Shown here piece by piece: positions 1-64,000 of a DNA stretch of 64,000 nt; position 1 is the stretch's first letter, and each line of letters opens with the position of its first letter. The notes under the pieces are model-generated. The model was not told the origin of the DNA. It did not search any database and was given only the letters and a program-made list of their open reading frames with translations. Origin of the DNA: Calditrichia bacterium. Its GTDB lineage: Bacteria > Calditrichota > Calditrichia > RBG-13-44-9 > J075. Position numbers and translations under genes: made by a program. The DNA is taken from positions 1 through 64,000 of the forward strand of contig JANQQU010000012.1 of assembly GCA_028284905.1 (NCBI GenBank), written 5' to 3'.

Positions 1-192
1 CAATGGCCGCCAAAATTACTGATCACCAATGGACTGTTAGAGAATTGCTAAAAACGATACCTATTAAAAAACAACAGCAAAACGGGTGACTACCCAAATT
101 TGCAAATATACAAATGGGCAAAGGCATCAGCAAAAGACCAGTGACCGGTTAATATCCTAAATAATTTTTCCGCTTACTTAACAGAATTAAAA
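1..192. other. Left-edge spacer without a gene, with a short 8-base repeat
   Basis: No coding region is seen. Bases 95-126 read as four degenerate 8-base units, CAAATTTG, CAAATATA, CAAATGGG and CAAAGGCA. These are close to the reverse complement of the TTGCCCAT units at 29026-29049, so the two spacers may carry the same repeat family. No clear terminator hairpin for the giant gene ending at 193 was recognised. Confidence 0.4.
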
Positions 193-3100
193 CTAGCGAA
201 TGAGCAGCATCTTGCGAACCTTGCTAAATTTTTCCGTGACCATGCGGTAGAAGTAAAATCCGGAAGCAATCTGTTGCCCGCTTTCGTTTTTCCCATCCCA
301 GATGATCGTTTTATAGCCTGCCGGTTGGCGCTGATTTACCAGGGTTTTTATTTTCTGCCCGAGCACATTGTAAATCACTATCTTGACCTTGCTCGGTTCC
401 GGCAGATCGTAACGAATGGTGGTTGTCGGATTAAACGGATTCGGGAAATTGGGATGTAAAGCGAACACTTTTGGCAAGTTTCCATCTTCATCGATGCCCA
501 CTACAGTGGTATCAACCCGGGTGGCGACAATTGCGCTGACATCCAGGGGTTGAACATTACCGGTATTATCGCGGGCGATGCTGTAAATGCGATAGGTATG
601 TCCCAGCTCGCCGCGATAAATCTCTTGGGTAACGGTGGTGTCACTAAGCCATAGCTCGAAATCGCTGCTGTCCCTGGCGACATAAACATCATAGCTTTGC
701 AAACCGGCGCCGGGCGTAATATCTGCACCGGACCAGCTGACCTGAAATGATGGTGTAAGGGTTTGCGCGGCCAGGGTGTCGACGGCACTTTCCGGCGCAT
801 CGGCATCGATGGTATGGAAGATCGGGGGCGTGTCAATCGGTTCGTTGGTGTCGAAGACGATTTTTGCCTCCGCATTGATGACATCTCCGGATTGCACATC
901 GCTGTTGGCTGCAACCGTATAGCTGACGAACCCTTCGCCCCGTCCGCTGTTGTCGTTTACCGGGAGAAAACCGGCGAAGGGATTGGTAGGGGTTTGCCCG
1001 CTCACCGGATCAACAGAGTTGAAATTCCAGAAGATGGTTCTCGTGTTAAGATTGATGCCGGCAGTAATGTCCACATATACACCGAGGGAATCCACTACAT
1101 CCAATCGCTCGCTGAAATAGGCGCTATTCGCTGGTGGCGTAAAGACGAAATCGCCAAAGCCAAAGTTGCCGAGGCGATAGCTGCGGGCATCGATGGTGCT
1201 GTCCAGCTGTTGGGTAATATTCACCGCCAGGGCCGGGGCGCTGGCCAGAGTGGAATCATTCTCGAAACGAATGGTGTAGGGTAATACTTGATCTGCCGCT
1301 ATCCAGTTCTCGTCGCCAAAACCAGCCGGGCCGGTGATGTCGTTGGGGTCGAATGCACCGACAACAGTATTACAAAACCAAATAGAAAATTCTTGAATGA
1401 TTTTATTTATGAAACCGCGTCTTCTATTTTTTAACTCCTTATGAGGATCTTCTTTTAAGCCTTTTGATAAATCATAATTATCTTTTGCGTCCTTAATTGA
1501 GTCGTTTGAGTTTTTTAACGATTCCTTATCTGCGTCACACCACAGATATAAAGTATTACAGCCGAAATCCCATATTTCAAATCCAAGCCACGCTACTCCA
1601 GCAATTAAACCAATTGTCGGAGCAAATAACACCGATATACCAGCTCCCAGTATTCTTGCGGCCATAAGAATAACAGCCTTTCTAATAAGTTGTTCACTTG
1701 CTTCTTTCGTACTCAAGCCAAAAACAATCGAGTTTATTATTTGCTCACAAGTGAAAATTGAACTGGAATTTGTTAGATCAAATGGCTGAACGGTCGGTAT
1801 ATAATCCAAAGGAACAGTATTGAGCGTTAATTCTGAATCCCCCAATAATCCAATGTTTTCAAGCTCTAATATTAAATTTCTTAACCCGAATTGCTCAGTG
1901 TAAGCTTGATCAACCTTATCCTTTAAATCACTTTTAGGAATTAAATCTGAAAACTCTCCAAAATATGAAATCGTTGAAATTATTTGCAATATTAACTCAT
2001 ACTCTGGTATTGCATGAGCTTGAACGTAAATAGGACTGGTTCCATCGTTTGATCGAACATTATTTAATTTGATTTCGGCATTAAACTCTTGATTTGGCTT
2101 AAGATGTTTTCCTAGTCCGGATAACATTGCCAAATTATCAATTTGAATTCCAGTACCAATCATTGATAAATCGTTTATTATTGAATCTGGTGAGGGTATA
2201 CCCCAAAAATCAGGCCCTTCAATTTTTACATGCTGAAAAGCCGGTACGATCACTGTAATACCTACAAAATCAATATCAGTGTTGCCGATATTCTTAACAG
2301 TCAAACTGTAGCTTATATCTGAACCACTCCGAATATTATCGGGACCGACCAACTCTACTACAATTTCGTTTTCAATCAATTCTTCAACGCTAAAAAAAGC
2401 TGGTAATAAAATTTCCTCAAAATTGCTGCTTAGCAGTGTAGAGGGATTTTGAATGATAACGTCATATAAACCCAATGGAATATTTTCTAGATTCCATCTG
2501 GCGTTGACTTCGCTGCTATTAATAAAAAATACCTTTTCAGCCTGCAATAAAGAGTCTGGTGATATTCTTAAAAAGACTTTGGTTGAATCTCTGAAGCCAG
2601 CTCCTTTTAAGGTGGTAGTCACCCGACCATCTCTGCCGCCGTAATTAGGAAACATATCATTGACTGAAAATGGTAATGCTTCAGTACTAATGTTGATTTC
2701 CTGAAAACCTGTAGCCTGATTTCTTCCGTAAATCATCAAATAGTATGTACCATTTTCAGTACCCGGAATTAGCACCTCTTGATTCGCTGCAAAAGGCTCG
2801 ATTCCACTATGATCATAATCAGTTAATGTCGGTACTCGATCATATGCAATGTAGAGTTCGTTAGATGCATCTCCGGAATCTCCCTTTAGGACAAATTTTA
2901 AGTCGAGATCTGCCATTGCATCGACGCGATAATAAATCATTTGCCCTTCGACGATCTCAGTCGTATCTGCCGTTCCCAAACTCAACAACGGCACATTAAC
3001 TGATAAGGTATTTGCGGAAGCTTTACGATTATTCTCCAGATTGTCTTCGCGGATATTATTGCGGATATCGGTGCGGACGATGGCGTGATAGCTGCCCGGG

Positions 3101-6100
3101 ACAACGCCGGGCAGTGGATTCAATAAATTGCCGCTGGAGTCCGCTAAAATTGCTTCACTCAGCTTCACTCGCATCACTCTTTCTTGAGCGGCGCCGGGGG
3201 GCAGATTGATCAGGCGATAATCGCTGCCTACCAGCGGATCGTTTAGTCCCCAAAGTATATCTGCGGAGACGTACACCGCGTCGCGCAACCAGCCACTGGC
3301 GGGATTATTACCGATGTTGCGAATCGTCCAGCGAACTAAAATGCTGTCGCCGGAAAGTGCGCTGTCCGGTATGGCGATATTGCTAACGATCAAATCCGCC
3401 GGAGGAGGCAAGGTGAGAAAAATGGTTTCGCTGAGCATATTGTTTTCTTCGCCAAGATGCTCATAGACTTCATTCTGGGAATCGGTTCTAAAAATCAGAT
3501 AATAATTCCCGGAAAGATAATTCGGAAGATCATAGGAAACGGTATCGCTGTAGGATTCCTGTAGTGCAAGTGTTGCGCTGGAACGGGTAAATCCCAGAAA
3601 ACGATCGTCGCTGCTAAGGGCGGCATCGCGGGAAAGGTAAACTGCATCATTCCAGGCCCGATTACTGATGCTGCCTTCACCCTGATTTTCGACAGTGGTG
3701 ATAATCTCGATAGGCTGCCCGGCGATAACATTGCTGTTCACCGTCATTGTTATGGCAGCTAAATCGACCGGAGGACTTAAGCGGATCGGTAGCGGATGGG
3801 AAGAAACACCGAGGTCATTCGCCGGATTGCTGTCCTCAATGCGCCCATCGATATCCGGACGGACGATCAGGAAATAATTTCCGGAAATGCCGGACGGTAA
3901 AACTACATTGCGACTGAGTTGGTAACTTTGCCCGGGCACCAAAGTACCACTGCGGGGGAAAGCATCGATAAAAATATCCGTGTCGACATCGAAGAGTGTG
4001 TCAGCGGAAAGATAAAATCCATCCCGCCAACTGGGCGAAAGGGTAGGGGCAAGGCCAAGATTTTCGACCGACCATTGCAGACTAATCGATTCGCCAGATT
4101 CCGCGCTATCCGGAAATGCGAGTATGTCCGCTGCCAGATCCACCGGTGGATAGCCATTAATTTGTAGGGCAGAACTACTGCTGATATTATTCTCATTCGC
4201 CGGCGGATGTTCATACTCATTCCCCAGGCCATTGGTGAAGACGTGAAAATAACGCTCACCCTGAAAATTGCTGTTGAGGAAAATTAGCACTGTTTCATTA
4301 TAGCTCTCTTCAGGATTGAGACGGCCGTTATGGGAAATGGTTTGCAGCAGTGTTGCTGAGTTATTCCACACCGGCTGATCGGAGCTGTAGATATAATCTT
4401 TCCAGCTAGAATTTCGGGTGCGAGCGGCACCACTATTTTTTACAGTGTAATCGATACGTAGTTGATCGCCAACGTTCGCAGAATCCGGCAAAGTGATGCT
4501 GCTGACCAACAAATCCGCCCAAGGACTTAACTGGATTTGTGCCGCTGTGGCACTGCGCTGCCGGTTGTTCTCCTCCAAATCATTTTCGAAAACAGTTTCC
4601 CGGGCATCGGTTATGACAAAGAGGTAATAGTCTCCTTGTAAACCATTGGGGAGCGTAATCGTTGTTTCCGAGTTATAGAGGGAATCGACCGCTAGATCAA
4701 ACTCATGGGTTTTACTGCCGATCAGCGTGGCGCTGTCCGGAACGAATGTTGCCTGAGTGGAGAGGTAAAGGTCATCCTGCCATCTGCTGCCCAACACGGC
4801 GCCGCTGCCGATGTTTTTCACCGCCCATGATACGGTAAATGAATTTCCGGAGCTGCCGGTATCGGGAATGGCGATGGCATCGACTGCCAAATCAGCGAAA
4901 AAGACCGTGGTCGCTGCTGTTGCCCGGCGCAGGTTATTGGCATTAGCCGTATCCTCGAAAACTTCGTTCAGCCAATCACTTTCCAGGAACAACCAGTTCT
5001 GCCCGCTAAATCCCGCCGGAATCTTAACGGTCTCCTGCCGGTTATAACTTTCAGCGGGCGCGAGGGATTCCGCGATATTGAATACCCCGATTGCAACGGC
5101 GGAATCCGGATCGAAATTGGCTGAATTGGACAGATAAATCCGATCCCGCCAGGGGCCCTGGAAAACACTGCCGCTGCCATTGTTGGTTACCGTCCAGGAA
5201 ATATCGATGTTCCCACCAACGGTTGCCAGGGGAGCGGCAAGCAGGGAATCAGCGAACAGGTCCGGGTGAAGCACTGTAATTGTCGATGTGCTGCTGTTGG
5301 TATTATTGTCTTCCTGACTGCTGCCTTCAAAAACCAAATTGCCGGCATCCGTTTCCACATGAAAGTAATAATCGCCCTTGATATTGCCGGGCAGCGTGAC
5401 AGTTTCGTTGACGGTGTAACTATCGAAACGGGCTAAGATGCCATTATGAGAAAAAGTGCCGACAAGCGTAAGCGAATCGGGATGAAAAACGGCATTGGAG
5501 GACACATAAACGCGATCCTGCCAGAAAGATTCGAATGTATCATCCAGTCCATTGTTGGCGACGGTGAAGGAGATCGGGACGTTTTCCGCCACGCTGCCGG
5601 ATGCCGGAAAACCACTTACGTCGGTAACTTCCAAATCCGGCGGGGTATTGGTTAAGGGGACGGCAATTCTATGGATGTTGTTAAAGTCGCCGGTGTGCTC
5701 ATAAATATCACCGCGCTCGTTCGCTTTTGCGCCCGGGGTTGATGCATTGTAATCGGTATGCACGAAGAAGTATACCGTATCGCCGCTTTCCAGATTATGC
5801 GGCAGAGTAAACTGTCCACTGGCTGTGTAACTCTCCTGCGGTGCGAGAGCGCTGATGCGTTCTACTTTCAACGCTTCCGGATCATTATAGACAATCGTGT
5901 TCGGCGGAAGGGCCGGGAAAAAGAAGTTGAGGGTAGAATCTTCCGAGTAGAAAACTGTATCGAACCAATTCTCCGGCATAGTTGTGCCGCTGCCAGCATT
6001 GGTCACCGTCCATTCGATAGTGATGGTGTTGCCGGCGTTGGGGATTTCCGGTATCACTTGAGCTATGGTTACCTGCAAATCCGGAAGGTCCGGCAAATTA

Positions 6101-9078
6101 ACATCGATACCGGTCGCGGAACGGCCGCGATTATTGTTCTCATTCGATTCCGGCAATTGTCGGCGAATATCGCTTTCCACGAAGACGTAGTAATCACCTT
6201 CAAATCCCAGGGGCATGGTAAAGTTTTTTGTATTGAGATAGCCTTCTCCGGGCGAGAGATAAGAGAAGTTTTGAAAATCGCCCAACTGAATCGCCTGCTG
6301 GGGAATAAAGATTGAAGTCGCGGAGAGATACACACGATCATACCACTCCGGCACGTCGGTACCCTGGCTGCCCTGGTTCGTTACGGCCCAGGTCACGGTG
6401 AAGGGTTGCCCGGAAATCACTGAAACCGAGGTTTGTACTTCTGTGACGATCAGATCCGCAAAAGCAGGTGTTACAGCGATACTAACCGAAGCTGTATCAC
6501 GATTGCCTTCGGGATCCTGGATGAAATATTCAAATCCGTCATTGCCGGTAAATCCAGTCTGCGGCGTGTAGATAAAGGAACTATCGCCGGACTGGGTAAC
6601 CGATCCGTTAAAGGGTTGAAGAAAATCGATAATCGATAATGCAGCGTTGCCGGTATGGAAATCATTGGCGAGAACGTTCACCGTAATCGACGTATTCAAG
6701 GTAGTTGTTGCAGCGTCATCCCGGGCGACAGGCAGCGTTAAGGTGGAATCGCCATACAACAGGGCAATTTCTTCGACACTTAAATTCCGGTCATAAACGA
6801 AAACATCGTCGATACTGCCGGAGAACCAACGAGGCCCATGCCGGCTCCTTAACCCGATGCGAATCGGATAAGTATTATGATTCATCGTGCCGCCGCTACC
6901 AGAATAACCGCCATCCACTTCCTGCCCATCGACAAATAATTGTATGTCCGCCGGTCCGTTAACCACCATCGCGACATGTACCCATTGATCCAGTGGTAGT
7001 GGCGTTATAGTGGCTTTACTTCTCCGGTCGGAAATAAATGGCCCACTACCATCGCCAAAGCTAACAAATAGTTGATTACCTGTGGTGAGTTCCGCCCAGA
7101 AGCCATGATAATTGCCGGTGATGGCATCGGGGTTATCATCCGAGCTAAAGATGCCATGCCAGGCAGTTGGGTCATCATTGTAAATCCAGGCTGCAAGGGT
7201 AAATGGAACGGTCACCTCGTTCAGGCCATCTCCGCATTCGATGAAATCATCGACGCCGTCAAATTGAAAGGCACTATTGGGAGTGTTATTGCGATCCTCA
7301 GCTAAAACTGCACCGAAAGCAGTGCCATTATTGCCATTACCGCTTTCATCATTGGCATTGCCGTTAAACGGGTAGTAGGCGACCAGGCCGTCGGTTACTG
7401 GTGGACCTTGAATAACGTGTACGTTCACCTGCGCGGTATCCAGTAATCCCTGATTATCGCTAATGATGTAAGTGAATTGATCCAGTCCGGTAAATCCATT
7501 CGTTGGGGTGTAGGTGATGGAGCTATCGCCCGGACCAATCGATACGATGCCAAAGGTTGCAGGAAAGGCTGCGCTGATCGTTAAAGAGGATTGTGCCGGA
7601 TGAGAATCGTTGCGGAGTACATTGACGGTGACCGCTTCATCTCTAAATGTAGTAACGTTATCATCCAGGGCCAGTGGCTGGTTCGGCCAGCCGCCTTCTT
7701 CATACAGCGCTTTAATTTCCGAAGGTGTGAGAATAAGTGAATAAGTGCGGATGTCATCAATACTGCCGGAAAAATAATCGCTGCTGCCCTGAGCATTGCG
7801 GCCAATTGCAATTACGTGGGGCTGGTCGATGCCCCCCCAGGATCCACCATTATTACTATCGACGGCGACCAGCTCTCCATCAATATAGAGCTGTCCAGTA
7901 CGCGGACCATCCCGTACCGCTACGACATGATGCCAGTTGTTGTCATTGAAAACACTATCTGTCAGCATATCTCCATTGGCCCCGGGGCCGTTAGTGTAAA
8001 AAAAACGTAACTGTCCGGTATTCAGAATACGGAGCATGTAATAATCGGATGATTGGGGATTTTCCCGGAAAGAGAAGATTGTGCCGGCGTTCTCAGCGGT
8101 TTTAAACCAGGCGGAAACTGTATAAGGAGAGATATCGCTGGAGCCGCCGGGTAATTCAATATAATCCTGCCCGCTAAACAGATAGGCGCTGGCCGTTACG
8201 CCAAATCGGTCGGCAGTCAAGCTTGCACCGAAGACGGTACCACTGTTGCCGTTGCCGCTTTCATCGTTGGCATTGCCGTTAAAGGGGAAATAGGCGAGCA
8301 GGGTTGTATTATGCCAGGCTGCAGGTTGCAGATTGGTATTTCCATTTAAATCGCCATGATTGCTATTGCTGCTATAATCCCGAACATCATCGTTACCGTC
8401 GCCGTTAATGCCCAGATCGTCTAAATCATCCATGCGCCAATAACCGATCAGACCGCTGTCCGGTGTGGTGTAATAATTCGCACTTAAAGTATCGTTGAGG
8501 GTGCTGATGATTTGTGCTTCCGTTCGTACGACCTTCCAGACTCTTGCTTCATCGATAAACCCGTCAAAAAATTGGTTACCTATTTGTCTGCCACCGGCTC
8601 GCAATTGATCGGAATTGGCATGAAAATCACCAATATTCCCCTGGATTGCCCAAGTGTGTACCAGAGCCCCATTCAGGTAAGTTTTAGCATTGGGTAGATC
8701 ATAGACTATCGCGACATGTGTCCAGGTATTTAAAGGAGCAACAACGTTCGTGTTTACCCAATTCCATGCTGGGGAAGCATTGGCAAAAGCCCATCGGATC
8801 GTACCGTCGGCAAAGCGGGCAAACTCATATTCTCCTTCTTTATTAAGAATGATTCCCCCAAAAGAAGTTGCGCCGTTTCCGGTAGGATAAATCCAAGCCT
8901 CCAACGTAATAGCCTCGGAAACTTCTAATGAAGTATCTTCGCCCATATTGATATAATCAGCAAACCCATCAAACGCAGCAGCATTTCCGGCAAGATTTTG
9001 CGCAAAAGATGAAAAGCTGAAAAGGATAATAAAACTGAATATAATGAATAAACACTGAGCTTGAATCTTAAAATGCAT
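193..9078 (-). CDS. Giant secreted LamG/CARDB surface protein with T9SS sorting domain
   Basis: A 2961-residue protein, probably a surface adhesin or glycan-binding scaffold. Residues 1-27 are a signal peptide ending FSSFAQ. Three LamG/concanavalin-like domains follow (about 30-240, 255-460, 560-780); the second and third start with near-identical NGNANDESGNGN text. Two cadherin-like Ig domains of the VNVLxND...YTPxxGFTG type lie near 465-555 and 785-870. Nine CARDB-type repeats of about 125 residues (starts such as ADLIVTEV, PDLEVTDV, ADLAVDAI) fill 875-1990. Next come an IPT-like and a DUF11-like stretch, a hydrophobic cysteine-containing helical segment near 2390-2480, a DPNDITGPAGFG-led domain, a fibronectin-like domain, and a T9SS type A sorting domain (about 2872-2961; FPNPFNPTTTIRY, ending KMLLIR). 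The DNA for residues about 2040-2566 is clearly more AT-rich than the rest. The start is ATG with a weak ribosome site. The domain calls are firm; the ligand is unknown. Confidence 0.88.
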   Translation of the reverse strand: MHFKIQAQCLFIIFSFIILFSFSSFAQNLAGNAAAFDGFADYINMGEDTSLEVSEAITLEAWIYPTGNGATSFGGIILNKEGEYEFARFADGTIRWAFANASPAWNWVNTNVVAPLNTWTHVAIVYDLPNAKTYLNGALVHTWAIQGNIGDFHANSDQLRAGGRQIGNQFFDGFIDEARVWKVVRTEAQIISTLNDTLSANYYTTPDSGLIGYWRMDDLDDLGINGDGNDDVRDYSSNSNHGDLNGNTNLQPAAWHNTTLLAYFPFNGNANDESGNGNSGTVFGASLTADRFGVTASAYLFSGQDYIELPGGSSDISPYTVSAWFKTAENAGTIFSFRENPQSSDYYMLRILNTGQLRFFYTNGPGANGDMLTDSVFNDNNWHHVVAVRDGPRTGQLYIDGELVAVDSNNGGSWGGIDQPHVIAIGRNAQGSSDYFSGSIDDIRTYSLILTPSEIKALYEEGGWPNQPLALDDNVTTFRDEAVTVNVLRNDSHPAQSSLTISAAFPATFGIVSIGPGDSSITYTPTNGFTGLDQFTYIISDNQGLLDTAQVNVHVIQGPPVTDGLVAYYPFNGNANDESGNGNNGTAFGAVLAEDRNNTPNSAFQFDGVDDFIECGDGLNEVTVPFTLAAWIYNDDPTAWHGIFSSDDNPDAITGNYHGFWAELTTGNQLFVSFGDGSGPFISDRRSKATITPLPLDQWVHVAMVVNGPADIQLFVDGQEVDGGYSGSGGTMNHNTYPIRIGLRSRHGPRWFSGSIDDVFVYDRNLSVEEIALLYGDSTLTLPVARDDAATTTLNTSITVNVLANDFHTGNAALSIIDFLQPFNGSVTQSGDSSFIYTPQTGFTGNDGFEYFIQDPEGNRDTASVSIAVTPAFADLIVTEVQTSVSVISGQPFTVTWAVTNQGSQGTDVPEWYDRVYLSATSIFIPQQAIQLGDFQNFSYLSPGEGYLNTKNFTMPLGFEGDYYVFVESDIRRQLPESNENNNRGRSATGIDVNLPDLPDLQVTIAQVIPEIPNAGNTITIEWTVTNAGSGTTMPENWFDTVFYSEDSTLNFFFPALPPNTIVYNDPEALKVERISALAPQESYTASGQFTLPHNLESGDTVYFFVHTDYNASTPGAKANERGDIYEHTGDFNNIHRIAVPLTNTPPDLEVTDVSGFPASGSVAENVPISFTVANNGLDDTFESFWQDRVYVSSNAVFHPDSLTLVGTFSHNGILARFDSYTVNETVTLPGNIKGDYYFHVETDAGNLVFEGSSQEDNNTNSSTSTITVLHPDLFADSLLAAPLATVGGNIDISWTVTNNGSGSVFQGPWRDRIYLSNSANFDPDSAVAIGVFNIAESLAPAESYNRQETVKIPAGFSGQNWLFLESDWLNEVFEDTANANNLRRATAATTVFFADLAVDAIAIPDTGSSGNSFTVSWAVKNIGSGAVLGSRWQDDLYLSTQATFVPDSATLIGSKTHEFDLAVDSLYNSETTITLPNGLQGDYYLFVITDARETVFENDLEENNRQRSATAAQIQLSPWADLLVSSITLPDSANVGDQLRIDYTVKNSGAARTRNSSWKDYIYSSDQPVWNNSATLLQTISHNGRLNPEESYNETVLIFLNSNFQGERYFHVFTNGLGNEYEHPPANENNISSSSALQINGYPPVDLAADILAFPDSAESGESISLQWSVENLGLAPTLSPSWRDGFYLSADTLFDVDTDIFIDAFPRSGTLVPGQSYQLSRNVVLPSGISGNYFLIVRPDIDGRIEDSNPANDLGVSSHPLPIRLSPPVDLAAITMTVNSNVIAGQPIEIITTVENQGEGSISNRAWNDAVYLSRDAALSSDDRFLGFTRSSATLALQESYSDTVSYDLPNYLSGNYYLIFRTDSQNEVYEHLGEENNMLSETIFLTLPPPADLIVSNIAIPDSALSGDSILVRWTIRNIGNNPASGWLRDAVYVSADILWGLNDPLVGSDYRLINLPPGAAQERVMRVKLSEAILADSSGNLLNPLPGVVPGSYHAIVRTDIRNNIREDNLENNRKASANTLSVNVPLLSLGTADTTEIVEGQMIYYRVDAMADLDLKFVLKGDSGDASNELYIAYDRVPTLTDYDHSGIEPFAANQEVLIPGTENGTYYLMIYGRNQATGFQEINISTEALPFSVNDMFPNYGGRDGRVTTTLKGAGFRDSTKVFLRISPDSLLQAEKVFFINSSEVNARWNLENIPLGLYDVIIQNPSTLLSSNFEEILLPAFFSVEELIENEIVVELVGPDNIRSGSDISYSLTVKNIGNTDIDFVGITVIVPAFQHVKIEGPDFWGIPSPDSIINDLSMIGTGIQIDNLAMLSGLGKHLKPNQEFNAEIKLNNVRSNDGTSPIYVQAHAIPEYELILQIISTISYFGEFSDLIPKSDLKDKVDQAYTEQFGLRNLILELENIGLLGDSELTLNTVPLDYIPTVQPFDLTNSSSIFTCEQIINSIVFGLSTKEASEQLIRKAVILMAARILGAGISVLFAPTIGLIAGVAWLGFEIWDFGCNTLYLWCDADKESLKNSNDSIKDAKDNYDLSKGLKEDPHKELKNRRRGFINKIIQEFSIWFCNTVVGAFDPNDITGPAGFGDENWIAADQVLPYTIRFENDSTLASAPALAVNITQQLDSTIDARSYRLGNFGFGDFVFTPPANSAYFSERLDVVDSLGVYVDITAGINLNTRTIFWNFNSVDPVSGQTPTNPFAGFLPVNDNSGRGEGFVSYTVAANSDVQSGDVINAEAKIVFDTNEPIDTPPIFHTIDADAPESAVDTLAAQTLTPSFQVSWSGADITPGAGLQSYDVYVARDSSDFELWLSDTTVTQEIYRGELGHTYRIYSIARDNTGNVQPLDVSAIVATRVDTTVVGIDEDGNLPKVFALHPNFPNPFNPTTTIRYDLPEPSKVKIVIYNVLGQKIKTLVNQRQPAGYKTIIWDGKNESGQQIASGFYFYRMVTEKFSKVRKMLLIR

Positions 9079-9433
9079 TGGACCGCCATATCTTTTTTGA
9101 ATACATATCTGTTAAACTCCGGACAATTTATGTTTATCAGGAGGCACGTGTATTAATTCGAATAAAGTGGCATTTAGTATATATTAGCCAATCTACAAGC
9201 AATTTTTGAACTCAGGCAATTATTGGGTTTAATGTCCTGTAAATTAGTAGATTACAAACAATGCTTTCCTTGGCTGGTAAATAACGATCCAGCCAGGGCT
9301 TTACGAATAATGTGATAATTGTATTTAAGAGTGGCACTTCAAAATAGGGGGTTGCTTTAATAATTGCAAGTTAAAAACCGACTGCGATTTTATTTCGAAG
9401 CGAACTTTGACAGGTTGAAAAATCTTAACGGAG
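9079..9433. other. Spacer upstream of the giant gene, no gene seen
   Basis: 355 bases, AT-rich, with no convincing open frame. It lies between the start of the minus-strand giant gene and the 3' end of a decayed permease fragment, so it should hold the giant gene's promoter, but no confident promoter motif was recognised. Confidence 0.4.
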
Positions 9434-9685
9434 TTATTTGATCAATCCAAAGAGCCGTGGCAGCCACAGACTGATATCATCAAAATAAGTAACCACCAGC
9501 AGGGAAAGCAGCATGGCGAAAAACAATGGCAATAATGGTTTGATTACTTTCTCAATACTGGTATTGGCAACGCTGCAGCCGACAAATAACACGCTGCCCA
9601 CCGGCGGGGTGCACAATCCGATGCTAAGATTTAACACCAGCACAATCCCGAAATGAATTGGGTCCATCCCCAGTGTTGTCACCAT
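9434..9685 (-). pseudogene. C-terminal remnant of a TRAP transporter large permease (DctM family)
   Basis: The 83 residues match the last fifth of a DctM-type permease, normally about 430 residues: LGMDPIHFGIVLVLNLSIG, then the conserved LCTPPVGSVLFVG segment and a final hydrophobic helix ending LPRLFGLIK. The rest of the permease and its DctP and DctQ partners are absent. Upstream sequence in this frame no longer reads as DctM, and an unrelated fragment starts at once, which places a breakpoint near 9688-9692. The first ATG is an internal methionine of the ancestral protein, not a true start. It is probably not functional. Confidence 0.75.
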
Positions 9686-9809
9686 CGGCGAGGTAGGTGA
9701 GGAGTTCAGCGTAAGTATCAGATTTTATGAATTGACGGCTCTCCAGAATATTTTTCAGGAGCGCACGTTTTGTGGCATTATCTATATTTTTAAGCTTTTT
9801 CAAGGGCAT
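9624..9809 (-). pseudogene. N-terminal fragment resembling a winged-helix regulator, fused out of frame to the DctM remnant
   Basis: From ATG at 9809 the first 42 or so residues (LLKNILESRQFIKSDTYAEL...) resemble the N-terminus of bacterial winged-helix/TolB-type regulators, where a pattern like ILxSxxFxxSxRxxxLLxYLV is common. After about 9690 the same frame runs through the antisense-free but out-of-frame DctM sequence and is meaningless. This suggests a gene whose 3' part was deleted up to the DctM tail. The family match is by eye only and weak. Confidence 0.35.
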
Positions 9810-10182
9810 CCAGCTTCTGGAAAATACATCTTCGATTATTCAATTTACCTGTGGCGTCTCAATTTATCTCTTTTCTCTATGATTTGCAAGTAGGCGAAAA
9901 TGAAAGATTTACAAGCTACTTTTAAATTGGTTACAGATGCGCCTTTAATCGATCTAATAAACTATACCGTTATGTAGTTTAGTAATTAAGACGTTTTGGT
10001 CCTAAATCGTTCACTTTCCCCGAATGTGGCACCCCTTTTTTATGATATTCCTGCTTTTCATGATGTCTAAACTTCTGTTTTAATTAGGATTGTATCTCTC
10101 GTTTAATTACTGGCACCTTATTTGTCAATAACTAAAGCCATTGAAAATTTATGTGACAAATTCTTTAAAAGGATGACAGTAG
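9810..10182. other. Spacer upstream of nrfHA, no gene seen
   Basis: 373 AT-rich bases without a convincing gene. It must contain the nrfHA promoter. An AAAGGATG ribosome site lies just before the nrfH start. TGTGAC occurs at about 10152-10157 but without a matching second half-site, so no CRP/FNR operator is claimed. Confidence 0.4.
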
Positions 10183-10794
10183 ATGGGACTACGAAAATCG
10201 ATTAAGAAAATGAAGCCGCCCAGACCATGGCGCAATGCAGTACTGATATTGATGGGGATGATTGTCGGTTTGTCACTTTACCTGGCGCATGTCGCCAACG
10301 TTACTTCCTACCTGACAGATGATCCGAAAGCATGTGTAAACTGCCACGTAATGACGCCGCAATTCATTACCTGGAATCACAGTTCCCACCGGGAAGTTGC
10401 CACCTGTAACGACTGCCATGTGCCCCAGGATAACGTCTTCAAGAAATATCTGTTTAAAGCGAAAGATGGCCTCTATCATGCCACCATTTTCACTTTGCGT
10501 GCCGAACCGCAGGCGATCGTTATGCACGAAGCCGGACAGGAAGCGGTGCAGGGGAATTGCATTCGCTGCCATGGGGATCAGGTAACCGATCCGAAATCGA
10601 TGTCCTGGATTGACTCTCATGAGGCAAGCCGCACAGACAGAACCTGCTGGGATTGCCATCGGGAGATACCGCATGGTCGCATTCGCAGCCTAACATCTGT
10701 AGGGCTTCGCCTGGAACCGCTACCAGTGCATGAACAGGAAAAGTCGAAAACGCCGGGCTGGATGAAAACTAAAAAAGAAACCAACAATTATTAA
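10183..10794 (+). CDS. nrfH: Cytochrome c nitrite reductase small subunit NrfH
   Basis: A 203-residue NapC/NirT-family membrane cytochrome that takes electrons from menaquinol and passes them to NrfA. One N-terminal membrane anchor (about residues 20-38, VLILMGMIVGLSLYLAHV) is followed by exactly four haem sites, CVNCH, CNDCH, CIRCH and CWDCH, as expected for NrfH. The periplasmic part is of normal length. AAAGGATG precedes the ATG. nrfA starts 9 bases after the stop, so the two form an operon. The C-terminal tail is lysine-rich and probably unstructured. Confidence 0.96.
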   Translation: MGLRKSIKKMKPPRPWRNAVLILMGMIVGLSLYLAHVANVTSYLTDDPKACVNCHVMTPQFITWNHSSHREVATCNDCHVPQDNVFKKYLFKAKDGLYHATIFTLRAEPQAIVMHEAGQEAVQGNCIRCHGDQVTDPKSMSWIDSHEASRTDRTCWDCHREIPHGRIRSLTSVGLRLEPLPVHEQEKSKTPGWMKTKKETNNY

Positions 10795-10803
10795 GAGGGC
10801 AAT

Positions 10804-12312
10804 ATGAACGAGAAGATGAAGAACTGGTTGTTGTTTCTGGCAACTGTAGCTGTTGTGGTGTTGCTTAGCTTGCTGGTAAACAGCGTTGTGAATCGGAAAG
10901 CGGAATCGCAGTTTGCTTATCAACCGCAGGTTGATATTATGGAGAATGAGCCAAGAAATGAAGTTTGGGGACAAAATTTCCCCCGTCAATATGAATCATT
11001 TATGCGCACGGCTGATACGTCCTTTGTATCTTACTTGAATGGCTCAAAATTACGGGATGCACTGGAAGAGAATCCGGAACTGGTCGTACTTTGGGCCGGA
11101 TACGGATTTGCGAAAGATTACAACCAACCGCGTGGGCATGCTTACGCAGTTGAAGATATTCACAAGACTTTACGCACCGGTGGCCCGGTGGGACCAGGCA
11201 CCGGCCCGATGCCAAATACCTGTTGGAGCTGTAAGAGTCCGGATGTGCCCCGCATGATGGCAGAGAAAGGCGTTGCCGAATTCTACCAGGGGAAATGGGC
11301 GGATAAAGGCTCGGAAGTTGTCAATGCCATTGGTTGTGCGGATTGCCATAATTCCGAAGATATGTCTCTACAGATTTCCCGGCCGGCGTTGGTGGAAGGA
11401 TACGAATCGATGGGGAAAGATATCAACGAAGCTACCCACCAGGAAATGCGCTCCCTGGTCTGCGCGCAGTGTCACGTGGAATATTATTTCGATAAAAACC
11501 TTCCTGGTAAAGAAGGCACGCCGTATCTCACCTTCCCCTGGAAAAACGGTCTGTCCGTGGAAGCCATGGAAAAATACTATGATGACATGAACTTCAAAGA
11601 CTGGACGCATACAATCAGTAAAGCGCCAATGTTGAAATCGCAGCATCCGGGATACGAGCTGTACACATCCGGTATCCATGCCAAACGCGGCGTGGCCTGT
11701 GCGGATTGCCATATGCCTTTCCAGTCTGAAGGCGGTCAAAAATTTACCGATCACCATATTCGTTCCCCACTGGCAAACGTTGCGAACGCCTGTCAGGTTT
11801 GCCACCGTGAAGAGAAAGAGAACTTGCTGGCGAATGTGTTTGATACTCAGAAGAAAATTAAATCTACTCAGGGTGATCTTGAAAAATTACTGGTGCGTGC
11901 CCATGTGGAAGCAGGTAAGGCCTGGGAGCTTGGCGCAACCGAAGCGGATATGAAGGGTATTTTGATGGACATCCGCCATGCCCAGTGGCGCTGGGACTAT
12001 TCCGTGGCATCCCACGGCGGTAGTTTCCATGCCCCGGTAGAAGCGAGCAGAATTGTTTCTACGGGTATGGTGAAGGTGCAGGATGCCCGGGTTAAGCTGG
12101 CAAGATTACTCGCTAAATTAGGCTTTAAAGGCGAGGTGCCTTATCCCGATATCAGCAGTAAGGCAAAAGCACAGGCGTTTATCGGTCTGGATGTGGAGAA
12201 GATGATTCAAGAGAAGGAAAAATTCTTGAAAGAGCTGCTTCCGAAATGGATGGAAGAAGCAGAAAAACGGCAGGCGGCAATGCCGATTGTGGCGCCGAAT
12301 GCCAGTCATTAA
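10804..12312 (+). CDS. nrfA: Ammonia-forming cytochrome c nitrite reductase catalytic subunit NrfA
   Basis: A 502-residue periplasmic pentahaem enzyme that reduces nitrite to ammonium with six electrons, giving the host respiratory ammonification (DNRA). The catalytic haem has the diagnostic lysine-ligated site CWSCK at residues 140-144. The four others are CADCH, CAQCH, CADCH and CQVCH. An N-terminal hydrophobic segment (about 6-25) is a signal or anchor. The GAGGG ribosome site overlaps the end of nrfH. All five haem sites are intact and the length is normal, so the enzyme should be active. Confidence 0.97.
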   Translation: MNEKMKNWLLFLATVAVVVLLSLLVNSVVNRKAESQFAYQPQVDIMENEPRNEVWGQNFPRQYESFMRTADTSFVSYLNGSKLRDALEENPELVVLWAGYGFAKDYNQPRGHAYAVEDIHKTLRTGGPVGPGTGPMPNTCWSCKSPDVPRMMAEKGVAEFYQGKWADKGSEVVNAIGCADCHNSEDMSLQISRPALVEGYESMGKDINEATHQEMRSLVCAQCHVEYYFDKNLPGKEGTPYLTFPWKNGLSVEAMEKYYDDMNFKDWTHTISKAPMLKSQHPGYELYTSGIHAKRGVACADCHMPFQSEGGQKFTDHHIRSPLANVANACQVCHREEKENLLANVFDTQKKIKSTQGDLEKLLVRAHVEAGKAWELGATEADMKGILMDIRHAQWRWDYSVASHGGSFHAPVEASRIVSTGMVKVQDARVKLARLLAKLGFKGEVPYPDISSKAKAQAFIGLDVEKMIQEKEKFLKELLPKWMEEAEKRQAAMPIVAPNASH

Positions 12313-12321
12313 ATCCGTGAA

Positions 12322-12349
12322 TCAATCATGATTGACCGGTATTAACCGG
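12322..12349. promoter_or_regulatory. Two adjacent perfect palindromes downstream of nrfA
   Basis: TCAATCATGATTGA at 12322-12335 is a perfect palindrome, and CCGGTATTAACCGG at 12336-12349 is a second one directly behind it. They lie between nrfA and the barrel protein gene. They could be an operator or a weak attenuating hairpin. The first has the wrong half-site orientation for an FNR box (TTGAT..ATCAA). Confidence 0.3.
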
Positions 12350-12396
12350 AAAATAAGTAAATCATGGAATCAACAAAATTATAGTAGGGCTGAAAG

Positions 12397-13611
12397 ATGA
12401 AAACGATGAGAATGATAGCGATTTTACTACTTACGGCATTCGCAAGCACGATATTTCCGCAAACTGACTGGCAGCTGGACGGGCAGATTCGTCACCGCAT
12501 CGAGCTTGATAACCGTGATTTTAATAGCGACACCAATATTAATAGTTACAATCTATTAAGGTCTCGAATCGGTTTAACGATGAAGGTATCTGATAGCCTC
12601 TCAGGATACTTCCAGATACAGGACAGTCGCCGTTTTGGCGAAGAACAATCCACCCTGGGTGATGGCAGCGCAGACAATCTTGATTTTCACCAGGCCTATA
12701 TACAGATCGGAAATCTCTTTAATCTGCCGGTTAATGTTAAACTGGGACGTATGGAGGTCATTCAGGGCTCACAACGGTTCATCGGGGCCGTGGGCTGGCA
12801 CAATGTCGGGCGCAGCTTCGACGGGGTAATATTTAAATGGTTTAATGGTAAGAATTACATCGATATATATGCTTTCCAGGAAGTCGAAAGCAATGCCGCT
12901 GAGAATGATGGGGATAAAGGCGTTTATGGATTGAACGGCAATTTTCCATTAAATACGGATGTGACAGTTCAACCGTTTTTTATTTGGCAGCGGACAAACC
13001 CAAACGATGATTTAAACCGTTTTACCACGGGATTATACTTAAAAGGAAAAGCCGCCGGACAATTGGCTTACGAAGTAGATTTAGCCTACCAGGGCGGAAA
13101 GCTGGCGAAGCAGGATGTAACCGCGACATTGGCAGCTGCAAATGTTAGCTATACCTTTAAATCCAGCGCGAAGCCTACCTTGAAGGTGGGAGTGGATTTG
13201 GTCAGTGGAGATGATGACTTCGGCGATGACAAGGTAAAGGCGTTCGATACCATGTATGCCACCAATCATAAGTTTTACGGGTTTATGGATTATTTTCTGA
13301 ATTTGCCTGTGAACACCCTCGGACGTGGTTTGATTGATAGTCATGTGAGTCTTAGTATTAGCCCGAAGCAGAAAAGTCGTTTTAGCGTTATTTTTCATCG
13401 GCTGGCAGCACAACAGGATTTTGTTACAGACGGTGGAGAAACGGCGTCCCTCTTTGGGAATGAAATCGACCTTATTTATTCGCTGAAATATAGCAAAAAC
13501 GTAAATTTAACCGGTGGATTTGCAATCTTTTCACCAGGTGAAATATTCAAACAAACCCGTGGGGAAGATACTTCAACCTGGGCATTTGTGATGACGACTG
13601 TGCGTCTGTAG
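12397..13611 (+). CDS. Outer membrane beta-barrel protein, alginate-export-like porin
   Basis: A 404-residue protein with a signal peptide (1-20, ending IFPQ) followed by alternating amphipathic strands rich in aromatic residues and ending in a strand AFVMTTVRL, typical of an outer membrane barrel. The segments RHRIELDNRDF, LLRSRIGLTMKV, RLGRMEV-like KLGRMEVIQGSQRF and GRSFDGVIFKW match the alginate-export/AlgE-like porin family. It lies 84 bases behind nrfA on the same strand and may be co-transcribed, perhaps supplying an outer membrane pore. The real substrate cannot be read from the sequence. The family name does not imply alginate here. Confidence 0.75.
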   Translation: MKTMRMIAILLLTAFASTIFPQTDWQLDGQIRHRIELDNRDFNSDTNINSYNLLRSRIGLTMKVSDSLSGYFQIQDSRRFGEEQSTLGDGSADNLDFHQAYIQIGNLFNLPVNVKLGRMEVIQGSQRFIGAVGWHNVGRSFDGVIFKWFNGKNYIDIYAFQEVESNAAENDGDKGVYGLNGNFPLNTDVTVQPFFIWQRTNPNDDLNRFTTGLYLKGKAAGQLAYEVDLAYQGGKLAKQDVTATLAAANVSYTFKSSAKPTLKVGVDLVSGDDDFGDDKVKAFDTMYATNHKFYGFMDYFLNLPVNTLGRGLIDSHVSLSISPKQKSRFSVIFHRLAAQQDFVTDGGETASLFGNEIDLIYSLKYSKNVNLTGGFAIFSPGEIFKQTRGEDTSTWAFVMTTVRL

Positions 13612-13670
13612 GGCGCGCATATACACAGGGCGATCAATCGATCGTTTTGTGAATGAGGAGTAGAGTAAAA

Positions 13671-13710
13671 GACTAAAGGGTTGCGAAGAATTTTTCGTAA
13701 CCCTTTAGTC
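13671..13710 (-). terminator. Intrinsic terminator between convergent genes
   Basis: A 17-base stem (GACTAAAGGGTTGCGAA against its complement with one mismatch) closes a 6-base loop. Read on the minus strand it is followed by TTTTA, so it fits the end of the methyltransferase gene. On the plus strand it is followed by TATATAAT and may also stop transcripts from the barrel gene. Confidence 0.8.
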
Positions 13711-13717
13711 TATATAA

Positions 13718-14263
13718 TCAACGCTTAACATAAAAATAGTATTTATGCCGGTTGAACGTTTTTGTTAGATACTCAGAAGTACTTAAGGGAGGAAATTTGT
13801 ATTTGTCGAAAAGATTTAGTGCCTGGCATTCTTCCAGAGGAAAGGGACGGCGTTTGGCGATATCATTCCATCCCAGAATAAAAACTCCCTCCGCGCGGAG
13901 GCATTGATAACATTTCCGAAACGCTTTTTCTACATCTTCCCGCTCATCCAGCCCCCAACCGAAAACACCATTACAGACAATCAAATCTAATGAATTCTCA
14001 GCAAAATGTTGATCAATATTCTCAAGCGTATCGGTAATGTGCTGCTTTGCGCCATGTTTTCTTTGTCGCTGGTCCACGTCTAAAGTCCAGTAATCCTTCT
14101 GTTGAAATTGCGTATTATAGTTCCGGGTATACCATTTACATCCGACGAAGAGTATCCGCGAGAATTCGTTTTTTGGAATAAAGTAGGGGAAGATAACTTC
14201 TCTTAGTATATAACGGTCATCTAAGACTTTGTGCATCAGGTTGGTTAGGATTTTAATTGCCAT
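13718..14263 (-). CDS. Small class I SAM-dependent methyltransferase-like protein
   Basis: 181 residues with a Rossmann methyltransferase layout: a beta strand RILFVGCKWYT where the glycine-rich SAM loop should be (unusual VGCxWYT form instead of GxGxG), an acidic strand-end YWTLDVD, an ITDTLENID stretch, then SLDLIVCNGVFGWGL and the FILGWNDIAKR region typical of motifs IV-VI. The substrate is unknown. It lies 77 bases downstream of the SIR2-TPR gene on the same strand, with a terminator right behind its stop, so the two may form one transcription unit. It could be a housekeeping enzyme rather than a partner of SIR2. Confidence 0.72.
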   Translation of the reverse strand: MAIKILTNLMHKVLDDRYILREVIFPYFIPKNEFSRILFVGCKWYTRNYNTQFQQKDYWTLDVDQRQRKHGAKQHITDTLENIDQHFAENSLDLIVCNGVFGWGLDEREDVEKAFRKCYQCLRAEGVFILGWNDIAKRRPFPLEECQALNLFDKYKFPPLSTSEYLTKTFNRHKYYFYVKR

Positions 14264-14340
14264 GTTTATGTTATTAAAAAGATTTTTAGGAATAATTTGG
14301 AGAGGAAAAAAGCTGCCCGATTCAATATCTTACACAATTA

Positions 14341-16788
14341 TCAGGGTTTAATACTTTCCGATTTTTTGATAAGTAATTTTATCGCAGGATGGTTATCTTC
14401 GACGATAGGTTTTAAAATACTTAAAGCTTGCTGATAACTATCTTTGGCATTTTGATGGTCATTAAGACCTTGGTAAGCATCGCCCAGGATGCTAAAACAG
14501 ATTCCTTCTCCTTGCTTATCCCCTGTTTCCTTGAAAATTATATTCGCTTTGTTACAATATTCTATAGCTCTATTATAATCTTCAAGGGTATTATAAATAT
14601 CAGCAAGATTAAACAGAACAACGCCTTCATTCGATTTATTTCTAATTTCTATCGCGATCTTTAAAGCTTTCTCAAGCTTTTTAATTGCCATCGGATAATC
14701 ATCAAGGCGTCTGTGTAGTTTACCGAGGGATATTAGTATCTTTCCTTCTTCTTTGTTATTAGTTTCCTTTGCGATAAAAAGCGCCTGATATAAATGTTCT
14801 TTTGCGGTTAAAAGATCACCCAGGTTTTCATAAGTTGTCCCTAAATTGTAAAGCCATACGCCTTCGAGTCTTTTTTCGCCAATTTCTCTGGTGACACTTA
14901 GCGCTTGTTCCAAATTATCTTTCGCCTTTAGATAATCGCCCAGGCTGTTATGAGTTTGTCCCATACCGCCTAGCCATTTTGCTTCCCCCAGTCTGTCCCC
15001 AATTTTTTGAGAAATGTATAAGGCTTTTTTATAGTTTTCAAGCGCTTTAAGGGGTTCTCCGCTACTTTGGTTAACACCGGCTATGCAGCCAAACCAGCTT
15101 TCTTGCCCTCTTTCATCACCAATTTCTGTGCTGATCTTCAATGCTGTTTCAAAATTACATAAGGCTTTGGTATGATCACCCAGATTATAATATACGGTTC
15201 CCAAATTGCCAGACCACATTCCAATTTGATGTTTATCACCAATTTCTATCGCGATACGTCGTGCTTTTTCAAGATGATTTTCTGCCTCTGAATATTGACC
15301 ACAAGACTGGTAAGTCATTCCCAGGTTACCAATGCAGCTACATTCAGAGCGCTTGTCGCCAATTTCTTTGGATATGAATATGGCTTCTTTTAAGCTTTCA
15401 ATTGAGTTTATATAGTCAGCAATTTTCTCATATGCTTCGCCCAGGCCATTAAGCCAGAGAACTCTGGTTTGTTTATCATCGATTTCTGTTGCAAAATTTA
15501 ATGCCTGTTGATAACAGTTGATCGCTTTTGGATAATCACAAAGCGCGGAGTAAGTGAACCCTAAGTTTCCGATAAGACTATATTGTTTTTTTCTATTATC
15601 AACACCATTAAAAATATCCAATGCCATATTAAAGTAGTCTTGCGCTTTTTTGTGATTACCTTGTCCTAAGTAAATATTTCCTAAATTACCCCGGGCCCGT
15701 CCTTCTCCTTCTTTATCTCCTAATTGCTGGGCAATTTTTAAAGCTTTTTCATAATTTTCTATTGCAGGCTCAAAATTTGATATTCTATAAAAAACAGTGC
15801 CAGCGATGCTATATTTCATTCCACTTGAAAAAATCTCTATGGTACTAAGAAACCAGCGATTTACATATTCCTGCCATTCGATCTTCAGTGATGGAGGTTT
15901 CAGAGATACCTCCCTTTTTTCAGCAAGGCAGGAATCCCATATCTTGTTTATCAGTTTGGCTGTGTCATGTATAACCCAATTACTCTCAGGAAATTTTTTA
16001 AATGGGTTGTTTTGGGTTTTATCTGCCAGGTTTTTGACTCTTGGCTCATTTTCCTTTTGGTCTTCTGGTTTATTTTCCAGATGGTCTATTAGAAATATTC
16101 TTTTGTAATCTGATTTAATAGACTCGATTTGCGGAGAAATATCAAAAAGGTCTGAACAACTATACCCCAATATTAAGACTTTTCTATGCTGGCCTTTTGA
16201 GAAAATATACTCGATAACCTTTTGGCGTTGACGCGAAAGTACCTGTGATGCGACTTGTTTTAGTGTGATGGCCATATTTTCTTTATCTTCAACACTGCCG
16301 TGTATTTTAATCAGGCGAATGATGTCTTCATTCCAATCAATCTGTTTTAAATCGATATCTTTGGAGAAGACACGATAGTCTTTGTCTCTTATGAGGCCCT
16401 CACTCTCAAAAGCCCTTTCAATTAGAAGGTCAAAATTTGTAGTACAAATTGTGGTAACAAAGCCTGCTTTCGCTAACCCGGCTAAGAGAAGATGATTTGT
16501 ATTCGGTTCGCCTAATTCGAATATCTTAAGAATTTTTCGTAAATCGCTGTTCTCGCGTAAAATTTCTATAAATGCTTCGAAAGGAAGCCCCGCCTCTATA
16601 ATTTTCTCCACATCCTCGGGCGAAACATCTAATTTGTTCAGTACCTCACGTACTAAACTATTAGCCAGGGGCAGGCCAGAATTCAGTGAAATCCCCGCCC
16701 CACAGAATACAACAACCTCTTTATGCTTTATTGCCGTATCCAATTCAGCAAGGAACTTTTCAAAGATCTCGGAATTTTTCTTACTCAA
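14341..16788 (-). CDS. SIR2-like NAD-hydrolase domain fused to twelve TPR repeats (candidate defence protein)
   Basis: 815 residues. The N-terminal 270 residues are a SIR2 domain with visible NAD-site elements: FCGAGIS (about 30), TTNFDLL (about 115), the catalytic-histidine motif KIHGS and LGYSCSD (about 208). After a linker, residues about 323-805 hold twelve TPR units of almost exactly 40 residues with the pattern GNLGxxYxxLGDxxKA...ALxIAxEIGDK. SIR2 domains with sensor repeats are known in anti-phage proteins that deplete NAD; that role here is inference. The start is TTG with a GAGGAT ribosome site 7 bases upstream, and no internal methionine precedes the SIR2 fold. The gene is markedly AT-rich compared with the nrf and carbohydrate genes, which suggests acquisition. 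Confidence 0.85.
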   Translation of the reverse strand: MSKKNSEIFEKFLAELDTAIKHKEVVVFCGAGISLNSGLPLANSLVREVLNKLDVSPEDVEKIIEAGLPFEAFIEILRENSDLRKILKIFELGEPNTNHLLLAGLAKAGFVTTICTTNFDLLIERAFESEGLIRDKDYRVFSKDIDLKQIDWNEDIIRLIKIHGSVEDKENMAITLKQVASQVLSRQRQKVIEYIFSKGQHRKVLILGYSCSDLFDISPQIESIKSDYKRIFLIDHLENKPEDQKENEPRVKNLADKTQNNPFKKFPESNWVIHDTAKLINKIWDSCLAEKREVSLKPPSLKIEWQEYVNRWFLSTIEIFSSGMKYSIAGTVFYRISNFEPAIENYEKALKIAQQLGDKEGEGRARGNLGNIYLGQGNHKKAQDYFNMALDIFNGVDNRKKQYSLIGNLGFTYSALCDYPKAINCYQQALNFATEIDDKQTRVLWLNGLGEAYEKIADYINSIESLKEAIFISKEIGDKRSECSCIGNLGMTYQSCGQYSEAENHLEKARRIAIEIGDKHQIGMWSGNLGTVYYNLGDHTKALCNFETALKISTEIGDERGQESWFGCIAGVNQSSGEPLKALENYKKALYISQKIGDRLGEAKWLGGMGQTHNSLGDYLKAKDNLEQALSVTREIGEKRLEGVWLYNLGTTYENLGDLLTAKEHLYQALFIAKETNNKEEGKILISLGKLHRRLDDYPMAIKKLEKALKIAIEIRNKSNEGVVLFNLADIYNTLEDYNRAIEYCNKANIIFKETGDKQGEGICFSILGDAYQGLNDHQNAKDSYQQALSILKPIVEDNHPAIKLLIKKSESIKP

Positions 16789-17100
16789 CAGTTTATCCTC
16801 ATATCATAAAGGGATCTGGTTGCTATGGTTACAAATTAAACCTTAGAAGTTGATTATCCTTCTCAACAATATTCGCAGTGCCTGAAAACAGATGCAAATC
16901 CTTGCTATAATCCAGCAATCGTTTTAAATTGATTTTTTATTGCTTTATTTCAAGAGGATTTGCATATGAAAAATCTGGCAATACCCTCTTTCTTTTTCCT
17001 TACTCGGCTAATAATACTTGGTTTCGCCAGAGTATGTTTTTAATGTTATTGGCGGATACAGCATTTCTTATACATCATTAATTTCTTAAGCATATAGCAT
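16789..17100. other. Divergent promoter spacer with a 25-codon open frame
   Basis: 312 AT-rich bases between the divergent SIR2-TPR and sensor genes. A small plus-strand frame at 16966-17043 (ATG, 25 codons, hydrophobic and signal-like, MKNLAIPSFFFLTRL...) has AAGAGGA upstream. It may be the decayed start of a secreted protein or chance. No other feature is supported. The sensor start at 17101 has an in-frame stop two codons upstream and no clear ribosome site. Confidence 0.35.
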
Positions 17101-20100
17101 ATGATTTTATTGTTCAACAAAAAACATGTTTTTTTGGTTTCAATATTACTGGCGCTATTTATACTTATTGCAGATTCATTTGCTTTAGATCCGAATAAAA
17201 GAATTACCCAGTATGATACTCGTATTTACAACACTAAAGATGGTTTACCATTAAATTCACTACTAGACGTTTTCCAAGATTCTAATGGCTACATCTGGTT
17301 AGCCTCTCAAGAAGGGCTCATTCGCTTTGACGGGGTGAATTTTGAATTGCTGGATAATCAACAATATCCAGGATTGACTAATAACCACATTGTGGATATT
17401 AATGAATATGAAAATAAAGATTTATGGCTTAGTACAGAGGGGGGCGGTCTTTTCAGGTTTAATGGTAAAACTTTTCAGAATTACAACATCAGTAACGGGC
17501 TGCTAAGTAACAGTCTTATCTGCACGGCAACCGGACCAGATAAATCGATATGGGCCTTAGGAGAAGGCGGTATTGTAAAATTGGGGCCGGATTCTACGAC
17601 TCAATTTCCATTGGATATTAGATCCGGTGCAGCTTTTACGAATTCACTATTGGTTAGCAGTACAGGACAAGTGTATCTGGGTAGTAATGATTTGGGTTTA
17701 TTTGTTATCGATTCAAGTAACGTCGATACGATTCCATTGAATAATCAACAAGTAACGGCTCTATATGAAAGATCGAATGGTGATATTTTAGCCGGAACAT
17801 TAAGTGGACAATTATTCATTATCAATAATTTTAGCGCAAGCACTTTTAAACTCTCCTCATTACCAACCAACAACCCCATTCGAGATATTTTTGAAGACAG
17901 CGAAGGTAATATCTGGATTTGCCAGGAGAACATTGGCATTGTACGCTACTATAAAGGGCGATTTTCGATCTTAGGCCCTAAAAAAGCGCTAAACATCTAT
18001 TTTTTGATGAGTATGATTGAAGATTCTGAGGGTAGTCTCTGGTTTGCGAGCGAAGCAGGGCTTTTACAAATAAAAGATAATAAATTTATCACCTTTGGCT
18101 TACCTGAGGGACTTCCTATTGAAGCTGGTACATCAATCGTTGAAGATTCTGAAGGATTTATGTGGTTAGGCCAAAGAAACGGAGGTGTCAGTAAGTTCGA
18201 TCGCTATAGCATGGAAGTATATCTGACTGGAGATGGATTGGTTAGTAACTATGTTAAAGCCGTTGTATCTGATAAAAATAATGATATATGGTTAGGTACG
18301 GATAATGGACTAAACTTGCTCCAGGATGGCAACATCTTTTCATTTCCCAATGAGGATATGATATCGGAGAAAAACATCAATGCGCTCTACGTGGATAACG
18401 ATGGTGATTTGTGGATAGGGGCAAATAATGGTAATTTAATCCAATATGATGGGAATAACTTCACACAATACCAAATATCAGATGGCCGGCCGGGTAACAT
18501 TATTTCAATAATGCAGGATACTCATGAGAATTTATGGCTGGGAACGTTTAATGCAGGTTTGTTTCGAAAATCGGGCGATAAGCTTCACCATTTTACAAGC
18601 GCAGATGGCTTTAAAGCCTTGGGAGTTATCGCTTTATACGAAGATCGAAATGGGGTAATCTGGATCGGTACCGATCAGTTTGGTATATATCGCTATGAGA
18701 ATAATGAATTCTTCAATTACAACACTACAGACGGATTAAGTTTCTCCCGTATTTACTCTATACTTGAAGATGATTCAGGATATTTTTGGTGTCATGGAAA
18801 TAGCGGGGTTTTTAGAGTTAGTAAAATACAATTGGAAGATTATTACAATCAGAAAATTGAGAGAATAACCTGTGAAACATTTGATTTTCGTGACGGCATG
18901 CGGGAGACAGAGTGTAATGGCCGGCGCCAACCATCAGCATGGAAAAGCAGCGATGGCAGATTATGGTTTGCGTCTCTTGCTGGAGTTACATCTGTCGATC
19001 CGGAAAATATGCCTGTTAACAATGTTCTGCCGCCGGTTTATATAGAGAAAGTAGTCGCGAAGGATCAAGCTTTTAATATTAACACATTAGCATCTTCGCC
19101 GTTGGAAATTTCAGAGAGAAACATAGAGCTTCATTATACCGCATTGAGCTATCTGATACCGGAAAGGGTTCAGTTTCAATATCAACTGCATGGTTATGAC
19201 GAGACCTGGATTGAAGCCGGAAATCGCCGGTCGGCGTTTTACACCAACCTTCCCAGCGGTAACTACTCGTTCCGCGTTAAAGCCTGCAATAACGACGGTG
19301 TGTGGAATGAAACCGGCGCGGCCCTGGCATTTGTTATCCAACCCTTTTGGTATGAAACCTGGTGGGCAAAAAGTGTATTTGGTATTTTTGCTCTGATTCT
19401 TATTGTTTTTGCAACCCGGTTATACATTCGCAAAAATTTTGAACGCCAGCTCATAATCCTGAAAGCAGAACAGGCAACACACTTAGAGCAGCTCGATCGT
19501 ATGAAATCCCGCTTCTTTACCAATATTTCACACGAATTCCGTACACCATTGACCTTGATGATCGGTCCCTTGGAAGATTTGTCAAATGGCAAATTTACCG
19601 GCGATGTAAAAGCACAATACCAAATGATGATGCGCAACGGACAACGCCTCTTAAAATTGATTAATGACCTGTTGGATATCTCTCGCCTGGAAGCTGGCAA
19701 ATTATCATTAAATACGCAACAAATAGAGTTGAACGACTATTTGAAACGCGTTATTGCCGCTTTCGAATCCAGGGCTCGCCGTGGAAAGATTGGGCTGACG
19801 TTCACTCCTTCACCTGAGAAGTTGGAAGCGTATGTCGATATTGATAAATTGGAAACCATCCTTTTTAATCTGCTCGGTAATGCCTTTAAATTTACTCCGG
19901 AAAGTGGAGAAATAATAGTAGCATTGGGCAGGGCCAGTAAAAATTTGATCCAAACTATACCCTCTGCTAAATCGCCTGTTGAATGTGTGGAAATATCGGT
20001 CAGCGATAGCGGTAAAGGCATTCCTCCTAAAGAGTTGCCGCATATTTTCGATCGATTTCATCAAGGAGGAAGTAATTATACAAAAGATGATATCGTTGGC

Positions 20101-21117
20101 AGTGGGATAGGCCTGGCCCTGGCAAAAGAACTGGTGGCATTGCATCGGGGAGAAATTACCGTGGAAAGTGAACCGGGACAGGGGAGTGTTTTTAAGCTCT
20201 TTTTACCATTGGGTAAGGCACATCTCTTTCCGGAAGAGATTGCTGGTTCTAATATTTCTGCACCGGTAGCTGTTACCTCTCAACTCCCATCGCTGCGTAC
20301 AGAAAAAAATGACATGTCATCTATTGAATCTTCGATCTCGAGGGCTCTGTCCCCCAAAGCCCCGAAAATACTAATTGTGGAAGACAATGCGGACATGCGA
20401 GCTTATATAAAGCAGCAATTCCTGGAAAACTATCATCTCCTGGAAGCGGAAAACGGCGAAGAGGGACTCGCGATTGTGAGCAACGTTTTTCCCGATCTGG
20501 TCATCAGTGATGTAATGATGCCGAAGATGGATGGCAATGAACTCTGCCGGCGCATTAAGGAAGATGAAGCAGTCAGTCATACCCCGATTATTCTCCTAAC
20601 AGCCAAAGCGGGTGCGGAAGCGCAACTGGAGGGGTTGGGGTTTGGTGCGGATGTTTACCTGGAAAAACCCTTCAATGCCGAGGTGCTGAAATTAACCGTT
20701 AACAATCTGCTGGCGCAACGACGGCGGATTCAACAATACTTAAAAGATCATTGGCCGATACTGCCGGAAACTGTTGATAAACTGCAAATCGGTGTGCGCG
20801 ATCGGGAATTTCTCGATAAAGTTACTGCTATAATTAATCAATTTATGGCTGAGGAATCATTTGATGTCAGCCGTCTCGCTAAAGAATGTGGTTACAGCAA
20901 GACCCAGCTTAACCGCAAGTTGCAAAAACTCACCGATACCGATTCCACTACGTTTCTGCGAACCATTCGGCTACGCAAAGCAAAACAGTTATTGGCCGAA
21001 AGGCACGGGAATGTCACCGAAATAGCGATGATGGTTGGTTTCAATAATTTCTCCTATTTTTCCCGGAAATTTAGGGAAGCATTTGGAGATTCCCCGTCCG
21101 CATTTTTGAAGAAATAA
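17101..21117 (+). CDS. Hybrid two-component system sensor/regulator (HTCS) with AraC output
   Basis: A one-protein two-component system of 1338 residues, the class that controls polysaccharide loci in this superphylum. Order: signal segment (about 8-28), two-bladed-propeller regulator repeats (about 35-620; repeated EDSEGxxWxG units), Y_Y_Y domain (about 690-755; YTNLPSGNYSFRVKA), one membrane helix (about 762-782), histidine kinase dimerisation domain with H811 in NISHEFRTPL, ATPase domain with GSGIGLALAKEL, receiver domain with phospho-acceptor D1137 in ISDVMMPK, and a C-terminal AraC helix-turn-helix (about 1240-1338). All signalling residues look intact. The sensor part is more AT-rich than the kinase part. 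The regulon is not shown; the carbohydrate genes further right are the natural candidates. Confidence 0.95.
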   Translation: MILLFNKKHVFLVSILLALFILIADSFALDPNKRITQYDTRIYNTKDGLPLNSLLDVFQDSNGYIWLASQEGLIRFDGVNFELLDNQQYPGLTNNHIVDINEYENKDLWLSTEGGGLFRFNGKTFQNYNISNGLLSNSLICTATGPDKSIWALGEGGIVKLGPDSTTQFPLDIRSGAAFTNSLLVSSTGQVYLGSNDLGLFVIDSSNVDTIPLNNQQVTALYERSNGDILAGTLSGQLFIINNFSASTFKLSSLPTNNPIRDIFEDSEGNIWICQENIGIVRYYKGRFSILGPKKALNIYFLMSMIEDSEGSLWFASEAGLLQIKDNKFITFGLPEGLPIEAGTSIVEDSEGFMWLGQRNGGVSKFDRYSMEVYLTGDGLVSNYVKAVVSDKNNDIWLGTDNGLNLLQDGNIFSFPNEDMISEKNINALYVDNDGDLWIGANNGNLIQYDGNNFTQYQISDGRPGNIISIMQDTHENLWLGTFNAGLFRKSGDKLHHFTSADGFKALGVIALYEDRNGVIWIGTDQFGIYRYENNEFFNYNTTDGLSFSRIYSILEDDSGYFWCHGNSGVFRVSKIQLEDYYNQKIERITCETFDFRDGMRETECNGRRQPSAWKSSDGRLWFASLAGVTSVDPENMPVNNVLPPVYIEKVVAKDQAFNINTLASSPLEISERNIELHYTALSYLIPERVQFQYQLHGYDETWIEAGNRRSAFYTNLPSGNYSFRVKACNNDGVWNETGAALAFVIQPFWYETWWAKSVFGIFALILIVFATRLYIRKNFERQLIILKAEQATHLEQLDRMKSRFFTNISHEFRTPLTLMIGPLEDLSNGKFTGDVKAQYQMMMRNGQRLLKLINDLLDISRLEAGKLSLNTQQIELNDYLKRVIAAFESRARRGKIGLTFTPSPEKLEAYVDIDKLETILFNLLGNAFKFTPESGEIIVALGRASKNLIQTIPSAKSPVECVEISVSDSGKGIPPKELPHIFDRFHQGGSNYTKDDIVGSGIGLALAKELVALHRGEITVESEPGQGSVFKLFLPLGKAHLFPEEIAGSNISAPVAVTSQLPSLRTEKNDMSSIESSISRALSPKAPKILIVEDNADMRAYIKQQFLENYHLLEAENGEEGLAIVSNVFPDLVISDVMMPKMDGNELCRRIKEDEAVSHTPIILLTAKAGAEAQLEGLGFGADVYLEKPFNAEVLKLTVNNLLAQRRRIQQYLKDHWPILPETVDKLQIGVRDREFLDKVTAIINQFMAEESFDVSRLAKECGYSKTQLNRKLQKLTDTDSTTFLRTIRLRKAKQLLAERHGNVTEIAMMVGFNNFSYFSRKFREAFGDSPSAFLKK

Positions 21118-21178
21118 GAACTATCCCTATTCATTAACAAATAAAAGCGGCAATATCTGCAAGGTTTTTTAGAAGGTG

Positions 21179-21252
21179 TGCCCCCTGCAGGATTCGAACC
21201 TGCGACCCCCGGATTAGGAATCCGATGCTCTATCCTACTGAGCTAAGGGGGC
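21179..21252 (-). tRNA. tRNA-Arg (anticodon CCU)
   Basis: A complete 74-base cloverleaf on the minus strand: acceptor stem GCCCCCT/AGGGGGC, D arm GCTC..GAGC, anticodon stem TCGGA/TCCGG with loop TTCCTAA giving anticodon CCU (reads AGG), T arm GCAGG TTCGAAT CCTGC, discriminator A. CCA is not encoded. It stands alone, 61 bases behind the sensor gene. Confidence 0.96.
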
Positions 21253-21421
21253 GGCACTGCATTCTTTATAGATGATTGAAAAATATATGCGGCATGAGCT
21301 TTGAAAGCAATCTGAAAGATATTTGAAGAATCATACATGGATTCTTAAGCATCGAATATTTAGAGAGGCAAAACTGCTCATAAAACCAAGCATCCCAAAT
21401 ACATTTACTCGCGAGGTAAAA

Positions 21422-21988
21422 ATGAAAATAAACAATTTCTCCGGTCACGATATTCAACTGGAAACCGAGCGATTGATGTTACGGCCGCTTCAGCGGAACG
21501 ATTTTCGTATTGCTTTACCCTTTTATAATGATCCGGAATTCAAAGCGGGCATGGAAGGGAATCCGGATATGTTTATCGATTTGAACCAATTGGAGCGTAT
21601 CGGAGAATTTATGGCGAAACGGGGCTATCTATTTGCCGTGGTGGAAAAAAATAGTGAGCGGGTGATTGGGGAAGTTTGCCTGGAATGGATGAATCTTACC
21701 CGGGCAAAGGTACAGCCGGGAGAAAAGGTGATGCGCAGCCCCATCGGCATCTGGGATAAATCCTGCTGGCGGAAAGGCTATGGAAAAGAGATCTTACAGA
21801 AGATTATGGAGTATGCCTTTAATACAATCGGCGCGGATCGCCTTTGCGGAATGGATATCGCCGCCGAAAATGTTCGCTCAAGAAAACTCTTCGAATCCTG
21901 CGGATACAAATATGTTCGCACTGTAGCAGACGATGGCTGTGTCGATTATGAAATAACCCGCGAGGAATATTATGAGCAAACCCCATAG
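21422..21988 (+). CDS. GNAT-family N-acetyltransferase (RimJ/RimL-like)
   Basis: 188 residues from the ATG at 21422, which is chosen over an upstream in-frame ATG because GCGAGGT lies just before it and the protein fold starts there. The opening QLETERLMLRPLQRNDF is the classic start of RimJ/RimL-type acetyltransferases. The acetyl-CoA loop region reads IGIWDKSCWRKGYGKEIL, followed by NVRSRKLFESCGYKYV. The acceptor (protein N-terminus, amino acid or drug) is unknown. It is probably a single-gene unit. Confidence 0.85.
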   Translation: MKINNFSGHDIQLETERLMLRPLQRNDFRIALPFYNDPEFKAGMEGNPDMFIDLNQLERIGEFMAKRGYLFAVVEKNSERVIGEVCLEWMNLTRAKVQPGEKVMRSPIGIWDKSCWRKGYGKEILQKIMEYAFNTIGADRLCGMDIAAENVRSRKLFESCGYKYVRTVADDGCVDYEITREEYYEQTP

Positions 21989-22008
21989 AGGCAGGTGGGT
22001 AAAAGTTT

Positions 22009-22061
22009 CGAACAACGAACAACGATTAACCTTGAACTCTAAACTCTGAACTCTGAACTTT
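22009..22061. repeat. Two short 7-base tandem repeat runs
   Basis: CGAACAA, CGAACAA, CGATTAA at 22009-22029 and GAACTCT, AAACTCT, GAACTCT, GAACTTT at 22034-22061. Both runs have period 7 with different words. They lie in the 177-base spacer between the acetyltransferase and phosphatase genes. Confidence 0.75.
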
Positions 22062-22165
22062 CCCACAACATTTCCCCTTCCATATTCCCCTCGAAAGTCG
22101 TATTTTTTTACAGATATTTGGGCAGTTTAAGATAGTCTTTCATCGAATTTGGTAAAGAGGATTAC

Positions 22166-23713
22166 ATGAAGTTGGCAGCAATTGATATCGGTTCCAATTC
22201 AATCCATATGGTGATTATGAATATTGACCGGCATCAGGGGATCGAAGTGATCGATCGCGAAAAGGAAATGGTAAAATTGGGGGCCGGCGTCTTTAGCACG
22301 CATAAACTGAGTGAGCGGGCGTTTCAGGCCGGACTGGAAACCTTGCGTAAATATGTCATGCTCGCCGATAGTATCGCAGTTGATGAAATTCAGGCCGTTG
22401 CAACCAGTGCGGTTCGGGAAGCGCATAACGGCGGCGAATTCCTGACAACCGTCGCCCGGGAAACCGGTATTTCTCCGCGGGTGGTTTCCGGCAAAGAGGA
22501 GGCACGCTTAATCTTTCTGGCGGTGCGCAAAGCCATCAATCTGGAGGATGGCGAAAATGCCCTGGTACTCGATATCGGAGGCGGTAGCCTTGAGGTCGTT
22601 GTCGGGAATAACCGGGAAGTATTATTTGGGGAAAGCGTAAAACTCGGTGTGCAACGCCTGAAAGACATGATCGGCAACGACGCCCCGGTCGGCCCGGAAG
22701 CACAACGGGTGCTGGAGGCACATATTCGTTACGCCGCCGAAGATTTGATCCGAAAAGCCAAGGCCATTGGATTTCAAACGGTGATTGGCACTTCCGGGAC
22801 GATCCGAACATTGGGGGAAGCTGCCCATATCGCCGGGGGAAGCAAGGCCTGGCGTTCTCTCAACGCGGAAAAGGTTTCGTTAAAGGAATTAAAAAAAATT
22901 ACCACTCGCCTGCTTAAAATTCCCCCGGAAAAACGAGCGACGGTCAATGGAATTAGTGAGCAACGCGCGGACGCAATCCACCTCGGGGGCGTTTTGTTAG
23001 TGCAATTGCTGGAAATGATTGATACCGATAGCCTGGTTCTATGCGATGCTTCTCTACGGGAAGGTGTCGCGTTCGATTACCTGGATCGCCATCCAGAGGG
23101 AGCAGCGATGTTCCCGGCGACAGCTGACGTCCGCCATCGCAGCGTTCTGGAGATGGCCCGTAAGTATGGGCGATCCGGCGACCGGGAAGAGCATATCAGC
23201 AAACTGGCGCTGGACATTTTCGAAGCGTTATCAGAAAAATATAAATTCGGTGAATACGAACGGGATATCCTGCGCTATAGCGCTATGCTGCACAGTATCG
23301 GGCAATATATCGGCTTTAAGCGCTATCATAAACATACCCTTTATATCATCCACAATGCCGGCCTGCGCGGGTTTACCGATGAAGAAGTGATGCTCATCGG
23401 TTACGTCGCCAGCTATCATCGAAAGGAAATTCCCCAGAAGAGCCAGACACAATTCGGCAAACTGACCAAGAAGGATCGCCGGATAATCGAGGTGCTTTCC
23501 GGTGTTCTCCGTATCGCCGTGGGACTGGATCGCGGACATAATCAATTGGTTGAAGCGATAACTTGCAAACTGACGGATAAATCCCTAAAAATTTTACTTT
23601 ACAGTAATGATAATCTGGAGCTGGAACTTTGGGATGCAGAACGGAAGAAAATCCCCCTGGAAAATGTGCTTGGGCGAAAAATTGAATTCGTTCATGCCGG
23701 GAAGAAGATCTAA
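22166..23713 (+). CDS. Ppx/GppA-family phosphatase with C-terminal HD domain
   Basis: 515 residues. The N-terminal ASKHA-fold phosphatase (1-300) has AAIDIGSNSIHMVI, AVATSAVREA, LVLDIGGGSLEVVVG and IGTSGTIRTLGEA. The C-terminal region (about 325-490) has an HD-type helical fold with LRYSAMLHSIGQYIG and a YVASYHRK helix. Members hydrolyse polyphosphate or the pentaphosphate alarmone pppGpp; which one is not decidable here. AAGAGGA precedes the ATG. The length matches the bacterial Ppx/GppA-HD type. Confidence 0.9.
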   Translation: MKLAAIDIGSNSIHMVIMNIDRHQGIEVIDREKEMVKLGAGVFSTHKLSERAFQAGLETLRKYVMLADSIAVDEIQAVATSAVREAHNGGEFLTTVARETGISPRVVSGKEEARLIFLAVRKAINLEDGENALVLDIGGGSLEVVVGNNREVLFGESVKLGVQRLKDMIGNDAPVGPEAQRVLEAHIRYAAEDLIRKAKAIGFQTVIGTSGTIRTLGEAAHIAGGSKAWRSLNAEKVSLKELKKITTRLLKIPPEKRATVNGISEQRADAIHLGGVLLVQLLEMIDTDSLVLCDASLREGVAFDYLDRHPEGAAMFPATADVRHRSVLEMARKYGRSGDREEHISKLALDIFEALSEKYKFGEYERDILRYSAMLHSIGQYIGFKRYHKHTLYIIHNAGLRGFTDEEVMLIGYVASYHRKEIPQKSQTQFGKLTKKDRRIIEVLSGVLRIAVGLDRGHNQLVEAITCKLTDKSLKILLYSNDNLELELWDAERKKIPLENVLGRKIEFVHAGKKI

Positions 23714-23762
23714 AAGCTGCAATAGATGCTAATGTTAAATGGACAAATTGAGTGAGGCGAAA

Positions 23763-24653
23763 ATGGCAGAAATGAATCGGCGAAAGTTTCTAAAAGGTAG
23801 TGCCGCAGCGTTGATTGGGGCAGGGCTAACTAGTTGCGGCTCTGATGAGGAGACAAATGATACTGCAACGATTGGTAAGACGCCCCACAGCAAGTTCGCT
23901 GTTAACGTGGAAATGTGGTGGACGGATTTGCCATTTTTGGAACGTATCGATATGGTAGCTTCCCTGGGATTTCCAGCCATCGAATTCTGGGGACATGAAA
24001 GTAAGGATCTCGACCAGATAAAAGCGGCTTGTGATTCCCATGGGCTGGGTATTGCGCAGTTTACTGCCTGGGGATTTAATCCGGGAATGAATAATCCAGT
24101 GAATCATGGCGCCTTTGAGGAGGCGATTGGCAAAGCCTGTGAAGTTGCGAAAAAGCTCGATTGTAAACTGGCGACAGTCGTTGGCGGGGATGACCAGGAA
24201 GGTATGACCCAGGAAGAGATGCACGAACAAATAATAGTTGCCCTGAAACGGGTGGCACCGATTGCTGAAGCAAATGATCTAACCCTCATTCTCGAGCCAA
24301 TGAACATCCGTGTTGATCATAAGGGACACAGCCTCTATGGCAGTCCACCGGCGGTACGGATTTGCCGTGAGGTTAGCTCTTCCCATGTAAAGATCAATTG
24401 GGATTTTTATCATATGCACATCACAGAAGGGGACCTCTGTGGGCGCCTTCGCGAAGGATTTGATCAGGTGGGATATTTACAACTGGCTGACCATCCCGGA
24501 CGGAATGAACCGGGCACCGGAGAAATTCACTATCCGCGTGTATTGAAGGAAGCATATGAGCTTGGTTATCGTGGCTATGTTGGTCTGGAATGCCGCCCTT
24601 TGGGAGATCCGATTGTTGCGGCGAAGCGGGTGGCGCAGGCAGATCAGTGGTAG
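23763..24653 (+). CDS. Secreted hydroxypyruvate-isomerase-like TIM-barrel protein (Tat signal)
   Basis: 296 residues from the ATG at 23763, supported by GTGAGGCG just upstream; an in-frame ATG lies 24 bases earlier. The N-terminus NRRKFLKGSAAALIGAGLTSCG combines a twin-arginine signal with a lipobox-like SC. The rest is a xylose-isomerase-like barrel: EFWGHE, LILEPMNIRVDHKG with the metal-binding glutamate, INWDFYHMHITEG, LQLADHPGRNEPGTGEI and GLECRP, close to the hydroxypyruvate isomerase/IolE group. It probably isomerises or epimerises a keto sugar outside the cytoplasm. A cysteine after the Tat signal suggests a lipoprotein. Confidence 0.85.
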   Translation: MAEMNRRKFLKGSAAALIGAGLTSCGSDEETNDTATIGKTPHSKFAVNVEMWWTDLPFLERIDMVASLGFPAIEFWGHESKDLDQIKAACDSHGLGIAQFTAWGFNPGMNNPVNHGAFEEAIGKACEVAKKLDCKLATVVGGDDQEGMTQEEMHEQIIVALKRVAPIAEANDLTLILEPMNIRVDHKGHSLYGSPPAVRICREVSSSHVKINWDFYHMHITEGDLCGRLREGFDQVGYLQLADHPGRNEPGTGEIHYPRVLKEAYELGYRGYVGLECRPLGDPIVAAKRVAQADQW

Positions 24654-25000
24654 GGGGATGAGGATGTTGTGCTAGGACGAATTGGGGGAGAAGTCTTTAG
24701 AGTTGGAGCAGTCGGCGAATTCTTTGCAATATGGTTCCGCTCCCGCTGGTCGTTGATGGCTCCGTTCCCTGCGGTCACTAATGGCTCCACTCCCTTTGGT
24801 CGTTAATAGTTCTTTGTATTTAATCATACCTATTCTAGCCCTCAGCGACCAACGGGAGCGAAACCATGAGTGACCGCAGGGAGTGGAGCCATTAGCGACC
24901 AGCGGGAGCGGAACCATATCACTCATAATTAGGTGCGAACGCATCCTTTTAATTTTTTCCAGGCAATCGTACGTAATGATAAACCTTCCCACAAAAAGAC
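24654..25000. other. Convergent spacer filled by a long inverted repeat
   Basis: 347 bases without a gene between the convergent isomerase-like and mannose-6-phosphate-isomerase-like genes. Its main content is the inverted repeat at 24731-24917. Confidence 0.6.
24731..24917. repeat. Long imperfect inverted repeat built from 25-base units
   Basis: The left arm (24731-24807) is three tandem units of about 25 bases following the pattern ATGGCTCC..TCCCT..GGTC. The right arm (24844-24917) is the reverse complement of the same three-unit array with a few substitutions. The central 36 bases are unrelated. On RNA this would form a hairpin of about 75 base pairs, and it may act as a bidirectional terminator or be a remnant of a small repetitive element. 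Confidence 0.85.
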
Positions 25001-26854
25001 TCAATCCGACGGCACATTCAACGGCGCATTTACCCCAACATCCGTGCGCGTATAAACCAATACCATTTTGCAGGGACGTTCGCCTTGATTGGTAATCGTA
25101 ACCTTTCCACAGGCAGCTGGGATTAACATCGATTCCAGATACGCTAGCTCGCTCTCGGTGCCGCTCTCGGTAACAATCTTTATCCTTTCGCCTTCAACCA
25201 AATTGACAGCGAAACCACGGTCATTGGTTTCGAAGGAAAATGTGCTGGCAAAATCTGCCCGGTGGATGTTGTAAAAGCTGAAAGGTTTATCATATAATAC
25301 AACTTCTTCCCAATCTTCTCCTTTGCGGAGCAGTGCCGGCTTTGCCAGTAAATTTTTCCGCACCCAATCTTTCCGGCGCTCAAAATAGATGTTTTCCCAG
25401 GCGCGCTCAATATTCATCGGGCGAAAATTTCCTTCCAGGTCCCGGCGGAGGTAATCATAAATCTTAAATGTGAAAATATAGGGCGTGGCGCTGATTTCCA
25501 GAACCAGATTGCCGGTGCCGCTGCAGTGCACAGTGCCATTGGGGATCAGGAATAGATCGTGCGGCTGCGCCGGTTCGCTGTGAACATATTTATCGATGTC
25601 AACTGCTTTCCCTTCACGATGAGAAGTTTCCAGCGCCTCGCGAAATTCATCCGGATCGCAATCGTCGGTTAAGCCGAGATAAACCAGTGCGCCAGCCTTC
25701 GCATTGGAGATGTAGTAAGTTTCATCCTGTGTATAGGTTTCCCCAAAGTGCTTCCGCATAAAATTGGGACGGGGGTGGCATTGGGTGGAAAGATTGCCGC
25801 CGTCAATCGTGTCCAGGTAATCGAGGCGAATGGGAAATTCGTATTTAAACTGGCGAGCGGCTGCTGTGCCCATCACCCGTTGATTTTCCTGGAACATCAG
25901 GCAATCGAAAGAAAATTCCAGGCGTTGCCCATCCTTTTCAAGAATAACGCCGTTCTCCGGAACGATCATTTCGAAGGACCAGGCAAAATTGGGCTGCTCG
26001 GGATCGAGGCCCATATGTCCTTGCATATATTTTCCGCCCCAGGGACCGGGGTAAAACCACGGCCGCGGACGAAAGGGTGATGACGCTAATTCGCGAAGTG
26101 TGGCCCGAAAATCATCCCCGGTCATTGCAGCCGGGGAACCAGCATCCTGCAGATCGATATAGCAATCCAACTGGGGAAGCAACTGCCTTTTTTGCCGACC
26201 GAGAGCTGGCCATTCGACAAAATATGTGCGCTTGTAAAACTGGCCGAAAGGAACCGGCTGGCTTTCGCCGAGGTTGGTAATCTCCTGACGTCGCGCGCGG
26301 AATTGCAAGGCATCTTTGGGGATATCGAGATACCAAAGTTGATCCCACAATTCCAGCAAACCGGCACCGCAGCCATAAATAATCGTTAAGTCACCGGCAG
26401 CATTACCACGGGCCATTGCGGAGCGGATGCGGACATCAGCCAGCTTTTTGGCATCAAAGAAAACATCCATGCCCAGGGGAAAGTGTGTGCCCCATAAAGG
26501 ATCGTCCCCACCTAAAAAAGGAGTGATGCGTTCCTCGATCGCAGATGCATCTGCGAGACAATCAGATAAATCGATCCATTCCGGGGAAATGGATTGTTTT
26601 TTTAGCGCATCGGAAACTGATTTCTGAAAAGATTGCCAGTCAACACCATGAAAACCATCGATGACCAAAACGCGCAATCCCTGCGGAATCGCAGTTGAAA
26701 TATTCTCTGCCAGATGTGTATAACCTGCATTTATCGCTCCATGAGAAGGAGTAAAGGCCGGAAAAAGTTCGAATAAACCGCGGGGGTATTCCGTTTGGGT
26801 ATCAGGAAGCGGTGCGGTAAATATGTCGTTTTTGCCATTCTGCTTGGCGGTCAT
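25001..26854 (-). CDS. Class I mannose-6-phosphate-isomerase-like enzyme with an extra N-terminal domain
   Basis: 617 residues, about 200 longer than a standard class I isomerase. The C-terminal half is the cupin isomerase: QCHP near residues 357-361, the ETYYI glutamate near 377 and NGTVHCSG near 441 supply the usual zinc ligands. The N-terminal 200 residues look like a P-loop kinase/uridine-kinase fold (VLVIDGFHGVDW, DVFFDAKKL, IIYGCGAGLL) in which the Walker A loop is replaced by DGFHGVDW, so nucleotide binding is doubtful. AAGGAG precedes the ATG. It is the last gene of the minus-strand operon, 20 bases behind the ROK kinase, and would feed mannose- or fructose-type sugars into glycolysis. 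No signal peptide. Confidence 0.8.
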   Translation of the reverse strand: MTAKQNGKNDIFTAPLPDTQTEYPRGLFELFPAFTPSHGAINAGYTHLAENISTAIPQGLRVLVIDGFHGVDWQSFQKSVSDALKKQSISPEWIDLSDCLADASAIEERITPFLGGDDPLWGTHFPLGMDVFFDAKKLADVRIRSAMARGNAAGDLTIIYGCGAGLLELWDQLWYLDIPKDALQFRARRQEITNLGESQPVPFGQFYKRTYFVEWPALGRQKRQLLPQLDCYIDLQDAGSPAAMTGDDFRATLRELASSPFRPRPWFYPGPWGGKYMQGHMGLDPEQPNFAWSFEMIVPENGVILEKDGQRLEFSFDCLMFQENQRVMGTAAARQFKYEFPIRLDYLDTIDGGNLSTQCHPRPNFMRKHFGETYTQDETYYISNAKAGALVYLGLTDDCDPDEFREALETSHREGKAVDIDKYVHSEPAQPHDLFLIPNGTVHCSGTGNLVLEISATPYIFTFKIYDYLRRDLEGNFRPMNIERAWENIYFERRKDWVRKNLLAKPALLRKGEDWEEVVLYDKPFSFYNIHRADFASTFSFETNDRGFAVNLVEGERIKIVTESGTESELAYLESMLIPAACGKVTITNQGERPCKMVLVYTRTDVGVNAPLNVPSD

Positions 26855-26874
26855 GGGAATCTCCTTTTTTACTG

Positions 26875-27792
26875 CTAGCGTTCGAGGTTGAGGTCGGGAT
26901 GAAATGCCGCGCCAATGGCTGCCGCCCGGTTGCCAAGCGCTGCCGGCTGGATGTCCACGGAATTTCGGGGAACCGTCCAGGCCATTTGGTGCACCTGCTC
27001 TATTAAGCCTGGCAGGATTAGTGAAGCGCTGTTCATTACACCGCCCCCGAGGACAATCCGATCCGGCCCATACGCATGAATTACATTGACAATACCAATG
27101 GCCAAATCTCTTTGAAAAGCTTTCAGCGTCGTTATATAACCACTATCGCCAGCAGCTATTTTATCAAAAAATGGGGGCAGGGGATCAGCCTTGTTTTCTA
27201 AATCGGGATGAGCGTTGCGAATACGTTTGGCGAAAGCAGGGGCAGAACAATAGACTTCCAGGCAGCCATAATTGCCGCAAGGACAGCGGGGTCCATTTCT
27301 GTCGATACTGATATGACCGCCGAGAATGCCACCGAGGGCATCGCTTCCCTGGTAAGGATGCTGATCCTTGATGAGTGCGCAGCCAAGGCCGGTGCCCAGG
27401 GTCATACAAACCTGGACTTTGCTCCCTTTTCCAGCCCCGAATAACCATTCTCCCCAGGCATAGGCGCGCGCGTCATTTTCCACGCAGAATGGAACGCCCA
27501 ATGCATCGCCAAAAGTAGCACGAAGATCGCGGCCGGCAAGCATGGCACCGGCGCCAATGTCATCCTCTAATATTCCGGTTGCGGAGTTGACCAGCCCTTT
27601 AATCGCCAACCCACCGCCACGAATCGATTTGTTCGCAGCAAATTTCTGCGCATGGGAAAGCAAATTGTCTAATAAATTGCCATTGCCGGTAAAGGTTGTT
27701 AAGGGATGTTCGATGAAGTCGACCACTGAGCCATCTTCATGGAAAATGCCCGTCTTTAAATTGGTGCCGCCAAAATCCATCCCGAATCTCAT
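26875..27792 (-). CDS. ROK-family sugar kinase
   Basis: 305 residues from the ATG at 27792, chosen because GGAG lies 9 bases upstream; a TTG 12 bases earlier would overlap the esterase. It has the phosphate loop GMDFGGTNLKTG, ENDARAYAWGEW, TLGTGLGCAL and an intact ROK zinc site CPCGNYGCLE. Members phosphorylate glucose, mannose, fructose, ManNAc or GlcNAc at C6. The neighbouring isomerase-like gene favours mannose or fructose. The ATG follows the esterase stop by one base, so translation is probably coupled. Confidence 0.9.
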   Translation of the reverse strand: MRFGMDFGGTNLKTGIFHEDGSVVDFIEHPLTTFTGNGNLLDNLLSHAQKFAANKSIRGGGLAIKGLVNSATGILEDDIGAGAMLAGRDLRATFGDALGVPFCVENDARAYAWGEWLFGAGKGSKVQVCMTLGTGLGCALIKDQHPYQGSDALGGILGGHISIDRNGPRCPCGNYGCLEVYCSAPAFAKRIRNAHPDLENKADPLPPFFDKIAAGDSGYITTLKAFQRDLAIGIVNVIHAYGPDRIVLGGGVMNSASLILPGLIEQVHQMAWTVPRNSVDIQPAALGNRAAAIGAAFHPDLNLER

Positions 27793-27793
27793 A

Positions 27794-28969
27794 TTATGCT
27801 CCAAAGAAATGAATCAGTGCATCTATCAAATGGCGTCGCCAGTTGCCCCAGGTATGCCCTTCCGGATATTCACGATAAACGAAATCGTAATTATGGGTGC
27901 GCAGTACCGCTTCGAAGCGACGGTTCGCCAGGAGAAAATCCTGTTCAGCTTCCGGGAGAAATGCCGCCCCGACCGAGCGCTCGAAATGCCCGACATCGAC
28001 ATACATACGAATCGGACGTGGAGAGGCGTCGCGGTAAGCGGCAATTAATGCGTCGTTCTGGAAAGAGGCGTAGCCGGATTGACTGTAGCATAATCCAAAG
28101 AAATCCGGGCGGGAAAAAGCGATATACGCCGAGATTAATCCGCCAAATGAATCACCAACCACCAGCCGGCTTTCCGGCGCAGACTGCAGACGATAATGGC
28201 TCTCCACAAATTGCACCAGCTGATCGCTAAAAAAATCGACGTAATCATCATTCAGACCGTATTGGGTCATGCGATTGGGTGTATCGGGAATATGGCGATT
28301 CGGCGGTGCTTCGAAAACTGCTACTAGCGGTGGAATAAGCCCTTCTTCGATTAACTGATTGAGTACATAAGGCACCTGGGCGAATTCAATGTAATCTTCG
28401 CCATCCTGAAAATAAACAGTAGGATAGATTGCGTTGTTTTTGTGATAGTTCGGCGGCAGGTAAACGTGAATGGTATGGGGATACGGTAACTTGCCTGGCG
28501 GCAAAGTATGCGTCTCAATGTTCAACCAGGGACCTTTTTGGCCAGTACGAAAATCTTTAAACAAAGGATGGTGTTGATACGCTGGCATCGCCAGTTCGGA
28601 AAGGTCGCCCAATCCATTCAGGGATAGATGCGGATTGAGTGAATCAGTTGTGAGAAGCTCTGCATCATCAATTTGAAAATTATATTCCAGGCGAGCATCG
28701 GCTGGTAATTCCGTCTGGTAGAAAAAAAGATCTGTTCCGGCAATTCGTTCTAGCGGTTGGAAAGTTTTCCATTCGGTCATGTCGCCAATGAGCGCAACCT
28801 TTTTTGCCGGACCATGATAGAGAAAAACTACGGTTGTATCGCCGATAATTAGCGGTGCGCCAGCTTGCTGGAATATATCGAGAAGTTCGGAGACATTCGT
28901 TTCCAGGGATTTGGAAAAATTATTGTCCTGAATTTTTTTCAGTATTTCAAATGCTTTTAAGTGACTCAT
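27794..28969 (-). CDS. Enterochelin-esterase-like alpha/beta hydrolase with N-terminal E-set domain
   Basis: 391 residues without a signal peptide. Residues about 35-115 are a CBM48/E-set-like beta sandwich (KKVALIGDMTEWKTFQPL), as in enterochelin and xylan ester hydrolases. The hydrolase part has VVGDSFGGLISAYIAF with the nucleophile serine, a YVDVGHFE acidic region and YPEGHTWGNWR with the catalytic histidine. In this operon it probably removes acyl groups from imported oligosaccharides. The 5' spacer holds heptamer repeats and no good ribosome site. Confidence 0.85.
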   Translation of the reverse strand: MSHLKAFEILKKIQDNNFSKSLETNVSELLDIFQQAGAPLIIGDTTVVFLYHGPAKKVALIGDMTEWKTFQPLERIAGTDLFFYQTELPADARLEYNFQIDDAELLTTDSLNPHLSLNGLGDLSELAMPAYQHHPLFKDFRTGQKGPWLNIETHTLPPGKLPYPHTIHVYLPPNYHKNNAIYPTVYFQDGEDYIEFAQVPYVLNQLIEEGLIPPLVAVFEAPPNRHIPDTPNRMTQYGLNDDYVDFFSDQLVQFVESHYRLQSAPESRLVVGDSFGGLISAYIAFSRPDFFGLCYSQSGYASFQNDALIAAYRDASPRPIRMYVDVGHFERSVGAAFLPEAEQDFLLANRRFEAVLRTHNYDFVYREYPEGHTWGNWRRHLIDALIHFFGA

Positions 28970-28972
28970 TTT

Positions 28973-29049
28973 CGTTGTTCGTTGTTCGTTGATCGTTTAA
29001 GATTGCCCACTTGCCCCTATGGGGTTTGCCCATTTGCCCATTTGCCCAT
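28973..29049. repeat. Heptamer run followed by an 8-base repeat run
   Basis: CGTTGTT, CGTTGTT, CGTTGAT, CGTTTAA occupy 28973-29000 (period 7). Three perfect TTGCCCAT units lie at 29026-29049 (period 8). They lie in the 86-base spacer between the propeller and esterase genes. Confidence 0.8.
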
Positions 29050-29055
29050 TCTTCC

Positions 29056-30141
29056 TCAGCCCAGCGTTACCTCCAGCAAATGCGGAAAATATTCTTCAAA
29101 CTCCACGTAAGTGATATAAATAATCCGCCCATTCTCTCGTTGCAACACCGGATGTTCTTTTGCTGCATAAACCAGCGGAGGATAGGGGAGTGGTTTTTCC
29201 CGCACCGGAACAATGGTGGTAATAACCGTCGGCTCGCTCCAGGGACCCCAGGGATGCGCTGCAGTTCTTGCCACGATTTTTCCGGTAATATCGAATGAAT
29301 GGACTGCCAGATAACAATTAAGATATGGATTAAAACTTATCGATTGCTCATTTGGAGGATGGGCAAAAATCGGCCGGGCATCAGCGATATTATCGCTCCA
29401 TTTTGGTGCTGAAGAAACCAGGTATTGATAGGCGTCCGGATCGGTAATGTCATCCGGTCGCACCCGGGCGAGGTGAGTCCGCTGAACCCGTTGGGCGTCT
29501 TTTTTTACACCATAAAAATATAGCCAATCGCCATTTTTGTCCGGTAAAATTGCCGCACTGAATTGAGGATGTTCTTTTTTCCAGAAGAGATCGGAGCCGT
29601 TATGGAATACTCGTTGAAATTCCCAATCCTTTGTGTTGCCAACATACATTCCGACGCCAAGAATATCAAAATTGACCGGGAAAGGGCCATCGGGGAGCAT
29701 TTCCACTTTGTTGAAAAACAGGTAGAGTTTATCCTCTAAGGCAATACCATGCATACACCAGATGCGAATTTCGTCAGGATGTTCATCAGGCAGGAGCGGC
29801 ATCAGGGTTTTTATTTCGCCATCATTATCCATGATGTAGCGGACATCCTGAAATCCATTTCGGACATCATGATTTTCCAGGAGCAGGCCGCAGTTGTTTA
29901 TCATTCGACGGATGCCTGCTTTGCCAGTCATATCCCAGGGACCGACCGCTTTGCCAGCGGGATACCAGACGCTTTCACCGGGCGTTCTTTTTCCGATTAA
30001 GGTATCGCCAAAAAACCATAAAGTTTTTTCGCCCAAGGGGATGGAATATGCGCCATCCTGCCCAACCATCTGGTGCGGATTCTCGGTCAGTTGCGGACCA
30101 AGGTCGCGAATGTTCTGAATGTTGATTTTCGTTGCTGTCAT
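29056..30141 (-). CDS. DUF4185/DUF5005-like propeller protein, cytoplasmic or unexported paralogue
   Basis: 361 residues from the ATG at 30141; an upstream in-frame ATG would add 25 residues not shared with relatives. The core VGQDGAYSIPLGEKTLW followed by FFGDTLIG is the signature of a beta-propeller glycosidase-like family, related by eye to DUF4185/DUF5005. Further shared features are WCMHGIALEDKLYLF, FNPYLNCYLAVHS and HPWGPWSEPTVI, typical of five-bladed propellers. Unlike the paralogues at 34558 and 46635 it shows no signal peptide. Some DUF4185 members are endo-D-arabinanases; that activity is not established here. It lies in the sugar operon between a T9SS protein and the esterase. Confidence 0.7.
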   Translation of the reverse strand: MTATKINIQNIRDLGPQLTENPHQMVGQDGAYSIPLGEKTLWFFGDTLIGKRTPGESVWYPAGKAVGPWDMTGKAGIRRMINNCGLLLENHDVRNGFQDVRYIMDNDGEIKTLMPLLPDEHPDEIRIWCMHGIALEDKLYLFFNKVEMLPDGPFPVNFDILGVGMYVGNTKDWEFQRVFHNGSDLFWKKEHPQFSAAILPDKNGDWLYFYGVKKDAQRVQRTHLARVRPDDITDPDAYQYLVSSAPKWSDNIADARPIFAHPPNEQSISFNPYLNCYLAVHSFDITGKIVARTAAHPWGPWSEPTVITTIVPVREKPLPYPPLVYAAKEHPVLQRENGRIIYITYVEFEEYFPHLLEVTLG

Positions 30142-30237
30142 AAGATTCTTAAATGGTTTAGAGATTTCAATTCGGCATATTTTTGAAGAAAAAGCAATCC
30201 GGATCTGCAATTGCAAATCCGGATTGACAATAAAAAA

Positions 30238-31107
30238 TTAGCGAACCAGCATCATCTTGCGAGTCTGAACAAAGTTGCCCGCCACCAGGCGATAGAGATA
30301 AACGCCACTGGCGAGTTCGGAAGCATCGAACTGAATTTCATAATTGCCCGGTGCTTTTGCGCCCTGATAGAGTACCGTAACTTCCCGGCCGGAGAGATCA
30401 TAAACAGCCAGTTTTACATCGGTACGCTGCTGAATGGCATAACGAATCGTCGTGCTGGGGTTGAACGGATTCGGGAAATTCTGTTCCAGTTCAAACTGCT
30501 CGGCAAGGCCCGGTAATTGGGTCTCTTCGATGCCAACATTTCCAACATTGATCGGGTTTTCCAGTCTAACGTCAAACTCGTCGGGATTGGTTAGATTGTA
30601 ATCATTAATTGAAATCAGATAACCGATGTTATACATACCGGCGGCACCAGTAGTCATATTGATGGTAACGGTTACATTATTGGTATCTGAACCAATCCAA
30701 CCTTCATTTGGTCCCTGGTAAACCACCCATTGCATGCCTGCTGCCGGGGGATAGCGGAAGTCTAGACTATCATACCAATGATCGACACCGGCACCGGGGC
30801 GACCATCAAGGCTGTCCGGATGCAGATAAGCGAGATCCTGCGGACCATAGTCGCCATCATAATCCATGCCGTCAATTGTCCAGTCGGTGGGAACTTGCAC
30901 TGCAACAATTGCTCCGGAAGGACCGCCGCCCGGGCAGGCACATGCCGATTCATCCATTTCCACTTCGATCGTGGTAGTGATCTGGGAATTAACATCCGCT
31001 GTTGCAACCTGAATCAGTTGCAGGATATACAAACAGCCGCTGAGCAGCCATACTGATGATATCAGGGTGAGGAACATCATCAATTTTCTCAGTACACGAT
31101 TTTTCAT
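30238..31107 (-). CDS. Small secreted T9SS cargo with a beta-sandwich domain
   Basis: 289 residues: a signal peptide ending LLSGC (lipobox-like), a beta domain about 40-195 (VQVPTDWTIDGMDYDGDYG, GMQWVVYQG, GMYNIGYLISIN) and a T9SS sorting domain (about 200-289; NFPNPFNPSTTIRY, ending MMLVR). The beta domain is recognisably homologous to the N-terminal domain of the propeller protein at 34558, where it precedes the catalytic-looking part. Alone it may serve as a binding or anchoring module. AAGGAG lies before the ATG. Function unknown. Confidence 0.8.
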   Translation of the reverse strand: MKNRVLRKLMMFLTLISSVWLLSGCLYILQLIQVATADVNSQITTTIEVEMDESACACPGGGPSGAIVAVQVPTDWTIDGMDYDGDYGPQDLAYLHPDSLDGRPGAGVDHWYDSLDFRYPPAAGMQWVVYQGPNEGWIGSDTNNVTVTINMTTGAAGMYNIGYLISINDYNLTNPDEFDVRLENPINVGNVGIEETQLPGLAEQFELEQNFPNPFNPSTTIRYAIQQRTDVKLAVYDLSGREVTVLYQGAKAPGNYEIQFDASELASGVYLYRLVAGNFVQTRKMMLVR

Positions 31108-31164
31108 ACCAAATCTCCTTTTGATTGGTTGAGGTTGATTAATTAGTGTAGAGGACTTCGAAAT

Positions 31165-31325
31165 ACAGTTATCAGTGAACAGTTATCAGTGAACAGTTAT
31201 CAGTGAACAGTTATCAGTAAACAGTTATCAGTGAACAGTTATCAATTTTAATATCGATGTTAAACTATAGGTCAGTTGGGTCTGTGATAACTGATAACTG
31301 ATAACTGTTCACTGTAAACTGTTAG
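31165..31325. repeat. Facing heptamer repeat arrays (CAGTGAA/CAGTTAT family)
   Basis: From 31165 to 31245 almost six copies of the 14-base unit ACAGTTATCAGTGA, which is two heptamers. From 31285 to 31325 the complementary words GATAACT (three times), GTTCACT, GTAAACT run on. The two arrays can pair over most of their length and form a long hairpin behind the permease gene start side, in the 221-base gap before the MalG-type permease stop. Confidence 0.85.
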
Positions 31326-31328
31326 CTA

Positions 31329-32165
31329 TCATCCCTTAATCCCACTACTGGTGAATGCCTGAATAAAGTATTTTTGAAACATAAAGAATATAATAATAAT
31401 TGGTGCCATCATTAAAACGGAAGCGGCCATTAGCGGGCCCCATTCATTTTGGTGTTGACCGGTGAACATTGCCAATCCCAATGCCAGTGTGCCCTTTAGC
31501 TGATCTGACAAGTAGATGAGCGGGCCGAGAAAGTCGTTCCAGGTAAATAAAAATGTAAGAATTGCCACCGTTGCCAGCGCCGGTTTGGCCAGCGGCATAA
31601 CGATATTCCAGTAGATGCGAAACTCCGAGCAACCATCAATCCGCGCCGCATCCAGCAAGGATGGAGGAATCGTGAGAAAAAATTGCCGGAGTAAGAAAAT
31701 GTTAAATGCGCCTCCCCCAAGGAATGCCGGAACTGTTAACGGTTTAAATGTGTTCAGCCAGCCGAGGTCTTTAAACATTACGAATACCGGAATCATGGTG
31801 ACCTGCATTGGGAGCATCATGGTGGCGAGTACTAGAATGAAAACGCCATCTCGTCCCGGCCAGCGTAAACAGGCGAAGGCATAAGCGACCATCGAGCTGG
31901 AGAGCACTGTGCCGATAATCGAGACCACAGTGATGAACGTCGAATTGAGAAAATAGGTGAGAAACGGCATCCGTTGAAAGACCAGGCTGTAATTCTCCCA
32001 ATGGAGCGATTCCGGGATAAATTGCGGTGGAATCGCGAATATTTGGCCATCGGCTTTTAGCGAGGTTGAAAGCACCCAGAGAAAAGGCAGGATGAGCACA
32101 GCGCTGCAAACCAGCAGGCCGATATAGATATATAACTTTTTCAACGCTTTTTTTCGATTGATCAA
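31329..32165 (-). CDS. Sugar ABC transporter permease, MalG type
   Basis: 278 residues, six membrane helices, with the EAA loop reading LLDAARIDGCSEFRIYW followed by NIVMPLAKPAL, which docks the transport ATPase. The start is TTG (its TTGA overlaps the stop of the preceding permease), supported by a G-rich ribosome site and by translational coupling. It is the last of the three importer genes. No ATPase gene (MsmK/UgpC type) is present in the window, so a shared ATPase encoded elsewhere is likely. Confidence 0.94.
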   Translation of the reverse strand: MINRKKALKKLYIYIGLLVCSAVLILPFLWVLSTSLKADGQIFAIPPQFIPESLHWENYSLVFQRMPFLTYFLNSTFITVVSIIGTVLSSSMVAYAFACLRWPGRDGVFILVLATMMLPMQVTMIPVFVMFKDLGWLNTFKPLTVPAFLGGGAFNIFLLRQFFLTIPPSLLDAARIDGCSEFRIYWNIVMPLAKPALATVAILTFLFTWNDFLGPLIYLSDQLKGTLALGLAMFTGQHQNEWGPLMAASVLMMAPIIIIFFMFQKYFIQAFTSSGIKG

Positions 32166-33085
32166 TTGCTGTCCCCCCCTTCGTAATACACCCAGCGTTT
32201 GCCCAGTTTGAATTGGATGATGGTAATCAGCAATGTGATGAGCAGTAAAATCCAGGCCATGGCGGAGGCATATCCCATGGCGAAATCATCAAAAGCTTTG
32301 AAGTAGATGTAGAGATTATAAAAGAGTGTCGAATTTAGCGGGCCACCTTTAGTCATCACATAGGCTTCGGTGAACACCTGCAGGGAGAAGATGACATCAA
32401 GGATCGTCCAGAGAAAAATAACCGGGGACATCATCGGCACGGTGATATGATAGAACTTTTGCCACCAACCGCCGCCGTCAATTTCTGCGCTTTCGTAGAG
32501 ATTATTCGGGATGCTCTGCAAGGCGGCGAGGAATACCAGCATTCGTCCACCACCGATCGACCAAAGTCCCATGAGAACCATCGCCGGCTTCGACCATTCG
32601 GTGCTTTGCAGCCAGAGCGGCCCGGGAATCCCAAATGCAGCAAGCGCGATATTGACCAGGCCGTAATGTGGGTTGAGCATCCAGAGCCAAAGCACTGACA
32701 AGGCAACACCGGTAACAATCGAGGGGACAAAAAACGCCGTGCGGAAAAAACGCATGCCGCGCAGTTCGTTGTTCACCAAAACCGCTAGCAAGAGGGAGCC
32801 CAGTATGCTTAATGGTGTACGGAGAACTGTATAGTACAAGGTATTCCAGATCGATTGTAAAAAGTAAGGATCTTCGAACAGGAGTACCTGATAATTCTCC
32901 AGACCGATAAATTGCGGGACCCGCAATACATCGTAATGACAGAGACTATAATAGGCGGACATGATCATCGGATATAACCCGAAGGCCAGGAAGCCGAGCA
33001 GCCAGGGGGAAAGGAAGATGTAGGCGAGGATCATTTCCCGCCGTTTCATCCGGCTGCGTAATGTCTCTTTAAAAGTGGCTATCAT
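32162..33085 (-). CDS. Sugar ABC transporter permease, MalF type
   Basis: 307 residues with six predicted helices and the EAA loop NLYESAEIDGGGWWQKF followed by YHITVPMMSP. The N-terminus (ILAYIFLSPWLLGFLAFGLYP) is the standard opening of MalF/UgpA-type permeases. It overlaps the binding-protein gene by ATGA and the next permease by TTGA, so the three are translationally coupled. Confidence 0.95.
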   Translation of the reverse strand: MIATFKETLRSRMKRREMILAYIFLSPWLLGFLAFGLYPMIMSAYYSLCHYDVLRVPQFIGLENYQVLLFEDPYFLQSIWNTLYYTVLRTPLSILGSLLLAVLVNNELRGMRFFRTAFFVPSIVTGVALSVLWLWMLNPHYGLVNIALAAFGIPGPLWLQSTEWSKPAMVLMGLWSIGGGRMLVFLAALQSIPNNLYESAEIDGGGWWQKFYHITVPMMSPVIFLWTILDVIFSLQVFTEAYVMTKGGPLNSTLFYNLYIYFKAFDDFAMGYASAMAWILLLITLLITIIQFKLGKRWVYYEGGDSN

Positions 33086-34452
33086 TGCTGTACTTCCGGA
33101 GTTTGATAGGTCATTTTTGTCCGGACATAGCTATCATAACGAACGGCCTTGTCCAACTCTAACTGGATGAGTTTTTCTGCCTGCTGTAACGCTGGCATTG
33201 GTTGTTGAATATCGCGAACCACTCGTTCCCGTGCAGCCAGGAATTCTCTCCAAAAAACCCCGTGCGCTAAAGGCACGACTGCAGGAGAGTGTGCAACTTC
33301 CATCTGCTTTACAAATACTTTAGTTGCTGCATCGCTGGCAAAACTGCTATCGGTTGCTGCGAGGCGATTGGCGGGGAAGAGCGGTTCATCCAGGCTGGCG
33401 ATATGTTCCAATTGAGTTTGCTTTTCCACAGCAAATTTCATGAACTTCCAGGCGGCTTCCGGATGTTTCGCACCACGGGGAATGCCCAGCCACCAACTGC
33501 CGGAAGAAGAGGCCGACGGGCGTCCGGGAAAGCTGGGAATTTCGCAAATCCCGTAATCCATGTCCGGGCCATATTGCGCGATGAAATCCAGATAATTATG
33601 GGAAAGCATCATCATCGCCACCTTGTTGGCAACAAAAGCATGCTGATCGCCATAGCCGAATCCGGCCATAAATGCACTGACGCTCTGGTGCTCGTATTCA
33701 TCATAGAATGCGGATATCCACTCCAGCGCCTTGACGGTGGCCGGCTCCGTCATGGAGACAGTCTCGCCATTGTTAAGGAGAAATTTTGCCCCCAACTGCC
33801 AGGCCATGATTGATGCTGTGGCAAGATCGCCATGCCCGGGGAGTGAGCCGTATTCGGGAATAAATCCCATTTGAGAGATCCGTCCCTGATCGTCATATTT
33901 CGCCAGTTTACGGGAAAAAGCAAGCACCTCATCCCAGGTTTTCGGAGGCGTTTCCGGATCGAGTCCGGCTTTCCGAAAGAGCTGCTTGTTGTAAAATAAT
34001 GCATAGGAAGCAGTGTTGGCCGGAATTCCGAAAGTACGTTGATGCCAGCTCATCTCTTGCCACAAAGCAGGAAAGAAAATTGTTGTATCGAAATTGTCTC
34101 GCTTCATAAACTGATCCAGCGGCACCAGGGCCATGCGCGAGGCCCATTGTGGCAAGGGTGAAATCTGGGTCATTACATCAGGGGGATTGCCACTAAGAAT
34201 TGCCGTCAACACTTTCTTCTCGTGTTCCGTCCAGGGAATCGCTACCGCATCTACCACAATACTATCCTGGCTGTCATTGAACTTTTTCACGGTATAAGGT
34301 TCCTGATCCTTCTGCCCGGTGAGATACCAGTATTGGATGTGGATCTTCCCATCATCCGGTGGCGTTGTCGTCGGCGAGTAGCCGAAGAGCAGCCAGAGGG
34401 TTGCTAAGGCGAGGATAGTGCCGGATATGGTTCTTGTGGTTTTTAGGAGCAT
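33082..34452 (-). CDS. ABC transporter extracellular sugar-binding protein
   Basis: 456 residues of the family 1 solute-binding fold: IHIQYWYLTGQ, VAIPWTEHEKKVLTAILSG, GIPANTASYALFYNKQLF, PKTWDEVLAFSRKLA and SSGSWWLGIPRGAKHPEAAWKFM. The N-terminal hydrophobic segment (about 8-25) ends LLFGYSPTT without a cysteine, so it is not an obvious lipoprotein and is probably free in the periplasm. It binds an oligosaccharide or glycerol-phosphate-like ligand; which one cannot be read. First gene of the importer, with GGGGGA before the ATG. Confidence 0.93.
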   Translation of the reverse strand: MLLKTTRTISGTILALATLWLLFGYSPTTTPPDDGKIHIQYWYLTGQKDQEPYTVKKFNDSQDSIVVDAVAIPWTEHEKKVLTAILSGNPPDVMTQISPLPQWASRMALVPLDQFMKRDNFDTTIFFPALWQEMSWHQRTFGIPANTASYALFYNKQLFRKAGLDPETPPKTWDEVLAFSRKLAKYDDQGRISQMGFIPEYGSLPGHGDLATASIMAWQLGAKFLLNNGETVSMTEPATVKALEWISAFYDEYEHQSVSAFMAGFGYGDQHAFVANKVAMMMLSHNYLDFIAQYGPDMDYGICEIPSFPGRPSASSSGSWWLGIPRGAKHPEAAWKFMKFAVEKQTQLEHIASLDEPLFPANRLAATDSSFASDAATKVFVKQMEVAHSPAVVPLAHGVFWREFLAARERVVRDIQQPMPALQQAEKLIQLELDKAVRYDSYVRTKMTYQTPEVQQ

Positions 34453-34557
34453 GTTTTTTCCCCCGGACTTACGTCCAGGATTTTCTTGGGGCGCCCTTTC
34501 AGGGCTTGGAGCGCCTGCAATTAATGTTTGGTGATGGTATCTGCTTTTTGAGACCTT

Positions 34558-36519
34558 TTATTTGATTAGAATCATTTTGTGGCTGCCGGTGACGCCGCCG
34601 ATACGGATGTAGTAAACATACATGCCGGAGCTGACCTGGCGACCGTTATTATCCTGCCCATTCCAGTTCACTTTATAGCCGCCCGGCGGGAGTTCTTCCC
34701 GGATTAGCGTACGTATTTCTTCTCCGAGAGAATTGTAGATTTTTAGTACCACTTCAGCGCGTTTGGGCACCTGAAATGGGATTGTCGTCGTCGGGTTAAA
34801 GGGATTCGGATAATTCGGCGATAAAGAGACTTTCCGAGGCAGATGACCGTGTGTTTCCTGCACCAATTGCGGTGTTTCTCCCAGTTTTAGCCAAATAAAG
34901 CGCGGGCGGTAAATATCTGCATTAGTGATGTGCGCTGCGAAATCGAAAGTATTGACGTTGTAAGAAATGAGCAATTTCTCCGGCGTGGAAAGATGCGGAT
35001 GCGCCTTGGCATTATAAACATGGATATCCGGACTGAGCTGCACTTCCGGGGTATTATAGATAATTTCCATTAAGCCGAAAGGACCAACCGGACTATCACC
35101 GATGCGAATCGCCACGCTGCTATTAATTTGGAAGACCAGAATAAATTTTCCATTTGGCAATGGGCTGACGGAAAATTCCTGGGAAATGCCATGAGTGATT
35201 GGCGCACAATCCTCTATAGCGGTGCTCCAGCCGCTGCCGTCCCAATAGCGATATTGGGAAAAATCGTTGAAGTGTTCCGGTAGCACCCGTGCAGCCATCA
35301 ACTCTTTTCCGCTGATACTGCTGCGTGGTCCGTAAACATAAATATAGCCATCTGCACCAGGATTTTCGGAAGCAGCGTGCATGGGCATAATTGCCTGGCC
35401 GAGGGCGATTTCTGAACCGTCGGCATCATTGCGATAAAACAAGGGTGTGTCCACCTGGCGGTGCGTCGGAATGAGATGATCGCCATCCAACTGAAAAGAG
35501 ATTAGGGCAACACCATCCAGCGCAAAATTGAAAGGACCACCGCTGCCCGGTTTCATGCGCAAGCCAGTGACGTAAATACTATCGCCAAGGGCAAGGCCGT
35601 CCATCAGCCAATACCAGTGTTGCGGGAGGCTGTTTGGCGTCTCCGGCACAAAAACCGCTTTTGGCTGGCCACCATTATTTTCATCCCAAAAATATTCGAT
35701 GTTTTCGTCCAGCGGTGCAATACCATCGAGGTATGCATAGGTGTTATTGACAATCGCCCAGGAGGTGCGGTAATCGTTGCTGTCCACTTCGCCGATAAAG
35801 GTGTCGCTGAAGAGCAGGAGCGTTTGCTCATCCTCGTTGTTGCCGGGTGTTTCTTTTTCCGAAAGGGGAATGCTGTAGATGCCATCGGCGCCGGTCCAGC
35901 CGGAGTGACGGTCAAGAAGATTATCCCACTCGATCGCTCTTTCTACCACGGCGGTGTCGCAGACAACCCCGCTGGTGCTCACTGCTACCGGATTCGGGTA
36001 TGACAACGGCGCCCAGGAAGGCACACCGGCGCAGATTAATCCGGGTGTTGCCTTGGTAACCAGGTAGCCGAGGTTAAAGCAGCCCTCGGTTTGTCCGGTT
36101 TGCAGTTGCAGGGTGACGTTGATGGTTTGCGGATCCTGATAGGTATAGCCGGTATCGGAAATCATTGCCAGCCATTTCATGCCATTGGCGAATGTGGTTG
36201 TCGGATAGCAAGCTTCTGCGCTGTCTGCCCAGGTAGAAGACATTTCCATAGTGCCGTCGCCAAGTGTGCCGCTATAGTCAGCGGAGAGAATCGACCAATC
36301 CTCAGGAAGCAGCACGCAGACCACCCCTTTATGAATATTCGGCTCCGGGACAATATCCAGGGCGATAGATAAATTTACAGTCATCTGCTGACCGGGAATT
36401 ACCGTTAAGGGCTGGTCGATCACTGTAAAACGGCAGTGGGTGGTTAGTAAAGGTATCGCCATAATTGCAATCAGTTTTAAGAGTTTTCGTATTATGTGTG
36501 ACAAGACCAAATTCCTCAT
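34558..36519 (-). CDS. Secreted DUF5005-like propeller protein with T9SS sorting domain
   Basis: 653 residues from the ATG at 36519; a longer in-frame start would run into a repeat element. A signal peptide ends LLTTHC. Next a beta domain (about 25-190) shared with the 289-residue protein at 30238, then the propeller core with TGADGIYSIPLSEKE, LLLFSDTFIGEVD and WLMDGLALGDSIYVTG, and a T9SS domain (about 570-653; NYPNPFNPTTTIPF, ending KMILIK). It is likely a cell-surface glycosidase or glycan-binding protein of the locus. The family link to DUF4185/DUF5005 is by motif only. Confidence 0.8.
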   Translation of the reverse strand: MRNLVLSHIIRKLLKLIAIMAIPLLTTHCRFTVIDQPLTVIPGQQMTVNLSIALDIVPEPNIHKGVVCVLLPEDWSILSADYSGTLGDGTMEMSSTWADSAEACYPTTTFANGMKWLAMISDTGYTYQDPQTINVTLQLQTGQTEGCFNLGYLVTKATPGLICAGVPSWAPLSYPNPVAVSTSGVVCDTAVVERAIEWDNLLDRHSGWTGADGIYSIPLSEKETPGNNEDEQTLLLFSDTFIGEVDSNDYRTSWAIVNNTYAYLDGIAPLDENIEYFWDENNGGQPKAVFVPETPNSLPQHWYWLMDGLALGDSIYVTGLRMKPGSGGPFNFALDGVALISFQLDGDHLIPTHRQVDTPLFYRNDADGSEIALGQAIMPMHAASENPGADGYIYVYGPRSSISGKELMAARVLPEHFNDFSQYRYWDGSGWSTAIEDCAPITHGISQEFSVSPLPNGKFILVFQINSSVAIRIGDSPVGPFGLMEIIYNTPEVQLSPDIHVYNAKAHPHLSTPEKLLISYNVNTFDFAAHITNADIYRPRFIWLKLGETPQLVQETHGHLPRKVSLSPNYPNPFNPTTTIPFQVPKRAEVVLKIYNSLGEEIRTLIREELPPGGYKVNWNGQDNNGRQVSSGMYVYYIRIGGVTGSHKMILIK

Positions 36520-36544
36520 TGATTTGTTAAAAATATAGTTACTT

Positions 36545-36710
36545 CCATTCATCCTGAGCCCTTCGATCAACTCAGGATGTACCTGTCGAAGGATGAATTG
36601 GTTATCTTAATTTTCCAGATTCGAAAAAAATTGGAATTGGGCCTATATTCATTTTATCAAACATTAACATTTAAATATCTTTCACCCTTCGACAGGCTCA
36701 GGATGAATGG
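36545..36710. repeat. Inverted-repeat element, TTCGACAGGCTCAGGATGA type
   Basis: CCATTCATCCTGAGCC at 36545 and its complement GGCTCAGGATGAATGG ending at 36710 bound 166 bases. A second partial copy (CTCAGGATG, TTCGAAGGATGAA) lies inside the left end. The motif family occurs as dispersed extragenic repeats in many bacterial genomes. It resembles a REP or MITE-like unit without a transposase. Confidence 0.75.
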
Positions 36711-36756
36711 GAACTGGTCATCTGAAAATGTATGCATCGGTTATTTTATACCATTC

Positions 36757-37701
36757 TTAAAATTCCAACATCAGGGAAAAGCGGTGAATGGTGCCGAAAA
36801 CATCGCCGAAAGAGCTGTAGGCATAATCCACCCGGGTTTGAAATCCGGAGAGTGTGGGCGTGCGCAGACCGGCACCGAGAGAAAGGTCGCCTTCATCGAC
36901 ATTCATGCGATAGCCACCGCGCAGTGCCAGAGCATCCATCAACAATAGTTCCATGCCCCAATTCACGGATTCATTATTATCTGTGGGATGAATTAAATCG
37001 ACCGCCGCGATTAAGCGAAAGTTTTCCCGGTCGATGAGATTATCCGCCGCCCCGATACGAAAGAGCAGGGGCATTTTGAACTTGTTGTCGAAAACGGTAA
37101 TATCCGGGCCAAAATGCTGCAGCACGAAGGAGAGCCGCAGGTCGCGAAAGCCGGTGTAATAGATGGTGCCAACATCGAAAAGGAAATTGTCGAATGTAAC
37201 GTCGTCGAGTTTCTCCTGCACAAATTTCACCTGCGCCCCGATGCTCAGGCGATCGGTATAGCGGCGGGTAATAGCCAGGCCAACCATAAAATCCCCGGCA
37301 TCAACCATTCGCCCGGTGCCAAGCGGATCGGCCACGGTGGTCTCCTCAAATTCATTGACCGCCAGGGACATCACATTTACCGCAACCCGGATAGATTTGA
37401 AAGGGAAAGCCAGTGCCAGGGCGGAATGTTTGCTGTCTACCAGCCAATTGGTCTGATGAGCAAAGACCTGCCGCTTTTCCAGCCAGCCCAAACCGGCGGG
37501 ATTCCAGTAAACCGAGGAGACGCCACTAACGGTGCTGGCGGCGGCATCACCCATGGCAATCTGCTCCGCACCAATGCCGATCTTCAGAAATTGAAAGCCG
37601 GAAGTGCCTGCCTTGGAGAAGTCGAACCCGTAATCGAACTGGGCGAATAGCGGGCTGGTCAATAGTGTCAATAGTAATGAAAGTAATCGAATCTTTTTCA
37701 T
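36757..37701 (-). CDS. PorV/PorQ-family outer membrane protein
   Basis: 314 residues: signal peptide ending SPLFAQ, then the family hallmarks FLKIGIGAEQIAMGDA and VSSVYWNPAGLGWLEKRQVFAHQTNW followed by beta strands to a terminal SLMLEF. PorV and PorQ are barrel or shuttle proteins of type IX secretion; locus-specific relatives often sit with TonB receptors and T9SS cargo, as here (receptor, cargo, PorV-like in one direction). It may hand the locus's cargo proteins to the surface. Confidence 0.85.
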   Translation of the reverse strand: MKKIRLLSLLLTLLTSPLFAQFDYGFDFSKAGTSGFQFLKIGIGAEQIAMGDAAASTVSGVSSVYWNPAGLGWLEKRQVFAHQTNWLVDSKHSALALAFPFKSIRVAVNVMSLAVNEFEETTVADPLGTGRMVDAGDFMVGLAITRRYTDRLSIGAQVKFVQEKLDDVTFDNFLFDVGTIYYTGFRDLRLSFVLQHFGPDITVFDNKFKMPLLFRIGAADNLIDRENFRLIAAVDLIHPTDNNESVNWGMELLLMDALALRGGYRMNVDEGDLSLGAGLRTPTLSGFQTRVDYAYSSFGDVFGTIHRFSLMLEF

Positions 37702-37753
37702 AACAAGTCCTTATCGAAAGCTATGTTTTTGCAGGACCATTTATTTAGTAAGT

Positions 37754-37816
37754 CGTTGATCGTTGACCGTTGATCGTTGTTCGTTGTTTTTTTCGATCAA
37801 CGGTCAACGAACAACG
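37754..37816. repeat. Heptamer repeat forming a 23-base stem
   Basis: CGTTGAT, CGTTGAC, CGTTGAT, CGTTGTT, CGTTG in tandem, then a T-rich loop, then the complement of the first 23 bases with one mismatch ending ACAACG at 37816. It lies between the T9SS cargo stop and the PorV-like start and may act as a hairpin between the two genes. Confidence 0.8.
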
Positions 37817-37823
37817 TTTTCTT

Positions 37824-39650
37824 TTACTTTATCAACAAAAGCGTTCCTTTTGCTCTGCCGACTTCCGATGACACAGTCCAGAAATAGATCCCCGGCGCGG
37901 TGCGTTGCTGGGCATCGCTGAGTTGATTCCAGACTGCTTCGCCGACATTTTCATTGTCGTGCTCAATCGTTTTAACCATCTCGCCCCCGGCAGTGTAGAT
38001 GCGGATTGTCGCCTGCGGTGGCAGGTTCGTCCAGGTAATAGTATTTTCTTCCCCGACCAACGGCAGACCGGAAGTGCGCCGGAATGGATTAGGGAACACT
38101 TTGATGTTCAGCGTATTTTCCGCTGGGGGATTTGCCGCTTTGACTGGATCGCTGAGGCGATTGATCCAAAAGCTTTCCACACCTTCGGTATCCCGGGAAG
38201 TGACGGTGTAATAGTAGCTGACCCCCACCTGGATATCGGTATCCTTGTAGGCCCACAATTCCTCATCTTCATTAAAGAAATTGAGCCGGTGAGAAGCGCT
38301 GCTGGGGCGCAGTACCCGAATTCGTTCCCACGGACCATTAAAAGAACGGTTGCTCCGATAAATGCGATATTCGCGAAAGTTTTCTTCCCCATTGATGGGA
38401 TTTGTCCAGCCTTCATCAATCGGTGAGAAGGAGATAGAAATCGACTGATCGGTGGGAATTGCCAGCACGGTAATATCCGGGGTGCGAGGCGGAATTTCAG
38501 TCAGCTGATAATCATTCTCAAACAGCGTGCGGGCATTGTCAATACTTCCCTGTAGCAACGTTTTTCCCTGGGGCAGATCGCCCTGCGCGGAGATTCCCTC
38601 CTGGGCATTTTCCAGATCGATACCGTTAACTGCTTCCACCACGACAATGCGAATGGACTCATTCGCCGGAATATCGTACGGCCCGCAGCTCATCAGCATA
38701 AAGGGAACGATGCGATCTTCCGGATCGGCCTGCATGGAACGATCGCTGCCGTTGAGAATGGCGTATAAAGCTTCCTGGGTATTATTGTCCAGGGTGAGGC
38801 GAATCGAGTGGTCCAGCAGTTGAGCGACGAGTACATTGGCCGGTTGGGGACGATTATCACTGGCGGGATCCGCATAGAGCAGGGCATAGCCGGCATAGCC
38901 AGTGGTTCGCAATTCGTCAAAGCGTTCTACATAGTTACCGACATCGCTGGGGAAGCTGATATTTGGGGTGTCATCATATGCAAATAGTAAGGAACGGGAA
39001 GTGTCGTAAGCGACGACCTCATCGGAACGATTGGCGTCATCTCCCCAGCCGTTATGGGCGAGAATGTCCTGATAGCTGGGACGAATCAGGTAGGGAAGGC
39101 CGAGGTAAAAATCGCTGATCGCCGAGCTGTTCTCATTGGTTAGCAAATATTCGATAATGATGAAATTATTAACGCCGGGAAAACTCCAGGCATGGCTGCG
39201 TCGTTCCACCCGAATGTTCTCGCCGGTGGTAAAGATTGCGGTAATTGTTTCTTCCGCCTGATTCGGATTAAAGTTTACGTTCTCAATAAAATTTTCGGTC
39301 TTCTGAATTCCTTCAAAATTTGCGTCGTCTACCCGGTTAAACGGTCCATGCTCACTGAAAAACAACGCGCCATCGCGGATGCCGCCCATCCACATCCCGG
39401 CACCTGCCATGTAGGAACGCTGTTCATCCTTCAGGGGCAATGTGCCCGGTCCGCCCGGCCAGTCCATGCTGGGATAAAAGGAAAATTGATCAAGCGGTTC
39501 AGCTGCGCCAATGGTGCCATCATCATTCATCGTTTCCCAAAGTATCCCGCGATTATGCACCTCAAAATCGGCATTGCGAATCTGCGCAAACAGAGATAAG
39601 CTGCTGGCTAGAAACAGAAGAAAAAGTGAGTGTAAAAAAATGTTTTTCAT
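37824..39650 (-). CDS. Secreted FN3-containing T9SS cargo protein of the TonB receptor unit
   Basis: 608 residues with a signal peptide ending LSLFAQ. The N-terminal 380 residues are an all-beta region of unknown family (NRGILWETMNDDGTIG, MAGAGMWMGGIRDGALFF). A fibronectin type III domain covers about 390-495 (INGEENFREYRIYRS, YYYTVTSRDTEG). The C-terminal 85 residues are a sorting domain of the VFPNPFRRTSG type ending GTLLLIK. In position it replaces SusD beside the TonB receptor, so it may be the surface substrate-binding partner; that is inference from context. Confidence 0.75.
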   Translation of the reverse strand: MKNIFLHSLFLLFLASSLSLFAQIRNADFEVHNRGILWETMNDDGTIGAAEPLDQFSFYPSMDWPGGPGTLPLKDEQRSYMAGAGMWMGGIRDGALFFSEHGPFNRVDDANFEGIQKTENFIENVNFNPNQAEETITAIFTTGENIRVERRSHAWSFPGVNNFIIIEYLLTNENSSAISDFYLGLPYLIRPSYQDILAHNGWGDDANRSDEVVAYDTSRSLLFAYDDTPNISFPSDVGNYVERFDELRTTGYAGYALLYADPASDNRPQPANVLVAQLLDHSIRLTLDNNTQEALYAILNGSDRSMQADPEDRIVPFMLMSCGPYDIPANESIRIVVVEAVNGIDLENAQEGISAQGDLPQGKTLLQGSIDNARTLFENDYQLTEIPPRTPDITVLAIPTDQSISISFSPIDEGWTNPINGEENFREYRIYRSNRSFNGPWERIRVLRPSSASHRLNFFNEDEELWAYKDTDIQVGVSYYYTVTSRDTEGVESFWINRLSDPVKAANPPAENTLNIKVFPNPFRRTSGLPLVGEENTITWTNLPPQATIRIYTAGGEMVKTIEHDNENVGEAVWNQLSDAQQRTAPGIYFWTVSSEVGRAKGTLLLIK

Positions 39651-39679
39651 AAGCTTAAAACCCTGATGGTTAGTTTAAG

Positions 39680-39700
39680 AATTCGGAATTCGGAATTCGG
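39680..39700. repeat. AATTCGG heptamer, three perfect copies
   Basis: Three exact AATTCGG units stand in the short spacer between the TonB receptor and the next cargo gene. Period 7, same style as the other spacer repeats. Confidence 0.8.
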
Positions 39701-39704
39701 AATT

Positions 39705-42689
39705 TTAAAAACCGTATTTAATGCCAAAAAAGAAGCGCCGTTTTTCAAAATAATTCTGATAACTAATGTCGTATCCAAAGCCATCTACCGAGGATATTTC
39801 TCCGGTTTCCACGAAGTTGGTTAAAGCATTGGGATCGAAGAAAACATCGCCCAGGGAACGGACGTTTCTGGTGTTGAGCAGATTGGTCACCCGGAGATAA
39901 GCTGTTAGTCCCTGTCCGCCCAAGAAGCTGAGGGTTTTGTCCACGCGGAGATCGACCGATTGAATCGCCGGATAGCGCAAGTTGTGGAATTCCACATCAG
40001 GATTTTCCGGTGTTAGATAAGTAAGCGGTGGACCGCTGGTGTATTTATAAAGAATGCTGGCACTGGTGTTTTTAAAGAGATAACCAAGAAATGCCGGGCC
40101 GCTGTTCTCCGGATAACGGATATAAAGATTGCTGCGAAAAACGTGCGGACGGCTGAATACTTTTTCGAAAAGCAAGCGCCGAGTGGTTTCCGTTTCGAAA
40201 ATCAGTTCCAACTCATCTTCATCGTCGATATTGATTCTGCCCGGCGTCGCCCGTCCTTCCGTCGAAACGGAGAAGCTGTAGTTTAGACTAAGGCTGAAAG
40301 TCCGGCTGAACAGGGATTTCAGGGTAAATTCAAAACCGCGGGAATCGCCGTAATCACCAGGAAAGTTGGTAACGTAAAAAGCGTTGGGGGTGATCCGGTT
40401 TTGGAACGGATCAAAGCCATAAATGCGCCGGTCGAAAAGATTCGCGCGGGGTTCGTTCTGATCGAAGACGTCTTTGTAGAAAGCAGTGACATCAAGAACG
40501 GCGAAGTTGTTGAAATTATGCTTTAGGCCGACTTCAAACTGGATGGTTTTTTCCGGCCTTAATGGCTCCAGGGTAAGAAAAACGACGCGTTCCGGATCGC
40601 CATCATTGGACGGCGTGCGAACCGTTTGTCCATTTTGCCGGGCGTTGTAGTTTCCCTTCACGATATATTCCGGGCGAAAATAATTGAATTCGAACATCCG
40701 GTTCAGCGGCGGCAATTGACGGAAGTGTCCATAGTTGAAATGCAGCAATGTATTCGTCGTTACCGGAAAGGAAACACCGAGGCGAGGGCTGAACATGTGG
40801 TAATCGCGCGAGGGCTCCCGCGGCTGAGCTAAAACGTTTGCGAAAGAATATTTTTCCCGCCCAAGGGAATCGATCTGGTTGCCATCAGGATCGAGTGATG
40901 CATCAAAATCCGGATCGATAGAAAGATTAAAAAGGTTGTTGAAGGCGAACCAGTCCCGGTTGGGATTGAAGTAATCGTAGCGCAATCCAAGATTAAGAAT
41001 CATCCCTTCAAATTCCATTTTGTCCTGCACGTAGGCGGCAAACTGGATCGGATGATATTTCTCATGCAATCCACGATTCAGCCAGTCATCAGGATGATCA
41101 GAAAAGGAAGGAAAACGGTTTTCCTTAACCTCATTGACGGTGTTGTAGCGAAATTCGAAACCGGATTTCAAAAGATTGTTATTATCCAATTGCCAGTTGA
41201 AGCTGCCGGTCAGGGAAAGATCGCCATTCTCCAGATGCGTGTCATAAATGAAGGCATAAGCGTCGAATGGCTCATTCGGGTAACCGTCGTAACGGTCGAA
41301 TCCCCAAATATCCGGATTGATGCTTTCTCCCAGCTGGGTAAAATCGCTCGGCGTTTCGATAAACTTCTGATGAAATCGGCTGAGCTTCAATTCGTAATAC
41401 ATGCTGTTGGAGAGCGTGTGCGTCCATAAGGCGCTAAATGTCGTAGTTGTGGTATTTACCAGCGATCCCCAGCCACGATAGAACTTGGCCTGATTGGTAA
41501 AATCAGCGTTTTCCTGTAAGGTGGAATGTTCATCAAGATTGTAAAGCCCACTGAGGCGCAGCTTGATGCGTGGCCCGAGATGGAAGGCGGTATTCACAAG
41601 TATATTCTGCACATCGCGGGTATCGCGGGGGCGGGGAAAAGTGTAGGCCTCGCTGGAAAGCTGGGAGGAGATGAAAAAGGTGCCGCTGGTATTTTTTTTC
41701 GCAAAGAGCGGTCCCCCGAGACTGAGGTAGGCAATCTGGTCGGAAAAATCGCGATAATCGTAAATTTGATTCTGGCGATAGGCACTCCACCAGTTCGGAT
41801 CGAGGCTGCCGTCGTTGCGGGTGGTGTCGAGATTATCCTGAAATTCCTTTTGGGTCGCGGGATCGTAGATGTAATTACCGAAATGGCGTTGCCCGCTGGG
41901 CGAATAGATGAATTCCGCCGAACCGGTAAACTGATTGCCGCCTTCCTTGGTGATAACATTGATGATCCCCGATTGTGCTTCACCATATTCCGCGTTAAAT
42001 CCCCCGGTAATTACCTGAACTTCTTCGATTGCGTTCAGGTTAACATTGGTGAACGAGCCGCCCTGGTCTGCCCGACCTTCGATTTGTGAGGCAGTGCGGA
42101 CGCCATCGATATACCACTTTACTTCATCCTGGGAGCCGCCGCGAATGGCATAGCGCGCTTCTCCTTTACCACCGCGCCCCTGCAAGGGAAGTCCGTCGAA
42201 CAAAACCCCGGTTTGCAGAAAAATGCCTTCTTTGGTATCGGTAATCGGGAGCTGGTCGAGCTCTTCCGCACCGACGAATTGCACGCTGGCGGTAACGTCT
42301 TTCTGGATTACCGGACGTTCAGCGGTAACAACAATCTCATCGCCCAGATCGACCGCTTTTTCCTGCATACGGATGTTTACCCGGGCGGTATGATCGACGA
42401 TGACCCGAACATTTTCTACCCGTACATCCGCATAGCCAATGTAGGAGACCTGAAGGTTATAGCGACCAGGACGCAATTGCAGGATGACAAAAATACCTTC
42501 TTCATCCGTGGAAGCGCCGAGCGTGGTGCCCTCAACGCCAATGTTCACACCAACCAGCGGTTGGCCGCTGTTCTGATCGGTAACGACACCGAATATCTTA
42601 CCGGTTTCCCCGGCCTGCAAAGTAGTAAAACCGGTAACAATGAAAGCGAGGATAAAAAGATAGCATCGAAGCGTTCTTACAGGAATCAT
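39705..42689 (-). CDS. TonB-dependent outer membrane receptor with carboxypeptidase-regulatory-like domain
   Basis: 994 residues from the ATG at 42689, with GGAG upstream; a TTG two codons earlier is less likely. A signal peptide is followed by a CarboxypepD_reg-like beta sandwich (about 28-110; GKIFGVVTDQNSGQPLVGVN), a TonB plug (about 120-245; YAIRGGSQDEVKWYIDGV, FNAEYGEAQSGIINVITKEG) and a 22-strand barrel ending FFFGIKYGF. It imports large nutrients, probably oligosaccharides, using energy from TonB-ExbBD encoded elsewhere. No SusD gene accompanies it; a FN3/T9SS protein and a PorV-like protein do. Confidence 0.93.
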   Translation of the reverse strand: MIPVRTLRCYLFILAFIVTGFTTLQAGETGKIFGVVTDQNSGQPLVGVNIGVEGTTLGASTDEEGIFVILQLRPGRYNLQVSYIGYADVRVENVRVIVDHTARVNIRMQEKAVDLGDEIVVTAERPVIQKDVTASVQFVGAEELDQLPITDTKEGIFLQTGVLFDGLPLQGRGGKGEARYAIRGGSQDEVKWYIDGVRTASQIEGRADQGGSFTNVNLNAIEEVQVITGGFNAEYGEAQSGIINVITKEGGNQFTGSAEFIYSPSGQRHFGNYIYDPATQKEFQDNLDTTRNDGSLDPNWWSAYRQNQIYDYRDFSDQIAYLSLGGPLFAKKNTSGTFFISSQLSSEAYTFPRPRDTRDVQNILVNTAFHLGPRIKLRLSGLYNLDEHSTLQENADFTNQAKFYRGWGSLVNTTTTTFSALWTHTLSNSMYYELKLSRFHQKFIETPSDFTQLGESINPDIWGFDRYDGYPNEPFDAYAFIYDTHLENGDLSLTGSFNWQLDNNNLLKSGFEFRYNTVNEVKENRFPSFSDHPDDWLNRGLHEKYHPIQFAAYVQDKMEFEGMILNLGLRYDYFNPNRDWFAFNNLFNLSIDPDFDASLDPDGNQIDSLGREKYSFANVLAQPREPSRDYHMFSPRLGVSFPVTTNTLLHFNYGHFRQLPPLNRMFEFNYFRPEYIVKGNYNARQNGQTVRTPSNDGDPERVVFLTLEPLRPEKTIQFEVGLKHNFNNFAVLDVTAFYKDVFDQNEPRANLFDRRIYGFDPFQNRITPNAFYVTNFPGDYGDSRGFEFTLKSLFSRTFSLSLNYSFSVSTEGRATPGRINIDDEDELELIFETETTRRLLFEKVFSRPHVFRSNLYIRYPENSGPAFLGYLFKNTSASILYKYTSGPPLTYLTPENPDVEFHNLRYPAIQSVDLRVDKTLSFLGGQGLTAYLRVTNLLNTRNVRSLGDVFFDPNALTNFVETGEISSVDGFGYDISYQNYFEKRRFFFGIKYGF

Positions 42690-42713
42690 AGTCAAAATCT
42701 CCAGAATGACTAT
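42688..42713. promoter_or_regulatory. Inverted repeat ATAGTCA...TGACTAT over the TonB receptor start
   Basis: Seven-base arms separated by 12 bases span the ribosome site and start codon of the receptor gene. The arms share AGTCA with the palindrome in front of the neighbouring GntR regulator, so it may be an operator for that regulator. Speculative. Confidence 0.3.
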
Positions 42714-42775
42714 TTAATAAGTGCGAAAGCTTTATATAGTGTAACGATTAAATTTCATTTAGAAAAAAAAGGAAA

Positions 42776-43486
42776 TCAGTCTGTTGCTTCCCAGCCTTTT
42801 ATGGCGCGAAGCACCCCTTCCAGGTGAGTGCGCATGCGTTGGTAAGCCTCACTGGAATCACGATTCTTTAATGCTTCGAAAATCGCCTGATGCTGTTGAT
42901 GATCGGATTTTTTCGAATGGAAAATATCGATCAGCAAGCGTTGCTCATTCTGAAAAAGTCCCGTGAGGACGTTCATGATCTGGCTAAAAACAGAATTGCC
43001 GGAGGCTTCGGCGATTTTACGATGGAACAACATGTTTTTATGATTAAGGATGCTGTCATAGTCGAGATGAGTTTCGGCATCAGCGAGCAGGGATGCCAGT
43101 TCTTCGATATGTGCCGGCGTGGCATTTTCTGCGGCGAGCGCTGCGGTTGTTGGCTCTATGGAGATGCGGGCTTCGATTAGGTCCTGTAGTTGTTTTTTGG
43201 TCGGAGTTTCTTTCGAAACAATCGGATTCATCAGGAAAATACTGTTCAGATGCTCCCCGACATAAACCCCGGAACCATGGCGCACCTGGATGATGCCAAT
43301 GGTTTCCAGCGTCTTTAGCGCTTCCCGCAATGTCGGCACGCCAACCCCAAACTCCTGGGCAAGGATAGTGGTTGCCGGTAGTTTCGCGCCGGGGCGGTAA
43401 CCGTTTTCAATGATAAACTGCCGTAGTGCATGGGCAAGATTATCAGCAAGTGAGCGCTTGTTGATCGGATTAATGGTATCTGGCAT
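42776..43486 (-). CDS. GntR-family transcriptional regulator, FadR subfamily
   Basis: 236 residues from the ATG at 43486, chosen because CCAGGAAA lies just upstream; an upstream in-frame ATG sits against a palindrome. The N-terminal winged helix (about 10-75; FIIENGYRPGAKLPATTILAQ, GVPTLREALKTLETIGII, VRHGSGVYVGE) is typical GntR. The C-terminal FCD helical domain (about 90-225; DLIEARISIEP, HLDYDSILNHKNMLFHRKIAEAS) binds a small acid or sugar acid. It probably controls the adjacent carbohydrate genes and itself. Confidence 0.92.
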   Translation of the reverse strand: MPDTINPINKRSLADNLAHALRQFIIENGYRPGAKLPATTILAQEFGVGVPTLREALKTLETIGIIQVRHGSGVYVGEHLNSIFLMNPIVSKETPTKKQLQDLIEARISIEPTTAALAAENATPAHIEELASLLADAETHLDYDSILNHKNMLFHRKIAEASGNSVFSQIMNVLTGLFQNEQRLLIDIFHSKKSDHQQHQAIFEALKNRDSSEAYQRMRTHLEGVLRAIKGWEATD

Positions 43487-43514
43487 AATTTTCCTGGTGT
43501 AAGAAAAATTCATA

Positions 43515-43531
43515 AAGTCATCTTATGACTT
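43515..43531. promoter_or_regulatory. Candidate GntR operator palindrome
   Basis: AAGTCAT CTT ATGACTT is a perfect 7-base inverted repeat with a 3-base centre, 29 bases upstream of the regulator's start codon. Autoregulation at such a site is common for this family. It is not the standard FadR core GTnnnAC. Confidence 0.5.
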
Positions 43532-43946
43532 GATAAATTTAATCGGCAGCATTAAAATTGTCAAGAAGAAAGACGTGGATTGAAATTTTGTTGATCAAAG
43601 CAGCGTTTGTTTTCAATAAAAGCAGAATTGGAAATGCCATTAAGTCCTTGTTTTAGAAGTGAATAACTAATCTCTTGCTACAAGAGGGAAAGATTTGTTA
43701 TGTCATTGCGAGCGGGCGTTTTTTGCCCTGCGAAGCAATCCCCGCGTTCGTACGAAGGAGATTGCCTCGTCGCTGCCCCGTAGGGATCCCTTTGGGGCAC
43801 TCCTCGCAATGACAGATTTCATGTGCTTTAAAAATGCTGTGTACTATCATTGAATAAGAAACCCGTTGAAAATCGTTTTAACAAAAGCGGTCTTTGGCGG
43901 GAGAAAAATATAACCTGGTTTTTAAAGAGAAAAGAGAAGGTATTCA
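43532..43946. other. Divergent spacer with an extragenic repeat element
   Basis: The 415 bases between the GntR palindrome and the GH38-like gene hold no gene. The element at 43701-43814 is its main content. AAGAGAAGG at its right end is the ribosome site of the GH38-like gene. Confidence 0.55.
43701..43814. repeat. TGTCATTGCGAG-type extragenic inverted repeat
   Basis: TGTCATTGCGAG at 43701-43712 and its exact complement CTCGCAATGACA at 43803-43814 bound a 114-base unit with internal GAAGCAATC and GAGATTGC complements and a CCCCGTAGGGATCCCTTTGGGG segment. Elements with these ends are dispersed in many bacterial genomes. No coding capacity. Confidence 0.85.
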
Positions 43947-46598
43947 ATGAAGATCAAGGAAATTCTCGTGCTTCACCACAGTCATTTTGATTTAGGCTAC
44001 ACCCATTCGCAACCGATTCTCTGGGAACTTCAACGGGAGTTCCTTGACGGCGCGTTGGATTTGCTACAGGCAACGGAAGACTTTCCGGAACATGCCCGTC
44101 CCCGCTGGACGGTGGAAGTAACTGCCCAGGTGCTTAAATGGCTGGAGACCGCCAGCGATGCTGATGTGGAAAGATTTCGCCGCTACGCACAGGAAAAGCG
44201 CATCGGTATTTCCGCAATGCTCTGCCATGTTACCCCGCTCTGTACTGCCGAGCAGCTGATTCGCCAATTACAGCCAATCAAACGCTTGCGGGAAACTTTT
44301 GGTATCAAGATCAACACTGTTAACCAGCACGATATCAACGGGGTGCCCTGGAGTATGGTTGATATCATGCTCGATGCCGGAATCGAGCTGTTTATTATGG
44401 CAATCAATCGCCACCTCGGGGGATTCGCCGCAGAGCGGCCGGCAGTGATTCGCTGGGAAGGTCCTTCCGGGAGGACGATCAAAACGATGAACGGCGCCCA
44501 TTACACCATGTTCGATCAGATTATGGACACCCACCTAAATGATCTTGACGTGATGCGCAAAGGGTTGGATCATTACCTTGATTTTCTCGAAAAGGAAAAA
44601 AAGTATCGTCATGATTTTATCTATCTGACCACGGCCAACGCCCCGGTCTGTTACGACAACTCCCCACCGAACATCGATGTTGCAAATTTGATCCGCCGCT
44701 GGAATGCGGAAGGATTTGAACCGTTGATACGTTATGTTACTCCGGAGATGCTGTTGGAGCGTATCGAACAGTTACCGGTGGAAGAAACGCCGCTGTACAC
44801 CGGGGACTGGACGGATTTCTGGAATTTCGGTTGCGCCAGTAATGCGGTGGTTACGCAAACCAATCTACTTGCGAAACCACGCCTGTTTACCCGGGATATG
44901 ATTGCCGCAACTGCTACGTCGGAAAAACCAGTTATACGGGAAGTCGCCGAAAAAGCCTGGCTGAATCTCAATTATTACGATGAGCATACCTGGGGTTCCT
45001 ACAACGCCATGTATCACGACAATCGCTTTACCCGCACGCAATCGCATTTGAAGGATGCTCTGGCCTATCAGGCTCGCGAACTTGCCGATTACCTGCTGGT
45101 TGATACATTGGAAGCATTCTCGGAAAACCCGGCGCAGTCCAATGTGCAGGGCGGCGTATTACTGGTGAACAGCGGCCCGGAAGAACGCACGGAATATATT
45201 CCCATCCCCGATGAATGGCAGAAAGACGAGAAGCGCTTGCGCACCGCCCGCTTTAGCTGGACGAAGCGTTATGAAGACCTTGAAAAAGCAGCATTATATG
45301 GGCCGGTAACCCTGGCGCCATTTAGTTGGCAGGTCGTTCCGCTGAAAGCGTTGAAGGTCGCAGAAAATAATAGTAAAGTAAGTCACGGGCGCTGCGAGCA
45401 AATCCTGCCACGGATGGATAACAAAAGTTTTGATATGAATACGATTGTGCGCGAGCGATACTTTATCGAATCGCCGTTTCATCGCCTGGAGTACGAGCAG
45501 CCGACCGGGCGGATCGTTCGTCTTTACGACAAACAGCAAGACTGGGAAGTCATCGATGAAAACAGTGAGTGGACCTTCTTCGAATACGCTCACGAGTCTC
45601 CCGATCCATTGGTAGACTCCGGGCGGACATCCTACTACAAGCGTGACATGAAAAAGGAAAAATTTGACCTGAATTGCTGGGATCACAATTGGCGGGCCCG
45701 ACGGGAACATGCCACCCGGCCGCTTGGGTTTGAGGTACGTGAACATCCACACGGTGTTACGCTGGTGCTGCATTTTGAAGCGCCCGGACTGGAAGCATTG
45801 GAACAGCACATTACGCTTCAGGGCGAGTCACCGCTTATAGAACTTTCCGCAAAGATGCGCAAGAAAGATATCCGTACTCCAGAAGGTCTTTATTTTGTAT
45901 TTCCCTTAAATCTGCCATCAGGTTGGCGCAGCCATTTCAATACGGCAGGTGTGCCGCTGGAACTGGATGCGGAGCAGTTACCGGGCAGTTGCCGGGATTG
46001 GGTAACTGTGGAAACTTTTGCATCGGTGCATTCGAAAAAACACAGTGCGATACTCTACTGTCCGGAAGCGCCGATGGTGCAGGTCGGGGATTTTCGTTTC
46101 GGGCGGGGAAGCACACAGATTGAGCGTCCGGAAAATCCATTGTTGCTCGCCTGGCCGTTGAATAGCTACTGGGACACGAATTTTCGGGCCAGTCAGCCGG
46201 GTTGGATAGAAGTCCGCTATGCCTTCCGAAGCGCAGGTGCATTTCAGTTAAACGACACTGTGCGGGAAAGCCGAACGGTTTTCACTCCCATCGAAGTGCA
46301 TCCGGCAATAAACGGGGACAGCTTTCGGGAAGGTCGTTTCTGCGAAATCGATCATCCCGATGTCGATATTCTCCACGTAAAACCGGCAATGGATGGTGGT
46401 GGCGCTATTTTTCGCCTGATCAACCTTTCCGACAAAATGGCAAATGTAAAATTGCGACTCCCTGGTAAAAAACTGACGGCAGCCGCATGGACGAATCCGC
46501 TGGAAGAAGATGGGGACGATTTGCCGATAAATAATGATATTATCGACATCAGTTTGCGCTCGCGGCAAATTAGCGGAGTGAGAGTTTATTATCAATAA
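43947..46598 (+). CDS. GH38-like glycoside hydrolase (alpha-mannosidase superfamily, DUF5054-like)
   Basis: 883 residues without a signal peptide, so probably cytoplasmic. The N-terminal GH38/57-type barrel starts with the metal-binding HHSHFDLGYTH (H11, H13, D15). NQHDINGVPW near 126-135 holds D129 where the GH38 nucleophile is expected. The middle and C-terminal beta domains (about 390-883) follow the family plan. The HSHFDLGYTH form points to the DUF5054 branch rather than a classical alpha-mannosidase, so the exact substrate is open. It is the first gene of a plus-strand unit diverging from the GntR regulator, with the next gene 36 bases downstream. Confidence 0.8.
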   Translation: MKIKEILVLHHSHFDLGYTHSQPILWELQREFLDGALDLLQATEDFPEHARPRWTVEVTAQVLKWLETASDADVERFRRYAQEKRIGISAMLCHVTPLCTAEQLIRQLQPIKRLRETFGIKINTVNQHDINGVPWSMVDIMLDAGIELFIMAINRHLGGFAAERPAVIRWEGPSGRTIKTMNGAHYTMFDQIMDTHLNDLDVMRKGLDHYLDFLEKEKKYRHDFIYLTTANAPVCYDNSPPNIDVANLIRRWNAEGFEPLIRYVTPEMLLERIEQLPVEETPLYTGDWTDFWNFGCASNAVVTQTNLLAKPRLFTRDMIAATATSEKPVIREVAEKAWLNLNYYDEHTWGSYNAMYHDNRFTRTQSHLKDALAYQARELADYLLVDTLEAFSENPAQSNVQGGVLLVNSGPEERTEYIPIPDEWQKDEKRLRTARFSWTKRYEDLEKAALYGPVTLAPFSWQVVPLKALKVAENNSKVSHGRCEQILPRMDNKSFDMNTIVRERYFIESPFHRLEYEQPTGRIVRLYDKQQDWEVIDENSEWTFFEYAHESPDPLVDSGRTSYYKRDMKKEKFDLNCWDHNWRARREHATRPLGFEVREHPHGVTLVLHFEAPGLEALEQHITLQGESPLIELSAKMRKKDIRTPEGLYFVFPLNLPSGWRSHFNTAGVPLELDAEQLPGSCRDWVTVETFASVHSKKHSAILYCPEAPMVQVGDFRFGRGSTQIERPENPLLLAWPLNSYWDTNFRASQPGWIEVRYAFRSAGAFQLNDTVRESRTVFTPIEVHPAINGDSFREGRFCEIDHPDVDILHVKPAMDGGGAIFRLINLSDKMANVKLRLPGKKLTAAAWTNPLEEDGDDLPINNDIIDISLRSRQISGVRVYYQ

Positions 46599-46634
46599 AA
46601 GCGCCATGTTTAGCCGATTCGAAAGGATGCTTCC

Positions 46635-48854
46635 ATGCTGAAGATTTTGCTATCTTTTATATTTGCTCTACTTACTTTCTTCTATCAGCCGGCGATTGCC
46701 CACGATTATTTTCAAATACATGTCGTCGATGAAGAGACCGGCCGGGGCATTCCGATGGTTTCCCTGACGACCAACAATCATATCCGCTACGTTACGGACA
46801 GTAATGGGCTCATCGCTTTTTACGAGCCGGGATTAATGGGGCAATCGATCTTTGTAAACATCAACGGACAAGGCTACGAATACCCGCCGGAATTGCTTGG
46901 TTATCATGGCCTGGCGATTACCCCGCTGGCCGGAGACAGTCTGGTGATCAAGATGAAGCGGAAAATTATCGCGAAAAGATTGTATCGCATCACCGGCGCC
47001 GGGGTTTATCGGGACAGCGAAATTTTGGGAAAGCCACAGCCGCTAAAACGGCCGTTATTAAATGGAAAGGTAATGGGGCAGGATTCCAATCTCAGCCTGG
47101 TGCATAATGGCAAAATTTTCTGGTTTTGGGGAGATACCTTTAAACCGGAATATCCCATCGGCAATTTCTCCGTCTCCGGCGCAGTTTCCGATTTGCCTGT
47201 AAATGGCGGCTTGCCACCGGAAATCGGAGTTGACCTCGATTATTTTGTTGATGACACCGGCTTTTCAAAAAAAATGATTGAGCTGCCCGGTACTGGGTTC
47301 GTCTGGCTGAGTTGGGTGGCGCGAGTAAAAGATAATGCCGGAAATACTGTTATCGCGACCGATTACGCCCGGGTGAAACCGAATTTTGACAATATGGAAC
47401 GCGGCATCGCCATCTTCGATGAAAGCACGGAGAAATTTGAGAAATATCGGGAAGTGCCGGAATGGCTGAAAGAATATCATCTCACCAATCATCCCTTTAT
47501 CGGCAATAGTAATGGAAAATCACAATTATACCTGACTTCAGAGTTTGCCTTTCGCCGGGTAGCGCCGCATGTCGATAGCGTAGCAACTGCCGCAGCGCAT
47601 GAGTCATTCACATGCTTAAAACCCGGCAGCGTTTTCGATCCGGACAATCCGGCGTTGGACCGTGCCGCAGATGGCACGCTGCGCTGGGGATGGAAACGCA
47701 ACACCGACATGGTCGATTTAAAGCGGCAGCAGACCCTGATTGAAAGCGGACATATAGCAGCTGCGGAAGGCTGGCTGCACTTGCAGGATTTTGCCAGCGG
47801 TGCTGCGGTGGTGGTAAATCGTGGCTCTCTCTACTGGAACGAATATCGTCAGCGCTGGATTCTGATTGGCGGTGCCGGCGTCGGGGAAATCTGGTATGCG
47901 GAAGGCGATTCGCCCGTAGGTCCCTGGCGCTTCGTGCGAAAGGTGACCGACCACGATATTCATTTTTATAACCCGGTGCATCATCCCTTTTTAGATCAGG
48001 AAAATGGACGCACAATCTATTTTGAGGGGACTTATACGAAAGCCTTTCTGCAGACGCAGGACAATCTGCCCCGTTACGAATACAATCAGCTGATGTATCA
48101 ACTCTCTCTGGATGATCCTCGTTTGTATATGCCCTCTCCGGTTTACAAGGTGAAAAATGATCGGGGGAATGATTACCGGATGAAAAATCAACTGGACGCG
48201 GAAGGTCGTTGGGGAGCTGTCGAGTCGTCACCGTTTTTGGCATTCGCGCCGGACCGTCAACCGGAAGGGACAATTGCTATCTATCAAAGCGGTGAAGCCC
48301 TTTCCACCGAAACAAACGGCGACCCTCTATTTTATGCTTTGCCAGCTGAGCCACAAAAATATGAACAATTGCTGGGTAATTGGGAATGTAAATTTACTGA
48401 TCAAGTCTTCTTTACCCGCAATATTCGCTTTCAGATAAAGCGAGCGGGAGAATCGATTGAAGTAGCAATGGAAAGTCTTGGTTACAGCGCCAGCGAAGTT
48501 ATCGCAACGGATGATAGTCTTCACATGACCGTGGGATTCTTCAACGAAGAACACCGCTTAGCTATACAGGTGAAGAATGGAAAATTGAGTGGCAAATGGC
48601 AGCGGAAGGATGCTGAAGGCGTCGGCATTGTAGATGGAAAAAGCACTGATTACCGTCGATATCCGTTGCAAAACGCGACACTCGTCCCATTATTCCAATA
48701 TAATAGCCGCGATGGTAAGACCGTTGTTTATGCTATTGAAGATGCTATGAAGAATACTAAATTGGTTCGCGCGGAAAAGCCGCTTTGCCGGGTGTGGCGC
48801 AATCCTGCTAAATATTTAATCGTTGATCCTTTAGTGCGACAGGGGGAACTATAA
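46635..48854 (+). CDS. Secreted DUF4185/DUF5005-like propeller protein with extra C-terminal region
   Basis: 739 residues with a signal peptide ending QPAIAH. A small carboxypeptidase-regulatory-like beta domain (about 25-115; VVDEETGRGIPMVSL) precedes the propeller core with VMGQDSNLSLVHNGKIFW followed by FWGDTF (about 155-180), WIKRN-like GWKRNTDMVDL, GSLYWNEYRQRWILIGG and SPVGPWRFVRKVT. The last 150 residues contain a lipocalin-like beta stretch (YEQLLGNWECKF, MTVGFFNEEHRLAIQV). It is the third propeller paralogue of the locus and has no T9SS tail. GAAAGGATG precedes the start. Probable periplasmic or secreted glycosidase; activity unproven. Confidence 0.72.
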   Translation: MLKILLSFIFALLTFFYQPAIAHDYFQIHVVDEETGRGIPMVSLTTNNHIRYVTDSNGLIAFYEPGLMGQSIFVNINGQGYEYPPELLGYHGLAITPLAGDSLVIKMKRKIIAKRLYRITGAGVYRDSEILGKPQPLKRPLLNGKVMGQDSNLSLVHNGKIFWFWGDTFKPEYPIGNFSVSGAVSDLPVNGGLPPEIGVDLDYFVDDTGFSKKMIELPGTGFVWLSWVARVKDNAGNTVIATDYARVKPNFDNMERGIAIFDESTEKFEKYREVPEWLKEYHLTNHPFIGNSNGKSQLYLTSEFAFRRVAPHVDSVATAAAHESFTCLKPGSVFDPDNPALDRAADGTLRWGWKRNTDMVDLKRQQTLIESGHIAAAEGWLHLQDFASGAAVVVNRGSLYWNEYRQRWILIGGAGVGEIWYAEGDSPVGPWRFVRKVTDHDIHFYNPVHHPFLDQENGRTIYFEGTYTKAFLQTQDNLPRYEYNQLMYQLSLDDPRLYMPSPVYKVKNDRGNDYRMKNQLDAEGRWGAVESSPFLAFAPDRQPEGTIAIYQSGEALSTETNGDPLFYALPAEPQKYEQLLGNWECKFTDQVFFTRNIRFQIKRAGESIEVAMESLGYSASEVIATDDSLHMTVGFFNEEHRLAIQVKNGKLSGKWQRKDAEGVGIVDGKSTDYRRYPLQNATLVPLFQYNSRDGKTVVYAIEDAMKNTKLVRAEKPLCRVWRNPAKYLIVDPLVRQGEL

Positions 48855-48866
48855 GGGGTAGGCAAG

Positions 48867-49586
48867 ATGAAAAAACGCTGGAAAATACTCCTAATACTCC
48901 TGGCATTGGTCGCCTTACTGGAAATAGTCTCCGCCCCGATTGAGTGGCTCTGGCCGCAGCGTTGGGATGGCAGCACCTTTTGGCAGGGAGATACCAATCG
49001 AAAAGTTGTCGCACTAACTTTCGATGACGGCCCATCCCTCTATACGGCAACCGTGCTGGATATCTTGAAAGCGCATAATACCCCGGTAACTTTCTTCGTG
49101 ATGGGGCAGCAGGTAGAGCGGTATCCGGAATTACTCCGGCGAATTGCTGCGGAAGGCCATGAAATTGGCAATCATACCTACTCTCTCGCCGCTCGAAAAA
49201 ATATTTTCTTTTCCGATATCGCTGCTGATGAAATCGCCCGCACTCAAAAAATAATTGCTGATATTAGCGGCGTAACGCCACAATATTATCGTTCTCCCGG
49301 TGGACAAATGGGAAGAGGTTTATGGAACATGATCCGTGCAGAAAATTTGACTGTTGTCTACGGTGCGCTTCCAATTCCCCATCCCGGGAAAGATGCGCAG
49401 GCACAGTTGCAAACAATTCGCGAAACGATTTCCCCCGGTGCTATTTTCATTCTCCATGATGGCGATGACGGCGCGCCCGATTCCGATCGCCCCCAGGCGA
49501 CGGTGGAGATGTTGCCGGAATTACTCCGCGAACTGGATCGATTGGGCTACGAAGTTATCGGATTATCCGAGATCCTCGGCAGATAG
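48867..49586 (+). CDS. Membrane-anchored NodB-type polysaccharide deacetylase, altered metal site
   Basis: 239 residues: an N-terminal membrane helix (about 5-22), then the NodB domain with LTFDDGPS (motif 1), GHEIGNHTYSLA (motif 2), YYRSPGGQMGRGLW (motif 3) and FILHDGDDG (motif 5). In motif 2 the usual second metal-binding histidine of HTYSH is leucine. Activity may thus be changed or lost, although the rest of the site is intact. It starts 12 bases behind the propeller gene. Likely target: N-acetyl groups of a glycan or peptidoglycan. Confidence 0.88.
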   Translation: MKKRWKILLILLALVALLEIVSAPIEWLWPQRWDGSTFWQGDTNRKVVALTFDDGPSLYTATVLDILKAHNTPVTFFVMGQQVERYPELLRRIAAEGHEIGNHTYSLAARKNIFFSDIAADEIARTQKIIADISGVTPQYYRSPGGQMGRGLWNMIRAENLTVVYGALPIPHPGKDAQAQLQTIRETISPGAIFILHDGDDGAPDSDRPQATVEMLPELLRELDRLGYEVIGLSEILGR

Positions 49587-49790
49587 TTAAACCTCATCAA
49601 TTATTCCCACTTAAATCCTCAAATGACCCTGGATTTGTAATCCCGCCTACAATTATTCTTGGTAAAACAAGGAATAATTGTTTTAATAGGTAATTCAAAT
49701 TCAAGCAGTGCCCGTTTATTAATACCCGATAGATAATAGATCGCGAATTGTTATCTTGCGAAAAATTATTTAGCAAAAGAGGAGCCTCAT

Positions 49791-51032
49791 ATGAATCATA
49801 AATTGTTATGGATATTTTTACTACTATTATTAATGCCATTCTATATACTTGCCCAACACCCCACCTGTGATGGTAACCGCTATTTAAACGATGAATATCC
49901 GAAGTTGAATATTACTACCGATGTCCAATTTGGAGAAAGTATTACCATCGGCGGAAACACTAAAACGCTGTTCATGGATATCTATGAACCGTCGGGAGAT
50001 ATTGCGGAAAAACGTCCGCTGATAGTATTCGTTCATGGTGGTGGATTTATATTCGGATCGCGTGAAGATATGGCGCCAATTTGCGAAGCATTTGCCCATC
50101 GGGGATTTGTCACCGCTACGATCGATTATCGACTGATCGACGGAACAGTGACGGACTCAATTGGGATGGCCGATGTTGTAGTCAAAGCAGTGGGGGACTT
50201 GCGAGCCGCGATTCGTTTTTTCCGTGAAGATGCTGCTACAACAAATACTTACCGGGTTGACCCGGATTATATCTTTAGCGGCGGCGCTTCCGCCGGAGGC
50301 GTAACGGCTTCCACTTCTGCAATGCTGGATTCCACAGATAATATTCCCCAATACATGCTAGACGCTATTGCGGCAAACGGAGGATTTAGCGGCAACAGCA
50401 GTAATAATACGCAGTATTCTCATAAGGTTCGCGGATTACTCAACTACTCTGGTTCTATTCCGCGGGATCATTGGATAGATCCGCAATCCCCCCCGTTTTA
50501 CAGCGCGCATGATGAGTTTGATCCGGTGGTGCCCTATGGTTATGGCACATCAAGCATCTTTGCTTTCCCGATTTACAGTTATGGTAGTGGGGCGATGAAA
50601 CTTGCTGCAGATGCTGCTGGCGTTACCAACGAGCTTTACACGGTTGTTAGCAGTGGTGGACATGTCAGTTATTTTCAGGAGCCAACCGCGCAAATCGTAT
50701 TGGATGCCTCCGCTAGTTTTCTACATGATATTCTCTGCAATAGCCAAACCGCAATTGCCCAAAACCAGCAAAGCGCAGAAACAGCGGCATCTATCCGGCT
50801 TTATCCGAATCCCTCGAATGCTGAAGTGACGATCGAATTTGAAAATTTAGTCGGCAATTATACGGTTGAATTTTTCAATGTGCTTGGTGAGCGTGTTTAT
50901 AATACCACAAATAATACGAATTTTCTGCGCCTGAATACAAACCAGTTTACGTCAGGTATTTATTTCGTGAAGGTGCAATTCACCAATCCAGCAGTGAATC
51001 CGATTATCCAACGATTACATATTTTGAAATAA
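49791..51032 (+). CDS. Surface alpha/beta-hydrolase (carboxylesterase-like) with T9SS sorting domain
   Basis: 413 residues: signal peptide ending FYILAQ, esterase domain about 35-320 with oxyanion motif FVHGGGFIFGS, nucleophile motif FSGGASAGG, an acidic HDEFDPVVPYG and the histidine region SSGGHVSYF, then a T9SS sorting domain (about 335-413; RLYPNPSNAEVTIEF, ending IQRLHILK). It is thus a BD-FAE/carboxylesterase-type enzyme placed on the cell surface, probably removing acetyl or aromatic esters from a glycan. AGAGGAG precedes the ATG. A terminator follows. Confidence 0.9.
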   Translation: MNHKLLWIFLLLLLMPFYILAQHPTCDGNRYLNDEYPKLNITTDVQFGESITIGGNTKTLFMDIYEPSGDIAEKRPLIVFVHGGGFIFGSREDMAPICEAFAHRGFVTATIDYRLIDGTVTDSIGMADVVVKAVGDLRAAIRFFREDAATTNTYRVDPDYIFSGGASAGGVTASTSAMLDSTDNIPQYMLDAIAANGGFSGNSSNNTQYSHKVRGLLNYSGSIPRDHWIDPQSPPFYSAHDEFDPVVPYGYGTSSIFAFPIYSYGSGAMKLAADAAGVTNELYTVVSSGGHVSYFQEPTAQIVLDASASFLHDILCNSQTAIAQNQQSAETAASIRLYPNPSNAEVTIEFENLVGNYTVEFFNVLGERVYNTTNNTNFLRLNTNQFTSGIYFVKVQFTNPAVNPIIQRLHILK

Positions 51033-51048
51033 AGCATGTATTGCATAG

Positions 51049-51081
51049 AGAAAGTCCTGAGCTTTTGAATCGGGACTTTCT
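51049..51081 (+). terminator. Intrinsic terminator behind the surface esterase
   Basis: AGAAAGTCCTGA pairs with TCGGGACTTTCT (12 pairs, one wobble) across a 9-base loop and is followed by TTTAAAAATATT. It sits 17 bases after the stop and before the convergent oxygenase gene. Confidence 0.8.
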
Positions 51082-51110
51082 TTAAAAATATTGTGCGAAA
51101 TAAAACAGTA

Positions 51111-51968
51111 TCAGGTAATGATATCATCCCAATTGACATCATCATTATGAGAATGCGTGAACCCCATTGCCCGCTCCTGCTTAATCGTTTCAACATCCCG
51201 AAAAGCCATCACATAGGTTTTTCGCCAATCTTCGGATAAATTGCCTGCCGAGCCATGCACGATCCGCTCATCATGCACTGTTACGCTGCCGCGCTTAACC
51301 GGCAGGTAAACCACTTTGTCTTCCGGGCGGATTTCGATAACCAGCGTATGCGAATCATCCCGGCTGCCGCCATTTTCATCGTCTTCGGAATAAGATTTCG
51401 GCACATGTTTCCGTAGTTCCGGCTCCTTATTTGTCCTGGGAAGAACCTGCAAACATCCATTGATCAGGTCGGAATCGGTCAGTGCCAGAGAGAAGGTAGC
51501 GGTCCAGGTGTTGGCCGTTTTCGGCCAATAGCCAAGATCCTGATGCATGGCAAATTCCGCCCCCTCCTTCGAGGGGCGCTTCGCCAGAAATTGCTCATAA
51601 TCCATTGCCGCCTTCCCGTCCTGGTAAAGCTGAGCGGCGATGGTTTCTGCTACCTGAAAGAAAATGTTGTTTGCTAATTCCGGCCGGTAAAAACTCGGCA
51701 ACATGGCATTTACCAACTGGAATTCTTCGAATGGCGTTCCGTACGGTTGGGACATATCACAAAAATCCCGTCCCATCCGCTCCATTTCTTTGCCGGCAAC
51801 AAAATGATCAAACCAATGATCGAGCGTTTGCAGTTCAGTTTCGCTTAGCACTTCGTTGAGCGTTAGATATCCCTCAGTATTATAGCGCTTTATTTCATCA
51901 TCAGTGATCCGGTAAGTTGTACCTTTTCGGCGATGCTTGCCGGAATCCGGGTTGGTTATGCGTTCCAT
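51111..51968 (-). CDS. Phytanoyl-CoA dioxygenase (PhyH)-family Fe(II)/2-oxoglutarate oxygenase
   Basis: 285 residues from the ATG at 51968, which has AGAGGTG 6 bases upstream; the longer frame runs into a repeat region. The iron site is visible as MHQDLGYWP (H and D) and DERIVHGSAGN (distal H), with the 2-oxoglutarate arginine in EDWRKTYVMAF. The substrate of bacterial PhyH proteins is diverse, so it cannot be named. The 5' end lies inside a 220-base tandem duplication, so this gene's ribosome site and first codons exist twice. Confidence 0.88.
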   Translation of the reverse strand: MERITNPDSGKHRRKGTTYRITDDEIKRYNTEGYLTLNEVLSETELQTLDHWFDHFVAGKEMERMGRDFCDMSQPYGTPFEEFQLVNAMLPSFYRPELANNIFFQVAETIAAQLYQDGKAAMDYEQFLAKRPSKEGAEFAMHQDLGYWPKTANTWTATFSLALTDSDLINGCLQVLPRTNKEPELRKHVPKSYSEDDENGGSRDDSHTLVIEIRPEDKVVYLPVKRGSVTVHDERIVHGSAGNLSEDWRKTYVMAFRDVETIKQERAMGFTHSHNDDVNWDDIIT

Positions 51969-52383
51969 GAATACACCTCTGGTTTTGAATAATGTATGAT
52001 ACCAGCTTCGGCGGAGAAATTCAAGAAACGAGCTTAGAAAAATCAATGTCCAATATCCAACAACCAATTTTCAATGTAAAAGTAATGGCTGGAGAGATCA
52101 ACTTGGATATTTTACATTGAATATTGGACATTCGACATTGAACGAATTGTATTTGGCTGTTTTGTTAATTCTTGCTTATGCGTTCCATAAATTTACCTCT
52201 GGTTTTGAATATTGTATGATACCCGTCCTGATGGAGAAATTCAAGAAACTAGCTTGGGAAGATCAATGTCCAATTTCCAATGTAAAAGTAATGGCTGGAG
52301 ACGATCCACTTGGATATTTTACATTGAATATTGGACATTCGACATTGAACGAATTGTATTTGGCTGTTTTGTTAATTCTTGCT
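51956..52383. repeat. Tandem duplication of about 220 bases with heptamer-repeat cores
   Basis: Copy 1 is 51956-52175 and copy 2 is 52176-52383, in direct orientation and nearly identical. Each contains the ribosome site and first codons of the PhyH gene, an AATGTCC-type heptamer run and a GGACATT-type run. Copy 1 has five heptamers at 52045-52079, copy 2 has three at 52265-52285, a difference of exactly 14 bases. The spacer 51969-52417 holds no other gene. Confidence 0.9.
52165..52188 (-). other. Seven-codon upstream frame made by the duplication
   Basis: The second copy of the PhyH start region gives AGAGG, ATG and the codons MERISKN followed by TAA. The first four codons equal those of PhyH (MERI) and then the duplication junction is crossed. 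It may compete for ribosomes or be silent. Confidence 0.5.
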
Positions 52384-52417
52384 ATCGTTAATCTACGAAA
52401 ATCTAAAGGAGAAAGAG

Positions 52418-54349
52418 ATGTCTGCCAAATTCAACCGCTTATTGATGCCAATGTTAATGCCATTCTTGCTCTCGCCACTTGCCGGTGAAATTCAGTTGGG
52501 GAAATTATTTTCCAATGGAATGGTGCTGCAGCGTGGGATAGAAGTGCCGGTATGGGGATGGAGCGCAGCCGGGGAAACCATTCGGGTAACCTTCGATGGG
52601 AAAAATTATAGCGGCAACGCTGATCACAACGGTAAATGGATGGTGCGTTTACCAGCGATGGTTGCCGGCGGTCCTTACAAAATGCACGTTGTTGGCAAAG
52701 GCGGAGAAGTGTTGCTGGAGGATATATGGGTTGGCGATGTTTGGGTATGCTCCGGGCAATCCAACATGGAATGGCAGGTAGCAATCTCCGGGAATGCAGC
52801 TGCGGAAATTGCCGCGGCAAATGATCCGATGATCCGCCATTTTAAGGTGCCCCGCAGCTCGGCAAAAACACCGCAGGATACTTTAGTGGGAGGAGAATGG
52901 CAGGTAGCCAGTCCGAAAACGGTTGGTGGTTTTACGGCGGTCGGTTATTATTTTGCCCGGGAACTTCGGAAAAGTGTAGATGTACCGATCGGGCTGCTCA
53001 ATACCAGTTGGGGAGGCAGTCGCCTTGAACCGTGGATGCATGCCAACGCGCTCGGTATTACCAATGCAGAAAATGCGATCGATGAAATTCGTGAAGAGCA
53101 GGAAGCATTTGCCCGACTGGTACGCGCGGAGCTGGAAGCAAACGTCGGCCCCTTGCCGGACGAAGACGCCGGAATGGATGGCGACACACCGCTCTGGGCC
53201 GACCCGGATCTGGATGACAGCAATTGGGATAAAATTCCCGCGCCGGTTCTCTGGGAATCTGATAAATACCAGGGATTGGATGGCATTGGCTGGTATCGCG
53301 GGACCTTTGAATTGAGCGAAGCAGAAGCTGCCAATCCTGTTGAGATTGGCGTCGGGCAAATTGATGATTCCGACATTACCTGGGTAAATGGCGTCGAAGT
53401 TGGTAGAATGGAAATGCAGTATAACAAGCCACGGGTCTATCAGGTGCCGGTGGAGGCGCTGCGTCCGGGGATTAATCATATTGCGATTCGGGTAGAAGAT
53501 ACCGGCGGTGGTGGCGGTATTTGGGGCGAGGCCGAGCTGATGTATGTGAAAGCGGGTAATGACGTACGTTCACTGGCTGGTGACTGGCGCTTTAAAGTCG
53601 GCGCATTTATTTCATATACCCAAATTTTTGACAATCAGGTACCGACAATTCTCTACAATCAAATGATTCATCCGATTCTAAACTTTCCAATCAAAGGTGC
53701 CTTGTGGTATCAAGGGGAATCGAATGCTGGTCCGGCCGATGCATATCAGTATCGTGAGCTTTTCCCGAAAATGATCCGCGACTGGCGGGAGCGTTGGAAT
53801 GTCGGTGAGTTTCCTTTCCTTTTTGTGCAATTAGCAAACTTTATGGCCGAGGACGATCAACCGGCAGAAAGCGATTGGGCTGTTTTACGGGAATCACAGT
53901 CGGCAACGCTGGCGGTGCCGAATACTGCCCAGGCTGTCATCATCGATATTGGTGATGCGGCGGATATCCATCCCCGGAATAAACAAGATGTCGGTTTGCG
54001 CCTTTCTCTGGCAGCGCGAAAACTGGCGTACGGAGAAGATGTCGTTTATTCCGGACCGGTTTTTAAATCGCAGGAGATAATGAAACAGAAAGTCGCCCTT
54101 ACTTTCGACCATATCGGAGGCGGATTGAAAGCGAAAGATAAATACGGCTATCTGAAAGGGTTTGCCATTGCCGGCGCGGATAAAAAATTTGTCTGGGCAA
54201 AAGCGCAGATAAAAGGCGATAAAGTCTACGTTTGGAATGAAGCCGTAAAAGAGCCGGTCGCCGTTCGCTACGCCTGGGGAAATAATCCGGAAGATGCCAA
54301 TCTTTATAATGCCGAAGGGCTGCCGGCATCTCCGTTTTGTACGGACTAG
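52418..54349 (+). CDS. Sialate O-acetylesterase-like SGNH hydrolase with inserted sugar-binding-like domain
   Basis: 643 residues from the ATG at 52418, chosen for the strong AAAGGAG 9 bases upstream. A signal peptide ends LSPLAG. The SGNH parts are CSGQSNMEW (nucleophile S112), GALWYQGESNA and the catalytic DIHPRNKQDVG. Between them about residues 240-345 form a galactose-binding-like insert (WADPDLDDSNWDKI, IGWYRGTFELS, DDSDITWVNGVEVG), the usual layout of this family. It removes acetyl groups from sugars such as sialic acid, or from other acetylated glycans. No T9SS tail, so periplasmic. Complete at both ends. Confidence 0.92.
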   Translation: MSAKFNRLLMPMLMPFLLSPLAGEIQLGKLFSNGMVLQRGIEVPVWGWSAAGETIRVTFDGKNYSGNADHNGKWMVRLPAMVAGGPYKMHVVGKGGEVLLEDIWVGDVWVCSGQSNMEWQVAISGNAAAEIAAANDPMIRHFKVPRSSAKTPQDTLVGGEWQVASPKTVGGFTAVGYYFARELRKSVDVPIGLLNTSWGGSRLEPWMHANALGITNAENAIDEIREEQEAFARLVRAELEANVGPLPDEDAGMDGDTPLWADPDLDDSNWDKIPAPVLWESDKYQGLDGIGWYRGTFELSEAEAANPVEIGVGQIDDSDITWVNGVEVGRMEMQYNKPRVYQVPVEALRPGINHIAIRVEDTGGGGGIWGEAELMYVKAGNDVRSLAGDWRFKVGAFISYTQIFDNQVPTILYNQMIHPILNFPIKGALWYQGESNAGPADAYQYRELFPKMIRDWRERWNVGEFPFLFVQLANFMAEDDQPAESDWAVLRESQSATLAVPNTAQAVIIDIGDAADIHPRNKQDVGLRLSLAARKLAYGEDVVYSGPVFKSQEIMKQKVALTFDHIGGGLKAKDKYGYLKGFAIAGADKKFVWAKAQIKGDKVYVWNEAVKEPVAVRYAWGNNPEDANLYNAEGLPASPFCTD

Positions 54350-54470
54350 GCCTAAGGCTATAGGCCTAAGGCCTTAGGGACTGATTTATAGGATTTGTTT
54401 GAAAGGGTGAGGTTCTTGCCCTGCAATTGGCCTATAGCCTAAGGCCCTGGGCCTAATTCCCTAAAGCCTG
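54349..54470. repeat. GGCCTAA heptamer arrays between convergent genes
   Basis: GGCCTAA, GGCTATA, GGCCTAA, GGCCTTA at 54349-54376, and a second set around 54429-54470 (GCCTATA, GCCTAAG, GCCCTGG, GCCTAAT). The words are nearly palindromic, so both strands can form hairpins. The right array overlaps the first codons past the stop of the minus-strand gene and may help end transcription of both genes. Confidence 0.7.
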
Positions 54471-57400
54471 TCCTGTCAAAAACCGGCAAATATTTCCCAT
54501 CAGCCGCTGCCGTTGATCGGGAGAAATGATTGTTTCGAAGGGAAAACCGAGAATCACCAGCCGGTAGGTGCCATCATAGGCGATGCCGGCACTCATATTA
54601 CTTTCCTGGTATCGCCCGATCGTACGGGCGAATTCTCCAACGGGCAGCAGGGCATCCGGTGCTTCAACCGTGTAAATCTCCGGGTGATAGCCGGTATTGA
54701 ATTGAATGATTTCTTCCCGGGGAAAAAAGGTGCTGTCGATGGATCGTACCTGCCCGCTTTTATCTGCGTGGTTGGTTAGGTGAGACATTTTCAAGATTTC
54801 CATACCGAAAAGAACATCCGGGTGCGGTGGGTCAGCGCTATTGCGGCGTGGTTTCATCTTACGGAAAAGATCGCTGCCGACGTAAGCACCGGTAATCAAC
54901 ATATTGCCACCGGCCTGGCAGTAGGCGCGAATACGTTCCTGCAATCTTGCCGGAAAGGCTTCAAATTGCTTCTCCCGCACCGGTTTTGGCCAGTCCGTTT
55001 CTTTTTCTTCACCTAAGATCAAATCAACCATTGGATAGGGATGTAGCGAAATCAGGCTATCCATCACTGCTTCATCACTGCTGGAGATAAAACTGTAGCC
55101 AGCGGCCCGCAATGCCATGCCGTGAATATAGGGAAAATCATGGGTATTGCCGGGAAGGATCCGTGTTTCGAAATTGGCATGACTGGCGCCGTGGCCGGGC
55201 GCCTCATCATTGGTCCAGGGGGAAACAGCGGCAAAACCGAACTGGGAACCGATGTAATTCATATCATAGCGATCCGGCACTCCCTGATCCCAAAAGTCCG
55301 CAAATCCTTTCATCTTTTCACTTTCCAGCGTCGCTGGAGGGGCGACCCGGTCGAAGCCGTTGATGATCAATACCGGCGCTTTTTTATTGGCCAGGCGGCA
55401 CACGGACAAAATCTCGGAAGGAAAACTTTCTCCACCGTCATTTACTGCCGATACCTTGAAACTGTAAATTTTCCCCGACTCTAGATTCGGGATGATGATT
55501 TCCGGTTGTTCGGTTAGCACACCATTGTCAAATCCACTGCCTTCCTGGCGGGAATATACAATATAGCGATTTGGGATTGCTGTAGGTTCCAGGGAGTCTG
55601 CTACTGCTTGCCAGCGTAAACGAACACTCTGTTCCCCATAAAATTCCGCTCGAAAATGACTAACAGGTAGTGGCTGAACAGTATAATCACTTTGATGCTG
55701 GCTGGCGAGAAATTTAAGCATCCCCTTATAAATAGAGCGGCTGGCGTCAAAACGAAAACGGGGATCGAGTGCAAATTTCATATCAAGGAAATTATGATGA
55801 GAGAGTAATTCCAGCAGCACTGCAGGCACATTGGGGCGGAAGGATTCACTATAAGGCCGATTCCAGAGGCTGCGACGCTTCCAGGCGGGATCATAAGTGC
55901 GGCGTATATCATCAACGATTTGGGTTTGCATAATATCCCCTAAATCGCGATTGGCCAGGCGGGACATCTCATCCGGAAAAATATCTTTCCCTTCGGCATC
56001 ATCGATCGTGTAAATCATCAGGGTGCCAATAGTGGTATCGTTGCTGGTGCGTCCGGCATCAGTATGGAATGCCAGGGAAAGATCGATGGGGATATTCAGT
56101 CCGGCAGCATCCCGGTTGCGATTCGGACCATACGGCGCGCCACGGAGAAAATTCACCCATTCCCCACGGCTGCGGTAATCATCGATATAATCATTCTCAG
56201 GCTTATTCGTAACATTATAAACCAGGGAATCCGGCATGCCGGCAAATTGGAGATAATAACGTGCGCCTTCTACAAAACGCGGCCGTTCGCTGGTGCTGCC
56301 ATTGCGGGCAACATTTCCCATGCCGCCACCAAATCGTACCGCATCCGCGCTGATAAGGGCTCCGCCGTTGCTGCTTCGATTGTTTAATTCCACGCTGGCA
56401 CTATCTACCCCGGCACCCTGTTGAAAATAAAAAGTGCCCAGGTATATCCAGGTACTACCGCCAATTTGCTGGTTAACATGGAAAGTTGTGCTGCCGCCAC
56501 TATGGCGGACGATATATTCTGCGCCATCAGCACGATCCGCTCCGGCCGCATAAGAAATGTGAACGGCATATAAACCATCTGCGGGAATATCCGCAGCCCA
56601 TACCGCTTTTGCGCTAGCGATACTGTCTGCCTGAACATCCCGGGTTGTGCCAAGCTTAAACGGATTGATCCCTTCGGTGTACGGTGGGTTACCGATGGCA
56701 AATCCAATATTGCCTGTTTGCCATTGGTTGGCTGCGTTTGTGGAAAATTCCTGGTATTGCCCGAATGAAGTGCTATCGTTGTCGACAATAACTTCATTTG
56801 ATTGCAGGTCTCTTTCCCGGGGAAGGAAAACATTTGCCCCGGCATTCTCCAACATCGGAACCAGGTAGGGAAGAACAAATGCGCCGGGTAGAAGGTCTTC
56901 CACGGTTTGAAATACCCGCGCCCGCTGCCATTCCCAGCGCTGCCGCTTGTGCTCATAATACCAGCCATGGCTGTGCCAGAGGGCGATGTTGCGATTAAAT
57001 AACCCTGTGCCTGGTTGAAAAGGTTTGTTGACATTTCGGGTAATCGGCCTGCCGCGCTCTTCAGCTAGCGGCATCCGTTTTCGATCATAGCTGGCAGTAT
57101 CGCTGCGAAAGTAATTTGGCACTAATTGTTCAATTGGATATCCATCAGCATAAATGGAAACCTGATAGCCGGGATACACATATTGCAGTCGCTTGCGGCA
57201 AGCATCATAAATTTCGGCGATATCTGCTTCCCGCAAAGGGATGAAGCCAAATGGTGCACTGAATTTGACAAATAGCTTTTTCTCGGTTGGGGAAGAAAAT
57301 ATAGTATCTATTTTGGTTGCCGAATGGAGGCGTAGTGGATCTTTTTCCCGGATACTTTTAGTCAGAAAATCGTGCATCCGTTGATAGGCCTCAATCTTCG

Positions 57401-57539
57401 GAGCATCAAAACCACTGGTGTTATAGGGGAGGGGAGATTTTTTAGTTGAGCGGAAACTGCAACTGCTTAGAAAAAAGACTAGCAGGAGATAGCATATATA
57501 TCTGCATGAACAATTTGGTGCGATGAATTTTATCCTCAT
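54453..57539 (-). CDS. Large lipoprotein: amidase-like domain with golvesin-like and FN3 domains
   Basis: 1028 residues: lipoprotein signal (LLLVFFLSSC), then an N-acetylmuramoyl-L-alanine-amidase-like fold split in two, with HSHGWYY near 190, LPRERD near 240 and SLAFHTDAG near 495 as likely zinc ligands or catalytic positions. Between them lies a golvesin C-terminal-like beta domain (about 270-400; YAVHISYAAGADRADGAEY, STWIYLGTFYF). A fibronectin domain covers about 615-710 (NRYIVYSRQEGSGF, YSFKVSAVNDGG). The last 300 residues are a ThuA-like or glutamine-amidotransferase-like fold (VLIINGFDRV, GNMLITGAYVGSDL). Such proteins are often labelled xanthan lyase. In this context a wall peptide amidase is the best guess. 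Confidence 0.7.
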   Translation of the reverse strand: MRIKFIAPNCSCRYICYLLLVFFLSSCSFRSTKKSPLPYNTSGFDAPKIEAYQRMHDFLTKSIREKDPLRLHSATKIDTIFSSPTEKKLFVKFSAPFGFIPLREADIAEIYDACRKRLQYVYPGYQVSIYADGYPIEQLVPNYFRSDTASYDRKRMPLAEERGRPITRNVNKPFQPGTGLFNRNIALWHSHGWYYEHKRQRWEWQRARVFQTVEDLLPGAFVLPYLVPMLENAGANVFLPRERDLQSNEVIVDNDSTSFGQYQEFSTNAANQWQTGNIGFAIGNPPYTEGINPFKLGTTRDVQADSIASAKAVWAADIPADGLYAVHISYAAGADRADGAEYIVRHSGGSTTFHVNQQIGGSTWIYLGTFYFQQGAGVDSASVELNNRSSNGGALISADAVRFGGGMGNVARNGSTSERPRFVEGARYYLQFAGMPDSLVYNVTNKPENDYIDDYRSRGEWVNFLRGAPYGPNRNRDAAGLNIPIDLSLAFHTDAGRTSNDTTIGTLMIYTIDDAEGKDIFPDEMSRLANRDLGDIMQTQIVDDIRRTYDPAWKRRSLWNRPYSESFRPNVPAVLLELLSHHNFLDMKFALDPRFRFDASRSIYKGMLKFLASQHQSDYTVQPLPVSHFRAEFYGEQSVRLRWQAVADSLEPTAIPNRYIVYSRQEGSGFDNGVLTEQPEIIIPNLESGKIYSFKVSAVNDGGESFPSEILSVCRLANKKAPVLIINGFDRVAPPATLESEKMKGFADFWDQGVPDRYDMNYIGSQFGFAAVSPWTNDEAPGHGASHANFETRILPGNTHDFPYIHGMALRAAGYSFISSSDEAVMDSLISLHPYPMVDLILGEEKETDWPKPVREKQFEAFPARLQERIRAYCQAGGNMLITGAYVGSDLFRKMKPRRNSADPPHPDVLFGMEILKMSHLTNHADKSGQVRSIDSTFFPREEIIQFNTGYHPEIYTVEAPDALLPVGEFARTIGRYQESNMSAGIAYDGTYRLVILGFPFETIISPDQRQRLMGNICRFLTGQALGN

Positions 57540-57589
57540 AAACGGGGTGTTATATTTTTTGTTTTTTATGGTTTAGGTGGTTTTGCGTT

Positions 57590-57680
57590 GTAGAGACGAT
57601 TCATGAATCGTCTCTACGTTGATGGTCGTTCGACCAATGACCAACGACCATCGCGATCAACGACCAACGATCAACGAAAA
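57590..57680. repeat. Perfect 28-base palindrome followed by a heptamer repeat hairpin
   Basis: 57590-57617 is a perfect palindrome, GTAGAGACGATTCA and its complement. Directly behind, GATGGTCGTT pairs with AACGACCATC, and the words GACCAAT, GACCAAC, GACCATC, GACCAAC, GATCAAC repeat with period 7 up to the serine hydrolase stop region. It lies between two minus-strand genes. Confidence 0.8.
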
Positions 57681-58591
57681 ACCCCATCCCCATCGGTCGC
57701 ATCCCAGTGCATCTCCGGCTCAAAATGATGCCAGAGCATTGCCGAAACATGTCGTATCAATTCCCAGCCTTCGTTATCATGTTTCCAACTTTGATCCTGC
57801 TGGTTCTTGGTGATAATACAAAAAACGTAATCACCGGAGGGGGCATTTACCAGCACGACTTCCGATCTGGAGCGGCTCACGGCGCCATTTTTTGAAGCGA
57901 CCTGAATATATGGTGGAATTTCCGATATCGCTTCATTATCCCAATAGGGGCGGGTCAGGACCCGGTACATTTCTTCGCTGGCTGCCGGCGAAACAGCTTT
58001 CTTCTCACGTATAGTCTTAAGCAGTCCGGCCATCTCCCGGGGAGAGGTTTGTCCCCAGCCATATTGGCGATAGTCACTGCTCCGTCCTTCTGTGCGGGAA
58101 TTAACCCGGGTCGCTTCCAGGCCATGTTCCGCCAGCCAGGCATTAATCGCTGTGCCGCTGCCGGCCAGTTTTTGTAACCAGAGGCTGGCATGATTATCAC
58201 TGTAAGTAATCATCAGGGATATCAATTTATCCAGGCTAATTTTTTTCCCTTCCTGATAGGACCAGAGAATGCCACCGTCGTAAGAATAGTTTATAGAATC
58301 CGCATACCAGGCCATTTCCTGTTTGTATTTCAATTCCCCCTGTTGAATACGATCGAAAATTTTTAGCATGATTGGCACTTTAATCATGCTGGCTGTTGGA
58401 AAGAGCGTGTCGGCATTTAATTCATAGGTTTCTCCGCTTTGCAGGTGCTCGACATAGATGCCCGCCTCTCCGCGGAAGTTCTCAATCAGTGGCGTTATTT
58501 TCTCTTTTAAGCCCTTGCTGTCCGGGGTGGATAAGGGCAGAAATGGTAACAGTAAAACAGTAATAGCGAGAAAATGTCGGGTGGATTTCAT
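57671..58591 (-). CDS. Serine hydrolase of the class A beta-lactamase/penicillin-binding fold
   Basis: 306 residues from the ATG at 58591, chosen because AAGGATG gives it a spaced ribosome site; an ATG two codons earlier abuts it. A signal peptide covers about 1-22. The active site shows SMIK (S68, K71), YSDNHAS (the SDN motif) and ASKNGAV (KxG). The omega-loop region reads RTEGRSSDYRQYGW and lacks the usual ExxLN, so beta-lactam hydrolysis is doubtful. With the neighbouring wall enzymes a peptidase role on peptidoglycan peptides is more likely. Confidence 0.85.
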   Translation of the reverse strand: MKSTRHFLAITVLLLPFLPLSTPDSKGLKEKITPLIENFRGEAGIYVEHLQSGETYELNADTLFPTASMIKVPIMLKIFDRIQQGELKYKQEMAWYADSINYSYDGGILWSYQEGKKISLDKLISLMITYSDNHASLWLQKLAGSGTAINAWLAEHGLEATRVNSRTEGRSSDYRQYGWGQTSPREMAGLLKTIREKKAVSPAASEEMYRVLTRPYWDNEAISEIPPYIQVASKNGAVSRSRSEVVLVNAPSGDYVFCIITKNQQDQSWKHDNEGWELIRHVSAMLWHHFEPEMHWDATDGDGVFR

Positions 58592-58672
58592 GGGCATCCT
58601 TCTTTAATGACGTTTATTCTTGGTGTTCCAGATGGGATTTTATTCCGGAAACAGTAATGCGCAATCGTCTCT

Positions 58673-59920
58673 TTAATAGAGAAAATATTTTTCCCGAATT
58701 CCGAGAAAAGTAACCAGTGATGCTTGCCAGTCGTTCACTAATGCATTCACCGACCCTCCACTAATAATTCCTTCCCGGATAACATTACTACCGCAAAGGC
58801 GATCAAAATGTTTGATATGCCATTTCAGGCTGTCCGGATACATCTGATGAACAGTATTGACAATGTGGATGCCGGTGAGGTAGGGACTAAAACTCTCACG
58901 ATCATCTACCTGAATGAATGCACCTTCACAGCGTTTATCCTGATGTTTGGGATATTTAGATGCGCCGGGAATTGATACCGGGGTAAAACTGGTGTCGCTA
59001 AAAGTTACGCCCGGCAATCGTAATTCATTGAGAGCGTTGGTAAATGTATTGCCATCTATCCAGGGGGCACCAAATACTTGAAAGGGTTGCGTCGTGCCCC
59101 GGCCTTCAGAAAGATTGGTCCCTTCCAGCAGGCAAATTCCCGGATAAACAATCGCGGAGGTCAGATCAGGGATGTTCGGCGATGGTTTGATAAACGTCAG
59201 CCCACTTTCATCATACCACTGCGAGCGCTGCCAGTTTTTCATCGGAATAATTGTCAAATCCGCCTGAAGTTGATCGCCCAGCCAGTTTTCTTTGTTGAAC
59301 ATCGTTGCCAGTTCGCCGACAGTCATGCCATGCACGACCGGCATCGGATAGAGACCGACAAAGGTTGCAAATTCCGGCAATAAAATATTCCCTTCAACCT
59401 TGTTACCGCTGATAGGATTGGGACGATCCAGCACAACAAATTTTTTGCCCTGTTCCGCCGCAGCCTGCATTCCGTAAGCCATGGTGTAGATGTAGGTATA
59501 GAAACGAGCACCAACATCCTGGATATCGAAAATGAGCACATCCACGTTCGCCAGCATTTCCTCATTTGGCTTGCGCGTTTTTCCGTATAGGCTGTAAATC
59601 GGTATATCACTGATGGGATCTTTCTGATCATCAATTTTTTCTCCGGCGTCAGCTTTGCCGCGAATACCGTGTTCCGGGCCAAAAAAGGCGGTTACCTGCA
59701 CATCCGGCATCGCAAGGAAAATATCGCTGATATGTTCGCCCTTGCTGTTGTAGGCGGTATGATTGGTGATGATCCCAACACGTTTTCCCTGAAAGAGGTG
59801 TTGAAATTCATTTACCTGATCCAGGCCGGTAACTGTTTTTTCAGCGGTTTTTTCTCCGGCGGTACACCCAATCATTAAAAGGGATGATAAGATGAATAAA
59901 ATTAATAGATTTGGTTTCAT
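58673..59920 (-). CDS. DUF1343 exo-beta-N-acetylmuramidase (NamZ-like) lipoprotein
   Basis: 415 residues from the ATG at 59920, where a lipoprotein signal (LFILSSLLMIGC) starts; the longer frame overlaps the next gene. DUF1343 hallmarks are GKRVGIITNHTAYNSKG, FFGPEHGIRGKADAGEKI, IPIYSLYGKTRKP, LIFDIQDVGARFYTYIYTM, VLDRPNPISG and LSEGRGTTQPFQ. Characterised members remove MurNAc from the non-reducing end of peptidoglycan chains. Its neighbours MurQ and a sugar kinase use exactly that product. The length matches the family. Confidence 0.93.
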   Translation of the reverse strand: MKPNLLILFILSSLLMIGCTAGEKTAEKTVTGLDQVNEFQHLFQGKRVGIITNHTAYNSKGEHISDIFLAMPDVQVTAFFGPEHGIRGKADAGEKIDDQKDPISDIPIYSLYGKTRKPNEEMLANVDVLIFDIQDVGARFYTYIYTMAYGMQAAAEQGKKFVVLDRPNPISGNKVEGNILLPEFATFVGLYPMPVVHGMTVGELATMFNKENWLGDQLQADLTIIPMKNWQRSQWYDESGLTFIKPSPNIPDLTSAIVYPGICLLEGTNLSEGRGTTQPFQVFGAPWIDGNTFTNALNELRLPGVTFSDTSFTPVSIPGASKYPKHQDKRCEGAFIQVDDRESFSPYLTGIHIVNTVHQMYPDSLKWHIKHFDRLCGSNVIREGIISGGSVNALVNDWQASLVTFLGIREKYFLY

Positions 59921-59930
59921 AAAATCCCAC

Positions 59931-61028
59931 TCAAATTTTAATGAAAATGCGTTTTCGATACATCCATGCTGCCAGGGCAAATAGCAGTAAAACTTGCCCG
60001 ATGGCGTAGCCGAGCGAGGCATTATACGGACCCAGCCAACTGGTGAAAAATGTTTCGTAAATCCAGCCTTTAAGAGAGACGTCGCCATTCTCTCCGGCAA
60101 ATTTAACATGGATAAAAATGCGCGCTATAATTCCGGAAAGCACAAAAACGGTAATGGGATTCATCCCATAAATAACAGCGGGTTTCGCCCAGCGGTCAAT
60201 CTTCTGCACGTCGATTAACCAATAACAAAAGGCAAGAAATTGTAGGGCGGCACCGGTGGTAAAAACGACATATGAGCTGGTCCACAATGCTTTGTTGATC
60301 GGAAAAAGAATGTCCCAGAATAATCCAGTGATGATGGCGATCCAGCCGGCAACAAACATCCAGCCGGTTATCTCCGTTCGCTCCCGCCCGGAACGAAGCC
60401 AATAGCCGGTCAGCACGCCGCTCAGTGTGGTTGCCAGTGCCGGTATCGTACTGAGTATTCCTTCCGGATCCCAGGTGGGTTTCCAGATGTGCCCTTTCAG
60501 CAGATTAAAATCCACATACGCGGCAAGATTCCCTTCGACGCTAAGATCCCCTGCGCCATAGCCCGGTACCGGAATTAAGGTCATAATGGCCCAGTAAAAA
60601 AGTAGCAGGCCAATTGTAATTGTTATTTGTTGTTTGAGATTTGTGTGGAGAAAGAGAATTGCCACAATGCAATAGCAAACCGCGATCCTTTGCAATACAC
60701 CGGGGATGCGCACCGTCGAAAATTCGAAAAAGGGGAAAAGAGCGAGAAAAAGTCCCAGGACAAAGAGAATTATCGTCCGGCGAAAAATTTTCCGATAAAT
60801 TTCTCCCTGCGTCAAATTTTCCTTTTGTTTTGCCAAAGAATAGGCCATGGAGACGCCAACGATGAAGAGGAAGAAGGGAAAGATGAAATCAGTCGGTGTC
60901 CAGCCGTGCCATTCGGCGTGGCCCAGCGGGGTATAAATAGACCCCCAGCTGCCAGGATTGTTTACCAGAATCATACCGGCAATGGTAATGCCGCGAAATG
61001 CATCCAGAGAGACCAAACGTTCATTCAT
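59931..61028 (-). CDS. Multi-spanning heparan-alpha-glucosaminide acetyltransferase-like (NagX/DUF5009) membrane protein
   Basis: 365 residues with about ten membrane helices. It opens with RLVSLDAFRGITIAGMILVNNPG and has HAEWHGWTPTDFIFPFFLF and VGVSMAYSLAKQ, the conserved N-terminal half of the HGSNAT/NagX family; the human enzyme acetylates terminal glucosamine across a membrane. The stop lies 10 bases before the NamZ start, so the two are co-transcribed with this gene first. It may acetylate or transport amino sugars released from the wall. Bacterial members are poorly characterised. Confidence 0.85.
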   Translation of the reverse strand: MNERLVSLDAFRGITIAGMILVNNPGSWGSIYTPLGHAEWHGWTPTDFIFPFFLFIVGVSMAYSLAKQKENLTQGEIYRKIFRRTIILFVLGLFLALFPFFEFSTVRIPGVLQRIAVCYCIVAILFLHTNLKQQITITIGLLLFYWAIMTLIPVPGYGAGDLSVEGNLAAYVDFNLLKGHIWKPTWDPEGILSTIPALATTLSGVLTGYWLRSGRERTEITGWMFVAGWIAIITGLFWDILFPINKALWTSSYVVFTTGAALQFLAFCYWLIDVQKIDRWAKPAVIYGMNPITVFVLSGIIARIFIHVKFAGENGDVSLKGWIYETFFTSWLGPYNASLGYAIGQVLLLFALAAWMYRKRIFIKI

Positions 61029-61401
61029 AATACGTCCTGTTCACCTTCACGGTATGTATCAAATGACTTCACCGATCAAATAATTGCTGGCGGTGGTCAG
61101 CGTTTATAACATCGACGATCTTCATTGTGGGCTAACTTCGCAAAAAGTCCTAAACTATAGCAACTTTTCTGCTAATAAAATGATATTAACGAAATGGACA
61201 ATCAGGCTAGTACTATTCTGCTGATTACTGCCTTTTTTTTGCTGTGAATACGCTCTAAAAAAGCGAAAGGTCAATATAGTATTTGATCTAGTTAAAATAA
61301 ATGTAGAATATGGCGCGGAAAGCAGTTTGATTTAAGACAAAGGATTCATAGAGTAGCTTTCAGGCTAAGCAAGAAGCAATTAAGAAGATGTTGGAGCAAG
61401 C
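61029..61401. other. Divergent promoter spacer of the wall-salvage module, no gene seen
   Basis: 373 AT-rich bases between the minus-strand NagX-like/NamZ unit and the plus-strand kinase/MurQ unit. It must hold promoters for both. No palindrome or recognised promoter motif stands out. TTGGAGCA before 61402 is the kinase ribosome site. Confidence 0.45.
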
Positions 61402-62349
61402 ATGTATTTCCTGGGCGTGGATGGAGGGGGAACCAAGACGACGGCCGTCTTAATTGATGCCGCTGGACAATTGGTTCGCCAAATCGACGAGGGACCGGGG
61501 AATGCAGCCGTGCTGGATAGAGGGACGATGGCCCGCTTGATCCACAGCATATTCCGGCAATTACAGGAAAGCCTTTCTCTGGATGAGATCACCTGGGCAA
61601 CATTCGGGTTTGCCGGCGGCGGGCGGCCACAGGAAAAACGCAATCTAAAGGAAATTATCAGTGGCATCGGCCTAAAGAATTTTACCTTAATGAACGATGC
61701 CGAAATTCATTATTATTCCGTTTTCGGGGATGACTGCGGCATTATGTTATCGGCAGGCACCGGATCGATTTGCCTGGTGCGAAACGCTGATGGTAACTTA
61801 CAGCAAATTGGGGGAGTGGGATATTTACTTGGTGATGAAGGCAGCGGTTTTGACATCGGCCGACAGGCAATTAGTCGCTCCGTTCAGGCAGCCTACGATG
61901 GCCTGCCGATTTCCCCGCTCGCACAAAAATTATTATCTTTTTACGGCTTACTGGACCGCCGGGATTTAATTTCCATTATTTATGCTTCCAAGAATCCACA
62001 ACGATTGATTGCCTCCAGCGCCAAATTGGTTAGCGAGCTTGCTGCCAGTGGTGATGAGGAAGCGTTAAAAATTGTCGAGAATGCCGTTGAATCGTTGATG
62101 ATGCACCTGGAAAAAGCAATGGCCTTAACCCGTGCAGAAGATACCTGCCGAATTGCATTTACCGGCGGGTTGTTGAAGGGAGAGAATGTTGTCAGCAATT
62201 TGCTGCAAAAATCTTTAGATGAGCTTGGATGCAATTACCAGCTGGCGCGTCAGGAATTTGCCCCTGCGGTGGCAGCTGCATTTTTTGGCTTTTCTGCCAG
62301 TGGCAATAAAGCACCGGCAGATGTCGTCCAACGTTTAAAAAATATCTGA
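61402..62349 (+). CDS. N-acetylglucosamine/N-acetylmuramic acid kinase (BadF/BadG ATPase family)
   Basis: 315 residues of the ASKHA fold: FLGVDGGGTKTTAVLID (phosphate 1), TWATFGFAGGGRPQEK, LMNDAEIHYYSVF, IMLSAGTGSICLV and GVGYLLGDEGSGFDIG. This is the eukaryotic-type GlcNAc kinase family, which includes the MurNAc kinase MurK of other bacteria. Being directly upstream of murQ favours MurNAc or both sugars as substrate. TTGGAGC precedes the ATG. It starts the plus-strand salvage operon. Confidence 0.88.
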   Translation: MYFLGVDGGGTKTTAVLIDAAGQLVRQIDEGPGNAAVLDRGTMARLIHSIFRQLQESLSLDEITWATFGFAGGGRPQEKRNLKEIISGIGLKNFTLMNDAEIHYYSVFGDDCGIMLSAGTGSICLVRNADGNLQQIGGVGYLLGDEGSGFDIGRQAISRSVQAAYDGLPISPLAQKLLSFYGLLDRRDLISIIYASKNPQRLIASSAKLVSELAASGDEEALKIVENAVESLMMHLEKAMALTRAEDTCRIAFTGGLLKGENVVSNLLQKSLDELGCNYQLARQEFAPAVAAAFFGFSASGNKAPADVVQRLKNI

Positions 62350-62453
62350 ATCAATTTTAAATGGGAGGGGGTTCCGGCTGTTTCTTAGCAATAGCAAACA
62401 GTCTTTTGGCCCGGCGAAAAATCGGTCATTACCGATAAATTCGGAGAGAAAAA

Positions 62454-63371
62454 ATGCCTAATCATGTCTTTGACGAAATTAAAAATTTGGTAACCGAAGC
62501 ACGCAATCCCGCCTCGGAAGATATCGATGCGAAAAGCAGTGAAGAAATTCTTCACATTATGAACCAGGAGGATCAAACGGTGCCGCAGGTTGTCGCCCGG
62601 GAAATCCCCTACATCGCCCGGGCGGTGGATCTACTGGTAGAAACCTTTGCGAACGGTGGCCGCCTTTTTTACGTCGGCGCAGGCACCAGTGGGCGACTCG
62701 GTGTATTGGATGCCGCGGAATGCCCTCCGACCTACGGCACACCACCAACGCTGGTGCAAGGTATTATCGCCGGGGGAGAGAAGGCGCTGGTAGAATCGCA
62801 GGAAGGCAGTGAAGACCGGCGGGATAATGGTGTTAAGGATCTGCTCGCCAGAGGGGTTACCAGCAAAGATGTTGTTTGTGGTATTGCCGCCAGTTTCCGT
62901 ACGCCTTATGTGTTGGCTGCGATTGATAAAGCGCGGGAGATCGGTTGCAAGACGATTTTCGTCACCTGCAATCCCCGGGAGGAAATAAAGCTGGATGTGG
63001 ACATTGCCATCTGCCCGGTCGTCGGTCCGGAAGTCGTGATGGGATCCACTCGCATGAAGGCCGGTACCGCCACCAAATTAGTACTGAATATGCTCACCAC
63101 CGCCTCCATGATCCGATCCGGAAAAGTTTACGGTAATATGATGATCGATCTGATGATGACTTCTAAAAAATTGGAAGAGCGCTCGAAACGAACTGTTATG
63201 ATGGTAACTGGATTGAATTATGAGTCTGCTGTTGCTGTATTGAAGAAGGCAGATGGTCATGTAAAGACGGCCCTGGTGATGGCTCTGGCGGAAGTTTCTG
63301 CGGAAGAGGCCCGCAAACGCTTGAAAGCCAGCAATGGTTTCGTCCGGAAAGCGCTCGCTAAAACGGAATAA
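62454..63371 (+). CDS. murQ: N-acetylmuramic acid 6-phosphate etherase
   Basis: 305 residues that cleave the lactyl ether of MurNAc-6-phosphate to give GlcNAc-6-phosphate and D-lactate. The SIS-domain signature YVGAGTSGRLGVLDAAECPP contains the catalytic glutamate region, followed by IAGGEKALVESQEGSEDR and VVGPEVVMGSTRMKAGTATK. The C-terminal UBA-like helix pair ends in RKRLKASNGFVRKAL-type sequence. GGAGAG precedes the ATG. Normal length, all motifs intact. Confidence 0.97.
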   Translation: MPNHVFDEIKNLVTEARNPASEDIDAKSSEEILHIMNQEDQTVPQVVAREIPYIARAVDLLVETFANGGRLFYVGAGTSGRLGVLDAAECPPTYGTPPTLVQGIIAGGEKALVESQEGSEDRRDNGVKDLLARGVTSKDVVCGIAASFRTPYVLAAIDKAREIGCKTIFVTCNPREEIKLDVDIAICPVVGPEVVMGSTRMKAGTATKLVLNMLTTASMIRSGKVYGNMMIDLMMTSKKLEERSKRTVMMVTGLNYESAVAVLKKADGHVKTALVMALAEVSAEEARKRLKASNGFVRKALAKTE

Positions 63372-63396
63372 AAAGAAATAACCTGACGAGGAATGA

Positions 63397-64000
63397 ATGA
63401 GTGCATCAGATCGTTTTCGGATCTCGAAAGTGGATACCTGGCTGGAACACCTTGAACTGACCCGGCCATATACGATTGCTTACAAAACTGTTACGGCGGT
63501 AGAAAACGTTTTTATCCGGGTAGAAACTGCCGATGGCGCCTGGGGCATTGGCGCTGGTTCGCCGGCAGCTTATGTGACCGGCGAAGACACTGATGCCTGC
63601 TTTGCCGCGCTTTCTGCCAATGCCGAAAGCTTGCTGCTGGGTAAAGATGTCCGCGCATTGCCACAACTGATTCGGGATATGGAAGCAAAAATGCCCGCCA
63701 CGCCCGCTGCCCGCACCGCTATCGATATTGCCCTGCACGATCTGTTGGCGAAACAACTTGGTGTGCCGCTGGTAAAGCTGCTCGGCGAAGCGCATACTGC
63801 ATTGCCAACCTCTATTACCATCGGGATTAAATCCCTGGAAGAAACCCTGGAAGAAGCGGAAGAATATCTTGGCCGCGGATTTAAAATTCTAAAGTTGAAA
63901 ATTGGTAAATCCCTCGAACAAGATATCGAAACGACCCGGAAACTCAACGAAAAAGTACGCGGCCAGATGTTGATTCGGGTAGATGCCAACCAGGGATACT
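63397..64000 (+). CDS. Dipeptide epimerase of the enolase superfamily (L-Ala-D/L-Glu type), cut by the window edge
   Basis: The first 201 residues are present and the frame is open to the last base. Start ATG at 63397 with GACGAGG upstream, 25 bases behind murQ. The N-terminal capping domain (TWLEHLELTRPYTIAYKTV, NVFIRVETADGAWGIG) is typical of dipeptide epimerases. The barrel shows AARTAIDIALHDLLAK, the catalytic KLKIGK lysines and the first metal ligand in RVDANQGY. It converts L-Ala-D-Glu from wall peptides to L-Ala-L-Glu. The third metal ligand and C-terminus lie outside the window. Confidence 0.92.
   Translation, partial: MSASDRFRISKVDTWLEHLELTRPYTIAYKTVTAVENVFIRVETADGAWGIGAGSPAAYVTGEDTDACFAALSANAESLLLGKDVRALPQLIRDMEAKMPATPAARTAIDIALHDLLAKQLGVPLVKLLGEAHTALPTSITIGIKSLEETLEEAEEYLGRGFKILKLKIGKSLEQDIETTRKLNEKVRGQMLIRVDANQGY

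Follow-up and report, generated by a model that had tools for sequence, protein, structure and literature searches.

A SIR2-TPR protein of a Calditrichia bacterium as a candidate NAD-depleting effector, and its most likely incidental methyltransferase neighbour

We analyzed a window of 64,000 nucleotides, the whole stretch of DNA considered here, and focused on a gene for a SIR2-TPR protein and the methyltransferase gene that follows it. We consider it rather probable that the SIR2-TPR protein is a stand-alone sensor-effector acting by NAD depletion, and that the adjoining methyltransferase is no part of this system. The preliminary description had proposed a two-gene defence system. This proposal found no support: homologues of the methyltransferase occupy at least six differing neighbourhoods, a SIR2 gene was found at none of ten such loci, and the fusion itself has no second example in our sample.

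Architecture and relatives of the SIR2-TPR protein

The SIR2-TPR gene (14341-16788, minus strand) is a stop-free frame of 815 aa with Pfam matches to SIR2_2 and TPR models. The TTG start was confirmed. The bases 5' of it read ATGAGGATAAACTG-TTG and include a GAGG Shine-Dalgarno-like stretch, which makes a plausible ribosome-binding site. The SIR2 domain of NADase type occupies about residues 1-240 (16069-16788, minus strand; Pfam and alignment). SIR2_2 matched residues 113-239 with an E value of 4.1e-14 and 53.3 bits against a cut-off of 24.5, which places the domain in this family. A short linker (residues 240-325) had no Pfam match of its own. It is followed by exactly twelve TPR units (14398-15816, minus strand, residues 325-797), the number that had been described from the letters. 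They are of the LGN/Pins-like 40-residue type and spaced by 39-40 aa, and each scored more than 47 bits against a model derived from the array itself. TPR_12 and other Pfam TPR models covered residues 330-795 (E 4.9e-79). AlphaFold2 predicted a regular alpha-solenoid over residues 340-795, with pLDDT of about 60-90 over most units; the single-sequence model of the SIR2 domain was unusable (pLDDT 20-46). The SIR2 domain is thus joined directly to the solenoid with no NTPase domain between them, and no NTPase family was present among the 25 Pfam matches listed for the protein.

All four motifs reported earlier were found on the minus strand: GAGIS (16687-16701, residues 30-34), TTNFD (16429-16443, residues 116-120), KIHGS (16294-16308, residues 161-165) and GYS (16159-16167, residues 208-210). 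The domain was aligned with a KomC-like protein, three SIR2 proteins encoded in small genomes of the cyanobacterial phylum set and three from a Thoeris context. Invariant positions were G30, A31, G32 and S34, T116, T117, N118 and D120, K161, H163 and G164, and G208, S210 and D213. These include the catalytic Asn of TTN(F/Y)D (N118) and the catalytic His of K(x)HG (H163). H163 aligns with H146 of KomC, the residue changed in 9xvc. By alignment, N118 and H163 correspond to N133 and H171 of DSR2, mutation of either of which lowers NADase activity (PMC10981675). The PSW segment of the SIR2 relatives reads PLAN (PLANS) in our protein, and at the DPN that follows GYS in the relatives it has a longer, extra segment, GYSCSDLFDISPQ. 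Because of these two departures, the handling of NAD might differ.

The solved sequences nearest to the domain were 7uxt_B, the KomC NADase (8zsf) and ThsA, and the best SIR2 matches in PADLOC were ThsA models (60 and 51 bits). The paired Cys of the sirtuin zinc finger (Cys4 site) are absent from the SIR2 domain, and the CobB model scored 27.6 bits, far under its cut-off of 320. Since zinc Cys pairs are lacking, scores lie far under deacylase cut-offs and relatives come from NADase contexts, NADase activity is favoured over deacylation. The sequence therefore supports assignment to the putative defence NADase type rather than to the deacylases. With the Asn and His conserved in KomC, ThsA and other relatives, it also supports the suggestion that SIR2 joined to a repeat sensor makes this a probable NAD-depleting defence protein.

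We searched the SIR2 domain in 385 genomes (phylum and wider domain), in 292 genomes of the cyanobacterial phylum and in a plasmid collection. No second SIR2-TPR fusion was detected among about 675 sampled genomes, in which the scan for TPR units covered the best long proteins. The sample holds one genome per species for a few hundred species, so the single fusion reflects a sampling limit and is no proof of rarity. The SIR2 relatives were mostly 22-39% identical over partial lengths, and those whose C-terminal parts were scanned had no TPR array of the same kind. The 12-TPR-unit model gave no match above the inclusion threshold in the open reading frames of 16 SIR2-relative loci; it did find its positive controls, P0002 and an unrelated TPR lipoprotein. 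One 902-aa SIR2 protein (G226) had TPR-like helices by eye, but a scan of 785 aa of it gave no TPR match at 1e-5. The TPR arrays of the plasmid collection most similar to ours belonged to cyanobacterial TPR and CHAT-TPR proteins (28-38% identity, largely TPR consensus).

Thoeris and Kongming are NADase defence contexts. Of the plasmid relatives of the SIR2 domain that we inspected, three (L108-L110) adjoin TIR genes and are Thoeris-like. In a fourth (L112; NZ_CP114196.1, Vibrio plasmid pHLA), the SIR2 gene directly follows genes for adenosine deaminase and purine NTP pyrophosphatase, a set that we take to be a Kongming-like locus. Alongside L111, neither TIR nor deaminase or pyrophosphatase genes were annotated. 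A second SIR2-domain protein of about 680 aa, with no TPR array noted, is encoded in the genome of the window (G000:C36, about 77166-77840) and in G034, a relative of the same family (G034:C76, about 26293-26988). We found no relatives of the SIR2-TPR protein or the methyltransferase in viral contigs and no match to the methyltransferase in phage records; on these grounds, we rejected the idea that one or the other gene came from a virus or a mobile element.

The methyltransferase and its genomic contexts

The methyltransferase gene (13718-14263, minus strand, 181 aa) lies 77 bp downstream on the same strand, as had been noted, and matched Methyltransf_11 above the cut-off (E 7e-8). Its motif I, ILFVGCKWYT (14126-14155, minus strand, residues 37-46), is family-wide: I37, L38, F39, V40, G41, C42, W44 and T46 were invariant when five homologues were aligned. 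D62, the acidic residue of motif II, was also invariant in the five, and the protein belongs to the class I SAM-dependent methyltransferases. The SAM loop had been called unusual. The loop is present, but since ILFVGCxWxT is invariant in the aligned homologues, it is a family trait and not a peculiarity of this protein. Using a modest model (pLDDT 66), Foldseek returned many Rossmann methyltransferases with a probability of 1.0; these matches were class I methyltransferases of a generic kind, acting on small molecules or RNA.

Homologues were 33-64% identical overall. Identity was 58-64% for those of three Calditrichia genomes, of which the third matched only partially, 44-57% for cyanobacterial ones, 44% for that of Sinorhizobium pSymB and 33% for that of a Novosphingobium plasmid. 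The family is small and sporadic. One Calditrichia homologue (G017:C109:14648-14929; L019, L005), downstream of mutS2, carries a stop, keeps an open frame of only 98 aa and is apparently a pseudogene, so the methyltransferase is dispensable there. In the pair L003 and L004, L003 comes from a 6 Mb genome titled Candidatus Gracilibacteria; its methyltransferase locus closely matches one of the cyanobacterium Hydrococcus, which suggests a mislabelled bin.

The contexts of these homologues varied. Depending on the locus, the gene followed mutS2 and preceded an M28 peptidase gene, diverged from an FAD oxidoreductase gene, lay close to DUF362 and aspartase-like genes, adjoined an SBP_bac_5 gene, adjoined a two-component pair, belonged to an exopolysaccharide-like cluster of pSymB (glycosyltransferase, epimerase, UDP-sugar dehydrogenase, FkbM methyltransferase) or stood among metal-resistance genes of a plasmid. 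Neither SIR2 nor the TPR array was detected at any of the ten distinct methyltransferase loci outside the genome of the window (tblastn, E 0.1). Likewise, no matching SIR2 domain was found in any of five methyltransferase-bearing genomes; this search had no positive control of its own, and the same query matched the genome of the window and others in a separate search. The test of co-occurrence is therefore good when it starts from the methyltransferase but very limited when it starts from SIR2, as the sample contained no second SIR2-TPR protein. The preliminary description had listed a lack of conserved co-occurrence among its refuting outcomes, and for the methyltransferase this outcome was observed. 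Since the methyltransferase is found elsewhere without SIR2-TPR, there is no evidence for one joint system. We rejected such a system, and the pairing is most likely incidental.

On the plus strand, the genes nrfH and nrfA of a cytochrome c nitrite reductase precede a porin-like gene (10183-13611). A hairpin (13671-13710; -23.3 kcal/mol, z -7.7) separates the convergent porin and methyltransferase genes and is followed by TTTT on the minus strand. It occurs once in the genome, so we rejected an origin from a repeat family. As it also stands at the end of the porin gene, it is probably a bidirectional terminator, and the terminator proposed after the methyltransferase gene is borne out to this extent. 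GC content was 37.5% in the SIR2-TPR gene and 40.5% in the methyltransferase gene, compared with roughly 44-50% in the genes upstream of the hairpin. The AT-richness claimed earlier for the SIR2-TPR gene is thus real relative to that flank, but the gene on the far side, a Reg_prop two-component hybrid, is also AT-rich (GC 41.5%). The related genome G034 keeps the order nrfH-nrfA-porin with neither gene after the porin; therefore the segment with both genes is lineage-specific. PADLOC gave no match of note in the seven neighbouring genes; the sole weak one was to the two-component protein, within its histidine-kinase ATPase region. A defence island was rejected, the surroundings being metabolic and regulatory.

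Comparison with known defence systems

A SIR2 NADase fused to a repeat sensor is a recognised anti-virus design. We compared the SIR2-TPR protein with four systems. The defining features that we tested for DSR1, for Avs5, for Thoeris and for Kongming are lacking, and the protein is best classed as unassigned. Like DSR1 and DSR2, it is a single large protein with an N-terminal SIR2 NADase domain, a C-terminal helical sensor and the conserved catalytic Asn and His. However, it scored 30.3 bits on the Dsr1 model NF041818 of NCBIfam (cut-off 1400), in the SIR2 part only, and 28 bits on the PADLOC Dsr1 model, with no full-length family match; the comparison covers Dsr1 models, as no DSR2 model appeared among the matches. 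Its sensor is a canonical TPR array, and it has 815 aa against the 1263 positions of the Dsr1 model.

Avs5 (AVAST type 5, SIR2-STAND-TPR/Sel1) shares the N-terminal SIR2 effector and C-terminal repeats of TPR type. The STAND NTPase is absent from our protein, in which SIR2 ends near residue 240 and the TPR units begin at 325. The homologous SIR2 domain of Thoeris ThsA (SIR2-STALD) matched residues 9-246 (PADLOC, 60 bits); the match stops at residue 246 with none in the STALD part, and the PADLOC scan found no neighbouring TIR (ThsB) gene. KomC of Kongming has a homologous SIR2 NADase domain (E 2.8e-10), but KomC is a protein of 264 aa without a TPR array, and the neighbours here are nrfHA, the porin and the two-component hybrid instead of adenosine deaminase and pyrophosphatase genes. 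In the literature searched, the term "SIR2-TPR" was not found; Avs5 and STAND proteins came up, with no direct fusion. TPR-bearing Avs5 with SIR2 provides immunity against jumbo phage (PMC12931631).

Proposed mode of action and alternatives

Judging from its domains, the SIR2-TPR protein probably acts in the manner of other SIR2 NADases under the control of a sensor, such as DSR2 and the Avs5 effectors. The TPR array would bind a particular trigger protein, most plausibly of phage origin, and binding would switch the SIR2 domain on, allosterically or via oligomerisation. The active domain would hydrolyse NAD+, and the infected cell would stop growing. DSR2 is reportedly an NADase triggered by a phage tail tube protein, with a halt of cell growth. 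The methyltransferase is probably a SAM enzyme of the small-molecule or glycan type and shares the strand by chance. Against this explanation, no defence genes lie nearby, no orthologous fusion indicates selection, and the common strand and 77-bp gap would allow co-transcription of the two genes.

We regard it as unlikely that the SIR2-TPR protein serves a role other than anti-phage defence, that is, another form of regulated cell death, stress control or deacylation, with TPR units that sense a host protein. The nitrite reductase, porin and two-component genes around it, the lack of a defence island and the CHAT and other TPR proteins of cyanobacteria as closest arrays in the plasmid collection would fit such a role, but the SIR2 sequence is nearest to NADase effectors and far from CobB, and it has no Cys4 site. 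An inactive protein or remnant seems barely credible. Although no orthologue was found and the protein departs from its relatives at PSW and DPN, the frame is full-length with a plausible ribosome-binding site, and all catalytic residues and twelve regular TPR units are intact.

It is very unlikely that the two genes form a true module, with the methyltransferase either as an immunity factor that restrains the SIR2 NADase or as a modifier of the TPR sensor, of the trigger or of the product. The genes share a strand and one end hairpin across the short gap, both are AT-rich relative to the upstream flanks, and both are missing after nrfHA-porin in G034, so they may have been gained together. 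However, SIR2 was missing from all ten loci with methyltransferase homologues, which represent at least six unrelated contexts; the methyltransferase was not found in phage and viral collections, and its copy in G017 is disrupted. A one-gene, NTPase-free effector in which the TPR solenoid directly gates the NADase and the methyltransferase tunes it appears highly improbable; the evidence is compatible with the one-gene effector but argues against the tuning.

If active, the stand-alone SIR2-TPR protein would add one more to the SIR2 NADases that a repeat sensor gates, here with canonical TPR units and no NTPase, from a poorly studied phylum. It would lengthen the list of sensor modules and leave the mechanism unchanged. 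The architecture is modestly interesting, while the pair is ordinary as a system, and the main value of the check is that it keeps a spurious two-gene "system" off the record.

Elsewhere in the window (193-9078, minus strand), we noticed a gene for a secreted protein of 2961 aa, whose LamG-like and CARDB-like repeats and sorting-type tail at the C-terminus were recognised by eye only.
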